From positions 2,724,001 to 2,788,000 of the forward strand of contig NZ_AP024745.1 of assembly GCF_019704555.1 (NCBI RefSeq): 64,000 nt of DNA, given 5' to 3'. The stretch's first letter is position 1. Each line of letters begins with the position of its first letter. Under the pieces are notes generated by a model, which saw only the letters and a program-made list of their open reading frames with translations, ran no database searches and was not told where the DNA came from. The position numbers were made by a program, and so were the translations under genes. This document shows positions 1 through 64,000 of this stretch, one piece after another. Source of the stretch: Actinoplanes sp. L3-i22. Its GTDB lineage: Bacteria; Actinomycetota; Actinomycetes; Mycobacteriales; Micromonosporaceae.

Positions 1-185
1 CGGAACAACGCGACCGGGTCTTCGACATGTTCATCCGCGTCGAGGGCACGTCCGCCGCCGGCCACGGCATCGGCCTGTCCAGCTGCATGCGCATCGTCGA
101 CCGCCACGGCGGCACCATCCGCGTCGCCGAAAACCCGGCCGGCGGCACCCGCGTCATCTTCACCCTCCCCGACCAAAACCCATAA
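1..185 (+). CDS. Histidine kinase, C-terminal fragment (HATPase_c domain)
   Basis: Only the last 60 residues are in the window, in the frame that opens at base 3 and ends at TAA 183-185. They contain the G1/F-box region of a HATPase_c domain (EQRDRVFDMF) and the G2 glycine loop (GHGIGLSSCMRIV), followed by the usual terminal strand (GGTRVIFTLP). This is the ATP-binding end of a sensor histidine kinase that phosphorylates a response regulator. The sensor and phosphoacceptor domains lie outside the window, so the signal is unknown. Confidence 0.85.
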   Translation, partial: EQRDRVFDMFIRVEGTSAAGHGIGLSSCMRIVDRHGGTIRVAENPAGGTRVIFTLPDQNP

Positions 186-202
186 ACCCTATTTGGTACG
201 AC
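181..202 (+). repeat. Short intergenic motif, copy A (core TTTGGTACG)
   Basis: Directly after the kinase stop there is a CATAAA...CCTATTTGGTACG string. It recurs at 39689-39714 and, inverted, at 31757-31770. The rest of the gap to 424 is GC-rich and I see no gene in it. Confidence 0.4.
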
Positions 203-420
203 CTGGGCCCACGCCCGCCGAGCCCCCCGGCCTCCCGGCCCACTCCGGGCCGACACCCCGCATCCGGGCTGGGTGCGGTGGAGACCTGGCCCGCCCACCG
301 TCGCGGCGCCGGGCTCCGGCCTCCCCACCCGGCCGCCGGAACGGGCCGGGCGCGCTGACCGATCACGGCGCGCGGAGCATCATCGGATGATCGTGACGGC
401 TCAGGCCGTACCGTAATCGG

Positions 421-458
421 ATTTTGAAAAAGATGGCGCCGGGGAAACCCGGCGCCAT
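421..458 (-). terminator. Intrinsic terminator of the DUF1906 gene
   Basis: A perfect 11-bp stem (ATGGCGCCGGG at 433-443 with CCCGGCGCCAT at 448-458) closes a 4-nt loop. On the minus strand it is followed by a run of five T (CTTTTTC). This is a canonical rho-independent terminator about 26 nt beyond the stop of the minus-strand gene ending at 484. Confidence 0.85.
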
Positions 459-483
459 CGAGCGAGCCTGTGGAACAGCGGAC

Positions 484-2103
484 CTAGAAGAGCTGGGTGC
501 GGCCGGCGTAGCCGTTGGCGACGCGGATGCCCGGGTTGAGGCCGGTGCCCTTGCCGCGGTAGAGCCAGAGGCCGCCGGTGCTGGTCTGCACCGCGAGCAG
601 GTCGGGGTAGCCGTCGCGGTCGAAGTCGCCGATGCCGACGAAGTCGCGCAGGCCGGACCCGGAGCCGATCCGGACGCTGGTCTGGAAGCCGCCGGACTTG
701 CCCTTGTACAGCGACAGCGCGCCGGTGCTGGTCACCTTGACCACCAGGTCCTGGTAGCCGTCGCGGTTGAAGTCGCCCACGCCGACGAACTCGCTGCGGT
801 TGTTCCAGTTGCCCTTCGCGACGACCTTGCGGGTGCCGAACTTCGCGCCCTTGGCCCCGGGGTACAGGTACAGGTAGCCGTTGCTGATCTGCTGGGCCAG
901 CAGGTCCGGGTAGCCGTCCTTGTTGAAGTCGCCGATCGCGGTGAACTCGCGCAGCGAGCGCATGTCCTTGTAGAGCAGCTTGCGGGTGCCGAGCTTGCCG
1001 GTGCTCTTGCCGGGATAGAAGTAGACCGCGCCGGTCGACTTCTGCCGGGCGATGATGTCCTGGATGCCGTCGCGGTTCAGGTCCATCCGGACGATCTGGT
1101 CGTACCCGGAGAAGCTGCCGATCAGCGTCGCGGTGCTGGACACGACCGTGCCGTTGCCGGCGAACGAGTAGAGCTTCGAGCTGCTCTTGGTCTTGGCGAG
1201 GACGTCCGACCAGCCGTTGCGGTTCCAGTCGCCCTGCTTGGTCGCCGGCATCACCCGGAAGTCCAGGTAGTCGGTGTCGATGTTGATGGTGACACCGCCG
1301 TACGTCTCGGTGTGCCCGCCCTGGTACTGCTTCATCCGGCGGTGCCCGGCCCAGTAGGTCGCCGGGATCGCGGTGTCGTCGACGGTGGCCTTGTTGTCCC
1401 AGCGGGCGAAGTCGATGTAGTCCGGCCGCGAGTACCCGGACTTGTTGTAGACCGCGACCTGGTCGGCGATGCCGGAGCCGGCGCTGCTGTAGAAGCCGGA
1501 CGCGTACCCGAGCGCGTGCAGGCGGTTCGTCCACGCGCCCAGGAACGCGACCACGCCGGCCTGGCAGGTGGCGTCCGAGCTGTCGTACGCCTCCATGTCG
1601 TAGATCAGCACGCTGTTCGGCGACAGGCCGAGCGACTTCGCCTGGACGACCGCGTCGGTGGCCGCCGTGACGCCCTGCGAGGCCGCGGACGCGTTGACGA
1701 TCAGGGTCTTCTTGGTGACCTTGGTGCAGCTGGCCTGCGGACCGACGTAGAGCGGGATCAGGTGCCAGCCCCGGTCGATCTGCTCCTTCACCCACGCCGC
1801 GGTCAGGTTCGGCTGGGCGCAGCCGCGGCTCACGCCGCCGATGTAGATGCCGGCCGCGCGGTACGGCGACGACTTCAGCCAGGTGGCCATGGTCGCGCTG
1901 GACGGGGCGGTGCAGGCGTCGAAGCCGTACCCGGTGAAGTTGCCCGGCTGCGGGGCCAGGGCCGTCGCCGCGCCGGCGGTGTTCATGAACGCCAGCGGGG
2001 TCAGCGACAGCACCAGCACGACCAGGCCGGCCAGGCGCTTGCGGTACTGCACGAACCAACGGGAACTCATCCGGTGACGCCCGGCACGGGGCGCATCGCT
2101 CAT
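484..2103 (-). CDS. Secreted DUF1906 (Rv2525c-like glycoside-hydrolase-like) protein with FG-GAP/VCBS repeats
   Basis: After a basic N-terminus and a hydrophobic signal segment ending near NTAGA, residues about 55-290 match the DUF1906 domain (GYGFDACTAPS, IYIGG, GWHLIPLYVG, IYDMEAYD, GFYSS). This TIM-barrel family resembles glycoside hydrolases and includes mycobacterial Rv2525c. The C-terminal half carries five repeats with calcium-binding D-x-N/D-x-D/N-G-x-x-D motifs (GDWNRNGWSD, MDLNRDGIQD, GDFNKDGYPD, GDFNRDGYQD, GDFDRDGYPD), typical of FG-GAP/VCBS propeller blades. It is probably exported and acts at the cell wall or on extracellular polysaccharide. The start at 2103 has an AGG about 8 nt upstream; ATG 2070 (MSSRW) is an alternative that keeps the signal peptide. 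It is a single gene with its own terminator. Confidence 0.85.
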   Translation of the reverse strand: MSDAPRAGRHRMSSRWFVQYRKRLAGLVVLVLSLTPLAFMNTAGAATALAPQPGNFTGYGFDACTAPSSATMATWLKSSPYRAAGIYIGGVSRGCAQPNLTAAWVKEQIDRGWHLIPLYVGPQASCTKVTKKTLIVNASAASQGVTAATDAVVQAKSLGLSPNSVLIYDMEAYDSSDATCQAGVVAFLGAWTNRLHALGYASGFYSSAGSGIADQVAVYNKSGYSRPDYIDFARWDNKATVDDTAIPATYWAGHRRMKQYQGGHTETYGGVTINIDTDYLDFRVMPATKQGDWNRNGWSDVLAKTKSSSKLYSFAGNGTVVSSTATLIGSFSGYDQIVRMDLNRDGIQDIIARQKSTGAVYFYPGKSTGKLGTRKLLYKDMRSLREFTAIGDFNKDGYPDLLAQQISNGYLYLYPGAKGAKFGTRKVVAKGNWNNRSEFVGVGDFNRDGYQDLVVKVTSTGALSLYKGKSGGFQTSVRIGSGSGLRDFVGIGDFDRDGYPDLLAVQTSTGGLWLYRGKGTGLNPGIRVANGYAGRTQLF

Positions 2104-2134
2104 CGGGAACCTATTCGTCGACGTGGTCGCGCGG

Positions 2135-2180
2135 CACAGAGAAGTGGCACAGAGCAGTGCCACAGAGAAGTGGCACAGAG
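2135..2180. repeat. 20-bp direct repeat with internal dyad upstream of the DUF1906 gene
   Basis: The same 20-nt string (beginning CACAGAGAAG) occurs at 2135-2154 and 2161-2180. Between them lies an inverted repeat GTGGCAC (2144-2150), 6 nt, GTGCCAC (2157-2163). It sits 32-77 bp upstream of the minus-strand start at 2103, in promoter position, and could be an operator. The rest of 2181-2410 shows no gene. Confidence 0.5.
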
Positions 2181-2427
2181 AACTTGTGGATCGAATCAGG
2201 ACGATGCGATCCTGCCAAGATCTGTTCGGCTGATCATGGTCCGGCCGAAGGGATGAGCTCGGTGACCTGTCCCACTTCGCCGCCCCGGCCCGGCCCGCGT
2301 CGCCCGCCGCTCAGTTCCGGCGGTGGCTGACCGATCGGGCTGGTGACCAAGCGATCGGCCAGTTGATTCAGGGTGCGCTCATGCCGAGTTTGTCTTTTGT
2401 TCACCATCCGCGGCCTACGCTTCGCCG

Positions 2428-3027
2428 ATGACGGCCCCGAGCCTGCTTCCCGCGTCTGGATCTCCGGCTGAAACGTTTCCGGAGGGCCCGCTCAGCACCG
2501 CCGCGCGGATGTTCGCCGAATCCCTGATCGGTGGCATGGGCAACCGCTGGCTGCACACCACCGGGGTCGCCGAGCGCGCCGCCGGTCTGGCCGGCCCGCT
2601 CGGCGTCGACGGTGACCTGCTCACCGCCGCGGCCTGGCTGCACGACATCGGCTACGCCGAGGCCACCATCGGGACCGGCTTCCACCCGCTGGACGGCGCC
2701 GACCACCTGACCCGCAACGGCTGGCCGGTCCGCGTGGCCGGCCTGGTGGCCTACCACTCCGGCGCCCGGTTCATCGCGGCCGCTCGTGGCCTGAGCGAGC
2801 TGCTGGCGGCCTACCCGGACGAGCGCACGGTCCTGGCGGACGCCCTGACCTACGCCGACCAGACCGTCGGGCCGGACGGCGCCCGCGTCGACCCGGCCGG
2901 ACGCTACGCCGAGATGCTGCTGCGGCACGGCCCGTGCTCGTGGAACGCCCGCGTCGACGCCGATCGCGGCCCCTACCTGCGTGGCATCGCCCACCGCATC
3001 GAATACCTGCTGTCCTTCGCCGCCTGA
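2428..3027 (+). CDS. HD-domain metal-dependent phosphohydrolase
   Basis: The 199-aa protein has the HD-domain ligands H43 in WLHTTGVAE, the H72-D73 pair in AWLHDIGYA, and later histidines in GFHPLDGA and VAYHSGA. HD enzymes hydrolyse phosphate mono- or diesters with divalent metals. The substrate cannot be told from sequence; size and single-gene context fit the small actinobacterial HD proteins often annotated as nucleotide phosphohydrolases. A TACGCT -10 box (2416-2421) lies 6 nt before ATG, so the mRNA is probably leaderless. Confidence 0.8.
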   Translation: MTAPSLLPASGSPAETFPEGPLSTAARMFAESLIGGMGNRWLHTTGVAERAAGLAGPLGVDGDLLTAAAWLHDIGYAEATIGTGFHPLDGADHLTRNGWPVRVAGLVAYHSGARFIAAARGLSELLAAYPDERTVLADALTYADQTVGPDGARVDPAGRYAEMLLRHGPCSWNARVDADRGPYLRGIAHRIEYLLSFAA

Positions 3028-3090
3028 ACCGGCCTTTCCGGTCCGGCCGGGCGATCAATGGCAGCTCTACCTGCGGGCCGAGGGCCGAGG

Positions 3091-4224
3091 CTACGTCGGC
3101 TTCGACTTCTCCGGCTGAACCGAGGGCTGAGCCCGAGGCTGATCCCGAAGATCATGGAGAAAGAGCGACAGGGCATCGAAGTACGGCTGTAGCGAGCTGA
3201 TCTCCACATACTCGTCCGCGCCGTGCTGACCGTCGCCGGACGGCCCGAAGATGACCGCGCCGACACCGTGCGGGAAGTAGAAGCGACTGTCCGCCGACCC
3301 GTGCTTGCGCAGCAGCTCCCCGGACCCCCCGACCGCCCGCGCCGCCGCCCGCAACGCCACCACCTGCGGACTGTCCGGATCCGCCCGGTGCGGCGTCCCC
3401 ACCGAGTCGACCACCACCGCCAGCCCGGTGATGCTCCGCAGGTGCGCCGCGATCTCCCCGGCCGACCGGCCGGTCAGGTCCCGGTCCTCGGGCGGATACC
3501 GGATGTCCAGCCGGGCGACCGCGTCCGCCGGCACCTGGTTGTCCGCCTCGTTCGACGTCTCCACCCGGGCCAGGTTCACGGTCGTGGTCCAGGCCTCCTC
3601 GGCCGGCACCGGGTAGCGGTCCATCAGCCGCTGGATCCCGGCGAGCAGCGTCAGCAGCGCGTTGGACCCCAGCCAGGGGTACGCCGCGTGCGCCGTCTGC
3701 CCGGACGCGATCACCCGAGCCCGGACCAGGCCCTTGGACTCGGTCACGACGCGCAGCCCGCTCTGCTCCCCGACGATCACGAAGTCCCCGCGCACGCCCC
3801 ACCCGACCTGATGACCCGTCCCGTCGAAGCCGCCCACCTCCTCGTCGGTGACCAGCTGCAGCGCGATCGGGTACGGCAGCTCCTCCGCCAGCGTCCGGAA
3901 CACGGTGGCCAGCACGAGCGCCGCCACCTTCATGTCGTGCGCGCCCCGCCCGTACAGCCGGTCACCCTCCCGGCGCGCCCGGAACTGCTCCGGCGTACCG
4001 GGAACGACATCGAGGTGACCGTTCAGGATCACCCGGGGCTGCCCCGGCCGGTCCGGGTGCGTGACCAGTACGCTGGGCTTGCCCCGCGACTCGAACCGGC
4101 GGATCTCGAAACCCGGCCCGACCACGTCGAGCGCGAGGCCGAGGGCCCGGTGCAGCTCACCGGGCCGATCGGCGGTGGACCGGATCCCGATCAGCGCTTC
4201 GGCCGGCGCGAGCAACTCATCCAT
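3091..4224 (-). CDS. M20/M25/M40 family metallopeptidase (ArgE/DapE-like)
   Basis: Motifs of the di-zinc M20 peptidases are all present: NGHLDVVP (H70, D72), GRGAHDMK (D97, the bridging ligand), DEEVGG at 127-132 with the catalytic glutamate, and a dimerisation-domain histidine in SGQTAHAAYPW. The 377-aa length fits soluble DapE/ArgE/carboxypeptidase G2-type enzymes that hydrolyse N-acyl amino acids or dipeptides. It lies 10 bp downstream of the DUF1684 gene on the same strand. A TAGTTT box whose TAG is the stop codon of that upstream gene lies 6 nt before the ATG, so it may also be transcribed alone as a leaderless mRNA. The substrate is unknown. Confidence 0.85.
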   Translation of the reverse strand: MDELLAPAEALIGIRSTADRPGELHRALGLALDVVGPGFEIRRFESRGKPSVLVTHPDRPGQPRVILNGHLDVVPGTPEQFRARREGDRLYGRGAHDMKVAALVLATVFRTLAEELPYPIALQLVTDEEVGGFDGTGHQVGWGVRGDFVIVGEQSGLRVVTESKGLVRARVIASGQTAHAAYPWLGSNALLTLLAGIQRLMDRYPVPAEEAWTTTVNLARVETSNEADNQVPADAVARLDIRYPPEDRDLTGRSAGEIAAHLRSITGLAVVVDSVGTPHRADPDSPQVVALRAAARAVGGSGELLRKHGSADSRFYFPHGVGAVIFGPSGDGQHGADEYVEISSLQPYFDALSLFLHDLRDQPRAQPSVQPEKSKPT

Positions 4225-4233
4225 GCACGCAAA

Positions 4234-5007
4234 CTAGCGGGGAAGCCGCTCGCCCGCCTCCACGGCGATCGGCAGTCTGTTCCCGGCCGGCGGCAGCGGG
4301 CAGGTCGCGAACTCGGTGTACGCGCACGGCAGGTTCGTCGCCCGGTTGAAGTCCAGCACCACGGCCCCGTCCGGGTCCGGCGCCGGGATGGCCAGGCTGC
4401 GGTTGGCGGCGTACGTCGTCACCCCGGAAGTCGCGTCGGTGAACAACACGAAGAGTGACCCGGGGGTGCCGCCGTTGAACGCGGTCAGCGCCAGATCCTG
4501 CCCGCCGACGCTGAACTCGACCTTCCCCGGTGACTCGTAGACGTGCTCGAGCCCCTCGGAGACCGAGCCGACGGTCACCGGCACGGGCGCCTCGAACGGT
4601 AAAAATGTGCCGTTCACCGCCCACTTCTCGGTCGCCGGGTAGGCCGGCGTGCCGGTGTACTGCGCCAGCGTCTCGTGCGACGGGTGCCGCGGCCGCAGCA
4701 CGTCGAAGCCGCCGCGCCGGGCGATCTCCAGCTTGGCGTCGCCGTAACCCACCGTGATGTCACCGCGCTCCGGGATCGGCTCGAACCGGTGCTCGCCGGC
4801 CCCGATGCCGTCCAGCGACTCGCCGTCGGCGAGCGTCACGAGCACGCCCTCCGGCCCGGTGCTCCACTCGCCGGGCGCGTCCGGGAAGCGCTGCGGCGTC
4901 GCGTCGAGCCAGTGCAGCCCGGTGATCGCCAGGAACCCGTGCGGATCGGCCCGCCGCTTCTCGTGCCCGTCGTGCCACCGCGCCCACTGCTCTTCAAAGC
5001 TGCTCAT
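4234..5007 (-). CDS. DUF1684 family protein
   Basis: The 257-aa protein shows the DUF1684 hallmarks. The N-terminus WARWHDGHEKRRADPHGFL is followed by GLHWL, and the C-terminus reads LDFNRATNLPCAYTEFATCP then PPAGNRLPIAVEAGE. The family has no established biochemical role; conserved His, Asn and Cys residues suggest an enzyme. There is no signal peptide, so it is cytosolic. A TAGGGT box ends 6 nt before the ATG, consistent with a leaderless transcript. It is followed at once by the M20 peptidase, probably as a two-gene unit. Confidence 0.8.
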   Translation of the reverse strand: MSSFEEQWARWHDGHEKRRADPHGFLAITGLHWLDATPQRFPDAPGEWSTGPEGVLVTLADGESLDGIGAGEHRFEPIPERGDITVGYGDAKLEIARRGGFDVLRPRHPSHETLAQYTGTPAYPATEKWAVNGTFLPFEAPVPVTVGSVSEGLEHVYESPGKVEFSVGGQDLALTAFNGGTPGSLFVLFTDATSGVTTYAANRSLAIPAPDPDGAVVLDFNRATNLPCAYTEFATCPLPPAGNRLPIAVEAGERLPR

Positions 5008-5079
5008 ATATCGACCCTAATCCCTACTCTGGGGATGGGTTATGGCGTGACCATGTGACATCTGCTAATTTCCTTCGCA

Positions 5080-5200
5080 GGTCATGAGTGTCAGCGCGTA
5101 GCCCCGGCTTGCTGACCGGCAACCCTTGCGTTCGCGATGGGGTGCCCCGGGTGAGGACCGGGCCGTCGTCGCTCGACGCCGGCAAGCGCGGGCCCGGTGG
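5080..5200 (+). promoter_or_regulatory. SAM-IV riboswitch (copy 1)
   Basis: The leader starts GGTCATGAGTG, then has the CCCCGGCTTGCTG hairpin, the CCGGCAACCC core and GGGGTGCCCCGGGTGA, and closes P1 with GACC (GGTC 5080-5083 with GACC 5156-5159). A 3' GGCAAGCGCGGG block matches the downstream pseudoknot part of the SAM-IV class as I remember it. A TAATTT -10 box at 5066-5071 would start transcription right at the aptamer. The PLP-enzyme gene begins about 28 nt after the riboswitch, so S-adenosylmethionine probably represses it. Confidence 0.9.
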
Positions 5201-5227
5201 GGTCCCTGACCTCAGCGGAGGTATGCC

Positions 5228-6448
5228 ATGTCGGCTCTCGACATCGTCGGCGACGACCTGAAGACCGAACTTCCCACCGGCGAGACGGTACGTTTCGCCC
5301 ACCTCGACTACGCGGCGTCCGCCCCGTGCGTCGAGGCCGCGGCCCAGGCGGTGGCCGAGCTCCTGCCGCGCTACGGCAGCGTGCACCGGGGGACCGGGGT
5401 ACGGTCGCAGACCTCGACGGTGGCCTACGAGGTGGCCCGGGACGTGGTGGCCGAGTTCGTCGGCGCCCGCGCGGACGATCAGGTGATCTTCACGCGGAAC
5501 ACCACGGACGCGCTCAACCTGCTGGCCCGGGCCCTGCCGGCGGGCACCACCACGATCCTGTTCGACGGTGAGCACCACGCGAACCTGCTGCCCTGGCCGA
5601 ATCCGCTCCGCCTGCCGGCCCCGGAATCAGCTTATGAGGCGATAAAGTCCCTCAAAGATGCGCTCAGCGTGACAAAAGGGACGCGGGTCCTGACCGTCAC
5701 GGGCGCGAGCAACGTCACCGGCGAGATCTGGCCGGTGCGGGAACTCGCCGATATCGCGCACGCTCACGGCGTACGCGTAATTGTCGATGCCGCACAGCTC
5801 GCGCCGCACCGGCCGGCGAACCTGGACCACCTCGGCGCTGATTTTCTGGCCTTTTCCGGTCACAAGCTGTACGCGCCGTTCGGCGCCGGCGTCCTCGTCG
5901 GTCGCGCCGACTGGTTGGACGCGGCCGAGCCCTACCTGTACGGCGGCGGCGCCAGCGCGACCGTCGGCGACCGCCCCGGCGAGCTGACCTGGGCCACCGG
6001 CCCGGCCCGGCACGAGGGCGGCACCCCGAACCTGCTGGGCGCCGCCGCGATCGCCGCGGTGTGCGCGGCCCTGCTGGTCGCCGACCGGGACGCTCTGCAC
6101 CGCCACGAGCAGGACCTGCTGGCCCGGCTGCGCGGGAGCCTGCCCGACGGCGTACGGGAAATGAGCCTTTTCGGTCCGGACCACCCGCGGGTCGGCATCG
6201 TCTCGCTGGCCCTGCCCGGCCATGATCCGGCCCGGGTGGCGCACCGGCTGGGCCGCGAGTTCGGCATCGGCGTCCGCGCCGGCCAGTTCTGCGCCCATCC
6301 GCTGGTGCGGCGGCTCACCAAAAGCGACGCGACAGCGACCTGCGAAAGCGGACAAAACGCTCTCTTGAGGGCAAGTTTCGGGCTGGGCAGCACGACCGAG
6401 GACGTCGACCGCTTCACCGCGGCCCTCGGCGAAATACTCCGCTCCTGA
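5228..6448 (+). CDS. Class V aminotransferase / cysteine desulfurase-like PLP enzyme
   Basis: Fold-type I PLP enzyme of 406 aa with the PLP lysine K213 in AFSGHKLYAPFG, the pyridine-N aspartate D187 in VIVDAAQ, and the GGTPN loop. C355 in RAGQFCAHP lies where SufS-type cysteine desulfurases carry their catalytic cysteine. It could therefore be a desulfurase acting on cysteine or another sulfur amino acid, or a related lyase or epimerase. The SAM-IV riboswitch immediately upstream ties it to sulfur or methionine metabolism. GGAGG at 5217-5221, 6 nt before ATG 5228, selects this start over the earlier ATG at 5223. No Suf partner genes are nearby. Confidence 0.8.
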   Translation: MSALDIVGDDLKTELPTGETVRFAHLDYAASAPCVEAAAQAVAELLPRYGSVHRGTGVRSQTSTVAYEVARDVVAEFVGARADDQVIFTRNTTDALNLLARALPAGTTTILFDGEHHANLLPWPNPLRLPAPESAYEAIKSLKDALSVTKGTRVLTVTGASNVTGEIWPVRELADIAHAHGVRVIVDAAQLAPHRPANLDHLGADFLAFSGHKLYAPFGAGVLVGRADWLDAAEPYLYGGGASATVGDRPGELTWATGPARHEGGTPNLLGAAAIAAVCAALLVADRDALHRHEQDLLARLRGSLPDGVREMSLFGPDHPRVGIVSLALPGHDPARVAHRLGREFGIGVRAGQFCAHPLVRRLTKSDATATCESGQNALLRASFGLGSTTEDVDRFTAALGEILRS

Positions 6449-6502
6449 CCGGCAACCACCGGGAACCTGCATCCGCCGCCGAACGATCCGATCAAGCGGA
6501 TC

Positions 6503-8758
6503 GTGAGGACCTGGCTGACTTGGCTGCGGGACCGCCTGCCCACCGGCGGCGGCCTGCGCGACGAGGACTGGACGACACGGCATCGACTGCTGACCGTGTT
6601 GCTCGGCGTCGTCGTGCTCGTGGTGACCGTGTTCGGCGCGGTTCGCCCGGATCAGGGCACCACCCTGCTCTGGACCGATCTGCTGATCCTGCCCTGCATC
6701 GTGGCCGGCACCCTGCTCAGGGGCCGCCGGACGCGCTCGGTGGCGGTCGCGCTCGGCTTCACCGTGGCGTGCGCCGGCTTCGTCTCGCTGAGCAACGGCC
6801 TGACCGAGGCGCACTTCTCGTTCTTCGTCGCGGTCGCCGCGCTCGCCCTGTACCGGGACTGGGCGCCGTTCGGCGCGTTCCTGGTCGCCACCACCCTGCA
6901 CCACGGGGTGTTCGGGCTGCTGACCGGCACGCACACCTACGACCACCACTCGGCGCAGGCGCACCCGCTGGTCTGGGCCGGGCTGCACGGTTTCGCGGTG
7001 CTGCTGGCGGCCGGCTTCCAGGTCGTGCAGTGGGGGCTGACCGAGGCCGAGGAGCGGCGCGCCGCCGACAACCTGGAGGAGAGCCAGGCCCAGCTCAGCG
7101 TCGCGTTCGACGAGACGCCGGTGCCGATGGCGATGTTCGCGCCGGACGGCCTGGTGCTGCGCTGCAACGCCGCCTACCGGCACTGGCTGCGCCTGCCCGA
7201 CGAGCTTCCGGCCGGTTTCTCGGTACGGGACGTGCCGCTCGTCGCCGTGGATCCGGCCGAGGGCAGCGCCTTCCCGCGGATGTCGGCGTCGGTCGAGCCG
7301 CTCACCCTGACCCGGCAGTACCGGCGCACCGACGACGGCTCGCTGATCTGGGTCGAGCTGCACAGCACCCCGCTCTACGACAAGCAGGGCACCCTGCGGT
7401 TCATCTTCGCGCACTGCCTGGACGTCACCGGCGTCCGCAACCACGAGGAGGAGCTGCGCCGCCAGGTCCGGCACGACTCGCTGACCGGGCTGCTGTCCCG
7501 CAAGGCGTTCGAGAGCGACCTGTGCGCGCTGCTCCAGGGCCGGACCCCGGTCAGCGTCATCTACCTGGACGTGGACCGGTTCAAGTCGGTCAACGACGGC
7601 TCCGGGCACGCCACCGGGGACGACGTGCTGCGCGCGCTGGCCGCCCGGCTGACCCGGGCGGTTCCGGCCGGTGCGCTGCTGGCCCGGATCGGTGGCGACG
7701 AGTTCGTCGCCGCGGTGTCCGGCCCGCCCTCCGCCGGCCTGCGGGTCGGCCAGGAGATCCTGGCCTCGATGGGTGAGCCGCTGCTGGTCGGCGGCAACCA
7801 GCTGCCGATCTCGGTCAGCATCGGCGTCGCGTCCGAGCACGGCGCCGAGCACTCCGACGACGTGGTGCTGGCCGCGGACACCGCGATGTACACGGCCAAG
7901 CGCGCCGGCGGCAACCGGCTCGAGGTGTTCACCGAGGACATGCGGGTGTCGGTGCACGAGCGGCTGGCCGCCGAGGCCCGCCTGCGCCAGGCGCTCGCCG
8001 GGCACCTGCCGTGGACGCTGCCGCTCTGGTTCCAGCCGGTGGTCTCGACGGTCACCGGGCAGATCGTCGGGGCCGAGGCGCTGTGCCGGATGCGGACCCC
8101 GGACGGGCGGATCCTCAGCCCGTACCACTTCATCGGCGCCGCCGAGGAGACCGGGATGATCGTGCCGCTCGGCGAGCACGTGCTGCGCTCCGCGATCGAC
8201 CACCTGATCTACTGGTCCGGGCACCTGGGCTACGTGTCGGTCAACGTCAGCCCGCGCCAGCTGGCCGAGCCGGACTTCGTGCCGATGCTGGCCGACCTGC
8301 TCGCCGCGCACCCCGGGCTGGACCCGTCCCGCCTGGTCCTGGAGATCACCGAGACCGCGCTGCTGGCCTCGTCGGTCGACGTGTCCGAGCGCCTGGCCAC
8401 CCTCAAGCGGCTCGGCGTGCGGATCGCGCTGGACGACTTCGGCACCGGCTACAGCTCGCTCACCTGGCTCAAGTCGGTCCCGGCCGACATCGTCAAGCTG
8501 GATCGCTCGTTCGTGGCCGGTCTCGCGGTGGACCAGCGCAAGTCGTCGATCATCCAGGCGGTGCTCTGGCTCGCCCAGTCGCTGGGCATGTCCACGATCG
8601 CCGAAGGGGTCGAGGAGATCGACGACTGGGCTGCTCTGCAGGCCGCCGGCTGCCCCGCCGTACAGGGCTATTTCTTCAGTGAGCCGCGCCCCCCGGAGGA
8701 GTTCCAGGAGATGTTGATCAACCGGAAGTGTGTCACTCCTCTGGCGCAGTTCACCTGA
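6503..8758 (+). CDS. Membrane-bound PAS-GGDEF-EAL protein (diguanylate cyclase/phosphodiesterase)
   Basis: Residues about 25-180 form a membrane sensor of several hydrophobic helices (with TEAHFSFFVAVAALALYRDW). A PAS-like domain follows at about 195-310, then GGDEF and EAL. The cyclase signature GGDEF (397-401) is intact, as are the EAL residues (525-527), DDFGTGYSS and the ITETALL glutamate, so both c-di-GMP synthesis and breakdown are possible. The GTG start opens right after a long upstream gap. The PAS domain suggests a small-molecule or redox input. A PilZ protein, a candidate c-di-GMP receptor, is encoded at 31.9 kb. Confidence 0.92.
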   Translation: MRTWLTWLRDRLPTGGGLRDEDWTTRHRLLTVLLGVVVLVVTVFGAVRPDQGTTLLWTDLLILPCIVAGTLLRGRRTRSVAVALGFTVACAGFVSLSNGLTEAHFSFFVAVAALALYRDWAPFGAFLVATTLHHGVFGLLTGTHTYDHHSAQAHPLVWAGLHGFAVLLAAGFQVVQWGLTEAEERRAADNLEESQAQLSVAFDETPVPMAMFAPDGLVLRCNAAYRHWLRLPDELPAGFSVRDVPLVAVDPAEGSAFPRMSASVEPLTLTRQYRRTDDGSLIWVELHSTPLYDKQGTLRFIFAHCLDVTGVRNHEEELRRQVRHDSLTGLLSRKAFESDLCALLQGRTPVSVIYLDVDRFKSVNDGSGHATGDDVLRALAARLTRAVPAGALLARIGGDEFVAAVSGPPSAGLRVGQEILASMGEPLLVGGNQLPISVSIGVASEHGAEHSDDVVLAADTAMYTAKRAGGNRLEVFTEDMRVSVHERLAAEARLRQALAGHLPWTLPLWFQPVVSTVTGQIVGAEALCRMRTPDGRILSPYHFIGAAEETGMIVPLGEHVLRSAIDHLIYWSGHLGYVSVNVSPRQLAEPDFVPMLADLLAAHPGLDPSRLVLEITETALLASSVDVSERLATLKRLGVRIALDDFGTGYSSLTWLKSVPADIVKLDRSFVAGLAVDQRKSSIIQAVLWLAQSLGMSTIAEGVEEIDDWAALQAAGCPAVQGYFFSEPRPPEEFQEMLINRKCVTPLAQFT

Positions 8759-8802
8759 TTGAAACCACACGCGGGATCCTGGGCGGTTAGAGTCCCGGAA
8801 TC

Positions 8803-11046
8803 CTGGACAACGTTGATCCCTTCATCGGCACCGCGGCGACCGACCTGCCTCGCGCACACGGTCTGGCCGCCACTTGGTGGTGGCCCAAGCCGCAGGTGGG
8901 TAACACCCACCCCGGCGCGACCTCGCCCCTGGGCATGGTCTCCGCCTGCGCCTACTCAGGCGCCTACCCCACCGGTTACGGCCGGTACGCGAAGAACACC
9001 GAGGGCGTGCCCGAGGAGATGTTCGAGCGGACCGAGGCCTCCGGCTTCACCCACTTCCAGCAGTCCGGGACGGGGGCGATCCGCAAGTACTACAACTACG
9101 TGCGGGTCACCCCGATGGTCCAGCCGCTGGACGATCTCGGCCAGTCCTGGGCACTGCACGACGAACGTGCCGAGCCCGGGTACTACGCCGCGAACCTCGA
9201 CACCGGGGTGCGTTGTGAGATCACCGTGGGGGAGAAGGTCGCCGTCCACCGGTACACCTTCCCGGACCATCACAGCGCCCGGGTCGTCATCGACCTGTCG
9301 TGCGGTGGCCTCGCGATAGATCTGGGCCGCACGGTTCCGCTGCGTGCCCAGGTGGAGAGCATGGGCCACGGCACCGCGCAGGGCACCGTGGTGATGGAGG
9401 GCGTGCCGCTCTCCGTGCACCTGGAGGCGGACACCCCGGGCTGGCGGCAGATGCTCTGGTACGACCGGCGCCTGATCCCGGGCGGCACCCGGCTCGACTT
9501 CGACAGCATCCGGCACACCACGCTGCGCCCGTTCGGCCTGCTGTTCATGGGCTCGGCCCGGGCCGGGCAGACCATCGAGGTCCGGATGGGCTTCTCGCTG
9601 CGCGGCTGCGAGCAGGCCAAGCAGAACCTGCACCGGGAGTGCGGCACGTCCGAGCCGGCCTTCGAGAAGGTCCGGGCCGGCACCAAGCACCGGTGGCGCG
9701 ACCACATCGACCGGGTGCAGGTCGAGGGCGGCACGCCGGCCCGGCGCACGGTGATGTCGACCGCGCTCTACCACTCGCTGATCAAGCCGTGCTTCGCCGA
9801 CGACGAGAGTCCGTTCTGGCCGAACTCCGGGGCGTACGCGTTCGACATCTGCACCATGTGGGACATCTACAAGACGCAGATCCCGCTGCTGCAGGCGATC
9901 GCCCCGGACCGGGCCATGGACCTGCTCGAGTCGCTGATCCGGGTCTGCGAGGAGGAGGGCAACTTCCCGATCGGGTACCGGATGGCCCGCGGCGCCGACC
10001 GGTTCTTCCGGCAGGCCTCGGCGCTGGCGCACACCGCGATCGCGGACGCGCACGCGCTCGGCCGGTCCGGCGTGGACTGGGGCTGGGCGCTCGTGCACAT
10101 GGTCGACGACCTGCGCCGGATGTACGGCGAGGACTTCTTCGAGCACGGCCTGGTGCACCCGATCACGCACACGCTGGACCTCGCGTACGCGCACCACGCC
10201 ACCGCCAAGGTGGCCCGCGCGCTCAACGACCGCAAGCTCGCCGACGACCTGGAGCGCCGCAGCCACCAGTGGGTGAACGCGTTCGACCCGTCCACCGGCC
10301 TGCTGCGCGACTCGGAGTTCTACGAGGGTGGCAAGTGGAACTACTCGTTCCGGCTGCTGCACGACATGGCGGCCCGGATCGAGCTGTCCGGCGGGGACAA
10401 GGGCTTCATCGACAAACTGGACCGATTCTTCGGCTATGGCGCCGAACCGGTCAAACAGCCGGGAATCAGTCCGCAACCGGCGGAGATGGCGCTCGGCTAC
10501 GCCCTGAACCGCTTCGAGGGCCTGAACAACGAGCCGGACATGGAGGCTCCCTGGGCCTACCACTACGCCGGCCGGCCCGACCGCACCGCCGAGATCGTGC
10601 ACGCGGCGCTCACCTGGCAGTTCGGCACGGGTCCCGGCGGCCTGCCGGGCAACGACGACTCGGGTGGCCTGAGCGCCTGGTACGTCTGGGCGTCCCTGGG
10701 CCTGTTCCCGGTCGCCGGGCAGAGCCTCTTCCTGGTGAACGCGCCCGCTTTCGCCCGCTCGGCGCTGCAGGTCGGCGACGAGGAGTTCATCATCGAGACC
10801 AGCGGGCACCGCGAGACGCCGATCGGTGTCGACGGTCTCGACCGTGACCCGCCGCCCCAGTACGTTCAATCCGCCACCCTCAACGGCAAACCGCTGCACT
10901 CGGCGCACCTCTCCGCGACCGACGTGCACCGCGGGGGCCGGCTGCACCTCAAGCTCGGTCCCGAACCATCGACGTGGGGACACGGGATCCGCCCGCCGTC
11001 CCACTCCTTCACCCTCTCCACACCCCCTGCGACATCGAAGGAATGA
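8803..11046 (+). CDS. GH92 family glycosidase (alpha-mannosidase-like), apparent non-ATG start
   Basis: The protein matches glycoside hydrolase family 92, calcium-dependent exo-alpha-mannosidases. It has the N-terminal VDPFIGT block, GNTHPGATSPLGMV, the TMWDIYKTQIP motif, and the C-terminal GLPGNDDSGGLSAWYVW and GLFPVAGQ blocks. VDPFIGT is encoded at 8812-8832, but no ATG, GTG or TTG exists in frame between the stop TAG 8788-8790 and GTG 8896. CTG 8803 (or ATC 8800) therefore seems to be the start; GTG 8896 would remove the conserved block. A TAGAGT box at 8788-8793 makes a leaderless start plausible. There is no signal peptide, so it is cytosolic, and it overlaps the next gene's ATGA. Confidence 0.8.
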   Translation: MDNVDPFIGTAATDLPRAHGLAATWWWPKPQVGNTHPGATSPLGMVSACAYSGAYPTGYGRYAKNTEGVPEEMFERTEASGFTHFQQSGTGAIRKYYNYVRVTPMVQPLDDLGQSWALHDERAEPGYYAANLDTGVRCEITVGEKVAVHRYTFPDHHSARVVIDLSCGGLAIDLGRTVPLRAQVESMGHGTAQGTVVMEGVPLSVHLEADTPGWRQMLWYDRRLIPGGTRLDFDSIRHTTLRPFGLLFMGSARAGQTIEVRMGFSLRGCEQAKQNLHRECGTSEPAFEKVRAGTKHRWRDHIDRVQVEGGTPARRTVMSTALYHSLIKPCFADDESPFWPNSGAYAFDICTMWDIYKTQIPLLQAIAPDRAMDLLESLIRVCEEEGNFPIGYRMARGADRFFRQASALAHTAIADAHALGRSGVDWGWALVHMVDDLRRMYGEDFFEHGLVHPITHTLDLAYAHHATAKVARALNDRKLADDLERRSHQWVNAFDPSTGLLRDSEFYEGGKWNYSFRLLHDMAARIELSGGDKGFIDKLDRFFGYGAEPVKQPGISPQPAEMALGYALNRFEGLNNEPDMEAPWAYHYAGRPDRTAEIVHAALTWQFGTGPGGLPGNDDSGGLSAWYVWASLGLFPVAGQSLFLVNAPAFARSALQVGDEEFIIETSGHRETPIGVDGLDRDPPPQYVQSATLNGKPLHSAHLSATDVHRGGRLHLKLGPEPSTWGHGIRPPSHSFTLSTPPATSKE

Positions 11047-11048
11047 CC

Positions 11049-12293
11049 ATGAGCCGTCCTACACGGAGACTCGTGATCGCGGTCCGCGCCGACCCGGTTA
11101 TCTGCGGACACTCAGGTGAGGCCCGCAACCTCGCCGAAGTCGCCCTGCTCAGGGGCTTCGACGACGTGCGCCTGCTCACCTGGCCGATCCCCACGCTGCA
11201 GGCGGCCGGCCTGCCGCTGAAGCCGCTGGACCGGTTGTTGCCGTACAGCGAAGGAATCACCGTCGAACGCCCGGAGGCGGTCGGCGACTACCGCGTGCCG
11301 GACGGCCGGCATCTGGCCGGCCTCACCGGCCGCCTCGTCGAGCTGCTCAGCGACGGCGTCCCGACCGTGTGCCTGTCGATGTACCTGGTCCCGCACACCC
11401 AGGTGATCAACGACGCGGTCAACTCGGCCCGCGCCGCCGGGTTCAACCCGCAGGTCCACACGATCGCCAAGGCGGTCGGCTCGGACGTCACCAACGTGAT
11501 CCGCTCGTGCCTGCGGGAGGGCCGGGTCGGCGCCGCCACCGTCCTGATGACCACGTTCCTGGCCAGCGACGAGGTGGTCGCGGTCTCGGAGTACACCAAG
11601 GACGAGATCATCGCGTCGGCCGAGGAGGTCGACCGGCACTGCGGCACGACCTTCGCCGAGCAGTGCCGGGCGCGGGTCGCGGTGAGCTACCCGCCGATCG
11701 ACTCGTCGGCGTTCCTCGACCTGGACGACGACACCATCGACGCGGCGCTGCAGAAGCGCGGCCTCGAACGCGGGAAGTACATCCTCTTCCTGTCCCGGGT
11801 GGCCCGGGCCAAGGGCATCTACGACCTGGTCATCGCGTACGGCCAGATGCGTTGCCGGGACGACGTCCCGCTGGTCATCGCCGGCAACGGCCCCGCGCTG
11901 GAGCACGTGCGGGCGATGGCCAAGGAGGACGAGCGGATCATCTTCCTGAACGATGTGGACGACGACGAGAAGCCGCTGCTGATGGCCGGGTGCGCGGCCT
12001 ACGCGCTGCCGACCAAGCCGGAGCCGGACTTCGTCGAGACGTTCGGCATCGCGCTGGCCGAGAAGATGCTGGCCGGCGGCGGGCCGATCGTGACGACGCT
12101 GACCGGCGGCACCGGCGAGGCGGTCGGCGACACCGCGATCATCGTCGAGGCCGGCGACATCAACGCCCTGGCCGAGGCACTCGACCGGGTCATCCTCGAC
12201 ATGCCCGAGGCGGAGAAGCGGGTGATGGAGGCGCGGGCCCGCGAGCACGCGATGTCCTTCGACCGGGTCGCCGTCTTCGACGACCTGTTCTGA
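11049..12293 (+). CDS. Glycosyltransferase, GT4-like (GT-B fold)
   Basis: The C-terminal half has a GT4-type domain: YILFLSRVARAKGIYDLVIAYGQM, VIAGNGPALEHV and the ETFGIALAEKMLAGG loop, which binds the nucleotide-sugar donor. The N-terminal half carries SGEARNLAEVALLRGF and VSEYTKDEIIASAEEV. The start is ATG 11049, with GAAGGA 6 nt upstream; an ATG at 11043 overlaps the GH92 stop without room for a ribosome site. Pairing with a GH92 enzyme suggests synthesis or remodelling of a mannose-containing oligosaccharide, but donor and acceptor are not evident. Confidence 0.8.
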   Translation: MSRPTRRLVIAVRADPVICGHSGEARNLAEVALLRGFDDVRLLTWPIPTLQAAGLPLKPLDRLLPYSEGITVERPEAVGDYRVPDGRHLAGLTGRLVELLSDGVPTVCLSMYLVPHTQVINDAVNSARAAGFNPQVHTIAKAVGSDVTNVIRSCLREGRVGAATVLMTTFLASDEVVAVSEYTKDEIIASAEEVDRHCGTTFAEQCRARVAVSYPPIDSSAFLDLDDDTIDAALQKRGLERGKYILFLSRVARAKGIYDLVIAYGQMRCRDDVPLVIAGNGPALEHVRAMAKEDERIIFLNDVDDDEKPLLMAGCAAYALPTKPEPDFVETFGIALAEKMLAGGGPIVTTLTGGTGEAVGDTAIIVEAGDINALAEALDRVILDMPEAEKRVMEARAREHAMSFDRVAVFDDLF

Positions 12294-12302
12294 CCTTTCG
12301 AG

Positions 12303-12329
12303 GAGGGGCGGTGGTCGAGGCCGCCCCTC
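12303..12329. terminator. Hairpin between convergent genes
   Basis: GAGGGGCGG (12303-12311) can pair with CCGCCCCTC (12321-12329) just after the glycosyltransferase stop and overlapping the last codon of the convergent SRPBCC gene. There is no clear T-run, so termination efficiency is uncertain. Confidence 0.5.
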
Positions 12330-12852
12330 ACTCCCTCTTCGCCGTGCTCACCCTGGGCGATTGCGGAGGTACGGCGTTTCCGACGGCTCCCTTGGTGAGC
12401 AGGTCGTCCAGCTTGGCGTAGCCCTCGTTGACGCCCGTCTCCATCCCGCTGCGCAGCCAGGCGTCCCGGCCCTCGAAGCTGTCCACCAGCGACTGCGCGT
12501 GCAGCCGGGTGCGGCCGTCGCCGAGGTCCTCGAAGGTCAGCGTCTCCAGGGCGACCCCCAGGGGTGCGCCCTCGAACGTGAACGTCTGCACGATCCGCTC
12601 CGGGCCGACCTCGTGGAAGCAGCCCCGGAACCCGAACTCCTCCTCGCCGCGCACGGCGGCGTACCGCCACGAGCCGCCGCTCGTCGCGTCCCAGTGGTCG
12701 ATCCGGACGGTCGTCGAGTCCGGCCCGCACCACTGGGCGAACAGTTCCGGGTCGGTGTGCGCCCGGAGCAGCTGCTCCGGCGTACCGGTGAAGTCCCGGG
12801 TGATCCGGATGATCGGCAGGTCCTTGTCCGCCTCGATCTTCGCCTCGCTCAT
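12328..12852 (-). CDS. SRPBCC (AHSA1-like) domain protein
   Basis: The 174-aa protein reads IIRITRDFTGTPEQLLRAHTDPELFAQWCGP, with WDATSGGSWRYAAV, GCFHEVGPERIVQTFTFEG and the closing helix W-x-SGMETGVNEGYAKLDDLL. This is the START-like hydrophobic-pocket fold of the activator-of-Hsp90 homologue group (PF08327). Such proteins are routinely encoded next to ArsR-type regulators, as here (5 bp downstream of one), and bind or modify small hydrophobic ligands. The substrate is unknown. Confidence 0.88.
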   Translation of the reverse strand: MSEAKIEADKDLPIIRITRDFTGTPEQLLRAHTDPELFAQWCGPDSTTVRIDHWDATSGGSWRYAAVRGEEEFGFRGCFHEVGPERIVQTFTFEGAPLGVALETLTFEDLGDGRTRLHAQSLVDSFEGRDAWLRSGMETGVNEGYAKLDDLLTKGAVGNAVPPQSPRVSTAKRE

Positions 12853-12857
12853 GGTCC

Positions 12858-13208
12858 TCAGCTCCTCTGCTCGTTCGGTTCTCCGGTGTCCCGCATGGTC
12901 CGCAGCACCGCGTCCAGGCGCTGGTAGCGCTCCTCGGCGCGGCGCCGGTACTGCTCGATCCAGCCACCGACCTCGTCGAACACGTCGGGCTCCAGCCGCA
13001 CCGACCGCGGTTGCGGCCCCGGCGGGCGGCTCACCAGGCCGGCCTCCTCGAGCACCTTGAGGTGCTTGTAGATCGCCTGGAGCGACATCCGGTACGGCTC
13101 GGCGAGCTGGTTGACCGTCGCGTCCCCATCGGCCAGCCGGGCCACCATGTCCCGCCGCGTGGGGTCGGCCAGGGCCGCGAACACCCGCGACAACTCATCC
13201 GCCGGCAT
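12858..13208 (-). CDS. ArsR-family winged-helix repressor
   Basis: The 116-aa protein begins ELSRVFAALADPTRRDMVARLADGDATVNQLAEPYRM, with the recognition helix SLQAIYKHLKVLEEAGLV and the wing residues SRPPGPQPRSVRL. There is no metal-binding cysteine motif, so it is of the non-metal subgroup paired with SRPBCC proteins. It is first in a two-gene minus-strand operon. Two TTTCAAC/GTTGAAA-type dyads lie 12-76 bp upstream and are the likely autoregulatory operators. Confidence 0.9.
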   Translation of the reverse strand: MPADELSRVFAALADPTRRDMVARLADGDATVNQLAEPYRMSLQAIYKHLKVLEEAGLVSRPPGPQPRSVRLEPDVFDEVGGWIEQYRRRAEERYQRLDAVLRTMRDTGEPNEQRS

Positions 13209-13219
13209 CGCGTTCCTCG

Positions 13220-13284
13220 TTTCAACTCATCGGTTGAAAGAAACGGTAGGCGGACCGCGCGAGGATGTCAACCAATTCGTTGAA
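13220..13284 (-). promoter_or_regulatory. Paired operator-like dyads upstream of the ArsR gene
   Basis: Two near-identical dyads are visible: TTTCAAC, 6 nt, GTTGAAA (13220-13239), and TCAAC, 6 nt, GTTGAAA (13268-13285). Their centres are about 46 bp apart and they lie just upstream of the repressor start at 13208. This is the expected arrangement for cooperative binding by an ArsR dimer pair. Confidence 0.65.
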
Positions 13285-13292
13285 AGAGCAGG

Positions 13293-13760
13293 TCAATGCT
13301 CGGACAGTACCGCCACCATGGCGGCGCGGGTGGAGACGTCCAGCTTGGCGAAGATCCGTCGCAGATGGGTGGAGACGGTCCACGGGCTGACCGCGAGCTT
13401 GCCGGCGATCGCGCTGGTGGTGAGCCCCATCGCGACCATGTGCGCCACCTCCCGCTCCCGGGTGGTCAGCCGGGACACGCCCTTGTTGCCCTGCGTGCCG
13501 CGGCGGGTGAGCAGGCACCGCACGCCGTCGATCTCCAGGTCGAGCAGCACCTGCCGGTCCGGCGTGTCCCCGGCCGGCGGCTCCTGGCACTGCCGCAGCA
13601 GATGGGCGCCCTCGGCCAGCCGGCGCACCAGGCGGCGCAGCTCGAACTGGATCTCGGACGGCGCCAGCAGCACGAGCTCGGGACTCGGATCCGCCTCTGG
13701 CCCCGCCTTCCCATCAAGTGTTTCGCCGATCGGATCGTCCGTGGTTTCAACGGCAGTCAT
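13293..13760 (-). CDS. LuxR-type HTH transcriptional regulator
   Basis: The C-terminal 65 residues form a GerE/LuxR helix-turn-helix (SRLTTREREVAHMVAMGLTT, then SAIAGKLAVSPWTVSTHLRR, then IFAKLDVSTRAAMVAVL). The 90-residue N-terminus has no receiver aspartate cluster and is not recognised, so it may be a short sensory or dimerisation region. The start at 13760 (MTAVETTDD) has a GA-rich stretch upstream (GTGAGGGGGT). The frame stays open further upstream, but that part has the composition of non-coding DNA. It is divergent from the rpoN-like gene, with 233 bp between starts. Confidence 0.8.
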   Translation of the reverse strand: MTAVETTDDPIGETLDGKAGPEADPSPELVLLAPSEIQFELRRLVRRLAEGAHLLRQCQEPPAGDTPDRQVLLDLEIDGVRCLLTRRGTQGNKGVSRLTTREREVAHMVAMGLTTSAIAGKLAVSPWTVSTHLRRIFAKLDVSTRAAMVAVLSEH

Positions 13761-13993
13761 CTGGGTATACCCCCTCACCTGGCGAGCCGGATAGGAGCGG
13801 CGGAGCGGGACGGAGCCCGTGCCCGCAGCGTATTCCCGGTACGCCCCAGGGGTGTCGCACGATCGAGCGACCCTTGTCAGCGCTCCCCTCATGTGGGTGC
13901 CCTTGACGGGCGACCTCGTCACGGGCAGCACCGCCGCGGACGCCGCCACGGGTGACTGTCCGGAGTCGTCCGGCGCGCCGAGACTGCCGGTAC

Positions 13994-15307
13994 ATGACCA
14001 CTCTGACGACCACCCTCAGTCCGTCCCTGCATGCCGAGCACCGCGTCACGCACGCCCTGGTCGAGTACTCCGAGCTGCTGATATGTCCGCTGGACGAGAT
14101 CCAGCGGCGGGTCGCGCGGGAGCTGGAGCGCAACCCCGCCCTGGACGCCCCGGACCCGGGAGGGCCCGCGCGCGGCGGCCGGAGCCCGGTGACCGCCGCC
14201 GGCGGGGCCCGTCCGCCCGGCCCGGCAAGTGACCGGTATCTGTCAATGGACGTGGTTGATCCGGGATCGGTCGCCGACGCCGTCGTACTGACCGACGCCG
14301 CCGCGCGCCTCGACGAGCCGGACCGGGCGCTGGCCGCCTGGATCCTCGGCGATCTCGACTCGCGCGGGTTCCTGGAGGGCGGCGCCGCCGGGGTGGCCGA
14401 CCGGCTGGGCCTCCCGGCGGAACGGGTCACCCGGGTCGTCGAGGCGCTGCGCGCGGCCGGCCCGCCCGGGCTGTGCGCCGCCGACGCCGTCGAATGCCTG
14501 CTGCTGCAGCTGGCCCGGTACGAGCGGGCCGGGCAGGCGCCGCCGCTGGCCCGGCGGCTCATCCGCGAGCACCTGGCCGACCTGGGCGGCGACTCGGTCC
14601 GGCGGCTGGCCGCCACGGTCGGCGCCCCGGTGCCGGAGGTGCGGGCGGCGCGGGACTTCATCCGGACCCGGCTGCGGCCGTGGGCGGCCCTCGACGACCC
14701 GGCGCCCGCGGTGACCGTGGCCGCCACCGACCTGGTGGTGCGGTTCGCCGGCGACGGCACCGACGAGCTCGAGGTGGAGATCGTCGGCGATCCGGCGAGC
14801 CGGCTGCGCGTCGACCCGCTCTGGGCCCGGCTGGCCGAGGGGCCGGTGCTGCCCGCGCCGCAACGCCGGACCGTGCGCGAGCACGCCCGGCAGGCCCGGT
14901 CGTTCCTGGCCGCGCTGCAGGAGCGCGCCGACACCCTGCGGCGCATCGCCGGGTACGCCGCCGGGCGACAGCGCCGCTACCTGCGCGAGGGCGCCGCCGC
15001 ACACCTGCCGCTGACCCGGGCCGAGGTGGCCGACGCCCTGAATCTGCACGAGTCCACGGTGAGCCGGGCGGTGAGCGGCAAGCGACTGCGACTGCCGGAC
15101 GGCCGGGTCGTGCCGTTCAGCGCGCTGTTCGGCGCGACCGGGTCGGTGCACACCGTCCTGAAAGCGGTGATCGCCGCCGAGCAGCGCCCGCTCTCCGACG
15201 CCGATCTCGCCGCTGAGCTGCACCGGCGCGGCCATCCGGTGGCCCGCCGCACGGTCGCCAAGTACCGGCGGGAACTGGGCATCCCGGCCCACGGCCGCCG
15301 AAGCTGA
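13994..15307 (+). CDS. rpoN: RNA polymerase sigma-54 factor (RpoN homologue)
   Basis: All sigma-54 regions are recognisable in 437 aa. Region I resembles the activator-interacting domain (SELLICPLDEIQRRVAREL, then ERNPAL) although it is glutamine-poor. The core-binding domain has LAAWILGDLDSRGFLEGG and PPGLCAADAVECLLLQLARY. The DNA-binding HTH has LTRAEVADALNLHESTVSRA, then VSGKRLRLPDGRVV. The RpoN box is ARRTVAKYRR at 417-426, against ARRTVAKYRE in the classical protein. Sigma-54 directs polymerase to -24/-12 promoters and needs an AAA+ activator. A perfect -24/-12 site lies 82 bp downstream and a GAFTGA activator is encoded at 23.3-24.7 kb. The ATG at 13994 is chosen because region I begins there; GTG 13952 is in frame upstream. 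Sigma-54 is generally considered missing from Actinobacteria, which makes this gene unusual. Confidence 0.92.
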   Translation: MTTLTTTLSPSLHAEHRVTHALVEYSELLICPLDEIQRRVARELERNPALDAPDPGGPARGGRSPVTAAGGARPPGPASDRYLSMDVVDPGSVADAVVLTDAAARLDEPDRALAAWILGDLDSRGFLEGGAAGVADRLGLPAERVTRVVEALRAAGPPGLCAADAVECLLLQLARYERAGQAPPLARRLIREHLADLGGDSVRRLAATVGAPVPEVRAARDFIRTRLRPWAALDDPAPAVTVAATDLVVRFAGDGTDELEVEIVGDPASRLRVDPLWARLAEGPVLPAPQRRTVREHARQARSFLAALQERADTLRRIAGYAAGRQRRYLREGAAAHLPLTRAEVADALNLHESTVSRAVSGKRLRLPDGRVVPFSALFGATGSVHTVLKAVIAAEQRPLSDADLAAELHRRGHPVARRTVAKYRRELGIPAHGRRS

Positions 15308-15388
15308 CTTCGCCGGCGGCCGCCGCGGCACGAAGCGCGGTTCGCGTCCCGGCGCCCGCGACCGGCCCGTCACCAGGCCCGCACCGGC

Positions 15389-15404
15389 TGGCACGGAACT
15401 TGCC
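15389..15404 (+). promoter_or_regulatory. Sigma-54 (-24/-12) promoter
   Basis: TGGCACG (15389-15395), 4 nt, TTGCC (15400-15404) matches the sigma-54 consensus TGGCACG-N4-TTGCW at every invariant position, with the GG and GC dinucleotides 10 nt apart. Transcription would start near 15415, giving a 37-nt leader with GAGGAG 7 nt before ATG 15452. A small dyad CGAA-N6-TTCG at 15331-15344 is a possible activator site; no stronger upstream site was obvious. Confidence 0.85.
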
Positions 15405-15451
15405 ACGGAGTGGCGAGAGACATCCACCCCGCACAGGCGAGGAGACCGCCG

Positions 15452-16222
15452 ATGCACAACCTGGACCGCACACTCTTCGAGACCGGTGCGCAGGAGACCG
15501 GTGAGTACGAGTCGGAGCAAGAGGACTTCTTCGGCATCCTCGGATCGATGCTCAAGGGCGAGAGCGCCCCGACGGGCGAGTACGAGTACGGCTACGAGAG
15601 CGAGGACGAGGGGGAGCTCGAGTCGGCCGCCCGGCTGCTGGAGGTTCGTGACGAGGCCGAACTGGACCGCTTCCTCGGAGATCTGTTCAACCGCGCGGTG
15701 GGCGCGGCCAAGAGCGCGGCGGGCGCGGCCCGCAACTTCGCCGGCTCGCCGACCGGGAAGGCGCTCGGCGGCATCGTCAAGAAGGCGACCAAGGAAGCCC
15801 TGCCGGTGATCGGTGGTGGCATCGGTGGCTGGCTGTCGCCGGACTACGCCGGCGCCGGCACCCGGGCCGGCACGGCCATCGGCGACCTGCTCGGGCTGGA
15901 GCTCGAGGGACTGTCGAACGAGGACCGCGAGTTCGAGACCGCGCGCGCCCTGATCCGGTTCGCGCAGGCCGCCTGCCGCAACGCGGCGCAGGCCCCGCCC
16001 GGCGCGCAGCCCCGCGAGGTCGCCCACAAGGCCGCGGTCGCCGCCGCCCGTCAGCACGCTCCCGGCCTGCTGGCGAACGCTCCCGCCACCGCTGGCTCGA
16101 CCACCTCCACCCCCACTGCCGCCAACGGCGGCCGCCCGGCGCAGCCCGGCGCGAAACGATCGGCGGCCCGCTCCGGGCGCTGGATCCGGCAAGGCAACTC
16201 GATCCTGATCCTCGAGAACTGA
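15452..16222 (+). CDS. Unknown acidic/helical protein, paralogue 1 of the sigma-54 operon
   Basis: First gene behind the -24/-12 promoter, 256 aa. The N-terminus is rich in Glu and Tyr (GEYESEQEDFF, GEYEYGYESEDEGELESAA). A Gly/Ala hydrophobic middle follows (ALPVIGGGIGGWLSP), then a helical segment ending EFETARALIRFAQAACRNAA...AARQHAPGLL. A low-complexity linker leads to the C-terminal tag SGRWIRQGNSILIL. The same order of blocks is seen in the next gene. I do not recognise a characterised family; similar Glu-rich proteins with an RW-x-R-x-G-x-x-I tail are known to me only as hypotheticals. There is no signal peptide. GAGGAG at 15439-15444 sets the start. Confidence 0.8.
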   Translation: MHNLDRTLFETGAQETGEYESEQEDFFGILGSMLKGESAPTGEYEYGYESEDEGELESAARLLEVRDEAELDRFLGDLFNRAVGAAKSAAGAARNFAGSPTGKALGGIVKKATKEALPVIGGGIGGWLSPDYAGAGTRAGTAIGDLLGLELEGLSNEDREFETARALIRFAQAACRNAAQAPPGAQPREVAHKAAVAAARQHAPGLLANAPATAGSTTSTPTAANGGRPAQPGAKRSAARSGRWIRQGNSILILEN

Positions 16223-16236
16223 AAGGCGAGAAGACC

Positions 16237-17184
16237 ATGACCACGTACGAGACGAGCAGCGAGTGGGAGACGCCGGAGCTGGAGTTCGGCGAGGCCGAGG
16301 GGGAGTCCCAGTACGAGTCGGAGAGTCAGTCCGAGGGCTTCCTGGGCGGCCTGCTGAGCTCGGTGCTGGGCGGTGAGATGGCCGAGTCGGAGAGCCCGCT
16401 CTCCGAGATCCAGGAGATGGAGGCGGCCAACGCGCTGCTGGAGACGCAGAGCGAGGAGGAGCTGGAGCAGTTCCTGGGCAGCCTGGTCAAGAAGGTCGCC
16501 TCGGGCGTCGGCGGCTTCCTGCGCTCGGGCACCGGCCAGGCGCTGACCGGCGCGCTCAAGAACGTCGCGAAGAAGGCGCTGCCGATGGTCGGCGGGGCGC
16601 TCGGCTCGTTCGTCGCCCCCGGCGTCGGCACCGCGATCGGCTCGAAGCTCGGCGGCCTGGCCTCGAACCTGTTCGAGACCGAGTTCGAGAACATGAGCGA
16701 GCAGGAGGCCGAGTTCGAGGCCGCCCGCCGGTACGTGCGCTTCGCCAGCTCCGCCGCCGCGAACGCCGCCAAGGCCCCGCGCAACGCACCGCCGCAGGCC
16801 GTGGCCCGGGCCGCCGTGGTCACCGCGGCCCGCAAACACGCGCCCGGCCTGGTGCGGGGCACGCCCTACCAGTCCGCCCAGTCCGCCCAGTCGTCGCGGC
16901 AGTCCGGCAGCGGCTCGGCGCGGCGGTCCGGCGGCCAGGGCGGGCAGGGCGGCCAGAGCGGACGGGGCCACGGCGGCCGGCGGCGCTCGACCAGCTCGAC
17001 TAGTTCGGCCTACGGCTACTCGGTGGAGGGCCCGTCCTTCGTCTTCGACGACGGTTACCAGTCCGGCGACGACGGCTACGGCGAGGACCAGGGTTACTAC
17101 GACGAGCCGGTGCGTCGCCGCCGCCGGGCGCAGAGCGGCCGCTGGGTCCGCCGCGGCCACAAGATCATGATTCTCGGGTCCTGA
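16237..17184 (+). CDS. Unknown acidic/helical protein, paralogue 2 of the sigma-54 operon
   Basis: 315 aa with the block order of its upstream neighbour, 14 bp away. A Glu/Ser-rich N-terminus (EFGEAEGESQYESESQSEG) precedes a glycine-rich amphipathic region (GGFLRSGTGQALTGALKNVA, then KKALPMVGGALGSFVAPGVG). The EFEAARRYVRFASSAAANAA...AARKHAPGLV helix follows. A Gly/Arg/Ser-rich linker (GGQGGQGGQSGRGHGGRRR) and an acidic tyrosine-rich patch lead to SGRWVRRGHKIMIL. The shared helix and tail show duplication and divergence. The glycine-zipper-like centre could insert in membranes or self-assemble; that is inference. AAAGGCGAG precedes the start. Confidence 0.8.
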   Translation: MTTYETSSEWETPELEFGEAEGESQYESESQSEGFLGGLLSSVLGGEMAESESPLSEIQEMEAANALLETQSEEELEQFLGSLVKKVASGVGGFLRSGTGQALTGALKNVAKKALPMVGGALGSFVAPGVGTAIGSKLGGLASNLFETEFENMSEQEAEFEAARRYVRFASSAAANAAKAPRNAPPQAVARAAVVTAARKHAPGLVRGTPYQSAQSAQSSRQSGSGSARRSGGQGGQGGQSGRGHGGRRRSTSSTSSAYGYSVEGPSFVFDDGYQSGDDGYGEDQGYYDEPVRRRRRAQSGRWVRRGHKIMILGS

Positions 17185-17186
17185 CC

Positions 17187-18515
17187 ATGAGCGGCATGGC
17201 CATCGCCTCAGGGCTCATCGAACAGGAGGCCCGTGCGCTGCTGACGCGGCTGGCCCGGGTGCGCCCGTTCGCCCTGCACGAGACGATGGTGCCGGCGGCC
17301 GCCCTGGCCCCGGCCGCCCAGGTGCGCATCGAGCGGTTCCTCATCGACGGCCGCGCGGATCTCGGGTGCCAGGTCGTGAACTTCCTGCGGTGGATGCGCG
17401 GACCGGGCCGGCAGGCGCCGGTGCCCGAGAAGCAGCGGCGCCTGACGCTCATCCGGTTGCGTTTCAACGACGTACTGTCGCAATTTGATCTTTTTACCGA
17501 AGTGATCACCCAACGCAGCGAGCACGAGACCGGAGTCTGGCTGTCCGGGCTGGACGTGCTGGCCCGGGACGCGCTCGGCCTGCCCGGCGACTACTTCGAG
17601 CCGCCGCCGGTGATCTGCTACCTGGCCCGCGGGCCGGGCGCGGCGATCCGGCGGGCCCGGACCCGCCTGCCCGGCGGCGACGAGAACCCGGTGGCCATCA
17701 TCCGGGTGCCCCGCGAACGCATGGTCGGCCACGGCATCGGCGCGTCGCTCGTGCACGAGGTCGGGCACCAGGGGGCGGCCCTGCTGGACCTGGTCACGTC
17801 GCTGCGGCCGGCCCTGGCAAGTGCCCGCGACACCGGCCGTGGCCCGCACCGGGCGGCCTGGCCGTGGTTCGAACGCTGGATCTCCGAGGTGGTCGCCGAC
17901 CTCTGGGCGGTGTCCCAGCTGGGCATCGGCGCGCCGCTGGGACTGATCGGCGTGGTCAGCCTGCCCCGCTGGTTCGTCTTCCGGTTCGGCGGCGAGGACC
18001 CGCACCCGGTGCCGTGGATCCGGGTGCTGCTGAGCTGCGCGCTCGGCGACGCGCTCTACCCGGACCCGCAGTGGCGGGCGCTCGCCGAGGGCTGGCGGGC
18101 GATGTATCCGATCGACGGCGTGGAGGCCGGGCAGCGGACGACGCTGGACCAGCTGACCGCCGCGCTGCCCGCCTTCGCCGACGTGCTGCTCGGGCACCGG
18201 CCGGCGGCGCTGCACGGGGCCCGCCTGGGTGACGTCCTGCGCCGCCCGGACCGTGGCGCCGGCGCGCTGCTGCACACCTTCGACACCTGGCGCGCCGATC
18301 CCGGTCTGCTGTACACGACGGCGCCGTCGATCACCTTCGCCGTGCTGGGCCAGGCCCGCGCGGCCGGCCGGCTGACCCCGGAACGCGAGAGCCGGATGGT
18401 CGGTGAGCTGCTCACCCAGTGGGCGCTGCGCAGCACTCTCGACACGTCGGCGATCTGCGCCGACCGCAACCTGACCCCCGCGCTTCCGGCGCGGGTACCC
18501 CTGTCCATCACCTGA
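17187..18515 (+). CDS. Putative zinc-metalloprotease-like protein (HEVGH motif), sigma-54 operon
   Basis: 442 aa, starting 2 bp after the previous stop. IGASLVHEVGHQGAALLDLV contains an HExxH zinc-binding signature, and SEVVADLWAVSQLG about 45 residues later could supply the third ligand, as in gluzincins. The remainder (RWMRGPGRQAPVPEK, WPWFERWISEVVADLW, GWRAMYPIDGVEAGQR) matches no family I can name. There is no signal peptide, so it would act in the cytosol or on its operon partners, for example processing the two acidic proteins. That role is inferred from position only. Confidence 0.7.
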   Translation: MSGMAIASGLIEQEARALLTRLARVRPFALHETMVPAAALAPAAQVRIERFLIDGRADLGCQVVNFLRWMRGPGRQAPVPEKQRRLTLIRLRFNDVLSQFDLFTEVITQRSEHETGVWLSGLDVLARDALGLPGDYFEPPPVICYLARGPGAAIRRARTRLPGGDENPVAIIRVPRERMVGHGIGASLVHEVGHQGAALLDLVTSLRPALASARDTGRGPHRAAWPWFERWISEVVADLWAVSQLGIGAPLGLIGVVSLPRWFVFRFGGEDPHPVPWIRVLLSCALGDALYPDPQWRALAEGWRAMYPIDGVEAGQRTTLDQLTAALPAFADVLLGHRPAALHGARLGDVLRRPDRGAGALLHTFDTWRADPGLLYTTAPSITFAVLGQARAAGRLTPERESRMVGELLTQWALRSTLDTSAICADRNLTPALPARVPLSIT

Positions 18516-18536
18516 CCCGCCGGAGGCGCGGACGCC

Positions 18537-20567
18537 ATGGCGTACCAAGGAACCTACGACTACCACACCATCTGCGAACACAAGCGTCCGGTCGTGGCCG
18601 GCACGGTGGTGAACTTCGCCATCGACCCCGAACCGGACTCCCGCAACTTCACCTTCGAGTGGCAGGTCGAGGGGCCGTTCACCGGCATGGTGCAGCGGTA
18701 CCCGGGCCGCCGGACCTTCGACTGGGACACCGACGGGCTGCGGGCCGGCACGTACCGGATCTCCGCCCGGCTCTCCCCGGTCCTCACCGAGACGAGCTCC
18801 GAGAACGGCGCCGGTGACGGCGTCACCGGCACCTACGGCCTGTCCGGCTCGACCGGCAGCCGCGGCTTCTCGGCCGTGTCGGTGTCCACCCCGCCGACCG
18901 GGACCACGACGCCGCCCGGCGACTCGGAGACCGAGCCGTGGAGCATCCAGCTGACCCCGGCGCCGGCCGGCCAGGACGGGCCGCTGCCGGTCAGCCTGCA
19001 GCGCACCGCCAACGTCGAGACCATCGACCAGGCGCTGTGGGTGATCATCCGGGACCGGACCAACGCGATCGGCTTCCGGCCCTACAAGTCGTTCATCGAC
19101 GACGTGATGGGCGCCGACAAGGTCAGCGCCAACGGCTTCGAGGTCGGCCCGCTGCCGTTCCGTGGCGGCGACGCCTACGCGCTGCTGAAGTTCGCCACCG
19201 ACGCGTTCATCATGCAGGAGGTCGGCGTGCTCGACCCGCTCGGCGTGGTCCGGGCCGGCCTGGTCCAGCCCTCGGCGCTGGCCCGGCTCAACTCCGACCT
19301 GGCCCTGGAGAGCCTCTCGGACCAGCTCGACGACCCCACCCAGGCCGAGGCGCTGCGGACCCAGGAGGAGCGCCGGCTCGGCCGGCCGTTCAACCTCAAC
19401 GAGCTGCGCCGGCTGCGGGACAGCTACTTCGTGGCGCTCAAGGACGAGATCCCGGACCCGCGGGTGCTGCCGTACCTGCGGATCATCCGGGAGCGGCTGG
19501 CCGACATCCCGCTCAAGCCGCCGGGATCGGTGCCGGACCGGTCGTACGGCATCCTGCGGTCGCACCTGACCGCGCCGCTGGCGATCGAGCTGTTCTGGTC
19601 GTACTGGCTGGAAGAGGGCATGCTCGCGCAGACCATGAACGCGGTCCTCGCCCGGTTCGAGAACCGCCGGATCCGCGCCGACGGCCGGCCGGACCCGCTC
19701 ACCCGCTACGACATCGACCCGCTGCGGCCACTGTCCAACATCTTCTGGGGCTTCGCGCAGGACGAGGTGCACCGGCTCACCGTCCGGCGGCGGCATCTCG
19801 AGTACGAGCACGAGTACGGCCTGCCGCTGCACGGTCGCGCGCTGCGGGACGCGCCCCGGCCGGTGGACCGCCGGTCGCGGTTCCTGGAGTCGCTGCACAA
19901 CCTGCTCTACCTGTGCCACGACTACTTCCGCCAGGACGACGACACCACGATCATCGCCGACGGGTTCCCGATCCTCAACGCGCTGCGCGAGACCCACCTG
20001 CTGCTGGCCGAGGGGGCACACAACCAGTTCGGCGACCTGCCGTCGACCGCGCGCTCCGAGATGATGGTCATGCAGTGGCTGCTGGCCCGGCCGGAGATGC
20101 GCGACTTCCTCGGCGGGCGGACCATGGTGCCGTACGAGGAGGCGTGGATGGACCGCGTCGACTCGATGAAGTCCATGCAGGACTGGACGGACGTGAGCAT
20201 CACCCACTTCCGGGACATGGCGGTCTTCGGCGAACAGCTGCTGGTCTCCATCCGGTACGGCAACTGGAGCGTCGAGAACGACCCGCAGACCGCCGCGAAC
20301 TGGGCCCGCTACTGGCGCGCCGAGATCCAGCGGTACGTGCACGCGTACCGGGCCGCGACCAGCGTGGACCTGACCGAGGAGATCGACGCCACCCCGCCGG
20401 CCGTGCTACTGCGCCGGCGCCTGGGTGACGGCGACCGCCCGCAGTTGGACGGCTCGCGCCGCCCGGCCCTGGACGGCTCCCGGCGCCCCGCGCTGCCGAG
20501 CCGGCGGCAAGGCGACCAGATGGCCTCGCGGGTGCGCTCGTCGGCGGGCGAACTGGAGCACGGGTGA
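18537..20567 (+). CDS. Large unknown protein with N-terminal Ig/PKD-like domain, sigma-54 operon
   Basis: 676 aa. Residues about 15-100 look like an Ig/PKD-type beta-sandwich (FTFEWQVEGPFTG, RTFDWDTDGLRAGTYRISAR). A Ser/Thr/Pro linker follows, then a long helical region of unknown type (FRPYKSFIDDVMGADKV, NIFWGFAQDEVHRLTVRRRH, MMVMQWLLARPEMRDFLGGR). The C-terminus has short repeats (LDGSRRPALDGSRRPALPSR). There is no signal peptide or membrane helix. Its last 4 bp overlap the start of the next gene (GTGA), which implies translational coupling. Size and domain plan suggest a structural or scaffold protein of the operon product, but no function can be assigned. Confidence 0.75.
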   Translation: MAYQGTYDYHTICEHKRPVVAGTVVNFAIDPEPDSRNFTFEWQVEGPFTGMVQRYPGRRTFDWDTDGLRAGTYRISARLSPVLTETSSENGAGDGVTGTYGLSGSTGSRGFSAVSVSTPPTGTTTPPGDSETEPWSIQLTPAPAGQDGPLPVSLQRTANVETIDQALWVIIRDRTNAIGFRPYKSFIDDVMGADKVSANGFEVGPLPFRGGDAYALLKFATDAFIMQEVGVLDPLGVVRAGLVQPSALARLNSDLALESLSDQLDDPTQAEALRTQEERRLGRPFNLNELRRLRDSYFVALKDEIPDPRVLPYLRIIRERLADIPLKPPGSVPDRSYGILRSHLTAPLAIELFWSYWLEEGMLAQTMNAVLARFENRRIRADGRPDPLTRYDIDPLRPLSNIFWGFAQDEVHRLTVRRRHLEYEHEYGLPLHGRALRDAPRPVDRRSRFLESLHNLLYLCHDYFRQDDDTTIIADGFPILNALRETHLLLAEGAHNQFGDLPSTARSEMMVMQWLLARPEMRDFLGGRTMVPYEEAWMDRVDSMKSMQDWTDVSITHFRDMAVFGEQLLVSIRYGNWSVENDPQTAANWARYWRAEIQRYVHAYRAATSVDLTEEIDATPPAVLLRRRLGDGDRPQLDGSRRPALDGSRRPALPSRRQGDQMASRVRSSAGELEHG

Positions 20568-21877
20568 ACGTCGTCGACTTCACGTCGGCGCTCTACCTGG
20601 ACCTGCGGCACCCGAGCCGCTGCCTGGCACCCTGGCAGCGGCTCACCACCGGGGTCCCGGCCGCGCTGGCGGAGGCCCCGGCCGTCGCGGCACTGTCGGC
20701 CGGGCTGGCCCGCCTGCTCGGCCGGCCGGCCGCCACTCCGGCCCGGTCCAGCCTGCATGCGCTGGTGGATGTGGTGGGGGCGCTCGGGGACGGGGCCACG
20801 GTCTGGTGTGACTCGGGCGCGTATCCGATCGCCGGGTGGGCGGCGCGGGCGGCTGGGCACGTGCCGCGCCGATTCGCCCACCACGACCCGACCGACCTGG
20901 CCCGGCAGCTTGCCGACCTTGCCCGGTCGGCCCCCGGTCGGCCGGCGGCCCTCAACCAGCCGGCGGCCCCCGACCAGCCGGCGGCCCTCAACCAGCCGCC
21001 GGACCCCGACCGGCCGGCGGCCTCCAACCAGCCGCTGGCCGCCGGCCTCGCCCGGCCCGGGGCCCCCGACCAGCCGCTGGCTGACGACCTTGCCTGGCCG
21101 TGGGGCGCCGGCCTCGCTGACCCTGCCCAGTCGTTGGCCGTCGGCCTCCGTCGGCAGCCCGCCGCCGGTGGCGGCCGGCCGCTTGTGCTGTGCGACGGCT
21201 ACTGTCCCGGCTGCGGGCGGGTCGCGCCGATCGACGAATACCTGCGGGTGGTCCGCCAGGCCGGGGGCCTGGTGATCGTCGACGACACCCAGGCGGTCGG
21301 CGTACTCGGCCGGCCCGGCGGCGCCGGCACCCCCGCCTGGCTGGGCATTTCCGGGCCCGGCCTGGTGACGGTGGCGTCGCTGGCCAAAGGCTTGGGCGTG
21401 CCGATGGCGGTGGTGGGCGGCGACCCGCACGTCATCGCCCGGATCCGCGCCCGGGGCCCGGCCCGGCAGCACGGCAGCGCGCCGTCGGCGGCCGATCTGG
21501 CGGCCACGGCGTACGCCCTGAAGTGCAATGCCGCCGAGGGCGACCGCCGCCGGGAACGGCTGACGACCTCGGTGCGCCGCCTGCGCTCGACGCTGGCCGC
21601 TCGGGGCATCCGGCTCACCGGCGGTCTCTTCCCGGTGCAGTCCACCCCGGCGGGATCCCCGGCGGCCGCCGCGGCGCTCACCTCGGCGCTGCTCAGACGC
21701 GGTGTCCGGGCCGTCGCGCACCGACCGCAGTGCCGCCCCGGCACAGCCGCGGTCAGCCTGCTGATCACCGCGGCCCACACCACCGCGGACATCGACCGCG
21801 CCGCCACCGCCCTCGCCGCCGAACTACCCGCAGTCCGTAACGGACACAGCGGCCTCCTGGCGGGGGTCCGCTCATGA
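20564..21877 (+). CDS. Alpha-oxoamine synthase-like PLP enzyme (BioF/KBL family) with repeat insertion
   Basis: 437 aa, GTG start coupled to the gene before. Fold-type I PLP elements are present: the pyridine aspartate in GLVIVDDTQAVGVLG, the PLP lysine in TVASLAKGLGVP, and QHGSAPSAADLAATAYAL where the second subunit's phosphate loop lies. The overall match is to 8-amino-7-oxononanoate synthase or 2-amino-3-ketobutyrate ligase types, which join an amino acid to an acyl-CoA. Residues about 128-200 are a Pro/Ala/Asn/Asp/Gln repeat tract (PAALNQ, PAAPDQ, PAALNQ, PPDPDR, PAASNQ) that interrupts the core between strands and is absent from usual family members. Substrates are unknown. Confidence 0.75.
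   Translation: MNVVDFTSALYLDLRHPSRCLAPWQRLTTGVPAALAEAPAVAALSAGLARLLGRPAATPARSSLHALVDVVGALGDGATVWCDSGAYPIAGWAARAAGHVPRRFAHHDPTDLARQLADLARSAPGRPAALNQPAAPDQPAALNQPPDPDRPAASNQPLAAGLARPGAPDQPLADDLAWPWGAGLADPAQSLAVGLRRQPAAGGGRPLVLCDGYCPGCGRVAPIDEYLRVVRQAGGLVIVDDTQAVGVLGRPGGAGTPAWLGISGPGLVTVASLAKGLGVPMAVVGGDPHVIARIRARGPARQHGSAPSAADLAATAYALKCNAAEGDRRRERLTTSVRRLRSTLAARGIRLTGGLFPVQSTPAGSPAAAAALTSALLRRGVRAVAHRPQCRPGTAAVSLLITAAHTTADIDRAATALAAELPAVRNGHSGLLAGVRS
20938..21080. repeat. In-frame 18-bp repeat tract inside the PLP enzyme gene
   Basis: An 18-bp unit of the type CCGGCGGCCCTCAACCAG encodes P-A-A-L-N-Q variants several times in succession. Because the unit is a multiple of three, the tract can lengthen or shorten without a frameshift. 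Confidence 0.7.
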
Positions 21878-21996
21878 ACACCGACCGAGCGGTGCACTCC
21901 GGCGCGGGCACCGATCAGGCCGCCGTCGCCCTTGCCGCTGAACTGCCCGCAGTCCGTAACGGACTCAGCGGCCTCCTGGCGGGAGCACGCTCATGA
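21874..21996 (+). CDS. 40-aa ORF created by tandem duplication of the upstream gene end (doubtful gene)
   Basis: An ATG overlapping the preceding stop (ATGA) opens a 40-aa frame that ends in a TGA overlapping the next gene's ATG (again ATGA). Its C-terminus, ALAAELPAVRNGLSGLLAGARS when read in two halves, nearly copies the C-terminus of the PLP enzyme upstream. The DNA at 21919-21998 repeats 21800-21879 with few changes, at a spacing of 119 bp. It may be only a translational bridge between the two flanking genes. I regard expression as possible and function as unlikely. Confidence 0.35.
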   Translation: MNTDRAVHSGAGTDQAAVALAAELPAVRNGLSGLLAGARS

Positions 21997-23295
21997 ACGC
22001 CGGTCGGGAGGCGCTGCGGCGCCGGGTGTGCGCCGCGGTCGACGCGCACGCCCGCGAGCTGATCGCCTTCTCCCATGAGTTGCACGACCACCCGGAGACG
22101 GCCTACCGGGAGCATCGCGCGGCGGCGGCGCTGGCCGACCGGCTGCGCCGCGGCGGCCTGGCCGTCACCGCGCCGGCCTACCGGCTGCCCACGGCGGTGG
22201 CCGGGCACGCCGGCTCGCACGGGCCCCGGGTCGTGATCTGCTGCGAATACGACGCGCTGCCCGGCCTGGGTCACGCGTGCGGTCACAACGTGGTCGCCGC
22301 CGCCGGCCTCGGCGCGGGTCTGGCACTCGCGCCACTGGCCGCCGCCATCGGTGGACGGATCACCGTGCTGGGCACCCCGGCCGAGGAGGGCGGCGGCGGC
22401 AAGATCCTGATGGCCGGCCGCGGCGCGTTCGACGACGCCGCAGCCGCGATGCTGGTGCACCCCGGCCCGTACGAGACGGTCCGGCCACACATCAGCGCGA
22501 TGACCGGCCTGCAGGCGGTCCTGCTCGGCCGCCCCGCGCACGCGAGCATGTTTCCCGAGCTCGGCGTCAACGCCCTCGACGCGCTGGTGCTGGGCTATCT
22601 CGGCGTATCCGCGCTGCGTCAGCACCTGAGCGGCACCGAGCGGGTGCACGGCGTGATCCGCGACGGCGGCCGCACGCCCAGTGTCGTACCGTCCCGCGCC
22701 TCGGCGGTATTCCTGGCCCGGGCCGCCACGATCGAGCAGGCCCACGCGCTGCGGCAGCGGGTGATCGCCTGCCTGGAGGGCGGCGCGCACGCCGTCGGCG
22801 CCCGGCTGGCCGTACGCACGCTATGGCCCGAGTACCGGGAGATGTGGCACAACCTCCCACTGGCCGCCGCGTTCACCGCCAACCTGCACCGGCTCGGCCG
22901 CTCACCGCTCCCGCCGGAACAGGTCCCGGCCAGCCGGTCCGGCTCGACCGACCTCGGCGACGTCAGCCAGTTGGTGCCGGCGGTGCACCCCAAACTCGCC
23001 ATCAGCCCTCCGAACATCGCACAGCACACCCCCGAGTTCGCCCGCTGGGCAATCGCGCCGACAGCCGACCGAGCCGTACTCGACGGCGCCAAGGCCCTGG
23101 CCCTGACCGCCGTCGACATCTGGCTCGACGCACGCCTGCGCGCAGCCATGCACACCGCCTTCGGCCCAGAGCCGGCAAGCGCTCCCGACCCGGGTCCGGT
23201 CGGGGCTTTCGGCCCGGGGCTGGTCAGCGCTTTCGGCCCGGGGCCGGTCGACGACTTCATGCCGGGGCCGGTCGGCGTCTTCGCGTCGGCGTCGG

Positions 23296-24720
<1,425 letters not shown>

Positions 24721-24981
24721 GCGTCCGCGTACATGCGTCGCACATTCTGACGACTGGTGGGGGTGACACGAACGGGTTACACCGGATGAGAGACCGGCGG
24801 CGCGGGCCGCTCGGCGCTCGGTGCCGGGGCGATGTCTCCCGGGCCGGCGCCGATGGGGGTCCACGCGGGCCGGCCGGTCCAGGCGAGGGGATGCCCTCGT
24901 GACCGGCCCTGGTGGAGGGCGGTCGGCCGGAGCGCTCCAGGGCGCCTCGAACCCGACGACCAACCAACCGGAGCAATGATC

Positions 24982-26229
24982 ATGAATATTTTCGTCACCG
25001 AACCCCGAGATGTCACCTATAGGGAGGTGAAAGCAGCCGAGGAGATCGAGGCCGACTCGTTCGGCTCCGGCCCGCTGCCGGCGGACGTCATCAACGACTC
25101 CGGCAACGACCTGAGTGAGCGCGAGGTGAGCAAGATCGCGACCCGGCTGGACGATCCGGGGCTGGCGCCCCGGGTCCAGCTGCTGCTGAGCCGGGAGCGC
25201 ATCTTCGGCACGTTCCTGACCAGCCTCGTCGCGGCGTTCCCCACCGCCGGCAAACGCAGCGTCGAGGAGAGCGCGGACTATGTGCTCGACCAGCTGGAGA
25301 ACAGCGAACTGCTGGAGGAACTGGACAACAAGGTGTCCTACGCGGCGCCGGTCATTCCGGGCTCGCCCTGCGACGTCGGCGACATCGAACGGGGCAACCT
25401 GAAGGTCCCGCAGATCAGCACCGGCATCGACCGGGCGCTGATCGACGCCGCGGCGGACCTGGCCGACATCACCACGGTCGGCGACGCCATGGGCGTCTTC
25501 GCGGCTCGCACGGCGCTGGTCGACCGGTGGGCGGCCGGCGACTTCCGCTTCGCCGGCAAGGAGGTCAACCGATTCCTCTACTGCTTCCTGCGTGATCGGA
25601 CGGACCTGACCGACGACACGCGGCACCGCGTGCAGGCCAGAGTCTTCGGCACACCGGGCGTGCCGGCGGGCACCGACGTCAACACGGCGTTCCCGGTGGC
25701 TTTCCAGCGGTTGCTGTCCGCCCTGGTGCGTTTCGACCAGGACAGCCGCACCAGCCAGTCCGGCAAGGAGCCGAGCCGGGCGCAGGCCAACATCGCGGCC
25801 GAGGAGGTTCGTTACAACCTCGATCAGGCGGTGACCGGGGTGACCGAACTCGAGATCAGCGACCTGCGCGCCGAGCTGACCCGGGCGCTGTTCGTGCTCG
25901 AGGACGACGAGGTGATCCAACAGGTCGCCGGCGGCGACCCGGACGGCATCTGGGCGGTGGTGAACCGGCTGCTCGACCGGAGCGGCTCCACCTCCCGTGA
26001 CCTGGTCGCGCAGTTCGCGGCGCTGAAGGCCCGCCGGGACATCTTCGCCTTCCTCCGGTACGAGCCGGGCGGCGGCGGGCCGGGGGAGAACGCGGCCTTC
26101 GCCGCCGCGGTCGAGGCCGCCGTGACGCTGGAGACCATCGAGTCGGTCCCACGCCCCGCGCAGCTCGCCGGGGCGATGAACGGCCAGTCCGATTACACGG
26201 TCGACCGGCTCACCACGATGAGCCACTGA
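24982..26229 (+). CDS. Unknown soluble protein divergent from the sigma-54 activator
   Basis: 415 aa, start ATG 24982 with CCGGAG about 8 nt upstream (ATG 24976 is too close to it). The protein is acidic and predicted helical (YVLDQLENSELLEELDNKVS, RFAGKEVNRFLYCFLRDR, LRAELTRALFVLEDDEVI). It lacks signal peptide, membrane segments and any catalytic motif I recognise. It is divergently transcribed from the activator, with 261 bp between starts that holds a TGCGTCGCA palindrome (24732-24740). I saw no -24/-12 box there. Location suggests it belongs to the sigma-54 system, but no function can be given. Confidence 0.7.
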   Translation: MNIFVTEPRDVTYREVKAAEEIEADSFGSGPLPADVINDSGNDLSEREVSKIATRLDDPGLAPRVQLLLSRERIFGTFLTSLVAAFPTAGKRSVEESADYVLDQLENSELLEELDNKVSYAAPVIPGSPCDVGDIERGNLKVPQISTGIDRALIDAAADLADITTVGDAMGVFAARTALVDRWAAGDFRFAGKEVNRFLYCFLRDRTDLTDDTRHRVQARVFGTPGVPAGTDVNTAFPVAFQRLLSALVRFDQDSRTSQSGKEPSRAQANIAAEEVRYNLDQAVTGVTELEISDLRAELTRALFVLEDDEVIQQVAGGDPDGIWAVVNRLLDRSGSTSRDLVAQFAALKARRDIFAFLRYEPGGGGPGENAAFAAAVEAAVTLETIESVPRPAQLAGAMNGQSDYTVDRLTTMSH

Positions 26230-26332
26230 CCCGAGCCGGTCCGGCGGCGGTTGCCGTCGGACCGGTGGCCCGACGCGCCGGCTTTGAACGGGCAGCTGGC
26301 CTACCGGCCACACGGGCTCGGTGAGGCCGGCC

Positions 26333-27238
26333 CTAGACACGGAGCACCAGCTTGCCGCCGGCGTGACCGGTCGCGCTCCGCTCCTGTGCCCGGCCCGCCT
26401 CGGCGAGCGGGAACGCCTCCGCCACGGTGAGCCGCAGTGTGCCCGCGGCAGCCAGCCCGGCCAGCTCACTCAGCGCGCCGGCACTCGGCTGCGACCCGCC
26501 GGAGAAGGTAACGCCCAGCTCCCCGGCGGTCGGGTCGGCGATCGTGACGATCCGCTCCGTCGTGCCACCGCGCACCTCGATCGAAGCGGGCAGCGCGCCG
26601 TGGCCGGCCGCGTCGAAGACCGCGTCCACCCCCTGCGGCGCGAGCTCGCGGACCCGGGCGACGAGACCGTCCCCATACGCCACCGGGGTTACGCCCAGCG
26701 ATCGCAGGAAGTCGTGGTTGGCCGGAGCGGCGGTGCCGATGACGGTCACGCCCGCTGCCACGGCGAGCTGCACGGCGACGCTCGCGACCGCGCCAGCGGC
26801 CCCGTGCACGAGCAGGGTCTCGCCCGCCTTGACGCCGAGCAGCTCCAGCACCCGCTGCGACGTCTCGCCGGCGACCGGGAGCGCCGCCGCCTCGTCCCAA
26901 CCCAGGCTCGCGGGCTTGCGCGCGGCCACGGTGGCCAGCGCATACTCCGCATACGCCCCGGTGTCGGTGAGGGCGACCACCTCGTCGCCGGCGCGCAGGC
27001 CGGTGACGCCCGGCCCCACCCGGTCGACCACGCCCGCCGCCTCCAGACCGGGGACGGCCGGGAACGTGACCGGGAACGCCTGCCGCATCACCCCGCTCCG
27101 GATCTTGAAGTCGAGCTGATTCAGCCCGGCGGTGCGCACCCGGATCCGCACCTGACCCGGGCCCGGCTCCGGAGTTTCGACCTCGGCGACCCGCAGCACC
27201 TCGGGCCCGCCGTAGTTCTCGAAGACGATCGCCTTCAT
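26333..27238 (-). CDS. Zinc-independent NAD(P)H:quinone oxidoreductase / MDR superfamily enzyme
   Basis: 301 aa starting MKAIVFENYGGPEVLRV (ATG 27238, GAGGTGGGG upstream; an ATG three codons earlier is less likely). GroES-like N-terminal fold with AGLNQLDFKIRSG, then PAVPGLEAAGVVDRVGPGV, and the Rossmann dinucleotide site LLVHGAAGAVASVAVQLA. The structural-zinc cysteines are missing, as in QOR-type enzymes. It probably reduces quinones or enones with NADPH. It is divergent from an XRE-type regulator, a common pairing in actinobacteria. Confidence 0.88.
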   Translation of the reverse strand: MKAIVFENYGGPEVLRVAEVETPEPGPGQVRIRVRTAGLNQLDFKIRSGVMRQAFPVTFPAVPGLEAAGVVDRVGPGVTGLRAGDEVVALTDTGAYAEYALATVAARKPASLGWDEAAALPVAGETSQRVLELLGVKAGETLLVHGAAGAVASVAVQLAVAAGVTVIGTAAPANHDFLRSLGVTPVAYGDGLVARVRELAPQGVDAVFDAAGHGALPASIEVRGGTTERIVTIADPTAGELGVTFSGGSQPSAGALSELAGLAAAGTLRLTVAEAFPLAEAGRAQERSATGHAGGKLVLRV

Positions 27239-27314
27239 GATCCCCACCTCTTCCGTTCGGCTCGTACAGCCAGATTGCCCCGGCCGGCGGGCGCTGTGGA
27301 GAGGACTGCTTTGT

Positions 27315-27388
27315 CTAGGATCGCCACTCCCTGGTTACGCCCGAAGCCGGCCGTTCTGCCTAGGATCGGCAGTCCCTGGCTACGCCCG
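27315..27388. promoter_or_regulatory. 29-bp direct repeats with TAGGAT boxes in a divergent promoter region
   Basis: A 29-bp sequence starting CTAGGATCG and ending TACGCCCG occurs at 27315-27343 and again, with four changes, at 27360-27388 (45-bp period). Each copy contains TAGGAT, a good -10 hexamer. They lie between the quinone reductase and the XRE regulator, so they may be a duplicated promoter or operator for that regulator. Confidence 0.6.
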
Positions 27389-27412
27389 GCGGCGCGAGCC
27401 ACGATGGGTGCC

Positions 27413-28267
27413 ATGGACCGACGCGAGCTCGCTGACTTCATCCGCCGCTCCCGGCAACGGCTCCGGCCGCAGGATGTCGGGCTGACCGCCGGGCCGCGCC
27501 GCCGCACGCCCGGGCTGAGGCGCGAGGAGACGGCGCAGCTGGCCGGCATGTCCGCCGACTATCTGATGCGCCTCGAACAGGCGCGCAGCCCCCAGCCCTC
27601 CACCCAGCTGCTCGGCGCGCTCGCCCACGCGCTGCGGCTCGACGAGGACGAGCGCGACCATCTATACCTGCTGGCCGGCCACCGCCCACCGGCCGGCCGT
27701 CTCGCCGGCAATCTGATCCGCCCGGCCCTGCGCACTCTGCTCGATCAACTGGTCGCCTCCCCCGCGCAGATCGTCACCGACCTCGGCGACGTGCTGGCGC
27801 AGAATCCGCTGGCCGACACCCTGTTCGGCGACATCTGCCCGGTCGGCCCGCACGACCACGAGCAGGATCACAACATCGTCTGGCGCTGGTTCAACGACCC
27901 GCGGATGCGCGCCTCGATCCCGGCCGAGGACCACGAATACTGCAGTCGGCTCTATGTCGCCGACCTGCGCGCCACGGTCGCCCGCCGTGGCACCGATCCG
28001 GTCGCCGCCGCCCTGGTCCAGCGCCTGCGCGACAGCAGCACCGAGTTTGCCGAGGTGTGGGACCGGCACGAGGTCGCCGTCCGCCGCAACAGCCGCATAC
28101 GCCTGCAGCATCCGACCGTCGGCATCCTGGAGCTCGACTTCGAGATGCTGCTGACCCCGACCGACGACCAGCGCCTGATCCTGCTCACCGCCCCACCCGG
28201 CACCCCCACCGCGGAATATCTGGACCTGCTCAGAGTGGTCGGCCATGAGACCTTCCAACTCTCCTGA
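27413..28267 (+). CDS. XRE-family regulator with MmyB-like ligand-binding domain
   Basis: 284 aa. The N-terminal XRE helix-turn-helix reads ADFIRRSRQRLRPQDVGL, RRRTPGLRREETAQLAGMS, ADYLMRLEQARSPQPSTQLL. The C-terminal MmyB-like domain has AHALRLDEDERDHLYLLAGH, VTDLGDVLAQNPLADTLFG and a terminal LILLTAPPGTPTAEYLDLL. Such proteins, abundant in actinobacteria, bind hydrophobic ligands and usually control the adjacent dehydrogenase gene. Divergence from the quinone reductase and the repeated 29-bp sites in the gap support local control. Confidence 0.9.
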   Translation: MDRRELADFIRRSRQRLRPQDVGLTAGPRRRTPGLRREETAQLAGMSADYLMRLEQARSPQPSTQLLGALAHALRLDEDERDHLYLLAGHRPPAGRLAGNLIRPALRTLLDQLVASPAQIVTDLGDVLAQNPLADTLFGDICPVGPHDHEQDHNIVWRWFNDPRMRASIPAEDHEYCSRLYVADLRATVARRGTDPVAAALVQRLRDSSTEFAEVWDRHEVAVRRNSRIRLQHPTVGILELDFEMLLTPTDDQRLILLTAPPGTPTAEYLDLLRVVGHETFQLS

Positions 28268-28407
28268 AAACCGTCCGCCCGGTGCGAGGCCGCTGCCGGC
28301 CAATCTCAACCCCTTCGCCGGTACGGCGGAAGAAAGATCCCCACCCGCACCAGTCCCGCGCCCCAACGGCAGGCCCACATCGGGCCCGGCCCGAGACGGG
28401 CCGCGCA

Positions 28408-28720
28408 TGCCGTAACGGCCGCGCCGCCCCGGGTCGCGCCGCGCTGGGCTGCGCCGGGCCGGGTCGCGCCGCGCTGCGCCGGGCCGGGTCGCGCCGCGCC
28501 GCGCCGGGCCGCGCCGCGCCGCGCCGCGCCGGGCCGCGCCGCGCCGCGCCGCGCCGGGCCGGGCCGGGCCGGGCCGCGCCGGGCCGCGCCGGGCCGCGGT
28601 GCGCCGGGTCGCGTCGGGCTGGGCCGGGCCGGGCCGCGGTGCGCCGGGTCGCGCCGGGCTGGGCCGGGCCGGGCTGCGGTGCGCCGGGTCGCGCCGGGCT
28701 GGGCCGGGCTGGGCAGGTTG
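28408..28720. repeat. GC-only pentamer-based low-complexity array
   Basis: About 300 bp built almost only from GCCGG, GCCGC, GCGCC and GGTCG-type pentamers, with 10-bp periodicity in places. Open frames through it are compositional artefacts. It lies directly upstream of the second SAM-IV riboswitch. The rest of 28268-28790 holds no gene. Confidence 0.85.
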
Positions 28721-28775
28721 GTGTGGGGTGTTCGGGGTGGGAGGAGAGGGGTCTGGAGAGGACGGTGGGGGCTGT

Positions 28776-28781
28776 TAGGGT
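28776..28781 (+). promoter_or_regulatory. -10 box of the second SAM-IV leader
   Basis: TAGGGT lies about 9 bp before the first paired base of the riboswitch (GGTCATGAG at 28790), so transcription would start at or next to the aptamer. No good -35 was seen in the low-complexity DNA upstream. Confidence 0.5.
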
Positions 28782-28789
28782 GACGGCAA

Positions 28790-28912
28790 GGTCATGAGTG
28801 CCAGCGTCAAGCCCCGGCTTGCTGGCCGGCAACCCTCCAGTTCGTGGGTGGGGTGCCCCGGGTGATGACCGGACCTGGCGCGCCGTGTGCCGGGTAAGCC
28901 GCGGAAGGGGTT
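28790..28912 (+). promoter_or_regulatory. SAM-IV riboswitch (copy 2)
   Basis: GGTCATGAGTGCCAGCGTC, the CCCCGGCTTGCTGG hairpin, CCGGCAACCCTCC, GGGGTGCCCCGGGTGA and the closing GATGACC reproduce the SAM-IV class consensus almost exactly. P1 pairs GGTCAT with ATGACC (ending 28870). It differs from the copy at 5080 mainly in the variable P3 region. It precedes an acetyltransferase gene starting at 28919, which should therefore respond to S-adenosylmethionine. Confidence 0.92.
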
Positions 28913-28918
28913 CCTGCT

Positions 28919-29539
28919 GTGCTGCTCAACAAACTCGACGCGCCGGTTCTGGACGGGCGCCTGGTGCGCCTTGAGCCGTTGGAGCGACGGCACGCCGAGG
29001 ATCTCGCCGTCGCGGCGGAGGAGGATCGTGCCGGCTACCGGTTCACCTGGGTGCCCACGGCGGGTGAGATGGACGGTTACCTCGACGCGCAGCTTGCCCG
29101 GGCCGCGGCGGGCGTGCTCCGGCCGTATGCGCAGATCTTGAAAGAGAGTGGCCGGGCGGTGGGCGTTACCGCGTTCTGGGAGCCGCGGCCCTGGCCGGAC
29201 CGGGCAGAGCTCTACGCGGTCGAGGTCGGGTTCACCTGGCTGGGGGCGTCGGCGCAGGGTACCGGGGTCAACACCGAGGCGAAGTTTCTGCTGTTCCGGC
29301 ATGCGTTCGAGCAGTGGAACGCGATCCGCGTCGATCTGAAGACCGACGCCCGCAATGCTCGCTCGCGGGCGGCGATCGAGCGCGTCGGGGCCCGTTTCGA
29401 GGGGGTGCTGCGGTGCTGGTCGCGGTCCTGGGCCCCGGGTGAGGACGGCCTGCTGCGGGACTCCGCGATCTTTTCGATCATCGCCTCGGAGTGGCCGCAC
29501 GCTCGTGCCCACCTGGAGTCCCGCCTGCACCGCTGGTGA
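28919..29539 (+). CDS. GNAT acetyltransferase of the RimJ/RimL type, SAM-IV-controlled
   Basis: 206 aa from GTG 28919, preceded by GGAAGGGG. The GNAT fold is visible in [39 protein letters not shown], the acetyl-CoA loop [20 protein letters not shown], and the late RimL-like block [21 protein letters not shown]. It transfers an acetyl group from acetyl-CoA to an amine, perhaps an amino acid or a protein N-terminus. Control by a SAM riboswitch is unusual for this family and hints that the substrate is a sulfur amino acid or metabolite; that is inference. Confidence 0.85.
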
Positions 29540-29582
29540 GGCCATCGCCACGCTGAGCTACCTGGAGGGCCCCGCGATCGCT

Positions 29583-30065
29583 TGCGCCGAGCCGCGTCGG
29601 GCTGCGCCGAGCCGGGCTGCGCCGCGCCGAGCCGGGCTGCGCCGCGCCGCGCCGGGCTGCGCCGCGCCGCGCCGGGCTGCGCCGCGCCGCGCCGGGCTGC
29701 GCCGGGCTGCGCCGGGCTGCGCCGGGCTGCGCCGGGCTGCGCCGGGCTGCGCCGGGCTGCGCCGGGCTGCGCCGGGCTGCGCCGGGCTGCGCCGGGCTGC
29801 GCCGGGCTGCGCCGGGCTGCGCCGGGCTGCGCCGGGCTGCGCCGGGCTGCGCCGGGCTGCGCCGGGCTGCGCCGGGCTGCGCCGGGCTGCGCCGGGCTGC
29901 GCCGGGCCGGGCTGGGCTGGGCCGCGCCGGGCTCGGCCGGGCTGCGCCGCGCCGGGCTCGGCCGGGCTGCGCCGCGCCGGGCTGGGCCGGGCTGGGCTGG
30001 GCCGGGCTGGGCTGGGCTGGGCCGGGCTGCGCTGCGCCGGGCTGGTCCGGCTGGGTCGCACCGCG
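29583..30065. repeat. Decamer tandem array (GCCGGGCTGC)n
   Basis: From 29691 to 29900 the decamer GCCGGGCTGC is repeated 21 times without error. On the left it is flanked by alternating GCCGCGCCGC/GCCGGGCTGC units and on the right by degenerate GCCGGGCTGG variants. The period matches roughly one DNA turn. No coding function is likely. Together with the array at 28408 it brackets the acetyltransferase gene. Confidence 0.95.
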
Positions 30066-30111
30066 CCGGGCCGGGGCGCCGGGGCGATGGCAGGACCCTC
30101 GGCGGCGCGGG

Positions 30112-30669
30112 CTACAGCGGCTTGAGATAGATCCGGTAGTCGGCCGGGCCGGCCAGCAACGGTGCGAGCTGGGGATACTGCTCCTCCAGGTGCCCGACCC
30201 GGTCCACCCGGTACCCGAGCCGCGTGTACCACTCGTGCAGGAACTCCTTGGCCGGCAGCACCCACCCCCGCGGCACCAGCAGCTCCAGCCGCATCGTCCG
30301 ATCGCCGGCGGAGCGGCAGAAGTCCTCCGCCCAGCGGATCAGCCCGCCCCCGATGCCTTCCCCGCGACGCCCCGGGTCGGCGGCCAGCATCCCGAACTCG
30401 CCGATCCCGCCGGGCATCCGCCGCACCCGCACGACGCCGGCGAGCCGCCCGTCCCGGACATCGGCGGCCAGTTCCCCGGCCTGGGCGAGCGCGGTCACCT
30501 CGGCAAGGCTGGTCCGGCTGGCCCCGTCCTGCCACAGGCCCCGCTCGGACTCCCGGTAGACGAGATTGACCAGTTCGGTGGCATCGCCGAGATGTTCGGC
30601 ACTGAGCGGCAAGATCACCCGCCCACAGTACGTCCGAGCGGCAGGCGCCTCCATTCGATCGGCACCCAT
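30112..30669 (-). CDS. GNAT acetyltransferase
   Basis: GNAT domain with ILPLSAEHLGDATELVNLVY, GRLAGVVRVRRMPGGIGEFG, the acetyl-CoA pyrophosphate loop ADPGRRGEGIGGGLIRWAED, and LPAKEFLHEWYTRLGYRVDR. The substrate is unknown. The start is uncertain: ATG 30669 and ATG 30654 lack ribosome sites, while GTG 30618 would start exactly at the domain (MILPLS). It is divergent from the F420-type gene, with promoters probably overlapping in 30619-30700. Confidence 0.8.
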   Translation of the reverse strand: MGADRMEAPAARTYCGRVILPLSAEHLGDATELVNLVYRESERGLWQDGASRTSLAEVTALAQAGELAADVRDGRLAGVVRVRRMPGGIGEFGMLAADPGRRGEGIGGGLIRWAEDFCRSAGDRTMRLELLVPRGWVLPAKEFLHEWYTRLGYRVDRVGHLEEQYPQLAPLLAGPADYRIYLKPL

Positions 30670-30700
30670 TGATCAGCCAGGGCGGCGATAGGGTTGCCGC

Positions 30701-31582
30701 ATGCGCATCTCCATCTGGCCCGGTGCAGGTCAGCCCTGGTCCGACATCGTCGAGGCCGCCCGTCACGCGGAAGTGTCCGGCTGGGACGGCGTCTGGATCG
30801 CCGACCACTTCATGCCGAACGCCGGCCCCGGCCGGGACGTCACGGCGCCGACCCTGGAGGCCGGTTCGCTGGTCGCCGGGCTCGCCGCCGCGGTCCCGCG
30901 GGTCCGGATCGGCACGCTGGTCTACGGCAACACCTACCGGCATCCGGCCGTCGTCGCCAACATGGCCGCCACCGTCGACCAGATCAGCGGCGGCCGCTTC
31001 ACGCTCGGCGTCGGCGCCGGCTGGCAGGTCAACGAGCATCAGCAATACGGCATCGACCTGCCCCCGACCAGGCAGTTGCTGGACCGGTTCGTCGAGGCGC
31101 TCCAGGTCCTGCACGGCCTGCTCCGCACCCCGAAGACCACGTTCGACGGCGAGTATTACCAGCTCACCGACGCGCTCTGCGAGCCGAAGCCGATCCAGGA
31201 CCCGCTGCCCATCATGATCGGCGCGAAGGGCGAGAAACGGATGCTCGGCGTCGTCGCGGAATATGCCGACCAGTGGAACACCTGGGGCCTGCCCGAGGTC
31301 ATCGCCCACAAATCCGCGGTCCTCGACCGCTTCTGCGCCGAGCGCGGCCGCGACCCGAAGTCGATTGCCCGCACCGCCCAGGCCCTCGTCGTCGTCGACG
31401 GCCCGCTGCCGGAGGGCCTGCCGATGCCGATCATCGGCGGCACCCCGGCCAAGCTCGCCGACGCCATCGCCGAGTACCGCGCCGTCGGCCTCGACGAGCT
31501 GATCATCCCGGACGGTCTGCTCGGCACCGGCGCGGAAAAACTCAAGCACATGGACACGATCCTCAGCCTGGTCCGCGCCTAG
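30701..31582 (+). CDS. LLM-class F420-dependent oxidoreductase
   Basis: 293-aa luciferase-like TIM barrel: MRISIWPGAGQPWSDIVEAA, GWDGVWIADHFMPN, VPRVRIGTLVYGNTYRHPAV, ATVDQISGGRFTLGVGAGW, NEHQQYGI, IMIGAKGEKRML. These are the blocks of actinobacterial F420-dependent enzymes in the luciferase-like monooxygenase family; FMN use cannot be excluded. It oxidises or reduces an unknown substrate in the cytosol. TAGGGT (30689-30694) lies 6 nt before ATG 30701, indicating a leaderless transcript. Confidence 0.88.
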   Translation: MRISIWPGAGQPWSDIVEAARHAEVSGWDGVWIADHFMPNAGPGRDVTAPTLEAGSLVAGLAAAVPRVRIGTLVYGNTYRHPAVVANMAATVDQISGGRFTLGVGAGWQVNEHQQYGIDLPPTRQLLDRFVEALQVLHGLLRTPKTTFDGEYYQLTDALCEPKPIQDPLPIMIGAKGEKRMLGVVAEYADQWNTWGLPEVIAHKSAVLDRFCAERGRDPKSIARTAQALVVVDGPLPEGLPMPIIGGTPAKLADAIAEYRAVGLDELIIPDGLLGTGAEKLKHMDTILSLVRA

Positions 31583-31594
31583 CCGATCAAGATC

Positions 31595-31737
31595 AAATTC
31601 ATCATTGCCTCGGCTGCGGCCAATAACTGATCGTCGCTCCCGCGGGGACCCTTCCGGGTCTCGCAAGGGCGCGGGGCGCCCAGAACACGAGACCCGCAAG
31701 GGCGACGTCCGAGGGTGGTTGCGGTTTCAAAGGACCC
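31595..31737 (+). ncRNA. Duplicated 143-bp structured intergenic element, copy 1
   Basis: This block is repeated at 57072-57214 with the same length and about 85-90% identity by eye, including a 45-nt identical stretch and a 30-nt identical 3' end. It can fold as nested stems: CGTCGC (31632-31637) with GCGACG (31702-31707); GGGTCTCG (31656-31663) with CGAGACCC (31688-31695); inner hairpin GGGCGC/GCGCCC (31667-31681). An alternative hairpin GACCC-TTCC-GGGTC (31647-31660) competes with the middle stem. It lies between the F420-type gene and the PilZ gene. I cannot match it to a named RNA family; strand is assigned by the downstream gene. Confidence 0.6.
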
Positions 31738-31756
31738 GAACCCCGGGCGCGGGGCT

Positions 31757-31770
31757 ATGTCCGTACCAAA
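31757..31770 (-). repeat. Short motif, copy C (inverted)
   Basis: ATGTCCGTACCAAA is the exact reverse complement of TTTGGTACGGACAT at 39701-39714. It lies 20 bp after the structured element, in the PilZ leader. Confidence 0.45.
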
Positions 31771-31806
31771 GCGGATCTTGAAGTTTGGGGTTGATGGTTT
31801 CAGGTT

Positions 31807-31907
31807 CGGAGCGGGGCGCTCCGGATCGCAACTCGAGGACCCTCACGTCGCCGGAGCCCGCGCCGACTTTGTCTTTCGACCCGCGAGGTGCGGGCCCCGG
31901 CGACGTG
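31807..31907 (+). promoter_or_regulatory. Stem-loops in the PilZ 5' leader
   Basis: A small hairpin CGGAGC-5 nt-GCTCCG (31807-31823) is followed by a large one. CACGTCGCCGG (31844-31854) pairs with CCGGCGACGTG (31897-31907), continued by GCCCGC (31856-31861) with GCGGGC (31890-31895): a 17-bp stem with one facing mismatch and a 28-nt loop. It ends 14 nt before the PilZ ATG and could control translation or hold a ligand site. Confidence 0.6.
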
Positions 31908-31921
31908 AAAGGCCGACAGTG

Positions 31922-32548
31922 ATGGATCTGCCCGAGATCGGTTCCCCGATGTTCCTGGCGCTCGGGGACGGCGTGAACTTCCGGTCGCGGCTGGAGTCCG
32001 TGGAGGAGGACACCTTCAGCGTGGCCGCCCCGCTGGAGACCACCGGCCCCGAAGGCTTCCTCCCCGGGTACGAGTTCGACGTCTTCTGGGTCCCGCCGCG
32101 CAGCCGGATCGTGATGCCGGTCCTGCTCAAGGGCGTCAGCGACAACTCGCCGTTCCGCTGGACACTGTTCCCGACCGCCGAGCCGGTGATCAGCAACCGC
32201 CGGGAGTACGCCCGCGGCGGCGCCGGCGCCCCGATCCGCGTCTTCGGCGACTTCGGTCCGCAGTACCTGCAGGGCCGGATGCTCGACATCAGCGAGGGTG
32301 GCCTGCGGTTCTGGCTGCCGGACGCGAAGATGCTGCGGGAGGGCGACCAGATGCGCGCCCTGGTCTGGCTGGGCAACGGCGAGGCCGAGCTCAAGGGCAA
32401 GGTGTACGCGGTCCGCCCGGCCGGCGACGAGCCCGGTCACCACGTCGTGATGATCTTCAAGACCGTCGACCCGCTGGCCCAGATGATCAGGCAGTACGTG
32501 ATCGCGTGGGAGCTGACCGAGCGCCGCCGGGCCCGTCAGCAGCACTGA
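31922..32548 (+). CDS. PilZ-domain protein (YcgR-like), putative c-di-GMP receptor
   Basis: 208 aa. An N-terminal YcgR-like flagellar-brake fold (FRSRLESVEEDTFSVAAPLE, FDVFWVPPRSRIVMPVLLKG) precedes the PilZ domain with the c-di-GMP-binding RxxxR (NRREYAR) and D-x-S-x-x-G (LDISEGGLRFWLP) motifs, both intact. It would couple c-di-GMP, for example from the GGDEF-EAL protein at 6.5 kb, to motility, adhesion or exopolysaccharide. GAAAGG precedes the ATG. The gene follows a long structured leader that includes a copy of a duplicated element. Its 3' end overlaps the convergent membrane-protein gene by 62 bp. Confidence 0.88.
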   Translation: MDLPEIGSPMFLALGDGVNFRSRLESVEEDTFSVAAPLETTGPEGFLPGYEFDVFWVPPRSRIVMPVLLKGVSDNSPFRWTLFPTAEPVISNRREYARGGAGAPIRVFGDFGPQYLQGRMLDISEGGLRFWLPDAKMLREGDQMRALVWLGNGEAELKGKVYAVRPAGDEPGHHVVMIFKTVDPLAQMIRQYVIAWELTERRRARQQH

Positions 32549-33005
32549 CCGCGGCCAGCGCCCGGATCCGGGCGCGAATGACCAGCAACGGGACGACGCC
32601 GAACACCCCGAACGAGATGTCGATCAGCTCCCACCAGAGCGGGAGCCCGCGGATCGGCCCGGCGATCAGGGCGAGCGGCACGATCGCCGCGCAGCAGACC
32701 ATGCCCCACTCGATCACCCACAGGTTGCGTACGGGGTCCCGCCAGGGACCCCAGAACGCCGCCGCGATCATCAGGTGCGCGAAGGCCAGCCAGTCCGTCC
32801 CGTACGCGAGGAACGGATACCGCTCGCCGGTCACCGCCAGGCCCTCGTGCACCCGATCCACCCAGGCGACGAGCCCGTCCGGCGCGGGCAGCGCGTGCAG
32901 CAGCTCGGACAGCAACCGTGTCTCGGTGACCAGGGGAAAGGCCGTGATGCCGCTCAGTGTCAGCCCGATCAGGAACACCAGCAGCCAGGCGCGGATCGCT
33001 CTCAT
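32487..33005 (-). CDS. Hypothetical membrane protein with four predicted helices
   Basis: 172 aa. Hydrophobic segments are visible near 5-25 (AWLLVFLIGLTLSGITAFPL), 70-88 (TDWLAFAHLMIAAAFWG), 97-115 (WVIEWGMVCCAAIVPLALIA) and 125-145 (IDISFGVFGVVPLLVI). The C-terminus is basic and probably cytosolic. I do not recognise the family. The tail of the gene runs 62 bp into the convergent PilZ gene, suggesting a recently extended C-terminus or regulatory antisense overlap. Confidence 0.72.
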   Translation of the reverse strand: MRAIRAWLLVFLIGLTLSGITAFPLVTETRLLSELLHALPAPDGLVAWVDRVHEGLAVTGERYPFLAYGTDWLAFAHLMIAAAFWGPWRDPVRNLWVIEWGMVCCAAIVPLALIAGPIRGLPLWWELIDISFGVFGVVPLLVIRARIRALAAVSAADGPGGARSAPTRSRTA

Positions 33006-33057
33006 GATCGCAACCTAGGCGGCCACCTCATCACCACCAGCCGTGTGCACGGGACCT

Positions 33058-33915
33058 TCACAGGTCCCGCACCACACCTCCCTGAACCGACGCCAGCTTG
33101 TCCGGGTTGGCGGTGTTCAGGATCGCCGTCACCCGGCCGGCCGGGTCCAGGTCCAGGGTGATCGTGCCGAGCACCCGGCCGGCGCCGCTGATCACCAGGC
33201 CGGGCTCGCCGTTCAGGTCGACCAGCGCGGCCGCCATCTCGTCCGGCCGGACCCCCTGGTACGGCCGTGACCCCACCCCGGCCAGCCACGCCGCGACCCG
33301 CTCGGCGCCCTGCACCGGCCGCATCGCCTGGCGCACCTTCCCGCCCCCGTCGGTCCACAGCGTCACGTCCGGCGCGAGCAGCTCCATCAGCGTGTTGATG
33401 TCCCCGCCGGCCGCCGCCGCGAAGAACCGTTCGGTCACCGCCCGCTGCCGGTCCCGGTCCGCGGTGAACCGGGCCCGCTTCGACCGGACGTGCTCCCGCG
33501 CCCGGTGGGCGGCCTGCCGCACACTGTCCGGCGACCGGTCCACCGCCTCGGCGATCTCCTCGTAGCTGAAGGCGAACGCCTCCTTGAGGACGAACACCGC
33601 CCGTTCCAGCGGCGTCAGGTTCTCCAGCACCAGCAGCAGCGCGGGCGCCACGTCCGGCGCGTCGCCGCTGGTCAGGACCGGCTCGGGCAGCCACGGCCCG
33701 ATGTAGGCCGCGCGCTTGGCGGACCGCAGCCGGTCCATCGCCACGTTCGTCACGATCCGCACCAGGTACGCCTTCGGGTCGGCGACCCTGGACCGGTCCG
33801 CCGCCGACCACTTCAGCCAGGTGTCCTGCACCGCGTCCTCGGCGTCCGCGGCACTGCCGAGGATCCGGTAGGCCACCGAGAACAGCAGGTTCCGGTAGTC
33901 GTCGAAGACGCTCAT
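33058..33915 (-). CDS. ECF41-type sigma factor with SnoaL-like C-terminal extension
   Basis: 285 aa. Sigma region 2 (FSVAYRILGSAADAEDAVQD, TWLKW) and region 4 (LTPLERAVFVLKEAFAFSYE, EIAEAVDRSPDSVRQAAHRA) are followed by a SnoaL/NTF2-like domain. That domain carries the ECF41 signatures WTDGGGK (187-193) and NPDKL near the end. In this group the extension controls sigma activity in place of a separate anti-sigma factor, and the target is usually the adjacent oxidoreductase gene. Here that gene is upstream and overlaps it by 4 bp (ATGA), so sigma factor and target form an autoregulated operon. Confidence 0.92.
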   Translation of the reverse strand: MSVFDDYRNLLFSVAYRILGSAADAEDAVQDTWLKWSAADRSRVADPKAYLVRIVTNVAMDRLRSAKRAAYIGPWLPEPVLTSGDAPDVAPALLLVLENLTPLERAVFVLKEAFAFSYEEIAEAVDRSPDSVRQAAHRAREHVRSKRARFTADRDRQRAVTERFFAAAAGGDINTLMELLAPDVTLWTDGGGKVRQAMRPVQGAERVAAWLAGVGSRPYQGVRPDEMAAALVDLNGEPGLVISGAGRVLGTITLDLDPAGRVTAILNTANPDKLASVQGGVVRDL

Positions 33916-35057
33916 CGGGTGTAGCCGCCGCCGCGGCGCCAGCCGAGCAGCCCGATCCCGGGCGAGCGCAGGATCCGTCCGTAGGTCGTCCAGGGCGCCG
34001 AGCTCACCGTCTCCTTGTACCAGACCGCGGCGCGGCCGGACAGGTACATCCGCTTGGGCGTCTCGTCGGGGTGCACGAACTGGATCACCGCGTCCCGGCG
34101 TCCGAGACTGACCGGCTCGTGGAGGTACCCGAACCGGAACGGCCTCGGCGCCTTGCCGTCCAGCTCCCGGACGATCTGGGCGGCGGCGTGCGCCCCGGTC
34201 GGCATCCCGCTCTGGCAGGTCCCGTGCATCACGCCGTAGCGCTGGGTGATCGCGGCGGCGTCACCGACCGCGTACACGTCCGGGTGCGAGACCGAGCGCA
34301 GGGTGGCGTCGGTGACGATCCGGCCGCGATCGTCAACGGTCAGCCCGGCGGCCGCGGCCAGCGGCGACACGCGCACGCCGCTGGTCCACAGCAGCACGTC
34401 GGCCGGCGCGAAACCGCCGTCGGCCAGGTCGGCGCCGTCCGGCCGGAGCTTGACTATCTCGGCGGTCCGGACCGTGACGCCCAGCCGGCGCAGCGCGGCG
34501 TCCAGGTATTTCCGCGCCTTCGGCCCGAGGGCGCGCCCGGGCGCCTCCCGGCCGAGCAGCGTCACCGCCAGGCGCGGGTACCGTTCGGCGATCTCGGTGG
34601 CCGCTTCCAGGCCGGTCAGCCCGCTGCCGCAGACCAGCACGCGGCCTTCGCCGAGCTCATCGAGGCGGCGCGCGAACAGGCCCGCCTCGCTTGCGGAGTC
34701 CAAGGTGTACGCGTGGTCGGCCGCACCCGGAACGGCCGAGGTGTCCGCCGTGGCGCCGAGCGCGTAGACCAGCGTGTCGAATCCGAGCTCCCGCTCGTCG
34801 TCGATCCGCACCGTCTTCGCGGCGAGATCGATCCCGGTCACCCAGCCGATCTCCAGATGGTCCACGAAGCGCGCGATCGGAAGCTCCGCCAGCTGCTGCC
34901 CGGTGGCGGTCTGGTGCAGTCGCAGACGCTCGGTGAACCGCCCGGTCCCGTTGACGACGGTGACCTCGACGTCGGCGCGCCGCCGGGTCCGCCCGATCAG
35001 GCTGACCGCCGCGAGCATGCCCGCGTATCCCGCGCCGAGAACCATGATCCTGTGCAT
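33912..35057 (-). CDS. FAD/NAD(P)-dependent oxidoreductase (NDH-2-like), ECF41 partner
   Basis: 381 aa. An N-terminal FAD Rossmann motif (IMVLGAGYAGMLAAVSL) and a second NAD(P) Rossmann motif (RVLVCGSGLTGLEAATEI) are present. The FAD-binding block is SHPDVYAVGDAAAI, and the type-II NADH dehydrogenase-like blocks are LLWTSGVRVSPLAAAAGL and GTCQSGMPTGAHAA. It probably transfers electrons from NAD(P)H to a quinone or other small acceptor at the membrane face. It is the first gene of an operon with the ECF41 sigma factor. Confidence 0.88.
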   Translation of the reverse strand: MHRIMVLGAGYAGMLAAVSLIGRTRRRADVEVTVVNGTGRFTERLRLHQTATGQQLAELPIARFVDHLEIGWVTGIDLAAKTVRIDDERELGFDTLVYALGATADTSAVPGAADHAYTLDSASEAGLFARRLDELGEGRVLVCGSGLTGLEAATEIAERYPRLAVTLLGREAPGRALGPKARKYLDAALRRLGVTVRTAEIVKLRPDGADLADGGFAPADVLLWTSGVRVSPLAAAAGLTVDDRGRIVTDATLRSVSHPDVYAVGDAAAITQRYGVMHGTCQSGMPTGAHAAAQIVRELDGKAPRPFRFGYLHEPVSLGRRDAVIQFVHPDETPKRMYLSGRAAVWYKETVSSAPWTTYGRILRSPGIGLLGWRRGGGYTR

Positions 35058-35091
35058 CGCCGTACCCCTTTTCCCGTGGTGTTTACCGCGA

Positions 35092-35118
35092 GACGACCGG
35101 GCGTACGGCGAGCGTGAA
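35092..35118 (-). promoter_or_regulatory. Possible ECF-type promoter of the oxidoreductase-ECF41 operon
   Basis: On the minus strand TTCACG (35113-35118), 17 nt, CGTC (35092-35095) lies 35 bp before the ATG at 35057. ECF41 promoters are described as TGTCACA with a CGTC -10; the -10 fits and the -35 only partly. Confidence 0.35.
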
Positions 35119-35178
35119 GTGCTGTGTTCCAGGTCACTACCCGGCCGCCCGTGGTGGCGGGCGGCCGGTCAGCGGGTG

Positions 35179-36264
35179 TTACTTCTTGACCATCGATCCG
35201 GTCCAGGTGCCCTTCTCGGGCACCGCGATGCAGGTGACGATGCGGTCCTCGGACCACGACTCGTCGGACGGGTAGACGTACCAGTACTCCGCGTCGGCGA
35301 ACTTGCCCTTCGCGAACTTGTCGAGCGCGGCGTCGCAGCGCTTCTGCGCCTCGGCCTCGACCTTCTTCTCGCCCGGGTAGGCGCCCTTCGGGAAGCTCCA
35401 GACGTAGTACACCTCGCCGGCGTGCGGCTTGCTGCACAGGATCGTCGGGAACTCGCTCGCGCTGCCGTTCTCGTCGATCTCCGAGATGCAGTCGCCGGCG
35501 ACCAGCTTCTCGGTCTGGACGGTGCCCAGGTCGTACGCGTTCTTCAGGCTCGACGCGCTCGGCGACGGGGTCGCCTCGGTGGTCTCCTCGATCGTCGGCC
35601 CGGTCCCGGACGCGAAGTCCGAGTCGGTCGTCGACGTGGTGCTCTGGGCGAACGAGCCGATCACGATCGCCGCGGCGATGCCGGCGATCCAGAGGCCGGA
35701 CAGGCTCAGCCCCGCGATGGCCAGTCCCTTGCCCTTGTCACCGCGCTTCGGGATCTGGGTGAGGGCGACGATGCCGAAGATGACGCTGAACAGGACACCA
35801 CCGAGGACCCCGAAGATCAGTGAGGCGATGGCGAAGCCGTTGGTCTTGACCGGCTGCCCGTAGCCCGGGTAACCGACCGGGTAGCCGGGCGGCGGCGGAT
35901 ACGCGCCGGGCTGCGGATATCCGGGCGGCGGCGGGTAGGCGCCGGCCGGCGGGTAGACACCGGGCGGCGGGAAGGCCCCGGCCGGCTGGTACGGCGCCGG
36001 TGGCGGGAAGCCCGCGGCCTGATCCGGCGGCGGCGGGAAGGCGGCCGGCGGGGGAAACGCCGCGGGCGGGGGGAAGCCACCGGGCGGGGGGAAGCCACCG
36101 GGCGGGGGGAAACCGCCGGGCGGCGGGAAAGCAGCCGTCGGGGGGACGTCCGCGGGTGGCGGATACATCGGAGCGGTGGGCGGCGCGGCCAGCGGGTCGC
36201 TGGGCGCCGGGCCGGCAGCCAGCGGATCGACCGGCTGCGGCTGCCCGGGAATTTCCTCGTTCAC
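35179..36264 (-). CDS. Proline-rich DUF4190 membrane protein with septum-formation-like domain
   Basis: 361 aa. The first 140 residues are a cytosolic Pro/Gly-rich repeat (FPPPGG, FPPPAA, YPPPPGYP). Two membrane helices with DUF4190 character follow (FAIASLIFGVLGGVLFSVIF, then GLAIAGLSLSGLWIAGIAAA). The exported C-terminus holds two conserved cysteines within a septum-formation-like (PF13845-type) domain (AGDCISEIDENGS, LCSKPHAGEVYYVW, AQKRCDAAL, VTCIAVP). Such proteins are common in actinobacteria and probably act at the cell envelope; the precise role is not known. The proline tract repeats a 15-18-bp unit. Confidence 0.8.
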   Translation of the reverse strand: MNEEIPGQPQPVDPLAAGPAPSDPLAAPPTAPMYPPPADVPPTAAFPPPGGFPPPGGFPPPGGFPPPAAFPPPAAFPPPPDQAAGFPPPAPYQPAGAFPPPGVYPPAGAYPPPPGYPQPGAYPPPPGYPVGYPGYGQPVKTNGFAIASLIFGVLGGVLFSVIFGIVALTQIPKRGDKGKGLAIAGLSLSGLWIAGIAAAIVIGSFAQSTTSTTDSDFASGTGPTIEETTEATPSPSASSLKNAYDLGTVQTEKLVAGDCISEIDENGSASEFPTILCSKPHAGEVYYVWSFPKGAYPGEKKVEAEAQKRCDAALDKFAKGKFADAEYWYVYPSDESWSEDRIVTCIAVPEKGTWTGSMVKK

Positions 36265-36327
36265 GCGGGGACGCTAACCCAGGAAACGATCTTTTCTGAG
36301 CCCGTGACGGTGTCGATTCCGTATCGA

Positions 36328-36371
36328 CGAACGGGTGGGACCGGCGCGGCAACGCCGGTCCCACCCGTTCG
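36328..36371 (-). terminator. Long perfect hairpin downstream of the phytase-type esterase gene
   Basis: CGAACGGGTGGGACCGGCG (36328-36346) pairs perfectly over 19 bp with its complement at 36353-36371, leaving a 6-nt loop. It begins 16 bp beyond the stop of the minus-strand gene ending at 36387. There is no T-run, so it is a GC-type terminator or mRNA 3'-end stabiliser. Confidence 0.75.
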
Positions 36372-36386
36372 ATCGGACGACGCGGG

Positions 36387-37589
36387 TCAGCGCAGCAGAT
36401 CCCGGTCGGCGTGCAGACGCGCCGGCAGCTCGATGGTGATCCACTCGTTGTTGTCCGCCTGGCCCTCGGTACGGCCGCTGGAGAACGGGAAGTTGTTGTC
36501 GTTCAGCACCGCGAGGTGGGTGTCGTCCAGGATCACCACGTCCTCGATGGTCTGGAACGGGAAGGTGAACGTGGTCCCGAAGCCGCCCAGTTTGCGGGGG
36601 TTGGCGATGTTCATCAGGTCCACCAGCAGCGTCTTGTCGAGCAGGCCGTCGTGGTTCCGGTCCCGCTTGTCGGCCAGGTAGAGCCGCTTGAACTTCGCGG
36701 TCGCGCCCTGCCCGCCGTCCCGCTCGATGACCAGGAAGCGGTTGTCGTCCACCGCGATGGCGTCGCCGATCGCGTTCGACGTCGACTCCAGCTGGTAGCG
36801 GTAGCGCTTGCCGGTGTACGTCTGCTTCCGGGTGTCGAACTCGTTCAGCCGCAGCTGACCGGGGGTGTCCCCGTTCACCGTGCCCTCCAGCAGGCCGTAG
36901 ACGTAGCGCCCGCTCGGCGACGAGGCGAGACCCTCGAAGCCCTTGCTGCTGTTGGTGGTCGCCGGCACGCCGGTGCGCGCGGCGGTCTCCGGCGCGATCA
37001 CGCCGTCCAGCGGGATCGGGGCGGTGAGCAGCCGGCCGGCCCGGTCGAAGTGCAGCAGGTACGGCCCGAACTCGTCACCGATCCAGAACGTGCCGTCCGT
37101 GGCCTTGACGATCGACTCGACGTCGAAGTCGGCGCCGGTCAGCACCCGGTCATCGCGGACCAGCTTCCACGGGACCTGCTCGTTCGGGTCGGTCAGGTTC
37201 AGGCCGCCGACCACGTCCACGGTGCCGGTCGCGAAGGCCGGGGCGAGCCGCTGGATGCGCAGCAGGAAGTCGGCCGAGTTGGCCTGGTTGCCGTACCCGT
37301 TGTCGGAGAGCACGTCGAACGTGCCGTCGTGGTTGTCGACGATGCCGGAGAAGCCCTGCACCGGCTGGTCCGCGAACGGCGCGGGGAACCCGTGCAGGTC
37401 GCCGGTGACCAGGGCGCCGGACGGCTCACTGCCGGGGACGAACGTGCCGGCCGGCAGCGCGGCCCAGCCGGTCAGGGTCGGGGCGGTGACCTTCGGGTGG
37501 CCGCCCGCGTGCGACGCGGTGCCGGCCAGAGTCACGGCGAGGACCAGCGCACCGGCGCCGGCGAGCGTGCGATTGACGATCATTCCCAT
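36387..37589 (-). CDS. Secreted esterase-like activity of phytase family protein
   Basis: About 400 aa with a signal peptide (RTLAGAGALVLAVTLAGTAS, ending near ASHA). The body matches PF13449: FSGIVDNHDGTFDVLSDNGY, VESIVKATDGTFWIGDEFGP, KGFEGLASSPSGRYVYGLLE and DDTHLAVLNDNNFPF. These are beta-propeller proteins that bind calcium and may hydrolyse phosphoesters. ATG 37589 follows a TAACGT box 8 nt upstream, compatible with a leaderless mRNA; ATG 37583 is the alternative. It ends in a strong hairpin and is exported, acting outside the cell. Confidence 0.85.
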   Translation of the reverse strand: MGMIVNRTLAGAGALVLAVTLAGTASHAGGHPKVTAPTLTGWAALPAGTFVPGSEPSGALVTGDLHGFPAPFADQPVQGFSGIVDNHDGTFDVLSDNGYGNQANSADFLLRIQRLAPAFATGTVDVVGGLNLTDPNEQVPWKLVRDDRVLTGADFDVESIVKATDGTFWIGDEFGPYLLHFDRAGRLLTAPIPLDGVIAPETAARTGVPATTNSSKGFEGLASSPSGRYVYGLLEGTVNGDTPGQLRLNEFDTRKQTYTGKRYRYQLESTSNAIGDAIAVDDNRFLVIERDGGQGATAKFKRLYLADKRDRNHDGLLDKTLLVDLMNIANPRKLGGFGTTFTFPFQTIEDVVILDDTHLAVLNDNNFPFSSGRTEGQADNNEWITIELPARLHADRDLLR

Positions 37590-37663
37590 GTGGCCGGACG
37601 TTAGGGAGGCCGGGTGAATGACCGGCAACACCCCGATGTCCATCGATCAGCGGGGGATGGACT

Positions 37664-38761
37664 TCAGCGGACCTTACCGGCGGCTCGGTCGAGCAGGTCG
37701 TCGGCGGGGCAGCGGCCCCGGTTCACATACATGTCGGTGAAGTCGGCGACCGCGTCCCGCAACTCCCGGCCGGCGCCCTGCCGGGCCAGCGCGCCGTACG
37801 CCGCCAGGAAGCAGGCGCGCGCCGCGTCGGCCAGGACCGGGTCGGTGAGCGCGTCGCGGGCGGCCCGCTCCCACAGCCCGGGCTCGGCGGCCAGGTGCGC
37901 GGTGGCGGCGTACGCCTCCTCGGCCGCGCGCGGGTCGTCGAGCAGCGCGACGATCACCGCGACCGGGACCCGCCAGCCGTGGCCGGCCTGCCGGTCGGCC
38001 ACGTCGATCTCCAGGTGACCACGGGCGGCGACCGGCGGGCGCAGGCCGGTCAGGTGGCGGTCGAGATCGGTTTCGGTCAGGCGGGCGCCGGCACGGAACC
38101 GGTCGCGGAGACTGCGGCCGGTGACCGTGGTGGCGTCCATGACGTGCGTGGTCCACGACGTACGCGAATCGATCGTGAAGCCGAAGCCCGCCGCGAGTGA
38201 ATCCGGAATCCGCTGCACCGGAAGGTGTTGATCTTGACCGGGCAGGACCGGGAGGTCGCGGCGCGCCGCCTGGCGGACGCTGCGCCAGCCGGTCGGGCGG
38301 CCGTCGCGCAGCGGCGCGTTGGCGAACGCCGCGGCCAGCACCGGGGCGACGGTGTGCGCGAGGACCCAGCGGCGCGCGAGGCCGAGCGGGCCGTTCTCGT
38401 CCAGTCCGGCCTCCAGGCCGACGCGGATCCCGGCAGTTTCCGAGATCTCCGCGGTCGCCTGCGCCGTGGCGAACGGGAGCACGGTGAGTCCGTGCTGGTC
38501 CATCACCCGGGTCGCGGCGGCGAGGTCGTCGGACGTCCGGCGGAGCGCGACCTCCAGGCCGGGCGACGGGGGAGCGCTGACCGCGACCACCCGCGGTGAC
38601 CGGGGATCGAGGAAGCCGTGCCGCAGCGGGCGGCGGCCGGCCGGCGCGGACGCCGGATCGAGCAGCAGGTCGACGGCGATCCCGACGAACCCCGGCATTC
38701 CGGGAGCGAACGCCCGCGCCGCGATGAGCTCCTCGGCGGCCTGCTCGGTCAGGATTGTCAC
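37664..38761 (-). CDS. EgtA-like (glutamate-cysteine ligase family) protein, possibly inactive
   Basis: 365 aa from GTG 38761. Blocks shared with the ergothioneine-pathway ligase EgtA include LTEQAAEELIAARAF, SGLEVALRR-type spacing, AEISETAGIRVGLEAGLDEN, HTVAPVLAAAFANAPLRDGR with PTGWRSVRQA following, and LRPPVAARGHLEIDVADRQA. The metal-binding G-x-E-x-E motif at the N-terminus is replaced by GIAVDLLLD, so catalysis is doubtful, and no egtB, C, D or E is nearby. The frame is open up to 38917, but that part is not conserved. A perfect palindrome lies 155 bp upstream. Confidence 0.65.
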   Translation of the reverse strand: MTILTEQAAEELIAARAFAPGMPGFVGIAVDLLLDPASAPAGRRPLRHGFLDPRSPRVVAVSAPPSPGLEVALRRTSDDLAAATRVMDQHGLTVLPFATAQATAEISETAGIRVGLEAGLDENGPLGLARRWVLAHTVAPVLAAAFANAPLRDGRPTGWRSVRQAARRDLPVLPGQDQHLPVQRIPDSLAAGFGFTIDSRTSWTTHVMDATTVTGRSLRDRFRAGARLTETDLDRHLTGLRPPVAARGHLEIDVADRQAGHGWRVPVAVIVALLDDPRAAEEAYAATAHLAAEPGLWERAARDALTDPVLADAARACFLAAYGALARQGAGRELRDAVADFTDMYVNRGRCPADDLLDRAAGKVR

Positions 38762-38915
38762 GCGATGCCTCCGCTGGCGCTCGAGAAGTACGGCCCGAAC
38801 AGATATCGGCGGGCCGGGGCGTTTCTTCAGTTGCCGGGGCGGCGCCGGATGCGGTCGGAGCGCCTCTCGGCGTCTCCGCTGCTCCGGCCACCGGCCCCGT
38901 GGTGGCGAGCATAGC

Positions 38916-38938
38916 ATTCCTATCTGCGTGATAGGAAT
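38916..38938. promoter_or_regulatory. Perfect palindrome ATTCCTATC-N5-GATAGGAAT
   Basis: Nine-base arms are fully complementary around TGCGT, in AT-richer DNA between the EgtA-like gene (start 38761, minus) and the plus-strand gene at 39052. This looks like a dimeric-repressor operator serving one or both genes. No cognate regulator is adjacent. Confidence 0.6.
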
Positions 38939-39051
38939 AGCGCAGCGGACCCTTTCGGGATAGCCTCCTAGGATGCCTTAGGGGTGGAATCAGGGCCATC
39001 TCCGGGGAAGTGCCGGTGCTCCGCCCGTCCCGCCGGTCATAGCGTCAGCCC

Positions 39052-39615
39052 ATGGCATCGAACTCGGTCATCGTCCGCCGCACCGCCCTCGCCGCGCCGC
39101 TCCTGCTCCTGCTCTACGGCGTCCTCCGCTTCGCCGACGGCCTCGACGGCCACCGCGGCTCCGGCTTCCTGTGGAACGCCGGTCACCTGGCGTTCTTCGC
39201 CGGCATGGTGCTGTTCGGCGTGCTCGCCGTCGCGGTCCGCGGCACCTTCCCGAAAAATCATCGGCTCGCCACCGCGGCCACCGGCCTCAACCTGGCCGGC
39301 GTCCTCTGCTTCCTCTGGGTGATCACCGGCGACCTGTTCCCGGCATTCGGCGACGCGGCCCCGCTGCCCGGCCCGCTCGAGGTCGCCGGCCCGATGCTCT
39401 TCCCGCTCGGCACCCTGATCCTTTTCGGCCTGATGGTCGCCGCCCGCCGCCTGCCGGTGTGGACCCCGCTGCTGTTCGGCGCCGGCATCGCCGCGATCAC
39501 CGTCGACCTGGACCTGCTCCCGTTCGCCGCGCTGACGATCCTGCTCGCGCTGGCTCCGCTCCGCCGCCCCGCGCGCCCGCGCCACCTGCGCCCCAGCCCG
39601 GCCATGCTCCTCTGA
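39052..39615 (+). CDS. DUF998-like integral membrane protein
   Basis: 187 aa with about six hydrophobic stretches (ALAAPLLLLLYGVLRF, AGHLAFFAGMVLFGVLAVAV, GLNLAGVLCFLWVITGDLFP, LEVAGPMLFPLGTLILFGLM, TPLLFGAGIAAI, PFAALTILLALAPL). Short loops and the GDLFPAFGD segment resemble DUF998-type small membrane proteins, but the match is loose. No catalytic motif. TAGCGT (39040-39045) lies 6 nt before the ATG, so the transcript is probably leaderless. Confidence 0.72.
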   Translation: MASNSVIVRRTALAAPLLLLLYGVLRFADGLDGHRGSGFLWNAGHLAFFAGMVLFGVLAVAVRGTFPKNHRLATAATGLNLAGVLCFLWVITGDLFPAFGDAAPLPGPLEVAGPMLFPLGTLILFGLMVAARRLPVWTPLLFGAGIAAITVDLDLLPFAALTILLALAPLRRPARPRHLRPSPAMLL

Positions 39616-39620
39616 CCTCC

Positions 39621-39684
39621 CGGTCGGCCGGGCTTGCGGTCGGTTGGGTTTGCGGTCGGCCGGGCTTGCGGTCGGCCGGGCTTG
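39621..39684. repeat. 16-bp tandem repeat, four units
   Basis: CGGTCGGCCGGGCTTG is repeated four times in register; units 1, 3 and 4 are identical and unit 2 has three C-to-T changes. It directly follows the stop of the membrane-protein gene. Confidence 0.9.
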
Positions 39685-39688
39685 CGCC

Positions 39689-39714
39689 ATAAAACACCTA
39701 TTTGGTACGGACAT
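39689..39714 (+). repeat. Short intergenic motif, copy B (TTTGGTACGGACAT)
   Basis: The same CATAAA...CCTATTTGGTACG order as at 181-202, with 2 extra bases, and a 14-nt exact inverted match to 31757-31770. The remaining gap to 39852 contains no recognisable gene. Confidence 0.45.
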
Positions 39715-39852
39715 TGCCGCCGTTTTCGCCAGCTTTTTGATCGCCCGAAGGTGGGGCCTACCGTCGATCGCTACCGTCCGTCGCGTGAAATTCGCGCTGT
39801 GTCATGGTTCGGCAGGTCGAAATTGTCGTACGTGAGTGGGAGCATCCGCAGC

Positions 39853-40296
39853 ATGGAGATTCTGCCCGGCAGGGGCGTCGCAATGGTGCGGGTCGGCGAG
39901 ACACGAGCCGAGGTGGAGGCGCGCCTCGGTCCGCCCGCCCATCCGGGCATCCCGGCCCGCTCGGTCTACGACACCGAGCCGTCGCTGGTGGTCGACTACG
40001 ACGGCGACGTGGTGGAGCTCGTCGAACTGGGCTGCTCCGGCGACGGCGGCGAGCAGGCCACGGTGGACGGTGTCCAGCTGACGTATCGATTCATGGACGA
40101 GGTCGTCGCCGAGCTGACCGAGCTCGGTCACCGTCCCGAGCCGTGCGACTCCGGCTACGCGTTCCGCGCCGGCTTCACCATCTTCTCGACCGGCTCGCGC
40201 CACGCCGCCGACCTCGACCCGCTCGCCACCCCGGACGATCCCCGCGAGATCGTCGAGGGCGTCGGCATCGCCCCCGCTGCCTTCTGGCTGGGCTGA
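39853..40296 (+). CDS. Hypothetical protein (147 aa)
   Basis: Begins MEILPGRGVAMVRVGETRAE and has a VEARLGPPAHPGIPARSVYD segment, so it may be a small alpha/beta protein with an SMI1- or LD-carboxylesterase-like opening, but I do not recognise a family. The C-terminus is AFWLG. The last codons are part of a 30-bp tandem array that continues past the stop, so the true end may have shifted by repeat slippage. No signal peptide. There is no clear ribosome site; ATG 39853 is the first start matching coding composition. Confidence 0.65.
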   Translation: MEILPGRGVAMVRVGETRAEVEARLGPPAHPGIPARSVYDTEPSLVVDYDGDVVELVELGCSGDGGEQATVDGVQLTYRFMDEVVAELTELGHRPEPCDSGYAFRAGFTIFSTGSRHAADLDPLATPDDPREIVEGVGIAPAAFWLG

Positions 40297-40455
40297 CCCG
40301 AGCCCGCCGCCTTCTGGCTGGGCTGACTTCGGGCCTGCCGCCTTCTGGGTGGGCTGACCTCGGGCCCGCCTCCGCCGCCGCCCTGGCTGGTGGCCGGGCG
40401 GCCCCGAGCCCGCCGGCCCCTGGCTCGGCCGGTGGCTGACCCCGAGCCCGCCGGG
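40276..40455. repeat. 30/31-bp repeats copied from the 3' end of the hypothetical gene
   Basis: Units begin GCTGCCTTCTGGCTGGGCTGA (40276), then GCCGCCTTCTGGCTGGGCTGA (40306) and GCCGCCTTCTGGGTGGGCTGA (40337) when read in two halves, each including a TGA. Degenerate units follow to about 40455. The first unit is the end of the coding sequence, so the array seems to have grown from it. Confidence 0.85.
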
Positions 40456-40462
40456 CCGTGGA

Positions 40463-40948
40463 TCAGAAGTTGATGGTGACGCCGGCGGCCTGGCAGGCGG
40501 TGGTGAGGTTGCCGCTGAGCTGCGCGAATCCGGCGTCCGCGGCGGCGCTGATCGGGTCCGCGGCGGTCGCGGCCTTGGCCACCTCGTCGGCGACCGCCCG
40601 CGCGGCGACGGTCACCTCGGTGGCCTCGGCGAACACGAGCGACTCGTTCACCGTGGCGTGAAACGCCGTGAAAGCCTTCTTCGCGTCGGCCACCTCGACG
40701 TGGCCGTCCGCCTTCTGCGCCTGCGAGAGGCCGTTCTTCATCGTGCTCCCGGCCTTGTTGACCGTGTCGCAGAGCTCCTTGTCACCGGTCACCTTCCCGC
40801 CGGTGCCGGTGCCGCCGCCCGACGCGGACGGGGCAGCGGCGATCGCCGACGTCTTCGGGGCGGCGCTCTCCGTGTTCGAGTCGCCGCAGGCGGCGAGGCT
40901 CGCCAGACAGGCGCAGAGCAGGGCGACGGGAACGATCCGGGAACGCAT
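40463..40948 (-). CDS. Putative lipoprotein
   Basis: 161 aa. The signal sequence MRSRIVPVALLCACLASLAAC ends in a lipobox LAAC followed by GDS, so the mature protein would be anchored to the membrane outside. A Ser/Gly linker is followed by a helical domain with two cysteines (DKELCDTVNKAGSTMKNG, LTTACQAAGVTINF). No known family. Start ATG 40948, or the GTG just before it, which lies 8 nt after a TACCGT box. Confidence 0.78.
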   Translation of the reverse strand: MRSRIVPVALLCACLASLAACGDSNTESAAPKTSAIAAAPSASGGGTGTGGKVTGDKELCDTVNKAGSTMKNGLSQAQKADGHVEVADAKKAFTAFHATVNESLVFAEATEVTVAARAVADEVAKAATAADPISAAADAGFAQLSGNLTTACQAAGVTINF

Positions 40949-41088
40949 CACGGCCACGGACGGTAGCCGACGTTCCTGAGAGCCCACCCGCGGGACCGGT
41001 CCGTCAGGGAAATAGTCGGCACTGCTCCCGCTTCTGCCCTTGGCAGATGAATGGCGGATCGGGCCCGGGAGCTTTCTATCCTGGGCGG

Positions 41089-41466
41089 GTGAGCGCGGAA
41101 GATCCCATGAGCGAGCTGTTGGCCGCGGAGCGACGCCTGCAACAGGCACAGCGAAACGGGGACGTCGACGAGCTGGATCGGCTGCTCGATGACCGGCTGA
41201 TCGCCATCGGTCCGGACGGCGGCCGCCACACGAAGGACGACGACCTCAACGCCTACCGTTCCGGTACCTCGGTGATCGACACCCTGACCCAGGAGAGCCT
41301 GGAGTCGCTGATCGTCGACACCACCGGCGTGACGTTCGTCGTCTGCTCGGTGACAGGCACCTACGGCGGAAAGCCGGTCAGCGCCCACCTCCGCTACACG
41401 CGGACCTGGTCGTACAGCGAAAATGTCGGCTGGCGCATCGTAGCCGCCCACATCGCCACTCTCTGA
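41089..41466 (+). CDS. DUF4440/SnoaL-like NTF2-fold protein
   Basis: 125 aa. MSELLAAERRLQQAQRNGDVD, ELDRLLDDRLIAIGPDGGRH, DDLNAYRSGT and VTGTYGGKPVSAHLRYTRTW plus GWRIVAAHIATL follow the DUF4440 pattern: a cone-shaped pocket that may bind a small ligand or act as an enzyme. GTG 41089 is chosen because TATCCT (41077-41082) is 6 nt upstream, giving a leaderless start; ATG 41107 is in frame. It lies divergent to the lipoprotein gene. Confidence 0.8.
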   Translation: MSAEDPMSELLAAERRLQQAQRNGDVDELDRLLDDRLIAIGPDGGRHTKDDDLNAYRSGTSVIDTLTQESLESLIVDTTGVTFVVCSVTGTYGGKPVSAHLRYTRTWSYSENVGWRIVAAHIATL

Positions 41467-41530
41467 CCTCCCGGCCGAAGGTCTGTGCCATCAGACCCAA
41501 GAAGCCACCAAATCCCCGTGCCACCAACAG

Positions 41531-41643
41531 CCCGGCCCTGCCCGGCCCTGCCCGGCCCTGCCCGGCCCTGCCCGGCCCTGCCCGGCCCTGCTCGGCCCTG
41601 CCCTGCTCGGCCCTGCCCTGCCCTGCTCGGCCCTGCTCGGCCG
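41531..41643. repeat. Decamer array (CCCGGCCCTG)n
   Basis: Six perfect decamers at 41531-41590, then shorter CTCGGCCCTG and CCCTG variants to 41643. The unit shares its 7-nt core GCCCGGC with the array at 29691-29900 (on the other strand). The rest of 41467-41870 shows no gene. Confidence 0.92.
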
Positions 41644-41871
41644 ATGCCGCTCTGTGGCCGGTGTTCATGAGGGCTTCGTGGCCGGGGTAGGGCACCCGGC
41701 TCGCGTTTTCTGTGGGACCGTCGTTGCCAGGTAGCGCGCGCTTCCGGATCATGACCCCCGGCTCGAACGCGGCACGGGCCAGCTCATATGCCGGAAATCC
41801 AAGGCAATGTCGGGTTCCGTGCTTCATTTTGGGAGTAACCGCCCGCCCACATCGCCTGCGGGCCAGCCGGT

Positions 41872-41883
41872 TGAAATGTTTCA
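41872..41883. promoter_or_regulatory. LacI-type operator upstream of the LacI regulator gene
   Basis: TGAAATGTTTCA is one base from the perfect palindrome TGAAACGTTTCA found at the rha promoter (48343-48354). A TAGAAT -10 box lies at 41927-41932 and a TTTCAAT half-site just after it. This suggests autoregulation by the LacI protein encoded 87 bp downstream. Confidence 0.6.
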
Positions 41884-41969
41884 TTCACGGTGCGATGCTG
41901 ACATTCCCGGATGGGAGCGCTCACCCTAGAATGCGTTTCAATCCATCGTTCAATTGAGGGGGCACGGGG

Positions 41970-43010
41970 TTGGCTCTGCAGCCGCGCAACGGGCGCGCGC
42001 CGTCGGTCAAGGACGTGGCGGCAGCCGCCGGCGTCTCCCTCGGCACGGTGTCCAACGTGCTCAACCGGCCCGCCGTGGTCAGCACCGCCACCCGCGAGCG
42101 GGTCGAGCGCGCCATGGCCGACCTCGGGTTCGTCCGCAACGAGTCGGCCCGTCAGCTGCGCGCCGGCACCAGCCGCGCCCTGGCGTACGTGATGCTCGAC
42201 GGCGGCAACCCGTTCTTCCAGGACGTCGCCGAGGGCATCGAGAACGCCGCCGACGCCGCCGACCTGTCACTGTTCGTCTGCAACAGCGGTGGCCGCGCCG
42301 AGCGCGAGTCCAAGCACCTCGACCGCCTGGTCCAGCAGCGGGTCCAGGGCATCCTGATCACCCCGGTCGACCCGGACGCGGGACACCTGGTCGAGATCGC
42401 CCGTCGCGGCATCCCGTTCGTGATGGTCGACCGGCTCAGCAGCGCCGGCGGCCACTGCTCGGTCGCCGTCGACGACGTGCTGGGCGGCCGGATCGCCGTC
42501 GAGCACCTGATCGATCGGGGACACGATCGGGTGGCGTTCGTCGGCGGGCCGGGCACCATCGGCCAGGTCCGCGAGCGGTACCAGGGGGCCCGCGAGGTGT
42601 GGGAGGAGTTCGGCAAGCCCGCCGAGGACCTGATCCACCTGCCGACCGAGGCGCTGACCGTGAGCGAGGGCCGGTCCGCGGGCGAGCGGCTGGCCGGGCT
42701 GCCGTCCCGGCGGCGGCCGACCGCGGCGTTCTGCGCCAACGACCTGCTCGCACTGGGACTGCTGCAGCATGCCGTGACCGCCGGCCTGCGAGTGCCGGAC
42801 GACCTGGCCATCGTCGGCTTCGACGACATCGACTTCGCGGCCGCCGCGGCCGTGCCGTTGACCTCGGTCCGCCAGCCCCGGCAGGAGCTGGGCCGGACGG
42901 CGGCCCGCCTGGTCCTGGACGAGGCGACCAATCCGGACCACGAGCACGAGCAGGCCACGTTCGTGCCGGCACTGGTGGCGCGAGCCTCTACGGGAACGAT
43001 TCGTCGCTGA
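41970..43010 (+). CDS. LacI-family transcriptional regulator, probable rhamnose regulator
   Basis: 346 aa from TTG 41970, with GAGGGGG 7 nt upstream. The HTH is PSVKDVAAAAGVSLGTVSNV, then LNRPAVVSTATRERVERAM. The sugar-binding core has LAYVMLDGGNPFFQDVAEGI, LFVCNSGGRAERE, GIPFVMVDRL, VAVDDVLGGRIAVEHLIDRG, FCANDLLALGLLQ and IVGFDDIDFAAAAAVPLTSV, ending in a typical LacI tail. The operator TGAAACGTTTCA at the rha operon promoter 6.3 kb away has a near-copy upstream of this gene, so it probably represses rhamnose genes until a rhamnose-derived inducer binds. The pairing is inference. Confidence 0.9.
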   Translation: MALQPRNGRAPSVKDVAAAAGVSLGTVSNVLNRPAVVSTATRERVERAMADLGFVRNESARQLRAGTSRALAYVMLDGGNPFFQDVAEGIENAADAADLSLFVCNSGGRAERESKHLDRLVQQRVQGILITPVDPDAGHLVEIARRGIPFVMVDRLSSAGGHCSVAVDDVLGGRIAVEHLIDRGHDRVAFVGGPGTIGQVRERYQGAREVWEEFGKPAEDLIHLPTEALTVSEGRSAGERLAGLPSRRRPTAAFCANDLLALGLLQHAVTAGLRVPDDLAIVGFDDIDFAAAAAVPLTSVRQPRQELGRTAARLVLDEATNPDHEHEQATFVPALVARASTGTIRR

Positions 43011-43014
43011 TCAG

Positions 43015-43199
43015 TGACCTCCCCAGGCTTGGTCCGAAGTTGAGCTGAGCCGCCTCGCCCGGCTTGGCCCGGCGTTGAGCTCAGCCGCCTCGCCCGGCTT
43101 GGCCCGAAGCTGAGCCCAGCCGCCCCGCCCGGCTTGGCCCGAAGCTGAGCCCAGCCGCCCCGCCCGGGTCGGTCCGGCGTTGAGCTCAGCCGCCTCGCC
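43015..43199. repeat. 35-bp tandem repeat, five units
   Basis: A 35-bp unit (start CCGCCTCGCCCGGCTTGGCC) is repeated at 43050, 43085, 43120 and 43155, with a degenerate first unit at 43015 and a partial last one. It follows the LacI stop. Nothing coding is evident in it. Confidence 0.88.
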
Positions 43200-43246
43200 G
43201 CGGCTTCACGCGGGCAATTCTAGGTCCGTTCCGCCGGCGGTTCGAG

Positions 43247-43272
43247 TTATCCACACCAATGGCTTGTCCACA
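43247..43272 (+). promoter_or_regulatory. Two tandem DnaA boxes
   Basis: TTATCCACA (43247-43255) and TTGTCCACA (43264-43272) are perfect DnaA boxes, the first of the E. coli type and the second of the form preferred in actinobacteria. They have the same orientation and 17-bp spacing. Two boxes are too few for oriC, and no dnaA or dnaN is nearby. Confidence 0.6.
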
Positions 43273-43436
43273 GGCCCCCTCCCAAGATCACGCCATTCCG
43301 GGATAATGGAGCAGGGCAGGCCCCCGTGGTGGGTGGGGAATCTGCCGGGGTGGGCGGGGCCGCGGCGGGGCGATGATCGAAGTGGCCGGGATCCCGGCTG
43401 GCGGAGGTGTTTCGGGAGCTGGCAAGCTGACCGGCT

Positions 43437-43784
43437 GTGGAAGCACTCCGGTTGATCCTGCTCTTCGTGCACCTTGTCGGCTTCGCCCTGTTGCTGGGTG
43501 GGGCGATCTCGCAGTTCCTCTCCGGCACGTTCCGGATCACTCCCGCGGTCCTGTGGGGATCGATCATCCAGCTGGTCAGCGGGCTCGGCCTGGCGGCGCC
43601 GCTGCGCGGTGGCGGGGACCACGAGCCAGATCCGGCCAAGCTCGTGGTCAAACTGGTCATCGCCGTGCTGATCTTCATCATGGTGTTCATCCCGCGTAAG
43701 CGGGAAGCGGTCAACAAGGGCCACTACATCGGCATCATCACGCTGACCCTGGCGAACGCGGCAGTCGCGGTCTTCTGGCACTGA
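43437..43784 (+). CDS. Small integral membrane protein (115 aa)
   Basis: GTG start. Four hydrophobic helices are apparent: LRLILLFVHLVGFALLLGGA, ITPAVLWGSIIQLVSGLGLA, KLVVKLVIAVLIFIMVFIP and YIGIITLTLANAAVAVFWH. The overall pattern resembles small actinobacterial membrane proteins with a histidine in helix 1 (LFVHLVGFALLLGG), possibly a haem ligand as in small b-type cytochromes. No defined function. Confidence 0.72.
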   Translation: MEALRLILLFVHLVGFALLLGGAISQFLSGTFRITPAVLWGSIIQLVSGLGLAAPLRGGGDHEPDPAKLVVKLVIAVLIFIMVFIPRKREAVNKGHYIGIITLTLANAAVAVFWH

Positions 43785-43876
43785 GAAAGCCGGCACCGCG
43801 CCCCGGGAAGTCGACAAACGAGGCCGCCGACCGGCCCCGGGAAACCGGCGCCCGGAGCCGGCGATCCGAGCAGAGA

Positions 43877-43907
43877 CGCCGGCGGCCGAGTGGAAAGGCC
43901 GCCGGCG
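43877..43907. terminator. Hairpin between convergent genes
   Basis: CGCCGGCGGCC (43877-43887) pairs with GGCCGCCGGCG (43897-43907), an 11-bp perfect stem with a 9-nt loop. It lies between the plus-strand membrane protein and the convergent polyesterase-like gene ending at 43926. Confidence 0.7.
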
Positions 43908-43925
43908 CCCCCTACCGGAACAGCG

Positions 43926-44774
43926 TCAGGAATGCGGGCAGGTGTCCCGGTACTCCTGGATCGCGGACCCCGACGGCGCCGGGCAGAGGAACTGCTCATA
44001 CCGCGTGTCATTGTCGATGAAGCGCTTCAACCAGGAGATGCTGTACTTCGCGATGGTCACGTTCGCCGACGTAGGCGCCGAGTGGGTCGCGTTGTTCAGT
44101 TCCAGGTACGCCTTGTCCAGCGTGCTCGGCAGGCTGGTGTAGAACGCCTCCGCGTGCGACGCCACCGGCGCCGTGGTGTCGTTCTCCGCGCCGATGATCA
44201 GGGTCGGGACCTGGTCGGTGGTCCAGCTCTTGGTGGTGTGCCAGGGCGTGAGCGGAACCGCCGCCTGCAGGGACGGCCGGGTCTTGGATGCGGACAGGCT
44301 GCCGCCGCCACCCATCGAGTAGCCCATCACGCCGAGCCGGGTGGCGTCGATGCGGGTGCGGACCGTGCTGGTGCCGGTCAGGTAGTCCAGGGCGGCGAGC
44401 AGTTGCGTGCCCCGGCTGTCCGGGAAGTCGTAGACGCTGAGCGTGTCGATGACGATCACGACGAAGCCCTGCGAGGCGATCCGCGGCCCGAGCCAGGCGA
44501 CCGCGGACTTCGAGTTGGTGTAGCCGGGTGCGATGGAGACCGCCCCGAACGTCCCGGCGCTGGTGTCGGTCGGGTAGTAGATCGTGCCGCCGCCGAAGCT
44601 GCTGGTCCGGGCGACGGTCGTGGAGGCGGTGGCGAACGGGCCGGTGGTGGCCTCGATGCTGGCGGTGGTCGGGGCCGGGCCCCGCTCGTACGGATTGGCC
44701 GCCTGCGCCGGCGCCGGCGCGAGCGTGACGACGACCGCCAGGACGGAGGCGGCCAGTAATGATCGGACGGACAT
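43926..44774 (-). CDS. Secreted cutinase / PET-hydrolase-like polyesterase
   Basis: 282 aa with a signal peptide cleaved near AQA-ANP. It follows actinobacterial cutinases throughout: [45 protein letters not shown] (nucleophile S153), [10 protein letters not shown] (W178), [11 protein letters not shown] (D199), [10 protein letters not shown] (H231), [14 protein letters not shown], and the disulfide pair C264-C279. It would cleave aliphatic or aromatic polyester bonds outside the cell. Compared with remembered sequences, T. fusca cutinase has H before the nucleophile and F after the catalytic H, while IsPETase has W and S; here they are Y152 and S232. RBS GGGAGT lies 6 nt before ATG 44774. Confidence 0.9.
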
Positions 44775-44807
44775 GAGGACTCCCAACATCGGACGGGATG
44801 GGGAGAC

Positions 44808-44819
44808 CGATCTAGATCG
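44808..44819. promoter_or_regulatory. 12-bp palindrome upstream of the polyesterase gene
   Basis: CGATCTAGATCG is a perfect palindrome 34 bp upstream of the minus-strand start at 44774. It sits beside an AT-rich tract (TAGTGAATATTATTAAC) that is rare in this genome and probably holds the promoter. A regulator site is plausible. Confidence 0.4.
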
Positions 44820-44890
44820 ATACTAGTGAATATTATTAACGAGATCCTTACTCGCCGGTAATCCCGGCGGGTACCTGTCGCCGCGGTATG

Positions 44891-45853
44891 TCAGCGCACC
44901 GACCCGAGCTGCTTCACGTGCTTCAGGACCGGCGAGGACTCGATCCGCTCCACCCCGTCGAGCAGGCTGAGCCGCTCCGTCACGTACCGGTAGAACGACG
45001 GCATGTCCCGGCAGATCGCGGTGGCCTGCACATTCGTCGGCCCGGTGGTGGCGGCCGCGAAGACGATCTCCTCGTGCGCGCTCAGCGCGGCGCCGACCGA
45101 CGCGACGCGGGCCGGCGCGACCGACAGCCACAGCATCACCACCGCGCGGAACCCGAACAGCTCCGGCTCGATCTCCACGTCGGTGTAGAGCGACCCCGAC
45201 CCGAACAGCTCGGTGACCCGGCGGCGCACCGTCGACTCCGGCCAGCCGGTCGAGCCGGCCAGCTCGGCGTAGCTGAGCCGCCCATCCCAGGCGAGCGCCT
45301 CGATCAGCGGGGCGTCGGCCGCGGTCAGATGCGCGGCCGGGCCGGAGCCGGCCGGCCGCTCCGGGGTCAGCGCCGCGATCTGGTCCGCGGTCAGCGAGTC
45401 GTCGCGCAGGTCCGGCCCGACCGCGCCGCCGACGTAGTGGTGGATCACGCAGTGCGCGCTCACCGAGACCAGGCGCGGGGTCCGTGGCAGCTTCTGCAGC
45501 AGTAGCGACTCCCGGTCGGCGGACGCCGGCACGTGCACGCTCCCGGCGATCTCGGTGCCGCCGGACGTGATCGAGACCCAGGTGGTGTCCGGGCGGCGGG
45601 ACAGGGCCAGGGCGATCGGCAGCGCCGCGTCGGGAGCGGCGCGCAGGCGGAGCGTCCAGGTCTCGTACCCAAGCTCGATGGGGTTTGGCAGACCGACCAC
45701 CCGCAGCCGCGCCTCCTCGCGCAAGCGGCGATAACGTCGCGCGACGGTCTGATCGGAGACGCCGAGGACCGTGCCGATCTCGCGGTAGCCCGCGCGGCCG
45801 TTGATCCGCAGCGCGTGCGTGACCAGCCGGTCCAGCGTGTCGATTTCCACCAT
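44891..45853 (-). CDS. Lrp/AsnC-family transcriptional regulator with two HTH-RAM units
   Basis: 320 aa. The first HTH (DTLDRLVTHALRINGRAGYR, EIGTVLGVSDQTVARRYRRL) is followed by a RAM-like region, then a second HTH (ALAWDGRLSYAELAGSTGWP, ESTVRRRVTELFGSGSLY) and a RAM-like domain ending YRYVTERLSLLDGVERIESS. Tandem Lrp proteins of about 320 aa are frequent in actinobacteria. It is divergent from an MFS exporter whose start lies 80 bp away and is the likely controller of it. The start may be ATG 45853 or GTG 45850, the latter 6 nt after TACCGT. Confidence 0.88.
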   Translation of the reverse strand: MVEIDTLDRLVTHALRINGRAGYREIGTVLGVSDQTVARRYRRLREEARLRVVGLPNPIELGYETWTLRLRAAPDAALPIALALSRRPDTTWVSITSGGTEIAGSVHVPASADRESLLLQKLPRTPRLVSVSAHCVIHHYVGGAVGPDLRDDSLTADQIAALTPERPAGSGPAAHLTAADAPLIEALAWDGRLSYAELAGSTGWPESTVRRRVTELFGSGSLYTDVEIEPELFGFRAVVMLWLSVAPARVASVGAALSAHEEIVFAAATTGPTNVQATAICRDMPSFYRYVTERLSLLDGVERIESSPVLKHVKQLGSVR

Positions 45854-45935
45854 ACGACGGTATCGGATGTCGAGATCCGCAAGGTAGAGCGATCTGATGC
45901 CGTCTCCGGGGAGAAAAACCGGCATCCTGCTGTGC

Positions 45936-47360
45936 ATGCGCAAATGGTCACCACTGATCGCCGTCTGCCTCGGCACCTTCCTGCTGCTGGTGGACGTCAC
46001 CATCGTCGTCGTGGCGCTGCCGTCGATCGCCGACAAGTTCGGGGCGGACTACTCCGACCTGCAGTGGGTGCTCGACGGATACGCCCTCGCCCTCGCCGCG
46101 CTGCTGCTCGGCGCCGGCTCCCTCGCCGACCGCTACGGCCGCCGCCGCACCTACCTGGTCGGCATCGGCGTCTTCGCGGTCTCCTCCCTGCTCTGCGCGA
46201 TCGCGCCGAACGAGCAGGCCCTGATCGCCGCCCGGGTCCTGCAGGGCGCCGGCGGCGCGGCCATGTTCGCCTGCACCGCGGCCCTGCTCAACGTGACCTA
46301 TCGCGGTCACGACCGGGGTATCGCGTTCGGCATCTGGGGCGCCGTCAACGGGGCCGCCGCGGCCGCCGGACCGCTCGCCGGCGGCCTGCTCACCGAGCAC
46401 TTCGGCTGGCGCTGGGTGTTCCTGGTCAACCTGCCGATCTGCCTGATCGCGGTCTGGTTCACGCTCCGTGGCGTCGCCGAGTCGAAGGCGCCCTGGGGCG
46501 GCCGCTTCGACCTGCCCGGCACGATCACGTTCACGCTTGCGGCCGGGGCCGTGACGTACGGCCTGATCCGCGCCGGCGACGCCGGCTGGACCGACGGGAT
46601 CGCCCTGACCTCGTTCGCCGTCGGCCTGGTCGCGCTGGTCGCGTTCATCGCCGTGGAACTCCGCTCCGACCACCCGATGCTGGACCTCGCCCTGTTCAAG
46701 CGGCCCGCGTTCGCGGCGCTGATCGTGGCGGCGTTCCTGACCCAGGCCGCGGCGTTCGGCTACCTGCCGTTCGGGACCGTGTGGCTGCAGCAGGTGCTCG
46801 GCTACGGGCCGGTCGACGCCGGCCTGTACGGCGCGCTGCCGATGGCCGCCGCCTCGCTGGTCGTCGGCGCGGCCGCCGGCAAGTTCCTGCAGAAGGTCTC
46901 GCCGCGCTGGACGGTCGGCCTGGGCCTGCTGCTGATCGCGGCCGGTGACCTGCTCCAGGCCCGCCTGCACGCGGACAGCAGCGGCTCGATCCTGATCCCC
47001 GGCCTGATCGTCGTCGGTCTCGGCGTCGGCTGCGTGCTGCCGTCGCTGTCGTCCGCGGTGCTCGCCGAGGTGCCCCGGGAGCGCAGCGGCATGGCCGGCG
47101 GCGCGCTGAACACGTTCCGCCAGCTCGGCTTCGCCCTCGGCGTCGCGGTCTTCGGCACGATCTTCGCCGACCGGATCGCCGACGCGCACGGGCAGCCGGC
47201 CGGCTTCGCCGACGGGCTCAACGCCACGCTCTACGTGGCGGGCGGAACCGCCCTGGTCGCGGCCGTGATCGTGCTGGCCCTGGTCCGGCGCCGGGCCACC
47301 GCGCACACCGGCGAGGGGGACCTTCGGCCCGCACAGTCAGGTGATCTGACCCGGGCATGA
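45936..47360 (+). CDS. MFS drug/metabolite exporter, DHA2 (14-helix) type
   Basis: 474 aa. Motif A-like GAGSLADRYGRRRTYLVGIG, motif C-like GAVNGAAAAAGPLAGGLLTE, and helix 1 acidic motif LLVDVTIVVVALPSIADKFG define an EmrB/QacA-type proton antiporter with about 14 membrane helices. It would export toxic compounds or metabolites. The start at 45936 (MRKWSPLI) is typical; ATG 45897 is in frame, with a TAGAGC box 6 nt upstream. It is divergent from the Lrp regulator. Confidence 0.9.
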   Translation: MRKWSPLIAVCLGTFLLLVDVTIVVVALPSIADKFGADYSDLQWVLDGYALALAALLLGAGSLADRYGRRRTYLVGIGVFAVSSLLCAIAPNEQALIAARVLQGAGGAAMFACTAALLNVTYRGHDRGIAFGIWGAVNGAAAAAGPLAGGLLTEHFGWRWVFLVNLPICLIAVWFTLRGVAESKAPWGGRFDLPGTITFTLAAGAVTYGLIRAGDAGWTDGIALTSFAVGLVALVAFIAVELRSDHPMLDLALFKRPAFAALIVAAFLTQAAAFGYLPFGTVWLQQVLGYGPVDAGLYGALPMAAASLVVGAAAGKFLQKVSPRWTVGLGLLLIAAGDLLQARLHADSSGSILIPGLIVVGLGVGCVLPSLSSAVLAEVPRERSGMAGGALNTFRQLGFALGVAVFGTIFADRIADAHGQPAGFADGLNATLYVAGGTALVAAVIVLALVRRRATAHTGEGDLRPAQSGDLTRA

Positions 47361-47413
47361 CGACCGGAGAACGAGGAGTGTCTGAGGCAGAGAGATTGAT
47401 GGAGGAGGAAGCG

Positions 47414-47965
47414 ATGACCACCGTCGCAGCTCACCGCCTCGAGCACGTCGAGGCCCCGGGCGCCATGCTCACCAAGGCCGCTGCCAAGACACTCGCCGTT
47501 CTCCGGTTCGCGACCGGATTCGTCTTCCTCTGGGCATTCCTGGACAAGACGTTCGGCTTCGGCTACGCCACCCCGTCCGCCAAGGCCTGGATCAACGGCG
47601 GTTCACCCACCAAGGGCTTCCTGTCGAGCGTCGAGGCCGGCCCGTTCCAGAGCCTGTTCCACAACCTGGCCGGCAACGTCGTCGTCGACTGGGCGTTCAT
47701 GCTCGGCCTGCTCGGCATCGGACTCGCCCTGATCCTCGGCATCGGCCTGCGGGTCGCCGCGGGTGCCACGACCGCCATGATGGCCATGATGTGGCTCGCC
47801 GAATGGCCCCTGGCCAGCGGCTCCAGCAACCCGATCGTCGACTACCACGTGATCTACGCCCTGGGCGCGGTGATCATCGCCCTCACCTACGCCGGCCACA
47901 CCTGGGGCCTGGGCCGCCTCTGGGCCCGCCTCCCGCTGATCCAGAAGAACCGCTGGCTCATCTGA
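47414..47965 (+). CDS. DoxX-family membrane protein
   Basis: 183 aa, GGAGGAGG 6 nt before ATG 47414. Four membrane helices: AVLRFATGFVFLWAFLDKTF, VVVDWAFMLGLLGIGLALIL, AAGATTAMMAMMWLAEWPLA and HVIYALGAVIIALTYAGHTW. The opening LRFATGFVFLWAFLDKTFGF is typical of DoxX-like proteins, some of which are subunits of thiosulfate:quinone oxidoreductase; others have no known role. It may be cotranscribed with the MFS gene 53 bp upstream, and ends in a strong terminator. Confidence 0.82.
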   Translation: MTTVAAHRLEHVEAPGAMLTKAAAKTLAVLRFATGFVFLWAFLDKTFGFGYATPSAKAWINGGSPTKGFLSSVEAGPFQSLFHNLAGNVVVDWAFMLGLLGIGLALILGIGLRVAAGATTAMMAMMWLAEWPLASGSSNPIVDYHVIYALGAVIIALTYAGHTWGLGRLWARLPLIQKNRWLI

Positions 47966-47977
47966 AAACCATCCCGC

Positions 47978-48004
47978 AAGCCCGGGCCGCTTCGGCCCGG
48001 GCTT
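47978..48004 (+). terminator. Intrinsic-type hairpin after the DoxX gene
   Basis: AAGCCCGGGCCG (47978-47989) and CGGCCCGGGCTT (47993-48004) form a perfect 12-bp stem with a 3-nt loop, followed by CACTTCTTG. It is a good transcription terminator. Confidence 0.8.
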
Positions 48005-48111
48005 CACTTCTTGCTTCGGTACGGCCGGTGCCCCGTCCCCAGCCCACCCGCCTTGACACACCTCCCCGCCGCGCGAAGGGTGGTCGCCATCGGCAGACAG
48101 GATGCGCACCC

Positions 48112-48231
48112 GTGAATCAGGAACGCCTGGGCGAGCGCGCCCGTGAGCTGTCCGACCTCGACGAGCTGCGCCGCCTGGCCGCCGCCGGCCACGACGCCGC
48201 CGCCGCGGTCCTGGCCGACCTCGCCGACTGA
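48112..48231 (+). CDS. 39-aa small protein
   Basis: GTG start with CAGGAT 8 nt upstream. The sequence (RARELSDLDELRRLAAAGHD, then AAAAVLADLAD) is a single helical repeat similar to the LRRLAD-type helical repeats seen in longer actinobacterial hypotheticals. It could be a real leaderless small protein or a fragment of such a repeat protein. The upstream gap from 48005 to 48111 holds no gene. Confidence 0.5.
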   Translation: MNQERLGERARELSDLDELRRLAAAGHDAAAAVLADLAD

Positions 48232-48301
48232 CGGTCGGGTCGCTGAGCAGCGAGGAACGTAGGCGCCGTCCGTGGCTGACGCGAATGGCCCAAGGACAGC
48301 C

Positions 48302-48354
48302 TTGACCTCAGGCAGAACCGCTGCGTAATCTGTCGGTAATTCTGAAACGTTTCA
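48302..48354 (+). promoter_or_regulatory. rha operon promoter with LacI-type operator
   Basis: TTGACC (48302-48307), 18 nt, TAATCT (48326-48331) is a good sigma-70-type promoter, starting near 48338. A perfect palindrome TGAAACGTTTCA (48343-48354) lies immediately downstream of the predicted start, the classical repression position for a LacI-family protein. The rhaD ATG follows at 48385 with GAGGGA upstream. Confidence 0.8.
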
Positions 48355-48384
48355 TAGAGCTGCCGGACTGACCTGAGGGACGCC

Positions 48385-50415
48385 ATGACGAATGCCGCCG
48401 TCGCCGCGCTCATCGCGCGATCGAATCGCCTCGGTGCGGATCCGCGCACCACGAACTACGCCGGGGGGAACACGTCCGTCAAGGGCAGCGCCCTCGACCC
48501 GGTCACCGGTGCGGACGTGGACCTGCTCTGGGTCAAGGGCTCCGGCGGCGACCTGGGCACCCTGACCGAGAAGGGCCTGGCCGTGCTGCGGCTGGACCGG
48601 CTGCGCGCGCTGACCGGCGTCTACCCGGGGATCGAGCGCGAGGACGAGATGGTCGCCGCGTTCGACTACTGCCTGCACGGGCGGGGCGGCGCGGCGCCGA
48701 GCATCGACACCGCCATGCACGGCCTGGTCGACGCGCCGCACGTGGACCACCTGCACCCGGACGCCGGCATCGCGATCGCGACCGCCGCCGACGGCCCGGC
48801 GCTGACCAAGGAGATCTTCGGCGACCGGGTGCTCTGGGTGGACTGGCGCCGCCCGGGCTTCCAGCTCGGGCTGGACATCGCCGCCGTGCAGAAGGCGAAC
48901 CCGCAGGCGATCGGCGTGATCCTGGGCGGGCACGGGATCACCGCGTGGGGCGCGACCAGCGACGAGTGCGAGGCCAACTCGCAGGAGATCATCACCACGG
49001 CCGCGGCGTACATCGAGGCGCACGGCCGCCCCCAGCCCTTCGGAATTTCCAAGATCAGCGCCCTCGTCACCACAGCCCGCCACCAACGCGCTGCCGAACT
49101 CTTTCCGATCATTCGCGGCCTGGCCTCTACCGACCGCCCTCAGGTCGGCCACTACACCGACAACGACGTCGTCCTGGACTTCGTCGGCAGCGAGCGCCTG
49201 GCCGAACTCGCCGCCCTCGGCACCTCCTGCCCGGACCACTTCCTGCGTACCAAGGTCAAACCCCTGGTTCTGGACACCGCCCCGGACGCGCCGCTGGACG
49301 AGGTCACGACCCGGCTCAAGGAACTCCACGAGGCCTACCGCGAGGACTACCGCGCCTACTACGACCGGCACGCCACCGCGGAGAGCCCGGCGATCCGCGG
49401 CGCCGACCCGGCGATCGTGCTGGTCCCGGGCGTGGGCATGTTCTCGTTCGGGGCGAACAAGCAGACCGCCCGGGTCGCCGGCGAGTTCTACGTCAACGCG
49501 ATCAACGTGATGCGCGGCGCCGAGGCGATCTCCCGCTACGCCCCGATCGACGAGTCGGAGAAGTTCCGCATCGAGTACTGGTCCCTGGAGGAGGCCAAGC
49601 TCCAGCGGATGCCGAAGCCGAAGCCCCTGGCCACCCGGGTGGCGTTCGTGACCGGCGGTGGCTCCGGCATCGGCCGGGCGATCGCGCTGCGACTTGCCGC
49701 CGAGGGCGCCTGTGTGGTCGTCGCCGACCGCGACGAGCAGACCGCGGAGACCGTCGCCCGCGAGATCGGCGGCACCGACCTGGCGATCTCCACGAAAGCC
49801 GACGTCACCGACGCCGCCGCGGTCGAGGCCGCCCTGGACGCCGCGGTGCTCGCCTTCGGCGGGGTGGACCTGGTGGTCAACAACGCCGGGCTGTCCATCT
49901 CGAAGCCGTTGCTGGAGACCACCGAGCAGGACTGGGACCTGCAGCACGACGTGATGGCCAAGGGCTCGTTCCTGGTCGCGAAGGCCGCCGCGCGGATCCT
50001 GATCGCGCAGGGCATGGGCGGCGACATCGTCTACATCTCCAGCAAGAACTCGCTGTTCGCGGGCCCGAACAACGTCGCCTACGGCGCCGCCAAGGCCGAC
50101 CAGGCGCATCAGGTGCGGTTGCTGGCGGCCGAGCTGGGCGCTTTCGGGGTACGCGTGAACGGCATCAACCCGGACGGCGTCGTCCGTGGCTCGGGCATCT
50201 TCGCGGCCGGCTGGGGCGCGCAGCGGGCCGCCGTCTACGGCGTGCCGGAGGAGAAGCTGGGCGAGTTCTACGCGCAGCGCACCCTGCTCAAGCGGGAGGT
50301 GCTGCCGGAGCACGTGGCGAACGCGGTCTTCGTGCTGACCGCCGGCGAGCTGTCGCACACCACCGGCCTGCACGTCCCCGTCGACGCGGGTGTCGCAGCG
50401 GCCTTTCTCCGATGA
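48385..50415 (+). CDS. rhaD: Bifunctional rhamnulose-1-phosphate aldolase / lactaldehyde dehydrogenase-type SDR (RhaEW/RhaD type)
   Basis: 676 aa in two domains. Residues about 1-420 are a class II aldolase (NYAGGNTSVKGSALDP, HVDHLHPDAGIA zinc ligands, GGHGITAWG). Residues about 420-676 are a short-chain dehydrogenase (FVTGGGSGIGRAIALRLAAE, VVNNAGLSISKPL, catalytic YGAAK, NGINPDGVVRGSGI). The fusion cleaves rhamnulose-1-phosphate to DHAP and L-lactaldehyde and oxidises the latter to L-lactate. It is first in an operon and overlaps rhaB by ATGA. Length and order match the fused enzymes common in actinobacteria and Bacillus. Confidence 0.93.
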   Translation: MTNAAVAALIARSNRLGADPRTTNYAGGNTSVKGSALDPVTGADVDLLWVKGSGGDLGTLTEKGLAVLRLDRLRALTGVYPGIEREDEMVAAFDYCLHGRGGAAPSIDTAMHGLVDAPHVDHLHPDAGIAIATAADGPALTKEIFGDRVLWVDWRRPGFQLGLDIAAVQKANPQAIGVILGGHGITAWGATSDECEANSQEIITTAAAYIEAHGRPQPFGISKISALVTTARHQRAAELFPIIRGLASTDRPQVGHYTDNDVVLDFVGSERLAELAALGTSCPDHFLRTKVKPLVLDTAPDAPLDEVTTRLKELHEAYREDYRAYYDRHATAESPAIRGADPAIVLVPGVGMFSFGANKQTARVAGEFYVNAINVMRGAEAISRYAPIDESEKFRIEYWSLEEAKLQRMPKPKPLATRVAFVTGGGSGIGRAIALRLAAEGACVVVADRDEQTAETVAREIGGTDLAISTKADVTDAAAVEAALDAAVLAFGGVDLVVNNAGLSISKPLLETTEQDWDLQHDVMAKGSFLVAKAAARILIAQGMGGDIVYISSKNSLFAGPNNVAYGAAKADQAHQVRLLAAELGAFGVRVNGINPDGVVRGSGIFAAGWGAQRAAVYGVPEEKLGEFYAQRTLLKREVLPEHVANAVFVLTAGELSHTTGLHVPVDAGVAAAFLR

Positions 50416-51800
50416 CAAAGGTGACGCACCGGTTCGCCGCGGTCGACCTCGGCGCGTCCAGCGGGCGCGTCGTGGTCGGCACGTTCCGGGACGGCACGCT
50501 GGAGCTCGACGTCGTGCACCGGTTCCCGAACGAGCCGGTGCGCGCGGGCGGCACCCTGCACTGGGACATCCTCGGCCTGTACCGGGGGATGCTCGACGGC
50601 CTGCGCAAGGCCGGCCCGGTGGACGGCATCGGCATCGACTCGTGGGCGGTCGACTACGGCCTGCTCGACGCGGACGGGGCGCTGCTCGGCAACCCGGTGC
50701 ACTACCGGGACTCGCGGACCGACGGGGTCGCCGCGCGGACCCGGGACCTCTACCAGGTCAACGGGCTGCAGACGCTGCCGTTCAACACGGTCTACCAGCT
50801 GCTGGCGGCGGCCGGCACCCGGCAGTACGCGGCCGCGCAGACCATGCTGCTGGTGCCGGACCTGCTCGGGTACTGGCTGACCGGGAACGTCGGCGCGGAG
50901 TTCACCAACGCGTCGACCACGGGGCTGCTCGACGTCCGTACCGGAAACTGGGCCTGGTCCTTGATTGAAGATCTTGGATTGCGGGCGGAGCTCTTCCCGC
51001 CGATCCGGCGGCCCGGCGATCTCATCGGACATTTCGAGGGCACGCCGGTGGTCGCGGTGGGCTCGCACGACACGGCGTCCGCGGTGGTCGCGGTCCCGGC
51101 AGAGCACAAGAATTTCGCGTACGTCAGCTCGGGCACCTGGTCCCTGGTGGGCCTGGAGCTGGACGAGCCGGTGCTGAGCGACGCCTCGCGGGCGGCGAAC
51201 TTCACCAACGAGGGCGGCGTCGACGGCACCGTCCGCTATCTGCGCAATGTGATGGGTCTGTGGCCGCTGCAGGAGTGCATGCGGGAGTGGGGCTCGCCGG
51301 ATATTTCCGACCTGCTCCGCGCGGCGGCCGCGGAACCACTGCTCGCCCACGTGGTGGACCTCGACGATCCGATCTTCCTGCCGCCCGGTGACATGGCGGG
51401 CCGGGTCACCCGATCGGCCGGTCTGCCGGCGGGCACCGACGTTTCCACGATCGTCAGATGCATCCTGGACAGCCTGGCGCTCGCGCAACGGCGCGCGGTG
51501 CGCCAGGCCCAGGAGCTGGCCGGATCCACCCCGGCCGCCCTGCACCTGGTCGGCGGCGGCGCCCGCAACGAGCTGCTCTGCCGGCTGACCGCCGACGCCA
51601 CCGGCCTGCCGGTGCTGGCCGGGCCGGTCGAGGCCACCGCGCTCGGTAATCTGCTGGTGCAGGCGCGCGCCGCCGGAGTGGTATCCGGCGGGATCGATGC
51701 GATGCGCGCGCTGGTGCGGCAGACTCAACAGATCGTGCGCTACGAGCCGCGCGGCGACGACGCCCCCTGGCGGGCCGCCGCCGACCGGGTGAGGAGGTGA
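50412..51800 (+). CDS. rhaB: Rhamnulokinase
   Basis: 462-aa FGGY-family sugar kinase. FAAVDLGASSGRVVVGTFRD is the phosphate-1 motif. WAVDYGLLDADGALLGNPVH and VHYRDSRTDG belong to the substrate lobe, GSHDTASAVVAVPA and SSGTWSLVGLELDEPVLSDA follow, and LVGGGARNELLCRLTADATG is the adenosine motif. It phosphorylates L-rhamnulose at O-1, just before the aldolase step. The start overlaps the rhaD stop. It lies between the aldolase and the lactate-oxidation genes, so the whole set is one polycistron. Confidence 0.93.
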   Translation: MTKVTHRFAAVDLGASSGRVVVGTFRDGTLELDVVHRFPNEPVRAGGTLHWDILGLYRGMLDGLRKAGPVDGIGIDSWAVDYGLLDADGALLGNPVHYRDSRTDGVAARTRDLYQVNGLQTLPFNTVYQLLAAAGTRQYAAAQTMLLVPDLLGYWLTGNVGAEFTNASTTGLLDVRTGNWAWSLIEDLGLRAELFPPIRRPGDLIGHFEGTPVVAVGSHDTASAVVAVPAEHKNFAYVSSGTWSLVGLELDEPVLSDASRAANFTNEGGVDGTVRYLRNVMGLWPLQECMREWGSPDISDLLRAAAAEPLLAHVVDLDDPIFLPPGDMAGRVTRSAGLPAGTDVSTIVRCILDSLALAQRRAVRQAQELAGSTPAALHLVGGGARNELLCRLTADATGLPVLAGPVEATALGNLLVQARAAGVVSGGIDAMRALVRQTQQIVRYEPRGDDAPWRAAADRVRR

Positions 51801-51802
51801 CC

Positions 51803-52528
51803 GTGCGGATCGCGCTGTTCGCGACGTGCCTCGCCGACACCCTGTTCCCGGAGGCGGCCAAGGCCACCGTCCGGCTGCTGGAGCGGCTCGGGCACGAGGT
51901 GGTCTTCCCGTTCGAGCAGACCTGCTGCGGGCAGATGCACGTCAACACCGGTTACCAGCGGGACGCGCTCCCGCTGATTCGCAGGTATGTGTCGGTTTTT
52001 TCGCCCTTTGACGTTATTGTCGCTCCCTCGGGATCGTGCGTCGGGTCGATTCGGCACCAGCACTCCCTCGTTGCCGCCAAAGCGGGTGACGCCGGTCTGG
52101 CTTCCCGTGCCGCGGATCTGGGCGCGCGCACCTACGAGCTGTCCGAGCTGCTCATCGACGTGCTCAAGGTGGAGGACGTGGGGGCGTACTACCCGCACCG
52201 GGTGACCTACCACCCGACGTGCCACAGCCTGCGGATGACCCGGGTCGGCGACAAGCCGCTGCGGCTGCTGCGCAACGTGCGCGGCCTGGAACTGCTGGAG
52301 CTGCCCGCGGCCGAGCAGTGCTGCGGCTTCGGCGGCACCTTCTCGATCAAGAACGCCGAGACGTCCGCGGCCATGCTCGCCGACAAGATGACCAACATCG
52401 TGTCCACCGGCGCCGAGGTCTGCTCGGCCGGGGACGCGTCCTGCCTGATGCACATCGGCGGTGGCCTGCGTCGAAGGGATTCCGGAGTGAAGACCGTGCA
52501 CCTGGCCGAGATCCTGGCCGCGACATGA
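51803..52528 (+). CDS. lutA: L-lactate oxidation iron-sulfur protein LutA
   Basis: About 241 aa with two CCG-domain cysteine clusters (TCCGQMHVNTG and QCCGFGGTFSIKNAE) and the linking YHPTCHSLRMT. This is the (Fe-S) oxidoreductase LutA/YkgE type, one subunit of the LutABC complex that oxidises L-lactate to pyruvate. GAGGAGG lies 5 nt before GTG 51803; GTG 51797, inside that sequence, is in frame. It ends in a 4-bp overlap with lutB. The context explains why it is here: lactate from L-lactaldehyde must be used. Confidence 0.92.
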   Translation: MRIALFATCLADTLFPEAAKATVRLLERLGHEVVFPFEQTCCGQMHVNTGYQRDALPLIRRYVSVFSPFDVIVAPSGSCVGSIRHQHSLVAAKAGDAGLASRAADLGARTYELSELLIDVLKVEDVGAYYPHRVTYHPTCHSLRMTRVGDKPLRLLRNVRGLELLELPAAEQCCGFGGTFSIKNAETSAAMLADKMTNIVSTGAEVCSAGDASCLMHIGGGLRRRDSGVKTVHLAEILAAT

Positions 52529-53946
52529 CGACGTTCCTCGGCATGCCGGCGACCGCGCCGCGCGGCGTCGGGCACCTGCGCGGCGACGAGTCGTTCCCGG
52601 CGGCGGCCCACAAGGCGCTCGCCGACGACCAGCTGCGGCGCAACCTGCGGCACGCGACCACCACCATCCGCGGCAAGTCCGGCCGGGTGATCGCCGAGCT
52701 GCCGGACTGGCAGGAGCTGCGCTCGGCCGGCTCGGCGATCAAGGCCGACGTGATGTCCCGGCTGCCGGAGCTGCTGGAGGAGCTGGAGGCCCGGGTCACC
52801 GAGCGCGGCGGGGTCGTGCACTGGGCCGCGGACGCGAACGAGGCCAACGCGATCGTGGTCGACCTGGTGCGGCGGACCGGCTCCGAGCGGGTCATCAAGG
52901 TCAAGTCGATGGCGACCCAGGAGATCGCGCTCAACGAGGCCCTGGAGGCGGCCGGGATCCAGCCGGTCGAGACCGACCTGGCCGAGCTGATCGTGCAGCT
53001 CGGCAACGACAAGCCCAGTCACATCCTGGTGCCGGCGATCCACCGGAACCGGTCCGAGATCCGGGAGATCTTCCTCGCGGCGATGCCCGGGGTCGACCCG
53101 GACCTGACCGACGACCCGCCGGTGCTGGCCGCCGCCGCGCGGAAATACCTGCGCGAGACGTTCCTGTCCACCAAGGTCGCGATCAGCGGGGCCAACTTCG
53201 GCATCGCGGAGACCGGCACGCTCGCCGTCGTCGAGTCCGAGGGCAACGGGCGGATGTGCCTGACCCTCCCGGAGACGCTGATCACGGTGATGGGCATCGA
53301 GAAGATCGTGCCGACCTGGCAGGACCTCGAAGTGTTCCTGCAACTGCTGCCGCGGGCGTCGACCGGGGAGCGGATGAACCCGTACACGACGATGTGGACC
53401 GGGGTGACGCCCGGCGACGGGCCGCAGAACTTCCACCTGGTGCTGCTCGACAACGGGCGCAGCGCGGTCCTCGCCGACCCGGCGGGCCGGTCGGCGCTGC
53501 ACTGCATCCGGTGCTCGGCCTGCCTGAACGTGTGCCCGGTCTACGAGCGGACCGGCGGGCACGCGTACGGGTCGGTCTACCCCGGCCCGATCGGCGCGAT
53601 CCTGTCGCCGCAGCTCACCGGCATCGAGGACAACGCGTCGCTGCCGTTCGCCTCGTCGCTCTGCGGGGCCTGCTTCGACGCCTGCCCGGTGAAGATCGAC
53701 ATCCCGGCGATCCTGGTGCACCTGCGGAACCAGGCGCCGCATCCACGGTCGGAGCGGGCCGCGATGCGCGCGGCGGCGTACACGATGGACCGGCCCAAGC
53801 TGTACGCGAGCGCCCAGCGCGCGGCCAAGCTGGCCCGGATCGCCGGGCGGCGCGGGCGCGGCCTGCCGCTGGGCGGCTGGACCGACGCGCGCGATCTGCC
53901 GGAGTTCCCGCAGCAGACCTTCCGGGATTGGTGGGCGTCGCGATGA
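52525..53946 (+). CDS. lutB: L-lactate oxidation iron-sulfur protein LutB
   Basis: 473 aa. It has the LUD domain (HWAADANEANAIVVDLVRRT, KSMATQEIALNEALEAAGIQ, ISGANFGIAETGTLAVVESE) and two 4Fe-4S motifs (CIRCSACLNVCPVY and CGACFDACPVKIDI), as in LutB/YkgF. It passes electrons from lactate oxidation within LutABC. It overlaps lutA and lutC by 4 bp each, so translation is coupled. Confidence 0.94.
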   Translation: MTTFLGMPATAPRGVGHLRGDESFPAAAHKALADDQLRRNLRHATTTIRGKSGRVIAELPDWQELRSAGSAIKADVMSRLPELLEELEARVTERGGVVHWAADANEANAIVVDLVRRTGSERVIKVKSMATQEIALNEALEAAGIQPVETDLAELIVQLGNDKPSHILVPAIHRNRSEIREIFLAAMPGVDPDLTDDPPVLAAAARKYLRETFLSTKVAISGANFGIAETGTLAVVESEGNGRMCLTLPETLITVMGIEKIVPTWQDLEVFLQLLPRASTGERMNPYTTMWTGVTPGDGPQNFHLVLLDNGRSAVLADPAGRSALHCIRCSACLNVCPVYERTGGHAYGSVYPGPIGAILSPQLTGIEDNASLPFASSLCGACFDACPVKIDIPAILVHLRNQAPHPRSERAAMRAAAYTMDRPKLYASAQRAAKLARIAGRRGRGLPLGGWTDARDLPEFPQQTFRDWWASR

Positions 53947-54536
53947 GCTCGAAGGACGTGATCCTGGGCCGGGTCCGGGCGGCGCTGCGGGACGCGCCTG
54001 CGCCGGGCGAGGCGCCCCGGGAGTACCGGCGGGTGTTCCCGGCCGCGGATCTGGACGTGCTGGTGGACCGGCTGGTCGACTACAAGGCCACGGTGCGGCG
54101 GATCGCCGAGGACGCCGTCGCGGCGACCGTCGCGGAGATCGCGGGCGGGGTGGTGGTCGTACCGGAAGGGTTGCCCTTGAATTGGCGCCCCGAAGGGGCC
54201 CTGCCGGACGACGACCTGTCGCCGGACCGCATCGCCGGCGCCGACGCGGTCCTGACGGCGGCGGCCGTGGCCGTGGCCGAGACCGGGACGATCGTGCTGG
54301 ACGCGTCGCCGGACCAGGGCCGGCGGATCATCACGCTGCTGCCGGACGTGCACATCGTGGTGCTGCGCCCGGAGCAGGTGGTGGCCTCGGTCCCGGAGGC
54401 GGTCGCGCGCCTGGACCCGCGGCGGCCGCTGACCTGGATCAGCGGGCCGTCGGCGACCAGCGACATCGAGCTGAACCGGGTCGAGGGCGTGCACGGCCCC
54501 CGCCACCTGCACGTCCTGATCCTGGAACCGGTCTGA
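53943..54536 (+). CDS. lutC: L-lactate oxidation protein LutC
   Basis: 197-aa LUD-domain protein (LutC/YkgG). Blocks visible are [53 protein letters not shown], and the C-terminal [20 protein letters not shown]. It completes LutABC, which oxidises L-lactate, and it ends the rhamnose operon. The next gene starts 31 bp downstream with its own promoter box. Confidence 0.93.
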
Positions 54537-54567
54537 TCACGAACGGCCCGAACCTAGAGTGTTCGGC

Positions 54568-57072
54568 ATGGCGACTGAGGGTGATCGGATCACCCGGTGG
54601 ACCGTGGGGCGGATGCTGTCCGCCGGCTTCCTCCTCGCGCTGCTGGCCCTGGCGGTGGTCGGCACCAGCGCCTCGGTCCGGATCGGGGACCTGCTCAACG
54701 ACCAGGACTCGATGGACCACTCGCACGAGCTGCTCGGCTACTTCGGTGGCCTGGGCAACGCGATCGACTACCTGAGCCGGGTCACCCGGGGCTACCAGCA
54801 GCCGATCGACCGGCACTGGGCGCAGGCCTTCGACGAGAACGCCGGCGACGTCGAGGGGCGGATCATCCAGCTGCGGGAGAAGTCGGCCCACGATCCGAGC
54901 TACCAGGATCACCTGAACCGGCTGCAGCCGATGATCGAGGACCGGATCGCCGCGGTCGAACGGGCGATGGAGACCGGCGCGCGTACCACCGACGCGAACT
55001 TCGACCCGGTGATCGACGCGCACCACACCATGCACAGCGCCGAGGACCGGCTGCTGTCCAGCCGGATCAAGCAGATCAAGGCCCGCGCCGAGCGCACCCG
55101 GCAGCTGATCCTCTGGGTCTCGCTGGGCACCGCCGCGCTGGTCGCGATCGGCGCGCGCAGCCTGACCCTGCGGATCACCACGCCGGCCCGGAACGTGACC
55201 GCGGCCGCCCAGCGGGTCCTGGAGGGCGATCTGAGCCGGCGCGCCGAGGTCACCGGCCCGCAGGAGCTGGCCCTGATGGCCCGCGCGGTGAACGCCTCGA
55301 TGACCGCGATGGTCACCGCGCACGACGAGGCGGTGGCGGCGACCGCGGCCAAGTCGGCGTTCCTGGCGACGATGAGCCACGAGATCCGGACGCCGATGAA
55401 CGCCGTGATCGGGATGACCGGCCTGCTGCTCGACACCGACCTCGACGACCGGCAGCGCGAGCTGGTCGGGACCGTGCACGCGAGCGGCGGCGCCCTGCTC
55501 GTGATCATCAACGACGTCCTGGACTTCTCCAAGATCGAGGCCGGCGAGCTGACCCTGGACGAGCGGCCGTTCGACCTGCGCTCGTGCGTCGAGCAGGCGA
55601 CCAGTCTGGTGGCGCTGACCGCGGACGCCAAGGGCCTGCACCTGTCCAGCCACCTCGCGCCGGGCTGTCCGGAAGTGGTCACCGGGGACGCGGGCCGGAT
55701 CCGGCAGATCCTGGTGAACCTGCTCGGCAACGCGGTCAAGTTCACCGACCACGGCGCGGTCACCGTGCACGTCACCGCGGACGGGCCGGCGGTGCGGATC
55801 GCCGTCCGGGACACCGGGGTCGGCATCCCGGCCGACCGGCTGGACCTGCTGTTCCGCCCGTTCTCGCAGGTGGACGCGTCGATCGCGCGCAGTTACGAGG
55901 GCACCGGGCTGGGCCTGGCGATCAGTCAGCGGCTGGCCGGGGCGATGGGCGGCGGCATCACCGTGGACAGCCAGCCGGGGCAGGGCTCGACGTTCACGGT
56001 CACGCTGCTGCTGCGCCCGGCCCTGTTACCGCGCGCCGCGCCGTCCGCCGCGCCGTCCGCCGCGCCGTCCGCCGCGTCGTCCGCCGCGCCGGACGCGCCG
56101 GTGGTCGCGGGCGGCCGGCCGCTCCGGGTGCTGGTCGCCGAGGACAATCCGGTCAACCAGCGGGTCGCCGAGCTGATGCTGGAACGCCGCGGCCACCGGG
56201 TGGCGATCGTCGCCGACGGCGCGGCCGCGGTCGCCGCGGTCCACCGGGACCGCTACGACCTGGTCCTGATGGACGTGCAGATGCCGGTCCTGGACGGGCT
56301 CGCCGCCACCGAGCGGATCCGCGCCGATCCGCCCCCGCACGGCGCGCCCCGGATCGTCGCCCTGACCGCCAACGTGATGGTCGACGATCAGGCCGCGGCC
56401 GCGCGCGCCGGCATGGACGGCTTCCTCGCCAAGCCGATCCAGGAGCCGGAACTCGACGCCGTCCTGTCCGACGCGGCCCGCCACGCCCCGCCGTTCCCCC
56501 TGCCCGAGGCGGGTCGCGTCGCCCCGCCGTTCCCCCTGCTCGAGGCGGGTCGCGAGGCCCCACCGTTTCCCCTGATCGAGGCGGGTCGCGACGCCACGCC
56601 GATCCGCCCGTCCGACGCCGCCCGCGCGGGCCTCGCCGCCGATGCCGCCCGGGCCGCGGCCGCCGCCGACGTGGCCGGCGCGATCGTGGTGCGGTCCTCC
56701 GGAGGCGTGACCGAAACTGACAGCATCCGCGCGTGCGTCGACGGCATCGCCGGATCCGCCTCCGCCGACCGGGCCCGCCTCGCCGAGATCCTGCACAACT
56801 TCGCCGACCGCCTACCCGGCACCCTCGACCGCATGGAACGCGCCGCCGCCACCGGCGACACCCGCAACCTGGCCCGCCTCGCCCACGGCCTGAAGGGCTC
56901 CTCGGCCACCCTGGGCGCCAGCCGCTTCGCCGCCCTCTGCGCCGACGTCGAAAGCCTCGCCCACCAGCACCCGGTCTACTCCATCGACCTCCTCCGCGAC
57001 CTCCACCACCAGGGCCGCGAGGTCTCCACGGTGATGGAGACGATCTCCACGGAGCTCGCGTTTCAAAGCTGA
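54568..57072 (+). CDS. Hybrid histidine kinase (CHASE3-HAMP-HisKA-HATPase-REC-Hpt)
   Basis: 834 aa. A sensor region with two membrane helices (about 14-36 and 182-200) encloses a CHASE3-like helical domain. HAMP follows, then HisKA with H271 in [11 protein letters not shown], and HATPase with [16 protein letters not shown] and GTGLGLA. The receiver carries D569 in [12 protein letters not shown] and the Hpt has H773 in [14 protein letters not shown]. All phosphorelay residues are intact. Linkers contain in-frame repeats ([13 protein letters not shown] at about 490; three PPFPL-x-EAGR units at about 640-675). TAGAGT (54555-54560) lies 7 nt before ATG, so a leaderless start is likely. No receiver-Hpt target protein is encoded next to it except the receiver at 57.6 kb. 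Confidence 0.93.
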
Positions 57073-57214
57073 AATTCTTCATTTCCGACGCTGCGGCCAA
57101 TAACTGATCGTCGCTCCCGCGGGGACCCTTCCGGGCCTCGCAGGGCGCTGGCGCGCCCAGAACGCGAGACCCTCCAGGGCGACGTCCGAGGGTGGTTGCG
57201 GTTTCAAAGAACCC
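57072..57214 (+). ncRNA. Duplicated 143-bp structured intergenic element, copy 2
   Basis: Starts at the last base of the hybrid-kinase stop and matches 31595-31737. The outer stem CGTCGC (57109-57114) with GCGACG (57179-57184) is conserved. The middle stem (GGGCCTCG with CGAGACCC) has one C-A mismatch where copy 1 has a pair, and the inner hairpin GGGCGC/GCGCCC keeps its stem with a different loop. It lies 378 bp upstream of the receiver gene at 57592. Confidence 0.6.
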
Positions 57215-57239
57215 ACGCGACCCGGTCACCGGGTCAGGG

Positions 57240-57336
57240 CCCAGCCGCGGCTCGCGGTCCCGGCTGGTGCTGAGGGCTGTCTCCAGGCCCAGGAAGAGCC
57301 ATGAGCGCCAGCCGGAAGCGCGAGCCGCGGCTGGGC
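57240..57336. repeat. 28-bp near-perfect inverted repeat
   Basis: A 28-bp arm at 57240-57267 (start CCCAGCCGCGGCTCGCG) has its near-complement at 57309-57336 with 2-3 differences, around a 41-nt spacer. It lies just downstream of element copy 2 and may be a hairpin terminator for the kinase or a leader structure for the receiver gene. Confidence 0.7.
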
Positions 57337-57520
57337 GCGGGGTCGCGGCGCGGGGCGCGGCTGGGCGCGGCGCGGCGCTGGGCGCGGCTGGGCGCGAGGC
57401 GCGGCTGGGCGCTGGGCGTGGCTGGGCGCGGCTGGGCGCGGGGCGGGGCGCGGCTGGGCGCTTGCTCGGGGCGGCCGGCGGGGGCTGGGGGTGGTTTCTG
57501 GTGGAGGGGGCGGTGAGCTG
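57337..57520. repeat. Degenerate GCGCGGCTGGG array
   Basis: Irregular tandem copies of GCGCGGCTGGGCGCGG-type units fill the leader of the receiver gene. Composition is almost pure G, C and T; no coding function. Confidence 0.8.
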
Positions 57521-57591
57521 GGGCTGATCTGGGCATGTGCGGGTGCTGGGCGGGGCGCGTCGATACGCTGGGGAGGAGCGAGGGGGCCGGG

Positions 57592-57960
57592 ATGACGTCC
57601 GTTCTGGTGGTCGACGACGATCCGACCGTGCTGGAGATCGTCGAGACCGTGCTGCGGTCCGGCGGCCTTGACGTGGACACCCGGCGCAACGGGCGGGACG
57701 CGCTGGTCGCGGCGCACGAGCACGTGCCGGACATCGCCGTCCTGGACGTGACGATGCCCGACATGACCGGGCTCGAGGTGTGCCGGGCGCTGCGCGACGA
57801 CGCGGAGACCGCGGACATCCCGATCATCCTGCTGACCGGGCGGGGCCAGTGGCTCGACGTGGCGTCCGGCTTCGACGCGGGCGCCGACGACTACCTGGTC
57901 AAGCCGTTCACCGCGCAGGACCTGCTGACCCGCGTCGAAGCGCTCACCGGCCGTTTCTAG
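57592..57960 (+). CDS. Single-domain response regulator (CheY-like)
   Basis: 122-aa receiver with VLVVDDDPTVLEIVETVLRS (acidic pocket), phosphoacceptor D in DIAVLDVTMPDMTGLEV, IILLTGRG and the K of GADDYLVKPFTAQDLL. There is no output domain, so it works by protein contact or as a phosphorelay shuttle. The start ATG 57592 follows GGGGGCCGGG; the GGGGAGGAG further upstream is too distant. It converges with a kinase-like gene (12 bp between stops) and may pair with it or with the hybrid kinase upstream. Confidence 0.9.
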   Translation: MTSVLVVDDDPTVLEIVETVLRSGGLDVDTRRNGRDALVAAHEHVPDIAVLDVTMPDMTGLEVCRALRDDAETADIPIILLTGRGQWLDVASGFDAGADDYLVKPFTAQDLLTRVEALTGRF

Positions 57961-57978
57961 AGCCGGCCGTTTCTAGAG
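57947..57978. repeat. 16-bp perfect tandem duplication at the convergent gene ends
   Basis: CCGGCCGTTTCTAGAG occurs twice back to back. The first copy contains the TAG stop of the receiver and the second the stop region of the opposing kinase. Confidence 0.9.
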
Positions 57979-58656
57979 GGGCAGCAGCATCCGGAGGTAG
58001 GCGGTTCCGCCGGAACTGTGCACCCCGACGCTCCCGCCGTGCCGGCCCACCACCGCCCGGGCCATGATCAGCGCCATCGCGTTGCCGCCCGCCCCGGTCG
58101 AGGTGAACAGCCGGTCGGTGACCTGCTCGTCGGGCAGCGGGAAGGACACCTGCCACTCGCCGCCGACGAGTTCCGCCTCGATCTCGGCCGAGCCGCTCAG
58201 CGCCCGGACCGCGGCGAGCAGCCGGGTGACGACCTCGCTCAGGCGTTCCCGGTCGCCGAGGAACAGCCCGTCCGGCGGTGCGGTGGCGCAGTCCGCCCCG
58301 GCCGCCCCGGCCACCCGGCGGAGCATCCCGGGCAGGTCGAACTCGGTCCGGTCGAGCGGGATCGTCCCGCTCTCGATCCCGCTGATCGTGGCGATCTCGT
58401 TGGTGCACCGCTCGATCCGGCGCAGGTTGCGGGAGATCAGCGGCAGCGCCTCGTCGAGCAGTGGGTCACCGGTCTGTTCGGGCAGCATGTCGAGCATGCC
58501 GAGGGCGGCGGTCAGCGGGGTCCGCAGCTCGTGCAGCAGCGCGCTGACCAGTTCGGTCTTGGTGGCGGCGAGTTCGGCGAGCGCCCGGTTGTGACGGCGC
58601 AGCCGGCGGCGCATCTGCGCCTCGACGCTGGGTGAGGGTGCTTCCGGCGTACTCAA
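57973..58656 (-). CDS. Histidine-kinase-like protein with degenerate ATP-binding domain
   Basis: 227 aa. The HisKA domain is intact with H in ALLHELRTPLTAALGMLDML. The HATPase part is degenerate: the N-box asparagine is replaced (SEVVTRLLAAVRAL), the G1 block is missing, and the G2 region is reduced to AGGNAMALIMARAVVGRHGG, where a normal kinase has G-x-G-L-G-L. No membrane segment. It probably serves as a phosphotransfer or regulatory protein, or has lost kinase activity. It converges on the receiver gene. Confidence 0.8.
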   Translation of the reverse strand: MSTPEAPSPSVEAQMRRRLRRHNRALAELAATKTELVSALLHELRTPLTAALGMLDMLPEQTGDPLLDEALPLISRNLRRIERCTNEIATISGIESGTIPLDRTEFDLPGMLRRVAGAAGADCATAPPDGLFLGDRERLSEVVTRLLAAVRALSGSAEIEAELVGGEWQVSFPLPDEQVTDRLFTSTGAGGNAMALIMARAVVGRHGGSVGVHSSGGTAYLRMLLPL

Positions 58657-58665
58657 AGCGGTTTG

Positions 58666-59154
58666 TCATTCCCCCGGCAGGACGTCGCCCGGCGCGCCGT
58701 GCGGTTCCCGGGCGCCGCCGAGGTCGGTGCCGTGCGGCGTGAACGTGGTGGGTTCGTCCTCGGGCGTCTCCTCGCCGCCGCCGCCGGCCCCCGAGGGCCG
58801 CGCACCACCGCAGTCGCCGCCGGGGCCGCCCCCAGGCCCGCCGGACATCCCGCCGGGGCCACCGGACATCCCGCCCGGGCCGCCGGGTCCGCCGGACATG
58901 CCGCCCGGAGCGCCACCGGACGGTCCACCCGGGCCCATCCCGGACGGCATGCCGCCGGGCGCGCAGGACGACTGCGTGGCCGGGGTGTCCGCGGGCGTGT
59001 TCGTGTCGTCGGACGAATCACCGCAGGCGCCGATCAGGAGGGCCGCGGCCACGGCCGTCAGGGCCGCGGCGGCCCGGCGTACGGGCGTGGGGTGCTGCGT
59101 GCTCGGCAAGGGTGCTCCCGGGATTCTGGTCCGTTCGGGTACGTGAACAGCCAC
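58666..59154 (-). CDS. Gly/Met/Pro-rich putative lipoprotein
   Basis: 162 aa from GTG 59154. The signal AAAALTAVAAALLIGAC ends in a lipobox (IGAC), followed by GDSSDDT. The rest is GGMSGGPGG-type repeats with two cysteines (SSCAPGG, GGDCGGA), ending TFTPHGTDLGGAREPHG. The repeat tract is built from 9-18-bp units. It is a surface-anchored low-complexity protein of unknown function, divergent from the MacA-like exporter operon. Confidence 0.65.
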   Translation of the reverse strand: MAVHVPERTRIPGAPLPSTQHPTPVRRAAAALTAVAAALLIGACGDSSDDTNTPADTPATQSSCAPGGMPSGMGPGGPSGGAPGGMSGGPGGPGGMSGGPGGMSGGPGGGPGGDCGGARPSGAGGGGEETPEDEPTTFTPHGTDLGGAREPHGAPGDVLPGE

Positions 59155-59165
59155 AATCTACGAAT

Positions 59166-60305
59166 ATGAGCAAGGTAACGGGGCAAATCCGATCTAAACG
59201 ACGCATTCGGTGGATAGGCGCCGGCATCGTCGTGGTGGGAATCGCCGCCGGCGTGGCCCTCGGAGTCGTGCACAGCCGCCAGAACAGCGGGAAGTCCGCC
59301 ACGATCGTCGCGGTCGCGGTGGCGAAGGGCGCGGTCACCCTGGACGTGGCCACCGCCGGCACGGTCGAGCCGGCCACCACCCGGGAGCTCTCGTTCGCGG
59401 TCAACGGCACCGTCGAGGCGATCAAGGTCCGGGCCGGCACCAAGGTCAAGGCCGGGGCGACCCTGGCGACCGTCGACGACACCGACGCGACCGGCGACGT
59501 GGACGACGCCGAGGGCACCCTGAGCGACGCCGAGGACCGGCTCGACGACGCCGAGGACCAGGCCGCCGCGGTCACCGCGTCGGCGACCGCGTGCGCCACC
59601 GCGACCACGGCCCGGGGACATCTGACCGGGGTCAGCCCGGTGCCGGAGGTGGCCGCGGCCGGCTGCACCACCCGCGGGTACCCGGACACCGGCAACGACT
59701 CGATCCTCAGCGCGCGGCAGGCGGTCAACAAGGCCTCGCAGGCCGTCGACAAGGCGCAGGCGGCCCTGGACGGCACGGTGATCCTGGCGCCGATCGCCGG
59801 GACCGTGGTCTCCGTCGCGGGCAGCGTCGGCGACACGGTGAGCAGCGGGAAGACGTTCCTCACCCTGGCCGACACGTACGACATGCAGGTCGAGGCGGAC
59901 TTCCCGGAGGCCGACGCCGGCTCGCTGAAGGTCGGCCAGACCGGCACGATCACGCTCGCCGACCACGACGAGGCCCTGGACGGCACCGTGGTGCAGGTCG
60001 ACCCGGTCGGCACCTCGGACGGCACGCTGGTCCGCTACGGCGTGGTGCTCTCCTTCAAGTCCGCCCCCACCGACCTGCTCGTCGGGCAGACCGCGCAGGT
60101 CAAGGTCCGGGTCGGCGAGTCCACGGACGTGCTGCGCGTGCCGTCCACCGCGGTGCACGACATCACCGGCGGATCGGGCACCGTGCTGGTCCGCAGCGGG
60201 TCGCGGAGCACCCGGAAAACCGTGACCGTCGGACTGCGTGGCGACCAGTACACCGAGGTCACCGACGGACTGGCGAGCGGCGACCAGGTCGTACGTTCTT
60301 GGTGA
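59166..60305 (+). CDS. HlyD/MacA-type membrane-fusion (periplasmic adaptor) protein 1
   Basis: 379 aa, ATG 59166. One N-terminal membrane anchor (RWIGAGIVVVGIAAGVALGV) is followed by the lipoyl/hairpin part (VEPATTRELSFAVNGTVEAI, KVKAGATLATVDDTDATGDV, GTVVSVAGSVGDTVSSGKTF) and beta-barrel domains (VLRVPSTAVHDITGG, KTVTVGLRGDQYTEVTDGLA). In a Gram-positive cell it would work outside the membrane with the MacB-like permease. A cysteine pair (TACATAT, AGCTTRG) within the hairpin is unusual. Confidence 0.88.
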   Translation: MSKVTGQIRSKRRIRWIGAGIVVVGIAAGVALGVVHSRQNSGKSATIVAVAVAKGAVTLDVATAGTVEPATTRELSFAVNGTVEAIKVRAGTKVKAGATLATVDDTDATGDVDDAEGTLSDAEDRLDDAEDQAAAVTASATACATATTARGHLTGVSPVPEVAAAGCTTRGYPDTGNDSILSARQAVNKASQAVDKAQAALDGTVILAPIAGTVVSVAGSVGDTVSSGKTFLTLADTYDMQVEADFPEADAGSLKVGQTGTITLADHDEALDGTVVQVDPVGTSDGTLVRYGVVLSFKSAPTDLLVGQTAQVKVRVGESTDVLRVPSTAVHDITGGSGTVLVRSGSRSTRKTVTVGLRGDQYTEVTDGLASGDQVVRSW

Positions 60306-60360
60306 TCAAGGAATACCGGCGAACACCCCACCACGAACCGGTCGCAGCGGACATGATGGC

Positions 60361-61533
60361 ATGGTGAAAGCGCTTCGCACCCCGAGCACGGCGATCAACG
60401 CCCTGCTGGCCCTACTGATCGTCGGCGCCGCGATCTGGGGCGTCAATCTGATCCGGAGCACCTCCTCCGGCAACGAGGCGAAAGCCACCGACGTGCGCAC
60501 CGTCACCGTCTCGCAGGGCACGGTCACCAAGACCGTCAGCGCGGACGGCACGGTGGCCAGCGCGTCGACCGCCGCCGCCACGTTCACCACCTCCGGCACG
60601 GTCACCGCCATCAAGGTCAAGGTCGGCGACAAGGTGACCAAGGGCCAGCTGCTGGCCCAGGTCGACGCCACCGACGCGCAGCGCGACCTGGACCTGGCGA
60701 ACGCCAACCTGGACGCCGCGAACGACTCGCTGGACCGGGCCGACACCGCCGGCACCGACACCACCACCGCCGAGAACCAGGTCACCTCGGCGAAACTGGC
60801 GGTCGCCGACGCCGCGGCCTCGGTCGCCGGCACCAAGCTGACCGCCCCGATGGCCGGGACGGTCACCGCGGTCAACGGCTCGCTCGGCGGCTCGTCGTCG
60901 GGCTCGTCCTCGTCCAGCGCCTCGACCGGCACCGGCGGGAGCGGCGCGTCGTCGAGCTCGTCGTCGTCCTCGAGCGGCTTCATCGCCATCGAGGACCTGA
61001 GCCGGCTGCAGATCACCGCGGCGTTCTCCGAGTCGGACACCACCGCGCTCAAGGCCGGCCAGTCCGCCACGATCACCTGGAACGCCCTGGCGAGCGCGGA
61101 GACCACCGGCAAGGTGGTCGCCGTCGACCCGACCGCGACGACCAGCAACAGCGTGGTCACGTACGGCGTGACGGTCAGCCTCCCGGACCCGCCGGACGGC
61201 GCCAAGCCGGGCCAGACGGTCAGCGTCGCGGTCGTCACCGGCAGCGTCGACAACGCCGTGAAGGTCAACTCGGCGGCCGTCACGGTCAGCGGCCGGCGCT
61301 CCACCGCCACCGTGCTGACCAGCACCGGGACCCAGGAGGTCCGGCAGGTCCAGGTCGGCCTGGAGGGCGACGACGCCTACCAGATCACCTCCGGCCTGAC
61401 CGCGGGGGAGAAGGTGGTCGTCCCGACCAGCAGCACCACGAGCAGCAACTCGAGCTCGCGCAGCGGGACCGGCTTCGGCAGCGGCACCGGCGGGTTCACC
61501 GGTGGTGGCGGCGCCCCGCCCGGCGGACGCTGA
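60361..61533 (+). CDS. HlyD/MacA-type membrane-fusion protein 2
   Basis: 390 aa. N-terminal anchor INALLALLIVGAAIWGVNLI. The lipoyl-like block is TFTTSGTVTAIKVKVGDKVT, then KGQLLAQVDATDAQRDLDLA. A Ser/Gly linker (SSGSSSSSASTGTGGSGAS) precedes the hairpin return VTAVNGSLGG. The beta-barrel part has AFSESDTTALKAGQSATITW and the closing VVVPTSSTTSSNSSSRSG. It is the second adaptor in the same operon, 55 bp after the first and 2 bp before the ATPase gene. Confidence 0.88.
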   Translation: MVKALRTPSTAINALLALLIVGAAIWGVNLIRSTSSGNEAKATDVRTVTVSQGTVTKTVSADGTVASASTAAATFTTSGTVTAIKVKVGDKVTKGQLLAQVDATDAQRDLDLANANLDAANDSLDRADTAGTDTTTAENQVTSAKLAVADAAASVAGTKLTAPMAGTVTAVNGSLGGSSSGSSSSSASTGTGGSGASSSSSSSSSGFIAIEDLSRLQITAAFSESDTTALKAGQSATITWNALASAETTGKVVAVDPTATTSNSVVTYGVTVSLPDPPDGAKPGQTVSVAVVTGSVDNAVKVNSAAVTVSGRRSTATVLTSTGTQEVRQVQVGLEGDDAYQITSGLTAGEKVVVPTSSTTSSNSSSRSGTGFGSGTGGFTGGGGAPPGGR

Positions 61534-61535
61534 GC

Positions 61536-62252
61536 ATGGCTACGACCCGGCCGGTCCTGGACGTCCGCGACGTACGCAAGCTGTACGGCGAGGGCGAGAC
61601 CACGGTGCGCGCCCTCGACGGCGTGTCACTGGCGGTGGATCGCGGCGACTACGTGGCGATCATGGGATCGTCCGGGTCCGGCAAGTCCACCCTGATGAAC
61701 ATTCTCGGCTGCCTGGACATCCCGACCCACGGGTCGTACCTGCTCGACGGGGTGGACGTCAGCCGGCTCACCGACAGTCAGCTCGCGCTGGTCCGGAACC
61801 GGCTGATCGGGTTCGTGTTCCAGTCGTTCAACCTGATCCCGCGTACGTCGGCGGTGGCGAACGTCGAACTGCCGCTGGCGTACTCGGGGATGCGGGCCGC
61901 CGAACGCCGGCGCCGCGCCATGTTCGCGCTCGACGTGGTCGGCCTGGCCGATCGCGCCGAGCACGAGCCGAACCAGCTCTCCGGCGGCCAGCAGCAGCGG
62001 GTCGCGGTGGCCCGCGCGCTGGTCACCGAGCCGGCCCTGCTGCTGGCCGACGAGCCGACCGGCGACCTGGACAGTCACGCCACCGACGAGGTGCTCGAGG
62101 TCTTCGACGACCTGCACTCGGTCGGCCGCACCATCGTGATCATCACGCACGAGGAGGAGGTCGGCGCCCGCGCCGACCGGCTGATCCGGCTCCTCGACGG
62201 GCGGGTCACCTCGGACACCCGGCAGCTCCATCAGGGACGGCACGCGGCATGA
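61536..62252 (+). CDS. MacB-like ABC transporter ATP-binding protein
   Basis: 238 aa. Walker [11 protein letters not shown]-loop [20 protein letters not shown], signature [15 protein letters not shown], Walker [14 protein letters not shown] and the H-loop [11 protein letters not shown] are all intact. It is the LolD/MacB/FtsE subgroup with the MacB-specific [19 protein letters not shown]. It pairs with the permease at 62296. Confidence 0.94.
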
Positions 62253-62299
62253 GCGAAATTTCGCGAGAAATGGTGATTGAGGCGGGGGCGGCGGCGTGA
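62249..62299 (+). CDS. 16-aa ORF bridging the ATPase and permease genes (speculative)
   Basis: ATG 62249 overlaps the ATPase stop (ATGA) and its TGA overlaps the GTG start of the permease (GTGA). It reads [16 protein letters not shown]. It may only keep ribosomes moving from one gene to the next. Confidence 0.25.
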   Translation: MSEISREMVIEAGAAA

Positions 62300-63492
62300 A
62301 CTTCGCGGAGATCGTTCGATTCGCGCTGCGCGGGCTGTCCGCGAACAAGCTGCGTTCGGTGCTCACCATGCTCGGCATCCTGATCGGCGTCGCCGCGGTG
62401 ATCCTGCTGGTCGCGGTCGGCAACGGCTCGGCCCAGGCGATCGCCGACCGGATCTCCGCGCTCGGCACCAACACGCTGACCGTGATGAGCACCAGCCGCG
62501 GGACCAGCAGCGGCGGCGGGCTGACCCTCAAGGTCGCCGAGGCGCTCGACGACCCGGCCCTGGCGCCCGACGTGAAGTCGGTGTCGCCGGTGGTCAGCAC
62601 GTCGGCGACGCTGACCTACGAGGGCAGCGACCACGACGTCAGCTCGTTCGTCGGCACCACGCCGGACTGGTTCGGCGCGTCCAACTTCCCGGTCAAGACC
62701 GGGGCGCTGTTCACCGCGGACGACGAGGCCCAGGCCCGCCGGGTGGTGGTGATCGGCCAGACCGTCGCCGACGAGCTGTTCTCCGGCGTCGACCCGGTCG
62801 GCGAGCAGGTCACCGTCGGCGGCGCGCTGTTCACCATCGTCGGGGTGCTCGACGAGAAGAGCTCCAGCGGCTTCAGCGACTCCAACGACACCGCGGTCGC
62901 GCCGATCGCCGCGGTCCGGCAGGTGCTGGCCGGTTACGGCACGCTCAGCTCGATCCTGGTCGAGGCGAAGAACTCCGACCAGGTCGACACGGTGCAGAGT
63001 GAGATCACCACGATCCTCGACCAGAAGATGCCGGCGAGCAGCGACGGGACCACGGCGTACCGGATCCAGAACGCCTCTCAGCTCCTGGCGACCCAGACCG
63101 AGACCGCCGACACCTTCACCACCCTGCTCGGCGCGGTCGCCGCGATCAGCCTCCTGGTCGGCGGCATCGGGATCACCAACATCATGCTGGTCACGGTCAC
63201 CGAACGGACCCGGGAGATCGGCATCCGCAAGGCGCTCGGCGCGCCCCGGCGGGTGGTGCTGAGCCAGTTCCTGATCGAGGCGACGCTGCTCAGCGTGATC
63301 GGCGGCGGTCTCGGGGTGGCCGCCGCGCTGATCGGCAGCAAGTTCCAGATCGTCGGCGTCCAGCCGGTGATCGTGCCCAGCTCGGTCGTGCTCGCGCTGG
63401 GCGTCTCGGTGCTGATCGGGCTGTTCTTCGGCGGCCTGCCGGCGGCCCGCGCGGCCCGGCTGCGGCCCATCGACGCCCTGCGCTACGAATAG
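62296..63492 (+). CDS. MacB-like ABC transporter permease
   Basis: 398 aa from GTG 62296. The first helix lies in LRSVLTMLGILIGVAAVILL, after AEIVRFALRGLSANK. A large external MacB_PCD domain follows (about 45-270, with VGEQVTVGGALFTIVGVLDE). The FtsX region has three helices (LLGAVAAISLLVGGIGITNI; TLLSVIGGGLGVAAALIG; SSVVLALGVSVLIGLFFGGL) and the motif TERTREIGIRKALGAPRRVV. It is the pump of the MacAB-type exporter encoded with two adaptors. Confidence 0.92.
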   Translation: MNFAEIVRFALRGLSANKLRSVLTMLGILIGVAAVILLVAVGNGSAQAIADRISALGTNTLTVMSTSRGTSSGGGLTLKVAEALDDPALAPDVKSVSPVVSTSATLTYEGSDHDVSSFVGTTPDWFGASNFPVKTGALFTADDEAQARRVVVIGQTVADELFSGVDPVGEQVTVGGALFTIVGVLDEKSSSGFSDSNDTAVAPIAAVRQVLAGYGTLSSILVEAKNSDQVDTVQSEITTILDQKMPASSDGTTAYRIQNASQLLATQTETADTFTTLLGAVAAISLLVGGIGITNIMLVTVTERTREIGIRKALGAPRRVVLSQFLIEATLLSVIGGGLGVAAALIGSKFQIVGVQPVIVPSSVVLALGVSVLIGLFFGGLPAARAARLRPIDALRYE

Positions 63493-63513
63493 AAAGCCGA
63501 GAAGGACGAGGTC

Positions 63514-64000
63514 ATGAACGACGACACCGAGGTTCTGTCGCGCACGCCGACCGAGGTCGAGCACGACGACCTGAACAGCGCCATCGCCCAGGCCGCGCCG
63601 CGTCGCTGGTGGAACCGGACCACGCTGGTGCTGGCCGGGGTCGGGCTGCTGGTCGGCGGGTTCGCCGGCGGCGCGCAGGTGCAGAAGCACTGGGGCTCGT
63701 CGTCGACGTCGTCGTCGTCGTCCACCGCGACGGCCGGCGGCGGTTTCCCGGCCGGTGCCGGGATGCCCAGCGGCATGGGCGGATTCGGGCAGAACCGGTC
63801 GGCCGCGCCGGCCGGTGGCACCGCGGGGACGATCAGCAGGGTCGACGGGAACACCGTCTATGTGCAGACCGCGGCGGGGGAGACGGTCACGGTGCGGGCC
63901 TCGGACACCACCGCGGTGAGCAAGACCGCCACCGCGAAGGTCACCGACCTGACCGCCGGCTTGAAGATCACGGTCCAGGGCGTCGCGGACTCGGAGGGGG
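63514..64000 (+). CDS. DUF5666-like membrane-anchored protein, partial (runs off the window)
   Basis: The start ATG 63514 is preceded by GAAGGACGAGG. A cytosolic N-terminus of about 35 residues leads to a membrane helix (TTLVLAGVGLLVGGFAGGAQ), a Ser/Gly-rich linker and a beta-rich domain GTISRVDGNTVYVQTAAGET, then LTAGLKITVQGVADSEG, which resembles DUF5666. At least 162 residues are in the window. It is the last visible gene of the exporter operon. Confidence 0.8.
   Translation, partial: MNDDTEVLSRTPTEVEHDDLNSAIAQAAPRRWWNRTTLVLAGVGLLVGGFAGGAQVQKHWGSSSTSSSSSTATAGGGFPAGAGMPSGMGGFGQNRSAAPAGGTAGTISRVDGNTVYVQTAAGETVTVRASDTTAVSKTATAKVTDLTAGLKITVQGVADSEG

What the first reader, a model, noticed from the sequence alone, without database searches (positions are those of the whole stretch)
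13994..26229. Sigma-54 regulon in an actinobacterial genome
Seen: an RpoN homologue (437 aa) with region I, core-binding, HESTVSRA helix-turn-helix and an ARRTVAKYRR box; a -24/-12 promoter 82 bp beyond its stop; six plus-strand genes behind that promoter; and a convergent activator with an intact GAFTGA loop. Known: sigma-54 needs an AAA+ activator and is textbook-absent from Actinobacteria. Inference: this is a complete, transferable expression module (sigma factor, promoter, activator) driving an undescribed operon of Glu-rich paralogues, a metalloprotease-like protein, a large Ig-like protein, a PLP synthase and an M20D amidohydrolase.
Basis: partly seen in the sequence, partly recalled or inferred. 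Interest (0 to 1): 0.95.

Follow-up and report, generated by a model that had tools for sequence, protein, structure and literature searches.

The report
Self-contained sigma-54 switch in actinobacteria
An actinobacterium carries, within about 12 kilobases, a sigma-54 gene, an activator gene and an operon behind a sigma-54-type promoter with two palindromes that the activator likely binds, a set predicted to switch on that one operon, which matters because sigma-54 was published as effectively missing from this group.

Summary
Window 13994-15307 encodes a sigma-54 factor (Pfam DNA-binding 101 bits, core-binding 78 bits), with a TGGCAC-N5-TTGC promoter 82 bp past its stop, six plus-strand genes, and a convergent activator with an intact GAFTGA loop. 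The 12.0-Mb genome has one RpoN and one strong activator.
New here: two CGAA-N6-TTCG palindromes lie between rpoN and the promoter; such a pair occurs nowhere else in the genome. The cassette recurs in 11 of 11 actinomycete genomes found with this RpoN. In two surveys, close relatives of the operon's HExxH protein occur exactly where rpoN occurs: 9 of 354 family and 3 of 394 class genomes. Ensifer, Rhizobium and Paraburkholderia carry operon, activator, promoter and palindromes without rpoN in the locus. Where the activator's recognition helix is deleted or altered, the palindromes are gone or different.
Best reading: a self-contained sigma-54 switch dedicated to one operon, bringing its own sigma factor to hosts that mostly lack one. 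DNA binding and transcription are predicted, not shown. What the operon makes is unknown.

The parts
13994..15307 (+). rpoN (sigma-54), 437 aa; the only PF04552 match in the 12.0-Mb genome
15299..15312 (.). distal palindrome CGAAGCTGACTTCG (predicted activator site 1), overlapping the rpoN stop codon
15331..15344 (.). proximal palindrome CGAAGCGCGGTTCG (predicted activator site 2), starting 58 bp before the TGG of the -24 element
15389..15403 (+). -24/-12 promoter TGGCACGGAACTTGC
15452..16222 (+). Glu-rich protein A (256 aa), with a Gly-rich segment and a C-terminal GRWxRxGxxIxI-type tag
16237..17184 (+). Glu-rich protein B (315 aa), paralogue of A
17187..18515 (+). HExxH protein (442 aa), metalloprotease-like; HEVGH and E234 invariant in the 10 of 11 carriers aligned
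18537..20567 (+). 676-aa protein: poorly modelled N-terminal beta domain (about residues 10-81) and a conserved helical C-terminal half
20564..21877 (+). PLP enzyme of the aminotransferase class I/II (BioF/Kbl-like) family
21993..23378 (+). M20D amidohydrolase (TIGR01891 170.6 bits, cut-off 153.75)
   Evidence: present in 3 of 11 carriers
23296..24720 (-). enhancer-binding protein (AAA+ activator), GAFTGA intact, C-terminal Fis-like helix-turn-helix; convergent with the operon; start codon not certain
13293..13949 (-). LuxR-type regulator divergent from rpoN; among the loci searched a relative (68% over 124 aa) lies at the same place in G492 only
   Evidence: LuxR label by eye
24832..26229 (+). 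protein of unknown family divergent from the activator (start may be 24976); relatives beside the activator in G492 and G573

Best explanation
This is a self-contained sigma-54 switch: an rpoN gene, an adjacent six-gene operon with a -24/-12 promoter and two upstream CGAA-N6-TTCG palindromes, and a convergent enhancer-binding-protein gene lie together, and the activator is predicted to bind the palindromes and would, by ATP-driven contact, let sigma-54 RNA polymerase open that one promoter. Shown from sequence: the parts, their linkage in 11 of 11 actinomycete carriers, exact co-occurrence in two surveys, and a match between activator helix and palindrome. Inferred: binding, transcription, and that no other promoter in the genome is used. 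Inferred: the operon is an old sigma-54-dependent unit, which in Pseudomonadota would borrow the host's sigma-54; in actinomycetes, which mostly lack sigma-54, the unit persists only where it carries its own rpoN. Inferred and weak: the operon makes Glu-rich, membrane-active proteins that its HExxH protease matures, with the PLP enzyme and amidohydrolases making or clearing a small molecule.
For: One PF04552 protein and one strong PF00158 protein (188 bits; the other six at most 33) in the genome, about 9 kb apart. All 11 carriers hold Glu-rich gene(s), HExxH protein, large protein and activator beside rpoN. Co-occurrence: rpoN at 86-110 bits in 9 of 354 family genomes, and the same 9 hold the close HExxH protein (649-755 bits); 3 of 394 class genomes, the same 3. 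Palindromes: 18 exact copies in 14 x 170 bp upstream of promoters against 11 in 446.6 kb elsewhere, 0.06 expected; the pair occurs once in the own genome, here. The three proteobacterial loci, scanned after the motif was defined, hold 5 exact copies and one one-mismatch copy at the predicted place. Activator helix LGVTxRALQ-like in the 10 loci with CGAA palindromes, altered in G968 (different palindrome, twice), deleted in G038, G043, G583 (none). RpoN and activator similarities correlate, rho 0.80, 0 of 2000 permutations. GAFTGA in 10 and GSFTGA in 1 of 11 activators.
Against: Region I scores below the Pfam cut-off (18.9 against 23.8) and TIGR02395 below its equivalog cut-off. TGGCAC-N5-TTGC occurs 8 times in the genome, 13 in the reversed-pattern control, so the promoter alone is not enriched; the palindrome pair occurs once, the reversed control twice on each strand, so what counts is the place, not the number. 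The palindrome was found by eye on the actinomycete set. G038, G043 and G583 are close relatives, so helix loss with palindrome loss is probably one event. Paraburkholderia's promoter is weak (TGGTATGACTCGTGC). RpoN-HExxH correlation is only 0.49 (32 of 2000 permutations). The large surveys scored only 4-10 first-look candidates per genome, so a weak RpoN could be missed. No transcription data. Operon function is unsupported by structure: the HExxH model has no PDB match below E 0.43.
Confidence: 0.87

Rival explanations
1. The RpoN is a degenerate relic without function, as a 2025 survey concluded for the few actinomycete RpoN proteins it saw; the promoter is read by another sigma factor or not at all.
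For: Region I below the Pfam cut-off. [quoted passage not shown]
Against: RpoN-box residues R418, R419, T420, K423, R425 invariant in 11 of 11 and the DNA-binding helix kept; many close homologues carry PF00309; GAFTGA or GSFTGA kept in 11 of 11 activators; promoters in 14 of 14 and palindromes in 10 of 14 loci. A relic would not keep its partners.
Confidence: 0.06
2. The sigma factor serves a wider regulon; this operon is only its best-marked target.
For: Seven other TGGCAC-N5-TTGC sites exist in the genome, and relaxed promoters were not searched genome-wide.
Against: Those sites do not exceed the control (8 against 13); there is only one strong activator and one palindrome pair.
Confidence: 0.15
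3. Contamination or misassembly put foreign DNA in the window.
For: Similar operons occur on proteobacterial megaplasmids.
Against: The genome is one 12.0-Mb contig and the locus has 73-76% GC, like the rest of the window (70-75%); ten other actinomycete genomes carry it; the proteobacterial loci lack rpoN, and the RpoN clade (100/99 support) excludes the five proteobacterial sequences sampled.
Confidence: 0.01
4. The operon belongs to the accessory or effector genes of a contractile injection system, and the switch controls that weapon.
For: Distant clusters of the same HExxH family lie beside injection-system genes in 2 of 8 loci examined: L121 (Pvc16_N and an AAA protein) and L124 (tail sheath). 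Three of 4 carriers tested have a Pvc16 gene elsewhere in the genome.
Against: G968 carries the cassette but no Pvc16 match; I saw no injection-system gene among the predicted genes next to the sigma-54 cassettes (by eye and not searched with models).
Confidence: 0.15

Closest known systems
Canonical NtrC/NifA-type sigma-54 regulation (recalled)
   Same: -24/-12 promoter, paired upstream activator sites, AAA+ activator with GAFTGA
   Different: there one sigma-54 usually serves many activators and promoters; here one factor, one activator and one marked promoter, all adjacent
The same operon and activator on Ensifer adhaerens, Rhizobium sp. CCGE532 and Paraburkholderia phymatum plasmids (L082-L084)
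   Same: Glu-rich genes, HExxH protein, large protein, convergent activator, promoter and CGAA palindromes; PLP enzyme in L082 and L083
   Different: no rpoN found in the 29-kb loci
rpoN close to a sigma-54-dependent regulator on a conjugative Latilactobacillus curvatus plasmid (L119)
   Same: sigma-54 and a sigma-54-dependent regulator travel together
   Different: its RpoN lies on the other side of the 100/99 branch; the rest of that plasmid was not examined
RpoN of Actinomycetota families f40, f41, f62, f85 (names not given)
   Same: same phylum, sigma-54
   Different: score 171-197 bits and lie on the other side of a 100/99 branch

Membership tests
sigma-54 (RpoN) | DNA-binding domain PF04552 with HTH and RpoN box | tested here: met
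   101 bits, cut-off 22.8; HESTVSRA and ARRTVAKYR present
sigma-54 (RpoN) | core-binding domain PF04963 | tested here: met
   78 bits, cut-off 22.9
sigma-54 (RpoN) | region I (activator-interacting domain) PF00309 | tested here: inconclusive
   18.9 bits, E 0.0014, 34 of 46 positions, below cut-off 23.8; many close homologues carry PF00309
sigma-54 (RpoN) | binds core polymerase and needs an activator to open promoters | not testable with these tools
   needs in vitro transcription
bacterial enhancer-binding protein | sigma-54 interaction AAA+ domain PF00158 with Walker motifs | tested here: met
   184.7 bits, cut-off 20.2; GESGTGKE and DEVGEL
bacterial enhancer-binding protein | GAFTGA loop | tested here: met
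   own GAFTGA; 10 of 11 GAFTGA, 1 GSFTGA
bacterial enhancer-binding protein | C-terminal Fis-type DNA-binding domain | tested here: inconclusive
   HTH_8 19.5 bits, cut-off 22.0; helix conserved across phyla
sigma-54 promoter | TGGCAC-N5-TTGC (GG-N10-GC) | tested here: met
   15389-15403; an equivalent at the same place in 11 of 11 carriers
M48-like metalloprotease | HExxH fold related to solved M48 proteins | tested here: inconclusive

The most novel reading that the evidence does not exclude
A portable, orthogonal sigma-54 transcription cassette: one operon with its own sigma factor, activator, enhancer and promoter spreads among bacteria that lost sigma-54, so that in a 12-Mb genome an entire class of RNA polymerase holoenzyme serves a single promoter; in Pseudomonadota the same operon uses the same enhancer code but dispenses with its private sigma factor.
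Probability: 0.55. Interest if true: 0.92.

Novelty: new variant of a known kind. Interest (0 to 1): 0.85.

Why it matters
A 2025 survey concluded that Actinomycetota effectively lack functional sigma-54 and proposed that high GC content makes sigma-54 promoters hard to tell from random sequence (PMC12316311 section 14). An intact set in DNA of 70-76% GC makes that proposal directly testable. It also shows what may be the smallest sigma-54 regulon, with a promoter and enhancer whose code is shared with rhizobia and a Paraburkholderia, and it offers a ready orthogonal expression cassette for actinomycetes. It points to an operon family for which I found no description and whose role is open.

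Tried and rejected
The PDB did not identify the HExxH protein, the large protein or the Glu-rich proteins by sequence (best E 0.02, none, and 0.1) or the HExxH model by fold. The large protein's model was too poor to search (pLDDT 49.7). TRI4_N matches in Glu-rich relatives (29.6 bits against a cut-off of 27.8 in P0123, below it in P0124 and P0121) and the lantibiotic matches below cut-off are taken as chance. Phages: no match to the HExxH protein; viral contigs: none for it and one distant RpoN, L131, not followed. The single genome-contig scan with the own RpoN found four distant RpoN of other phyla; records near the own genome may be left out there. A sigma-70-type promoter scan of 13700-15500 found nothing, so how rpoN itself is transcribed is open.

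A first RpoN tree and its rerun misread rows: the fetched loci of minus-strand matches are not turned, so deep actinobacterial rows L016, L019, L020, L022, L023 and L025 were wrong reading frames, and L027. One search reads all 15 in frame and is the one I rely on. In one search I also tested the 11 carriers alone as a clade (rejected), which was the wrong group because their homologues lie among them.

Dropped before counts: G566, G684 (family) and G1107 (class) pass the PF04552 cut-off by at most 2 bits on short stretches, G400 and G427 (phylum) are fragmentary at 24-27 bits, and G090, G390, G403, G418, G505, G883, G984, G1048 fall below it; I did not count these as carriers and did not examine them further (a 15.8-kb stretch around G090's match was fetched and held none of the cassette proteins). 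Distant HExxH relatives (70-139 bits) in 9 family and 10 class genomes, none with a PF04552 match, were counted as a different family. For alignments some carriers were left out because the gene ran over a fetch border: G770 in the HExxH and large-protein alignments, G492 in the activator alignment.

The contig-length matches (four lengths shared between the HExxH and RpoN lists, the listed 120 of 5586 and 120 of 1290 hits) are only a hint and are not used.

Literature, seen as search listings unless said otherwise: (8 of 8 papers listed; 15 of 31; 14 of 14; 3 of 4; 1 of 1; 1 of 1) showed no report of a sigma-54 operon in actinomycetes; (8 of 24) none of this operon; others (9 of 9; 10 of 16) served the Paraburkholderia and injection-system questions. 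Passages seen: PMC3162934, PMC12316311 (and section 14 whole), PMC5979394, PMC5748707, PMC2875401. The Paraburkholderia passages did not settle whether their copy is rpoN-dependent; supplements were not available.
Full report
WHAT IS THERE. The window lies at 2,724,001-2,788,000 of a genome held as one contig of 12,014,766 bases. RpoN passes Pfam for its DNA-binding and core-binding domains; region I is recognisable but scores 18.9 bits against a cut-off of 23.8. NCBIfam's equivalog threshold is not reached (196 of 277 bits). The activator scores 184.7 bits for PF00158.

ONE FACTOR, ONE ACTIVATOR. In the whole genome there is one PF04552 match and seven PF00158 matches, of which the window's has 188 bits and the other six 25-33 bits. 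The same PF00158 search rings in all 14 control genomes, also in archaea, so weak matches mean little; I take the six as other AAA proteins without having examined them.

THE MISSING ELEMENT: PAIRED PALINDROMES. Between rpoN and the promoter lie CGAAGCTGACTTCG (15299-15312, overlapping the rpoN stop) and CGAAGCGCGGTTCG (15331-15344). The pattern CGAA-N6-TTCG N5-35 CGAA-N6-TTCG occurs once in the genome, here; the reversed control pattern gives 2 per strand, so a pair somewhere is no surprise, a pair at this place is. Across 14 loci (11 actinomycete, 3 proteobacterial) there are 18 exact copies in the 170 bp upstream of the promoters and 11 in the other 446,601 bases; 0.06 were expected. Eight loci have two exact copies, two (G492, L084) have one exact and one with a single mismatch, four (G968, G038, G043, G583) have none. 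The proximal copy begins 57-59 bp before the TGG in own, G492, G586, Ensifer, Rhizobium and Paraburkholderia; in G770, G573, G057 and G1025 it begins 45, 45, 35 and 99 bp before it, which are steps close to whole helix turns. I found the motif by eye in the actinomycete set, so its score there is biased; the three proteobacterial loci were scanned afterwards and serve as the test: 5 exact copies in 510 bp, where the background rate gives 0.013.

ENHANCER AND ACTIVATOR CHANGE TOGETHER. The C-terminal helix of the activator reads LGVTxRALQ or close to it in the ten loci with CGAA palindromes, from both phyla. In G968 it reads LGVSVRTLQVWQ, and its promoter is preceded by a different 16-base palindrome, GCGCAGCCGGCTGCGC, twice (seen in the sequence printed). 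In G038, G043 and G583 the helix is missing, and so are the palindromes. These three are close relatives, so they count as one event.

DISTRIBUTION. PF04552 over the cut-off: 4 of 100 relatives, the own genome being a fifth row there or one of them as the tally counts it; the four are own, G038, G043 and G057. In the family 11 of 354, of which 9 score 86-110 bits. In the class 4 of 394, of which 3 are real (own, G1025, G968, 81-103 bits). In the phylum 18 of 396: 13 at 171-197 bits in genomes of 1.8-4.0 Mb, two at 127-131 bits, the own genome, and two fragments. So 'absent' should read 'rare'. The close HExxH protein (649-755 bits) occurs in exactly the same 9 family genomes, and (661-753 bits) in exactly the same 3 class genomes; distant relatives (70-139 bits) occur in 9 and 10 further genomes, none with rpoN. 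The paired surveys have the same sizes and handles, so I take them as the same draws. They scored only 4-10 first-look candidates per genome.

ANATOMY OF THE CASSETTE. Constant in 11 of 11: rpoN, at least one Glu-rich gene, the HExxH protein, the large protein, the activator. The activator is convergent with the operon in 10 of 11; in G586 it lies upstream of rpoN on the same strand. rpoN precedes the Glu-rich genes on the same strand in 10 of 11; in G770 it is divergent. The PLP enzyme is found in 7 of 11, a PF04909 amidohydrolase in 8 of 11 and in Ensifer and Paraburkholderia but not in the window, the M20D enzyme in 3 of 11. In G038, G043 and G583 a -24/-12 element also lies upstream of rpoN itself, and in G968 upstream of the HExxH-rpoN pair, which predicts positive autoregulation there.

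PROTEOBACTERIAL COUNTERPARTS. A plasmid search with the HExxH protein gave 4 records: two Rhizobium, one Ensifer, one Paraburkholderia. The three loci fetched (one of the two Rhizobium) carry Glu-rich genes, the HExxH and large proteins and a convergent activator at 48-54% identity to the nearest carrier, GAFTGA intact; promoter and palindromes as above; no RpoN match in about 29 kb. That their hosts have rpoN elsewhere is general knowledge, not tested here.

ORIGIN OF THE SIGMA FACTOR. In a tree of 53 RpoN the 11 carriers and 18 homologues chosen from the hits (18 of the 120 listed, 1290 found) form one side of a 100/99 branch, with an Anaerolineae sequence among the outermost. The 15 other actinobacterial RpoN taken from the phylum survey and the five proteobacterial ones lie on the other side; joining the carriers to the Proteobacteria is rejected (p-AU 7e-106). 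So this RpoN was not taken from the sampled Proteobacteria. The homologues were picked because they match, so the tree says nothing about how the clade is spread. Named members include Actinoplanes sp. NPDC020271 (80% identical), three Streptomyces, a Rhodococcus and a Nocardiopsis. RpoN and activator similarities correlate (rho 0.80, 0 of 2000 permutations); RpoN with the HExxH protein 0.49 (32 of 2000), with the large protein 0.42 (26 of 2000).

HOW IT PROBABLY WORKS. By established sigma-54 biology (recalled), holoenzyme would sit silent on 15389-15403 until the activator, bound as oligomers on the two palindromes and looped over, drives open-complex formation through GAFTGA. The activator's N-terminal part looks by eye like a degenerate receiver domain without a conserved phosphorylation site (alignment; not tested), so the signal is unknown. 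Confidence in the switch is high, in exclusivity moderate, in the operon's product low.

FUNCTION OF THE OPERON. No Pfam or NCBIfam match at E 0.01 for the Glu-rich, HExxH and large proteins of the window. The HExxH protein is mostly helical (pLDDT 80.6); E. coli BepA is a weak structural neighbour. Distant clusters with HExxH relatives and acidic neighbours, at least one (L123) with an M20 peptidase, sit beside contractile-injection genes in 2 of 8 loci examined (8 of the 19 such genomes fetched). That is a lead; G968 has the cassette but no Pvc16 match.

KNOWN AND NEW. RpoN-like proteins in a few actinomycetes have been seen and dismissed (PMC12316311), and databases label some of them sigma-54. 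I found no report of a working set with activator, promoter and enhancer (search listings). New here: the complete cassette, its exact co-occurrence, the enhancer code and its match with the activator across two phyla, and the version without a linked sigma factor in rhizobia.

Noticed in passing
L036, L038, L040, L053, L054, L058, L066, L069 (RpoN genes); P0326: Eight of 11 carrier RpoN proteins have a CxxC...C(xx)C zinc-ribbon-like insert after region I (one of them, G968, incomplete); the own, G492 and G573 proteins lack it. An Anaerolineae homologue has it too.
   Followed up: partly
L036, L040, L053 upstream of rpoN; L069 upstream of the HExxH gene: Extra -24/-12 elements that would place rpoN under its own control in four carriers.
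   Followed up: partly
L121:407-3355, L124:459-2288: Distant HExxH-family clusters without rpoN lie beside contractile injection system genes (Pvc16_N, AAA protein, tail sheath).
   Followed up: partly
L013-L025: RpoN of ordinary score in 13 Actinomycetota genomes of 1.8-4.0 Mb, so the phylum does not lack sigma-54.
   Followed up: partly
28417-28714 and 29611-30032: Two GC-rich tandem arrays (10-25 base units, up to 42 copies) on either side of an acetyltransferase-like ORF (label by eye).
   Followed up: no
L119: A conjugative Latilactobacillus curvatus plasmid carries rpoN one gene away from a sigma-54-dependent regulator, another travelling pair.
   Followed up: no
P0264 and P0289: Two different RpoN homologues have the same longest-contig length (8476 bases), perhaps two rpoN genes on one contig.
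   Followed up: no
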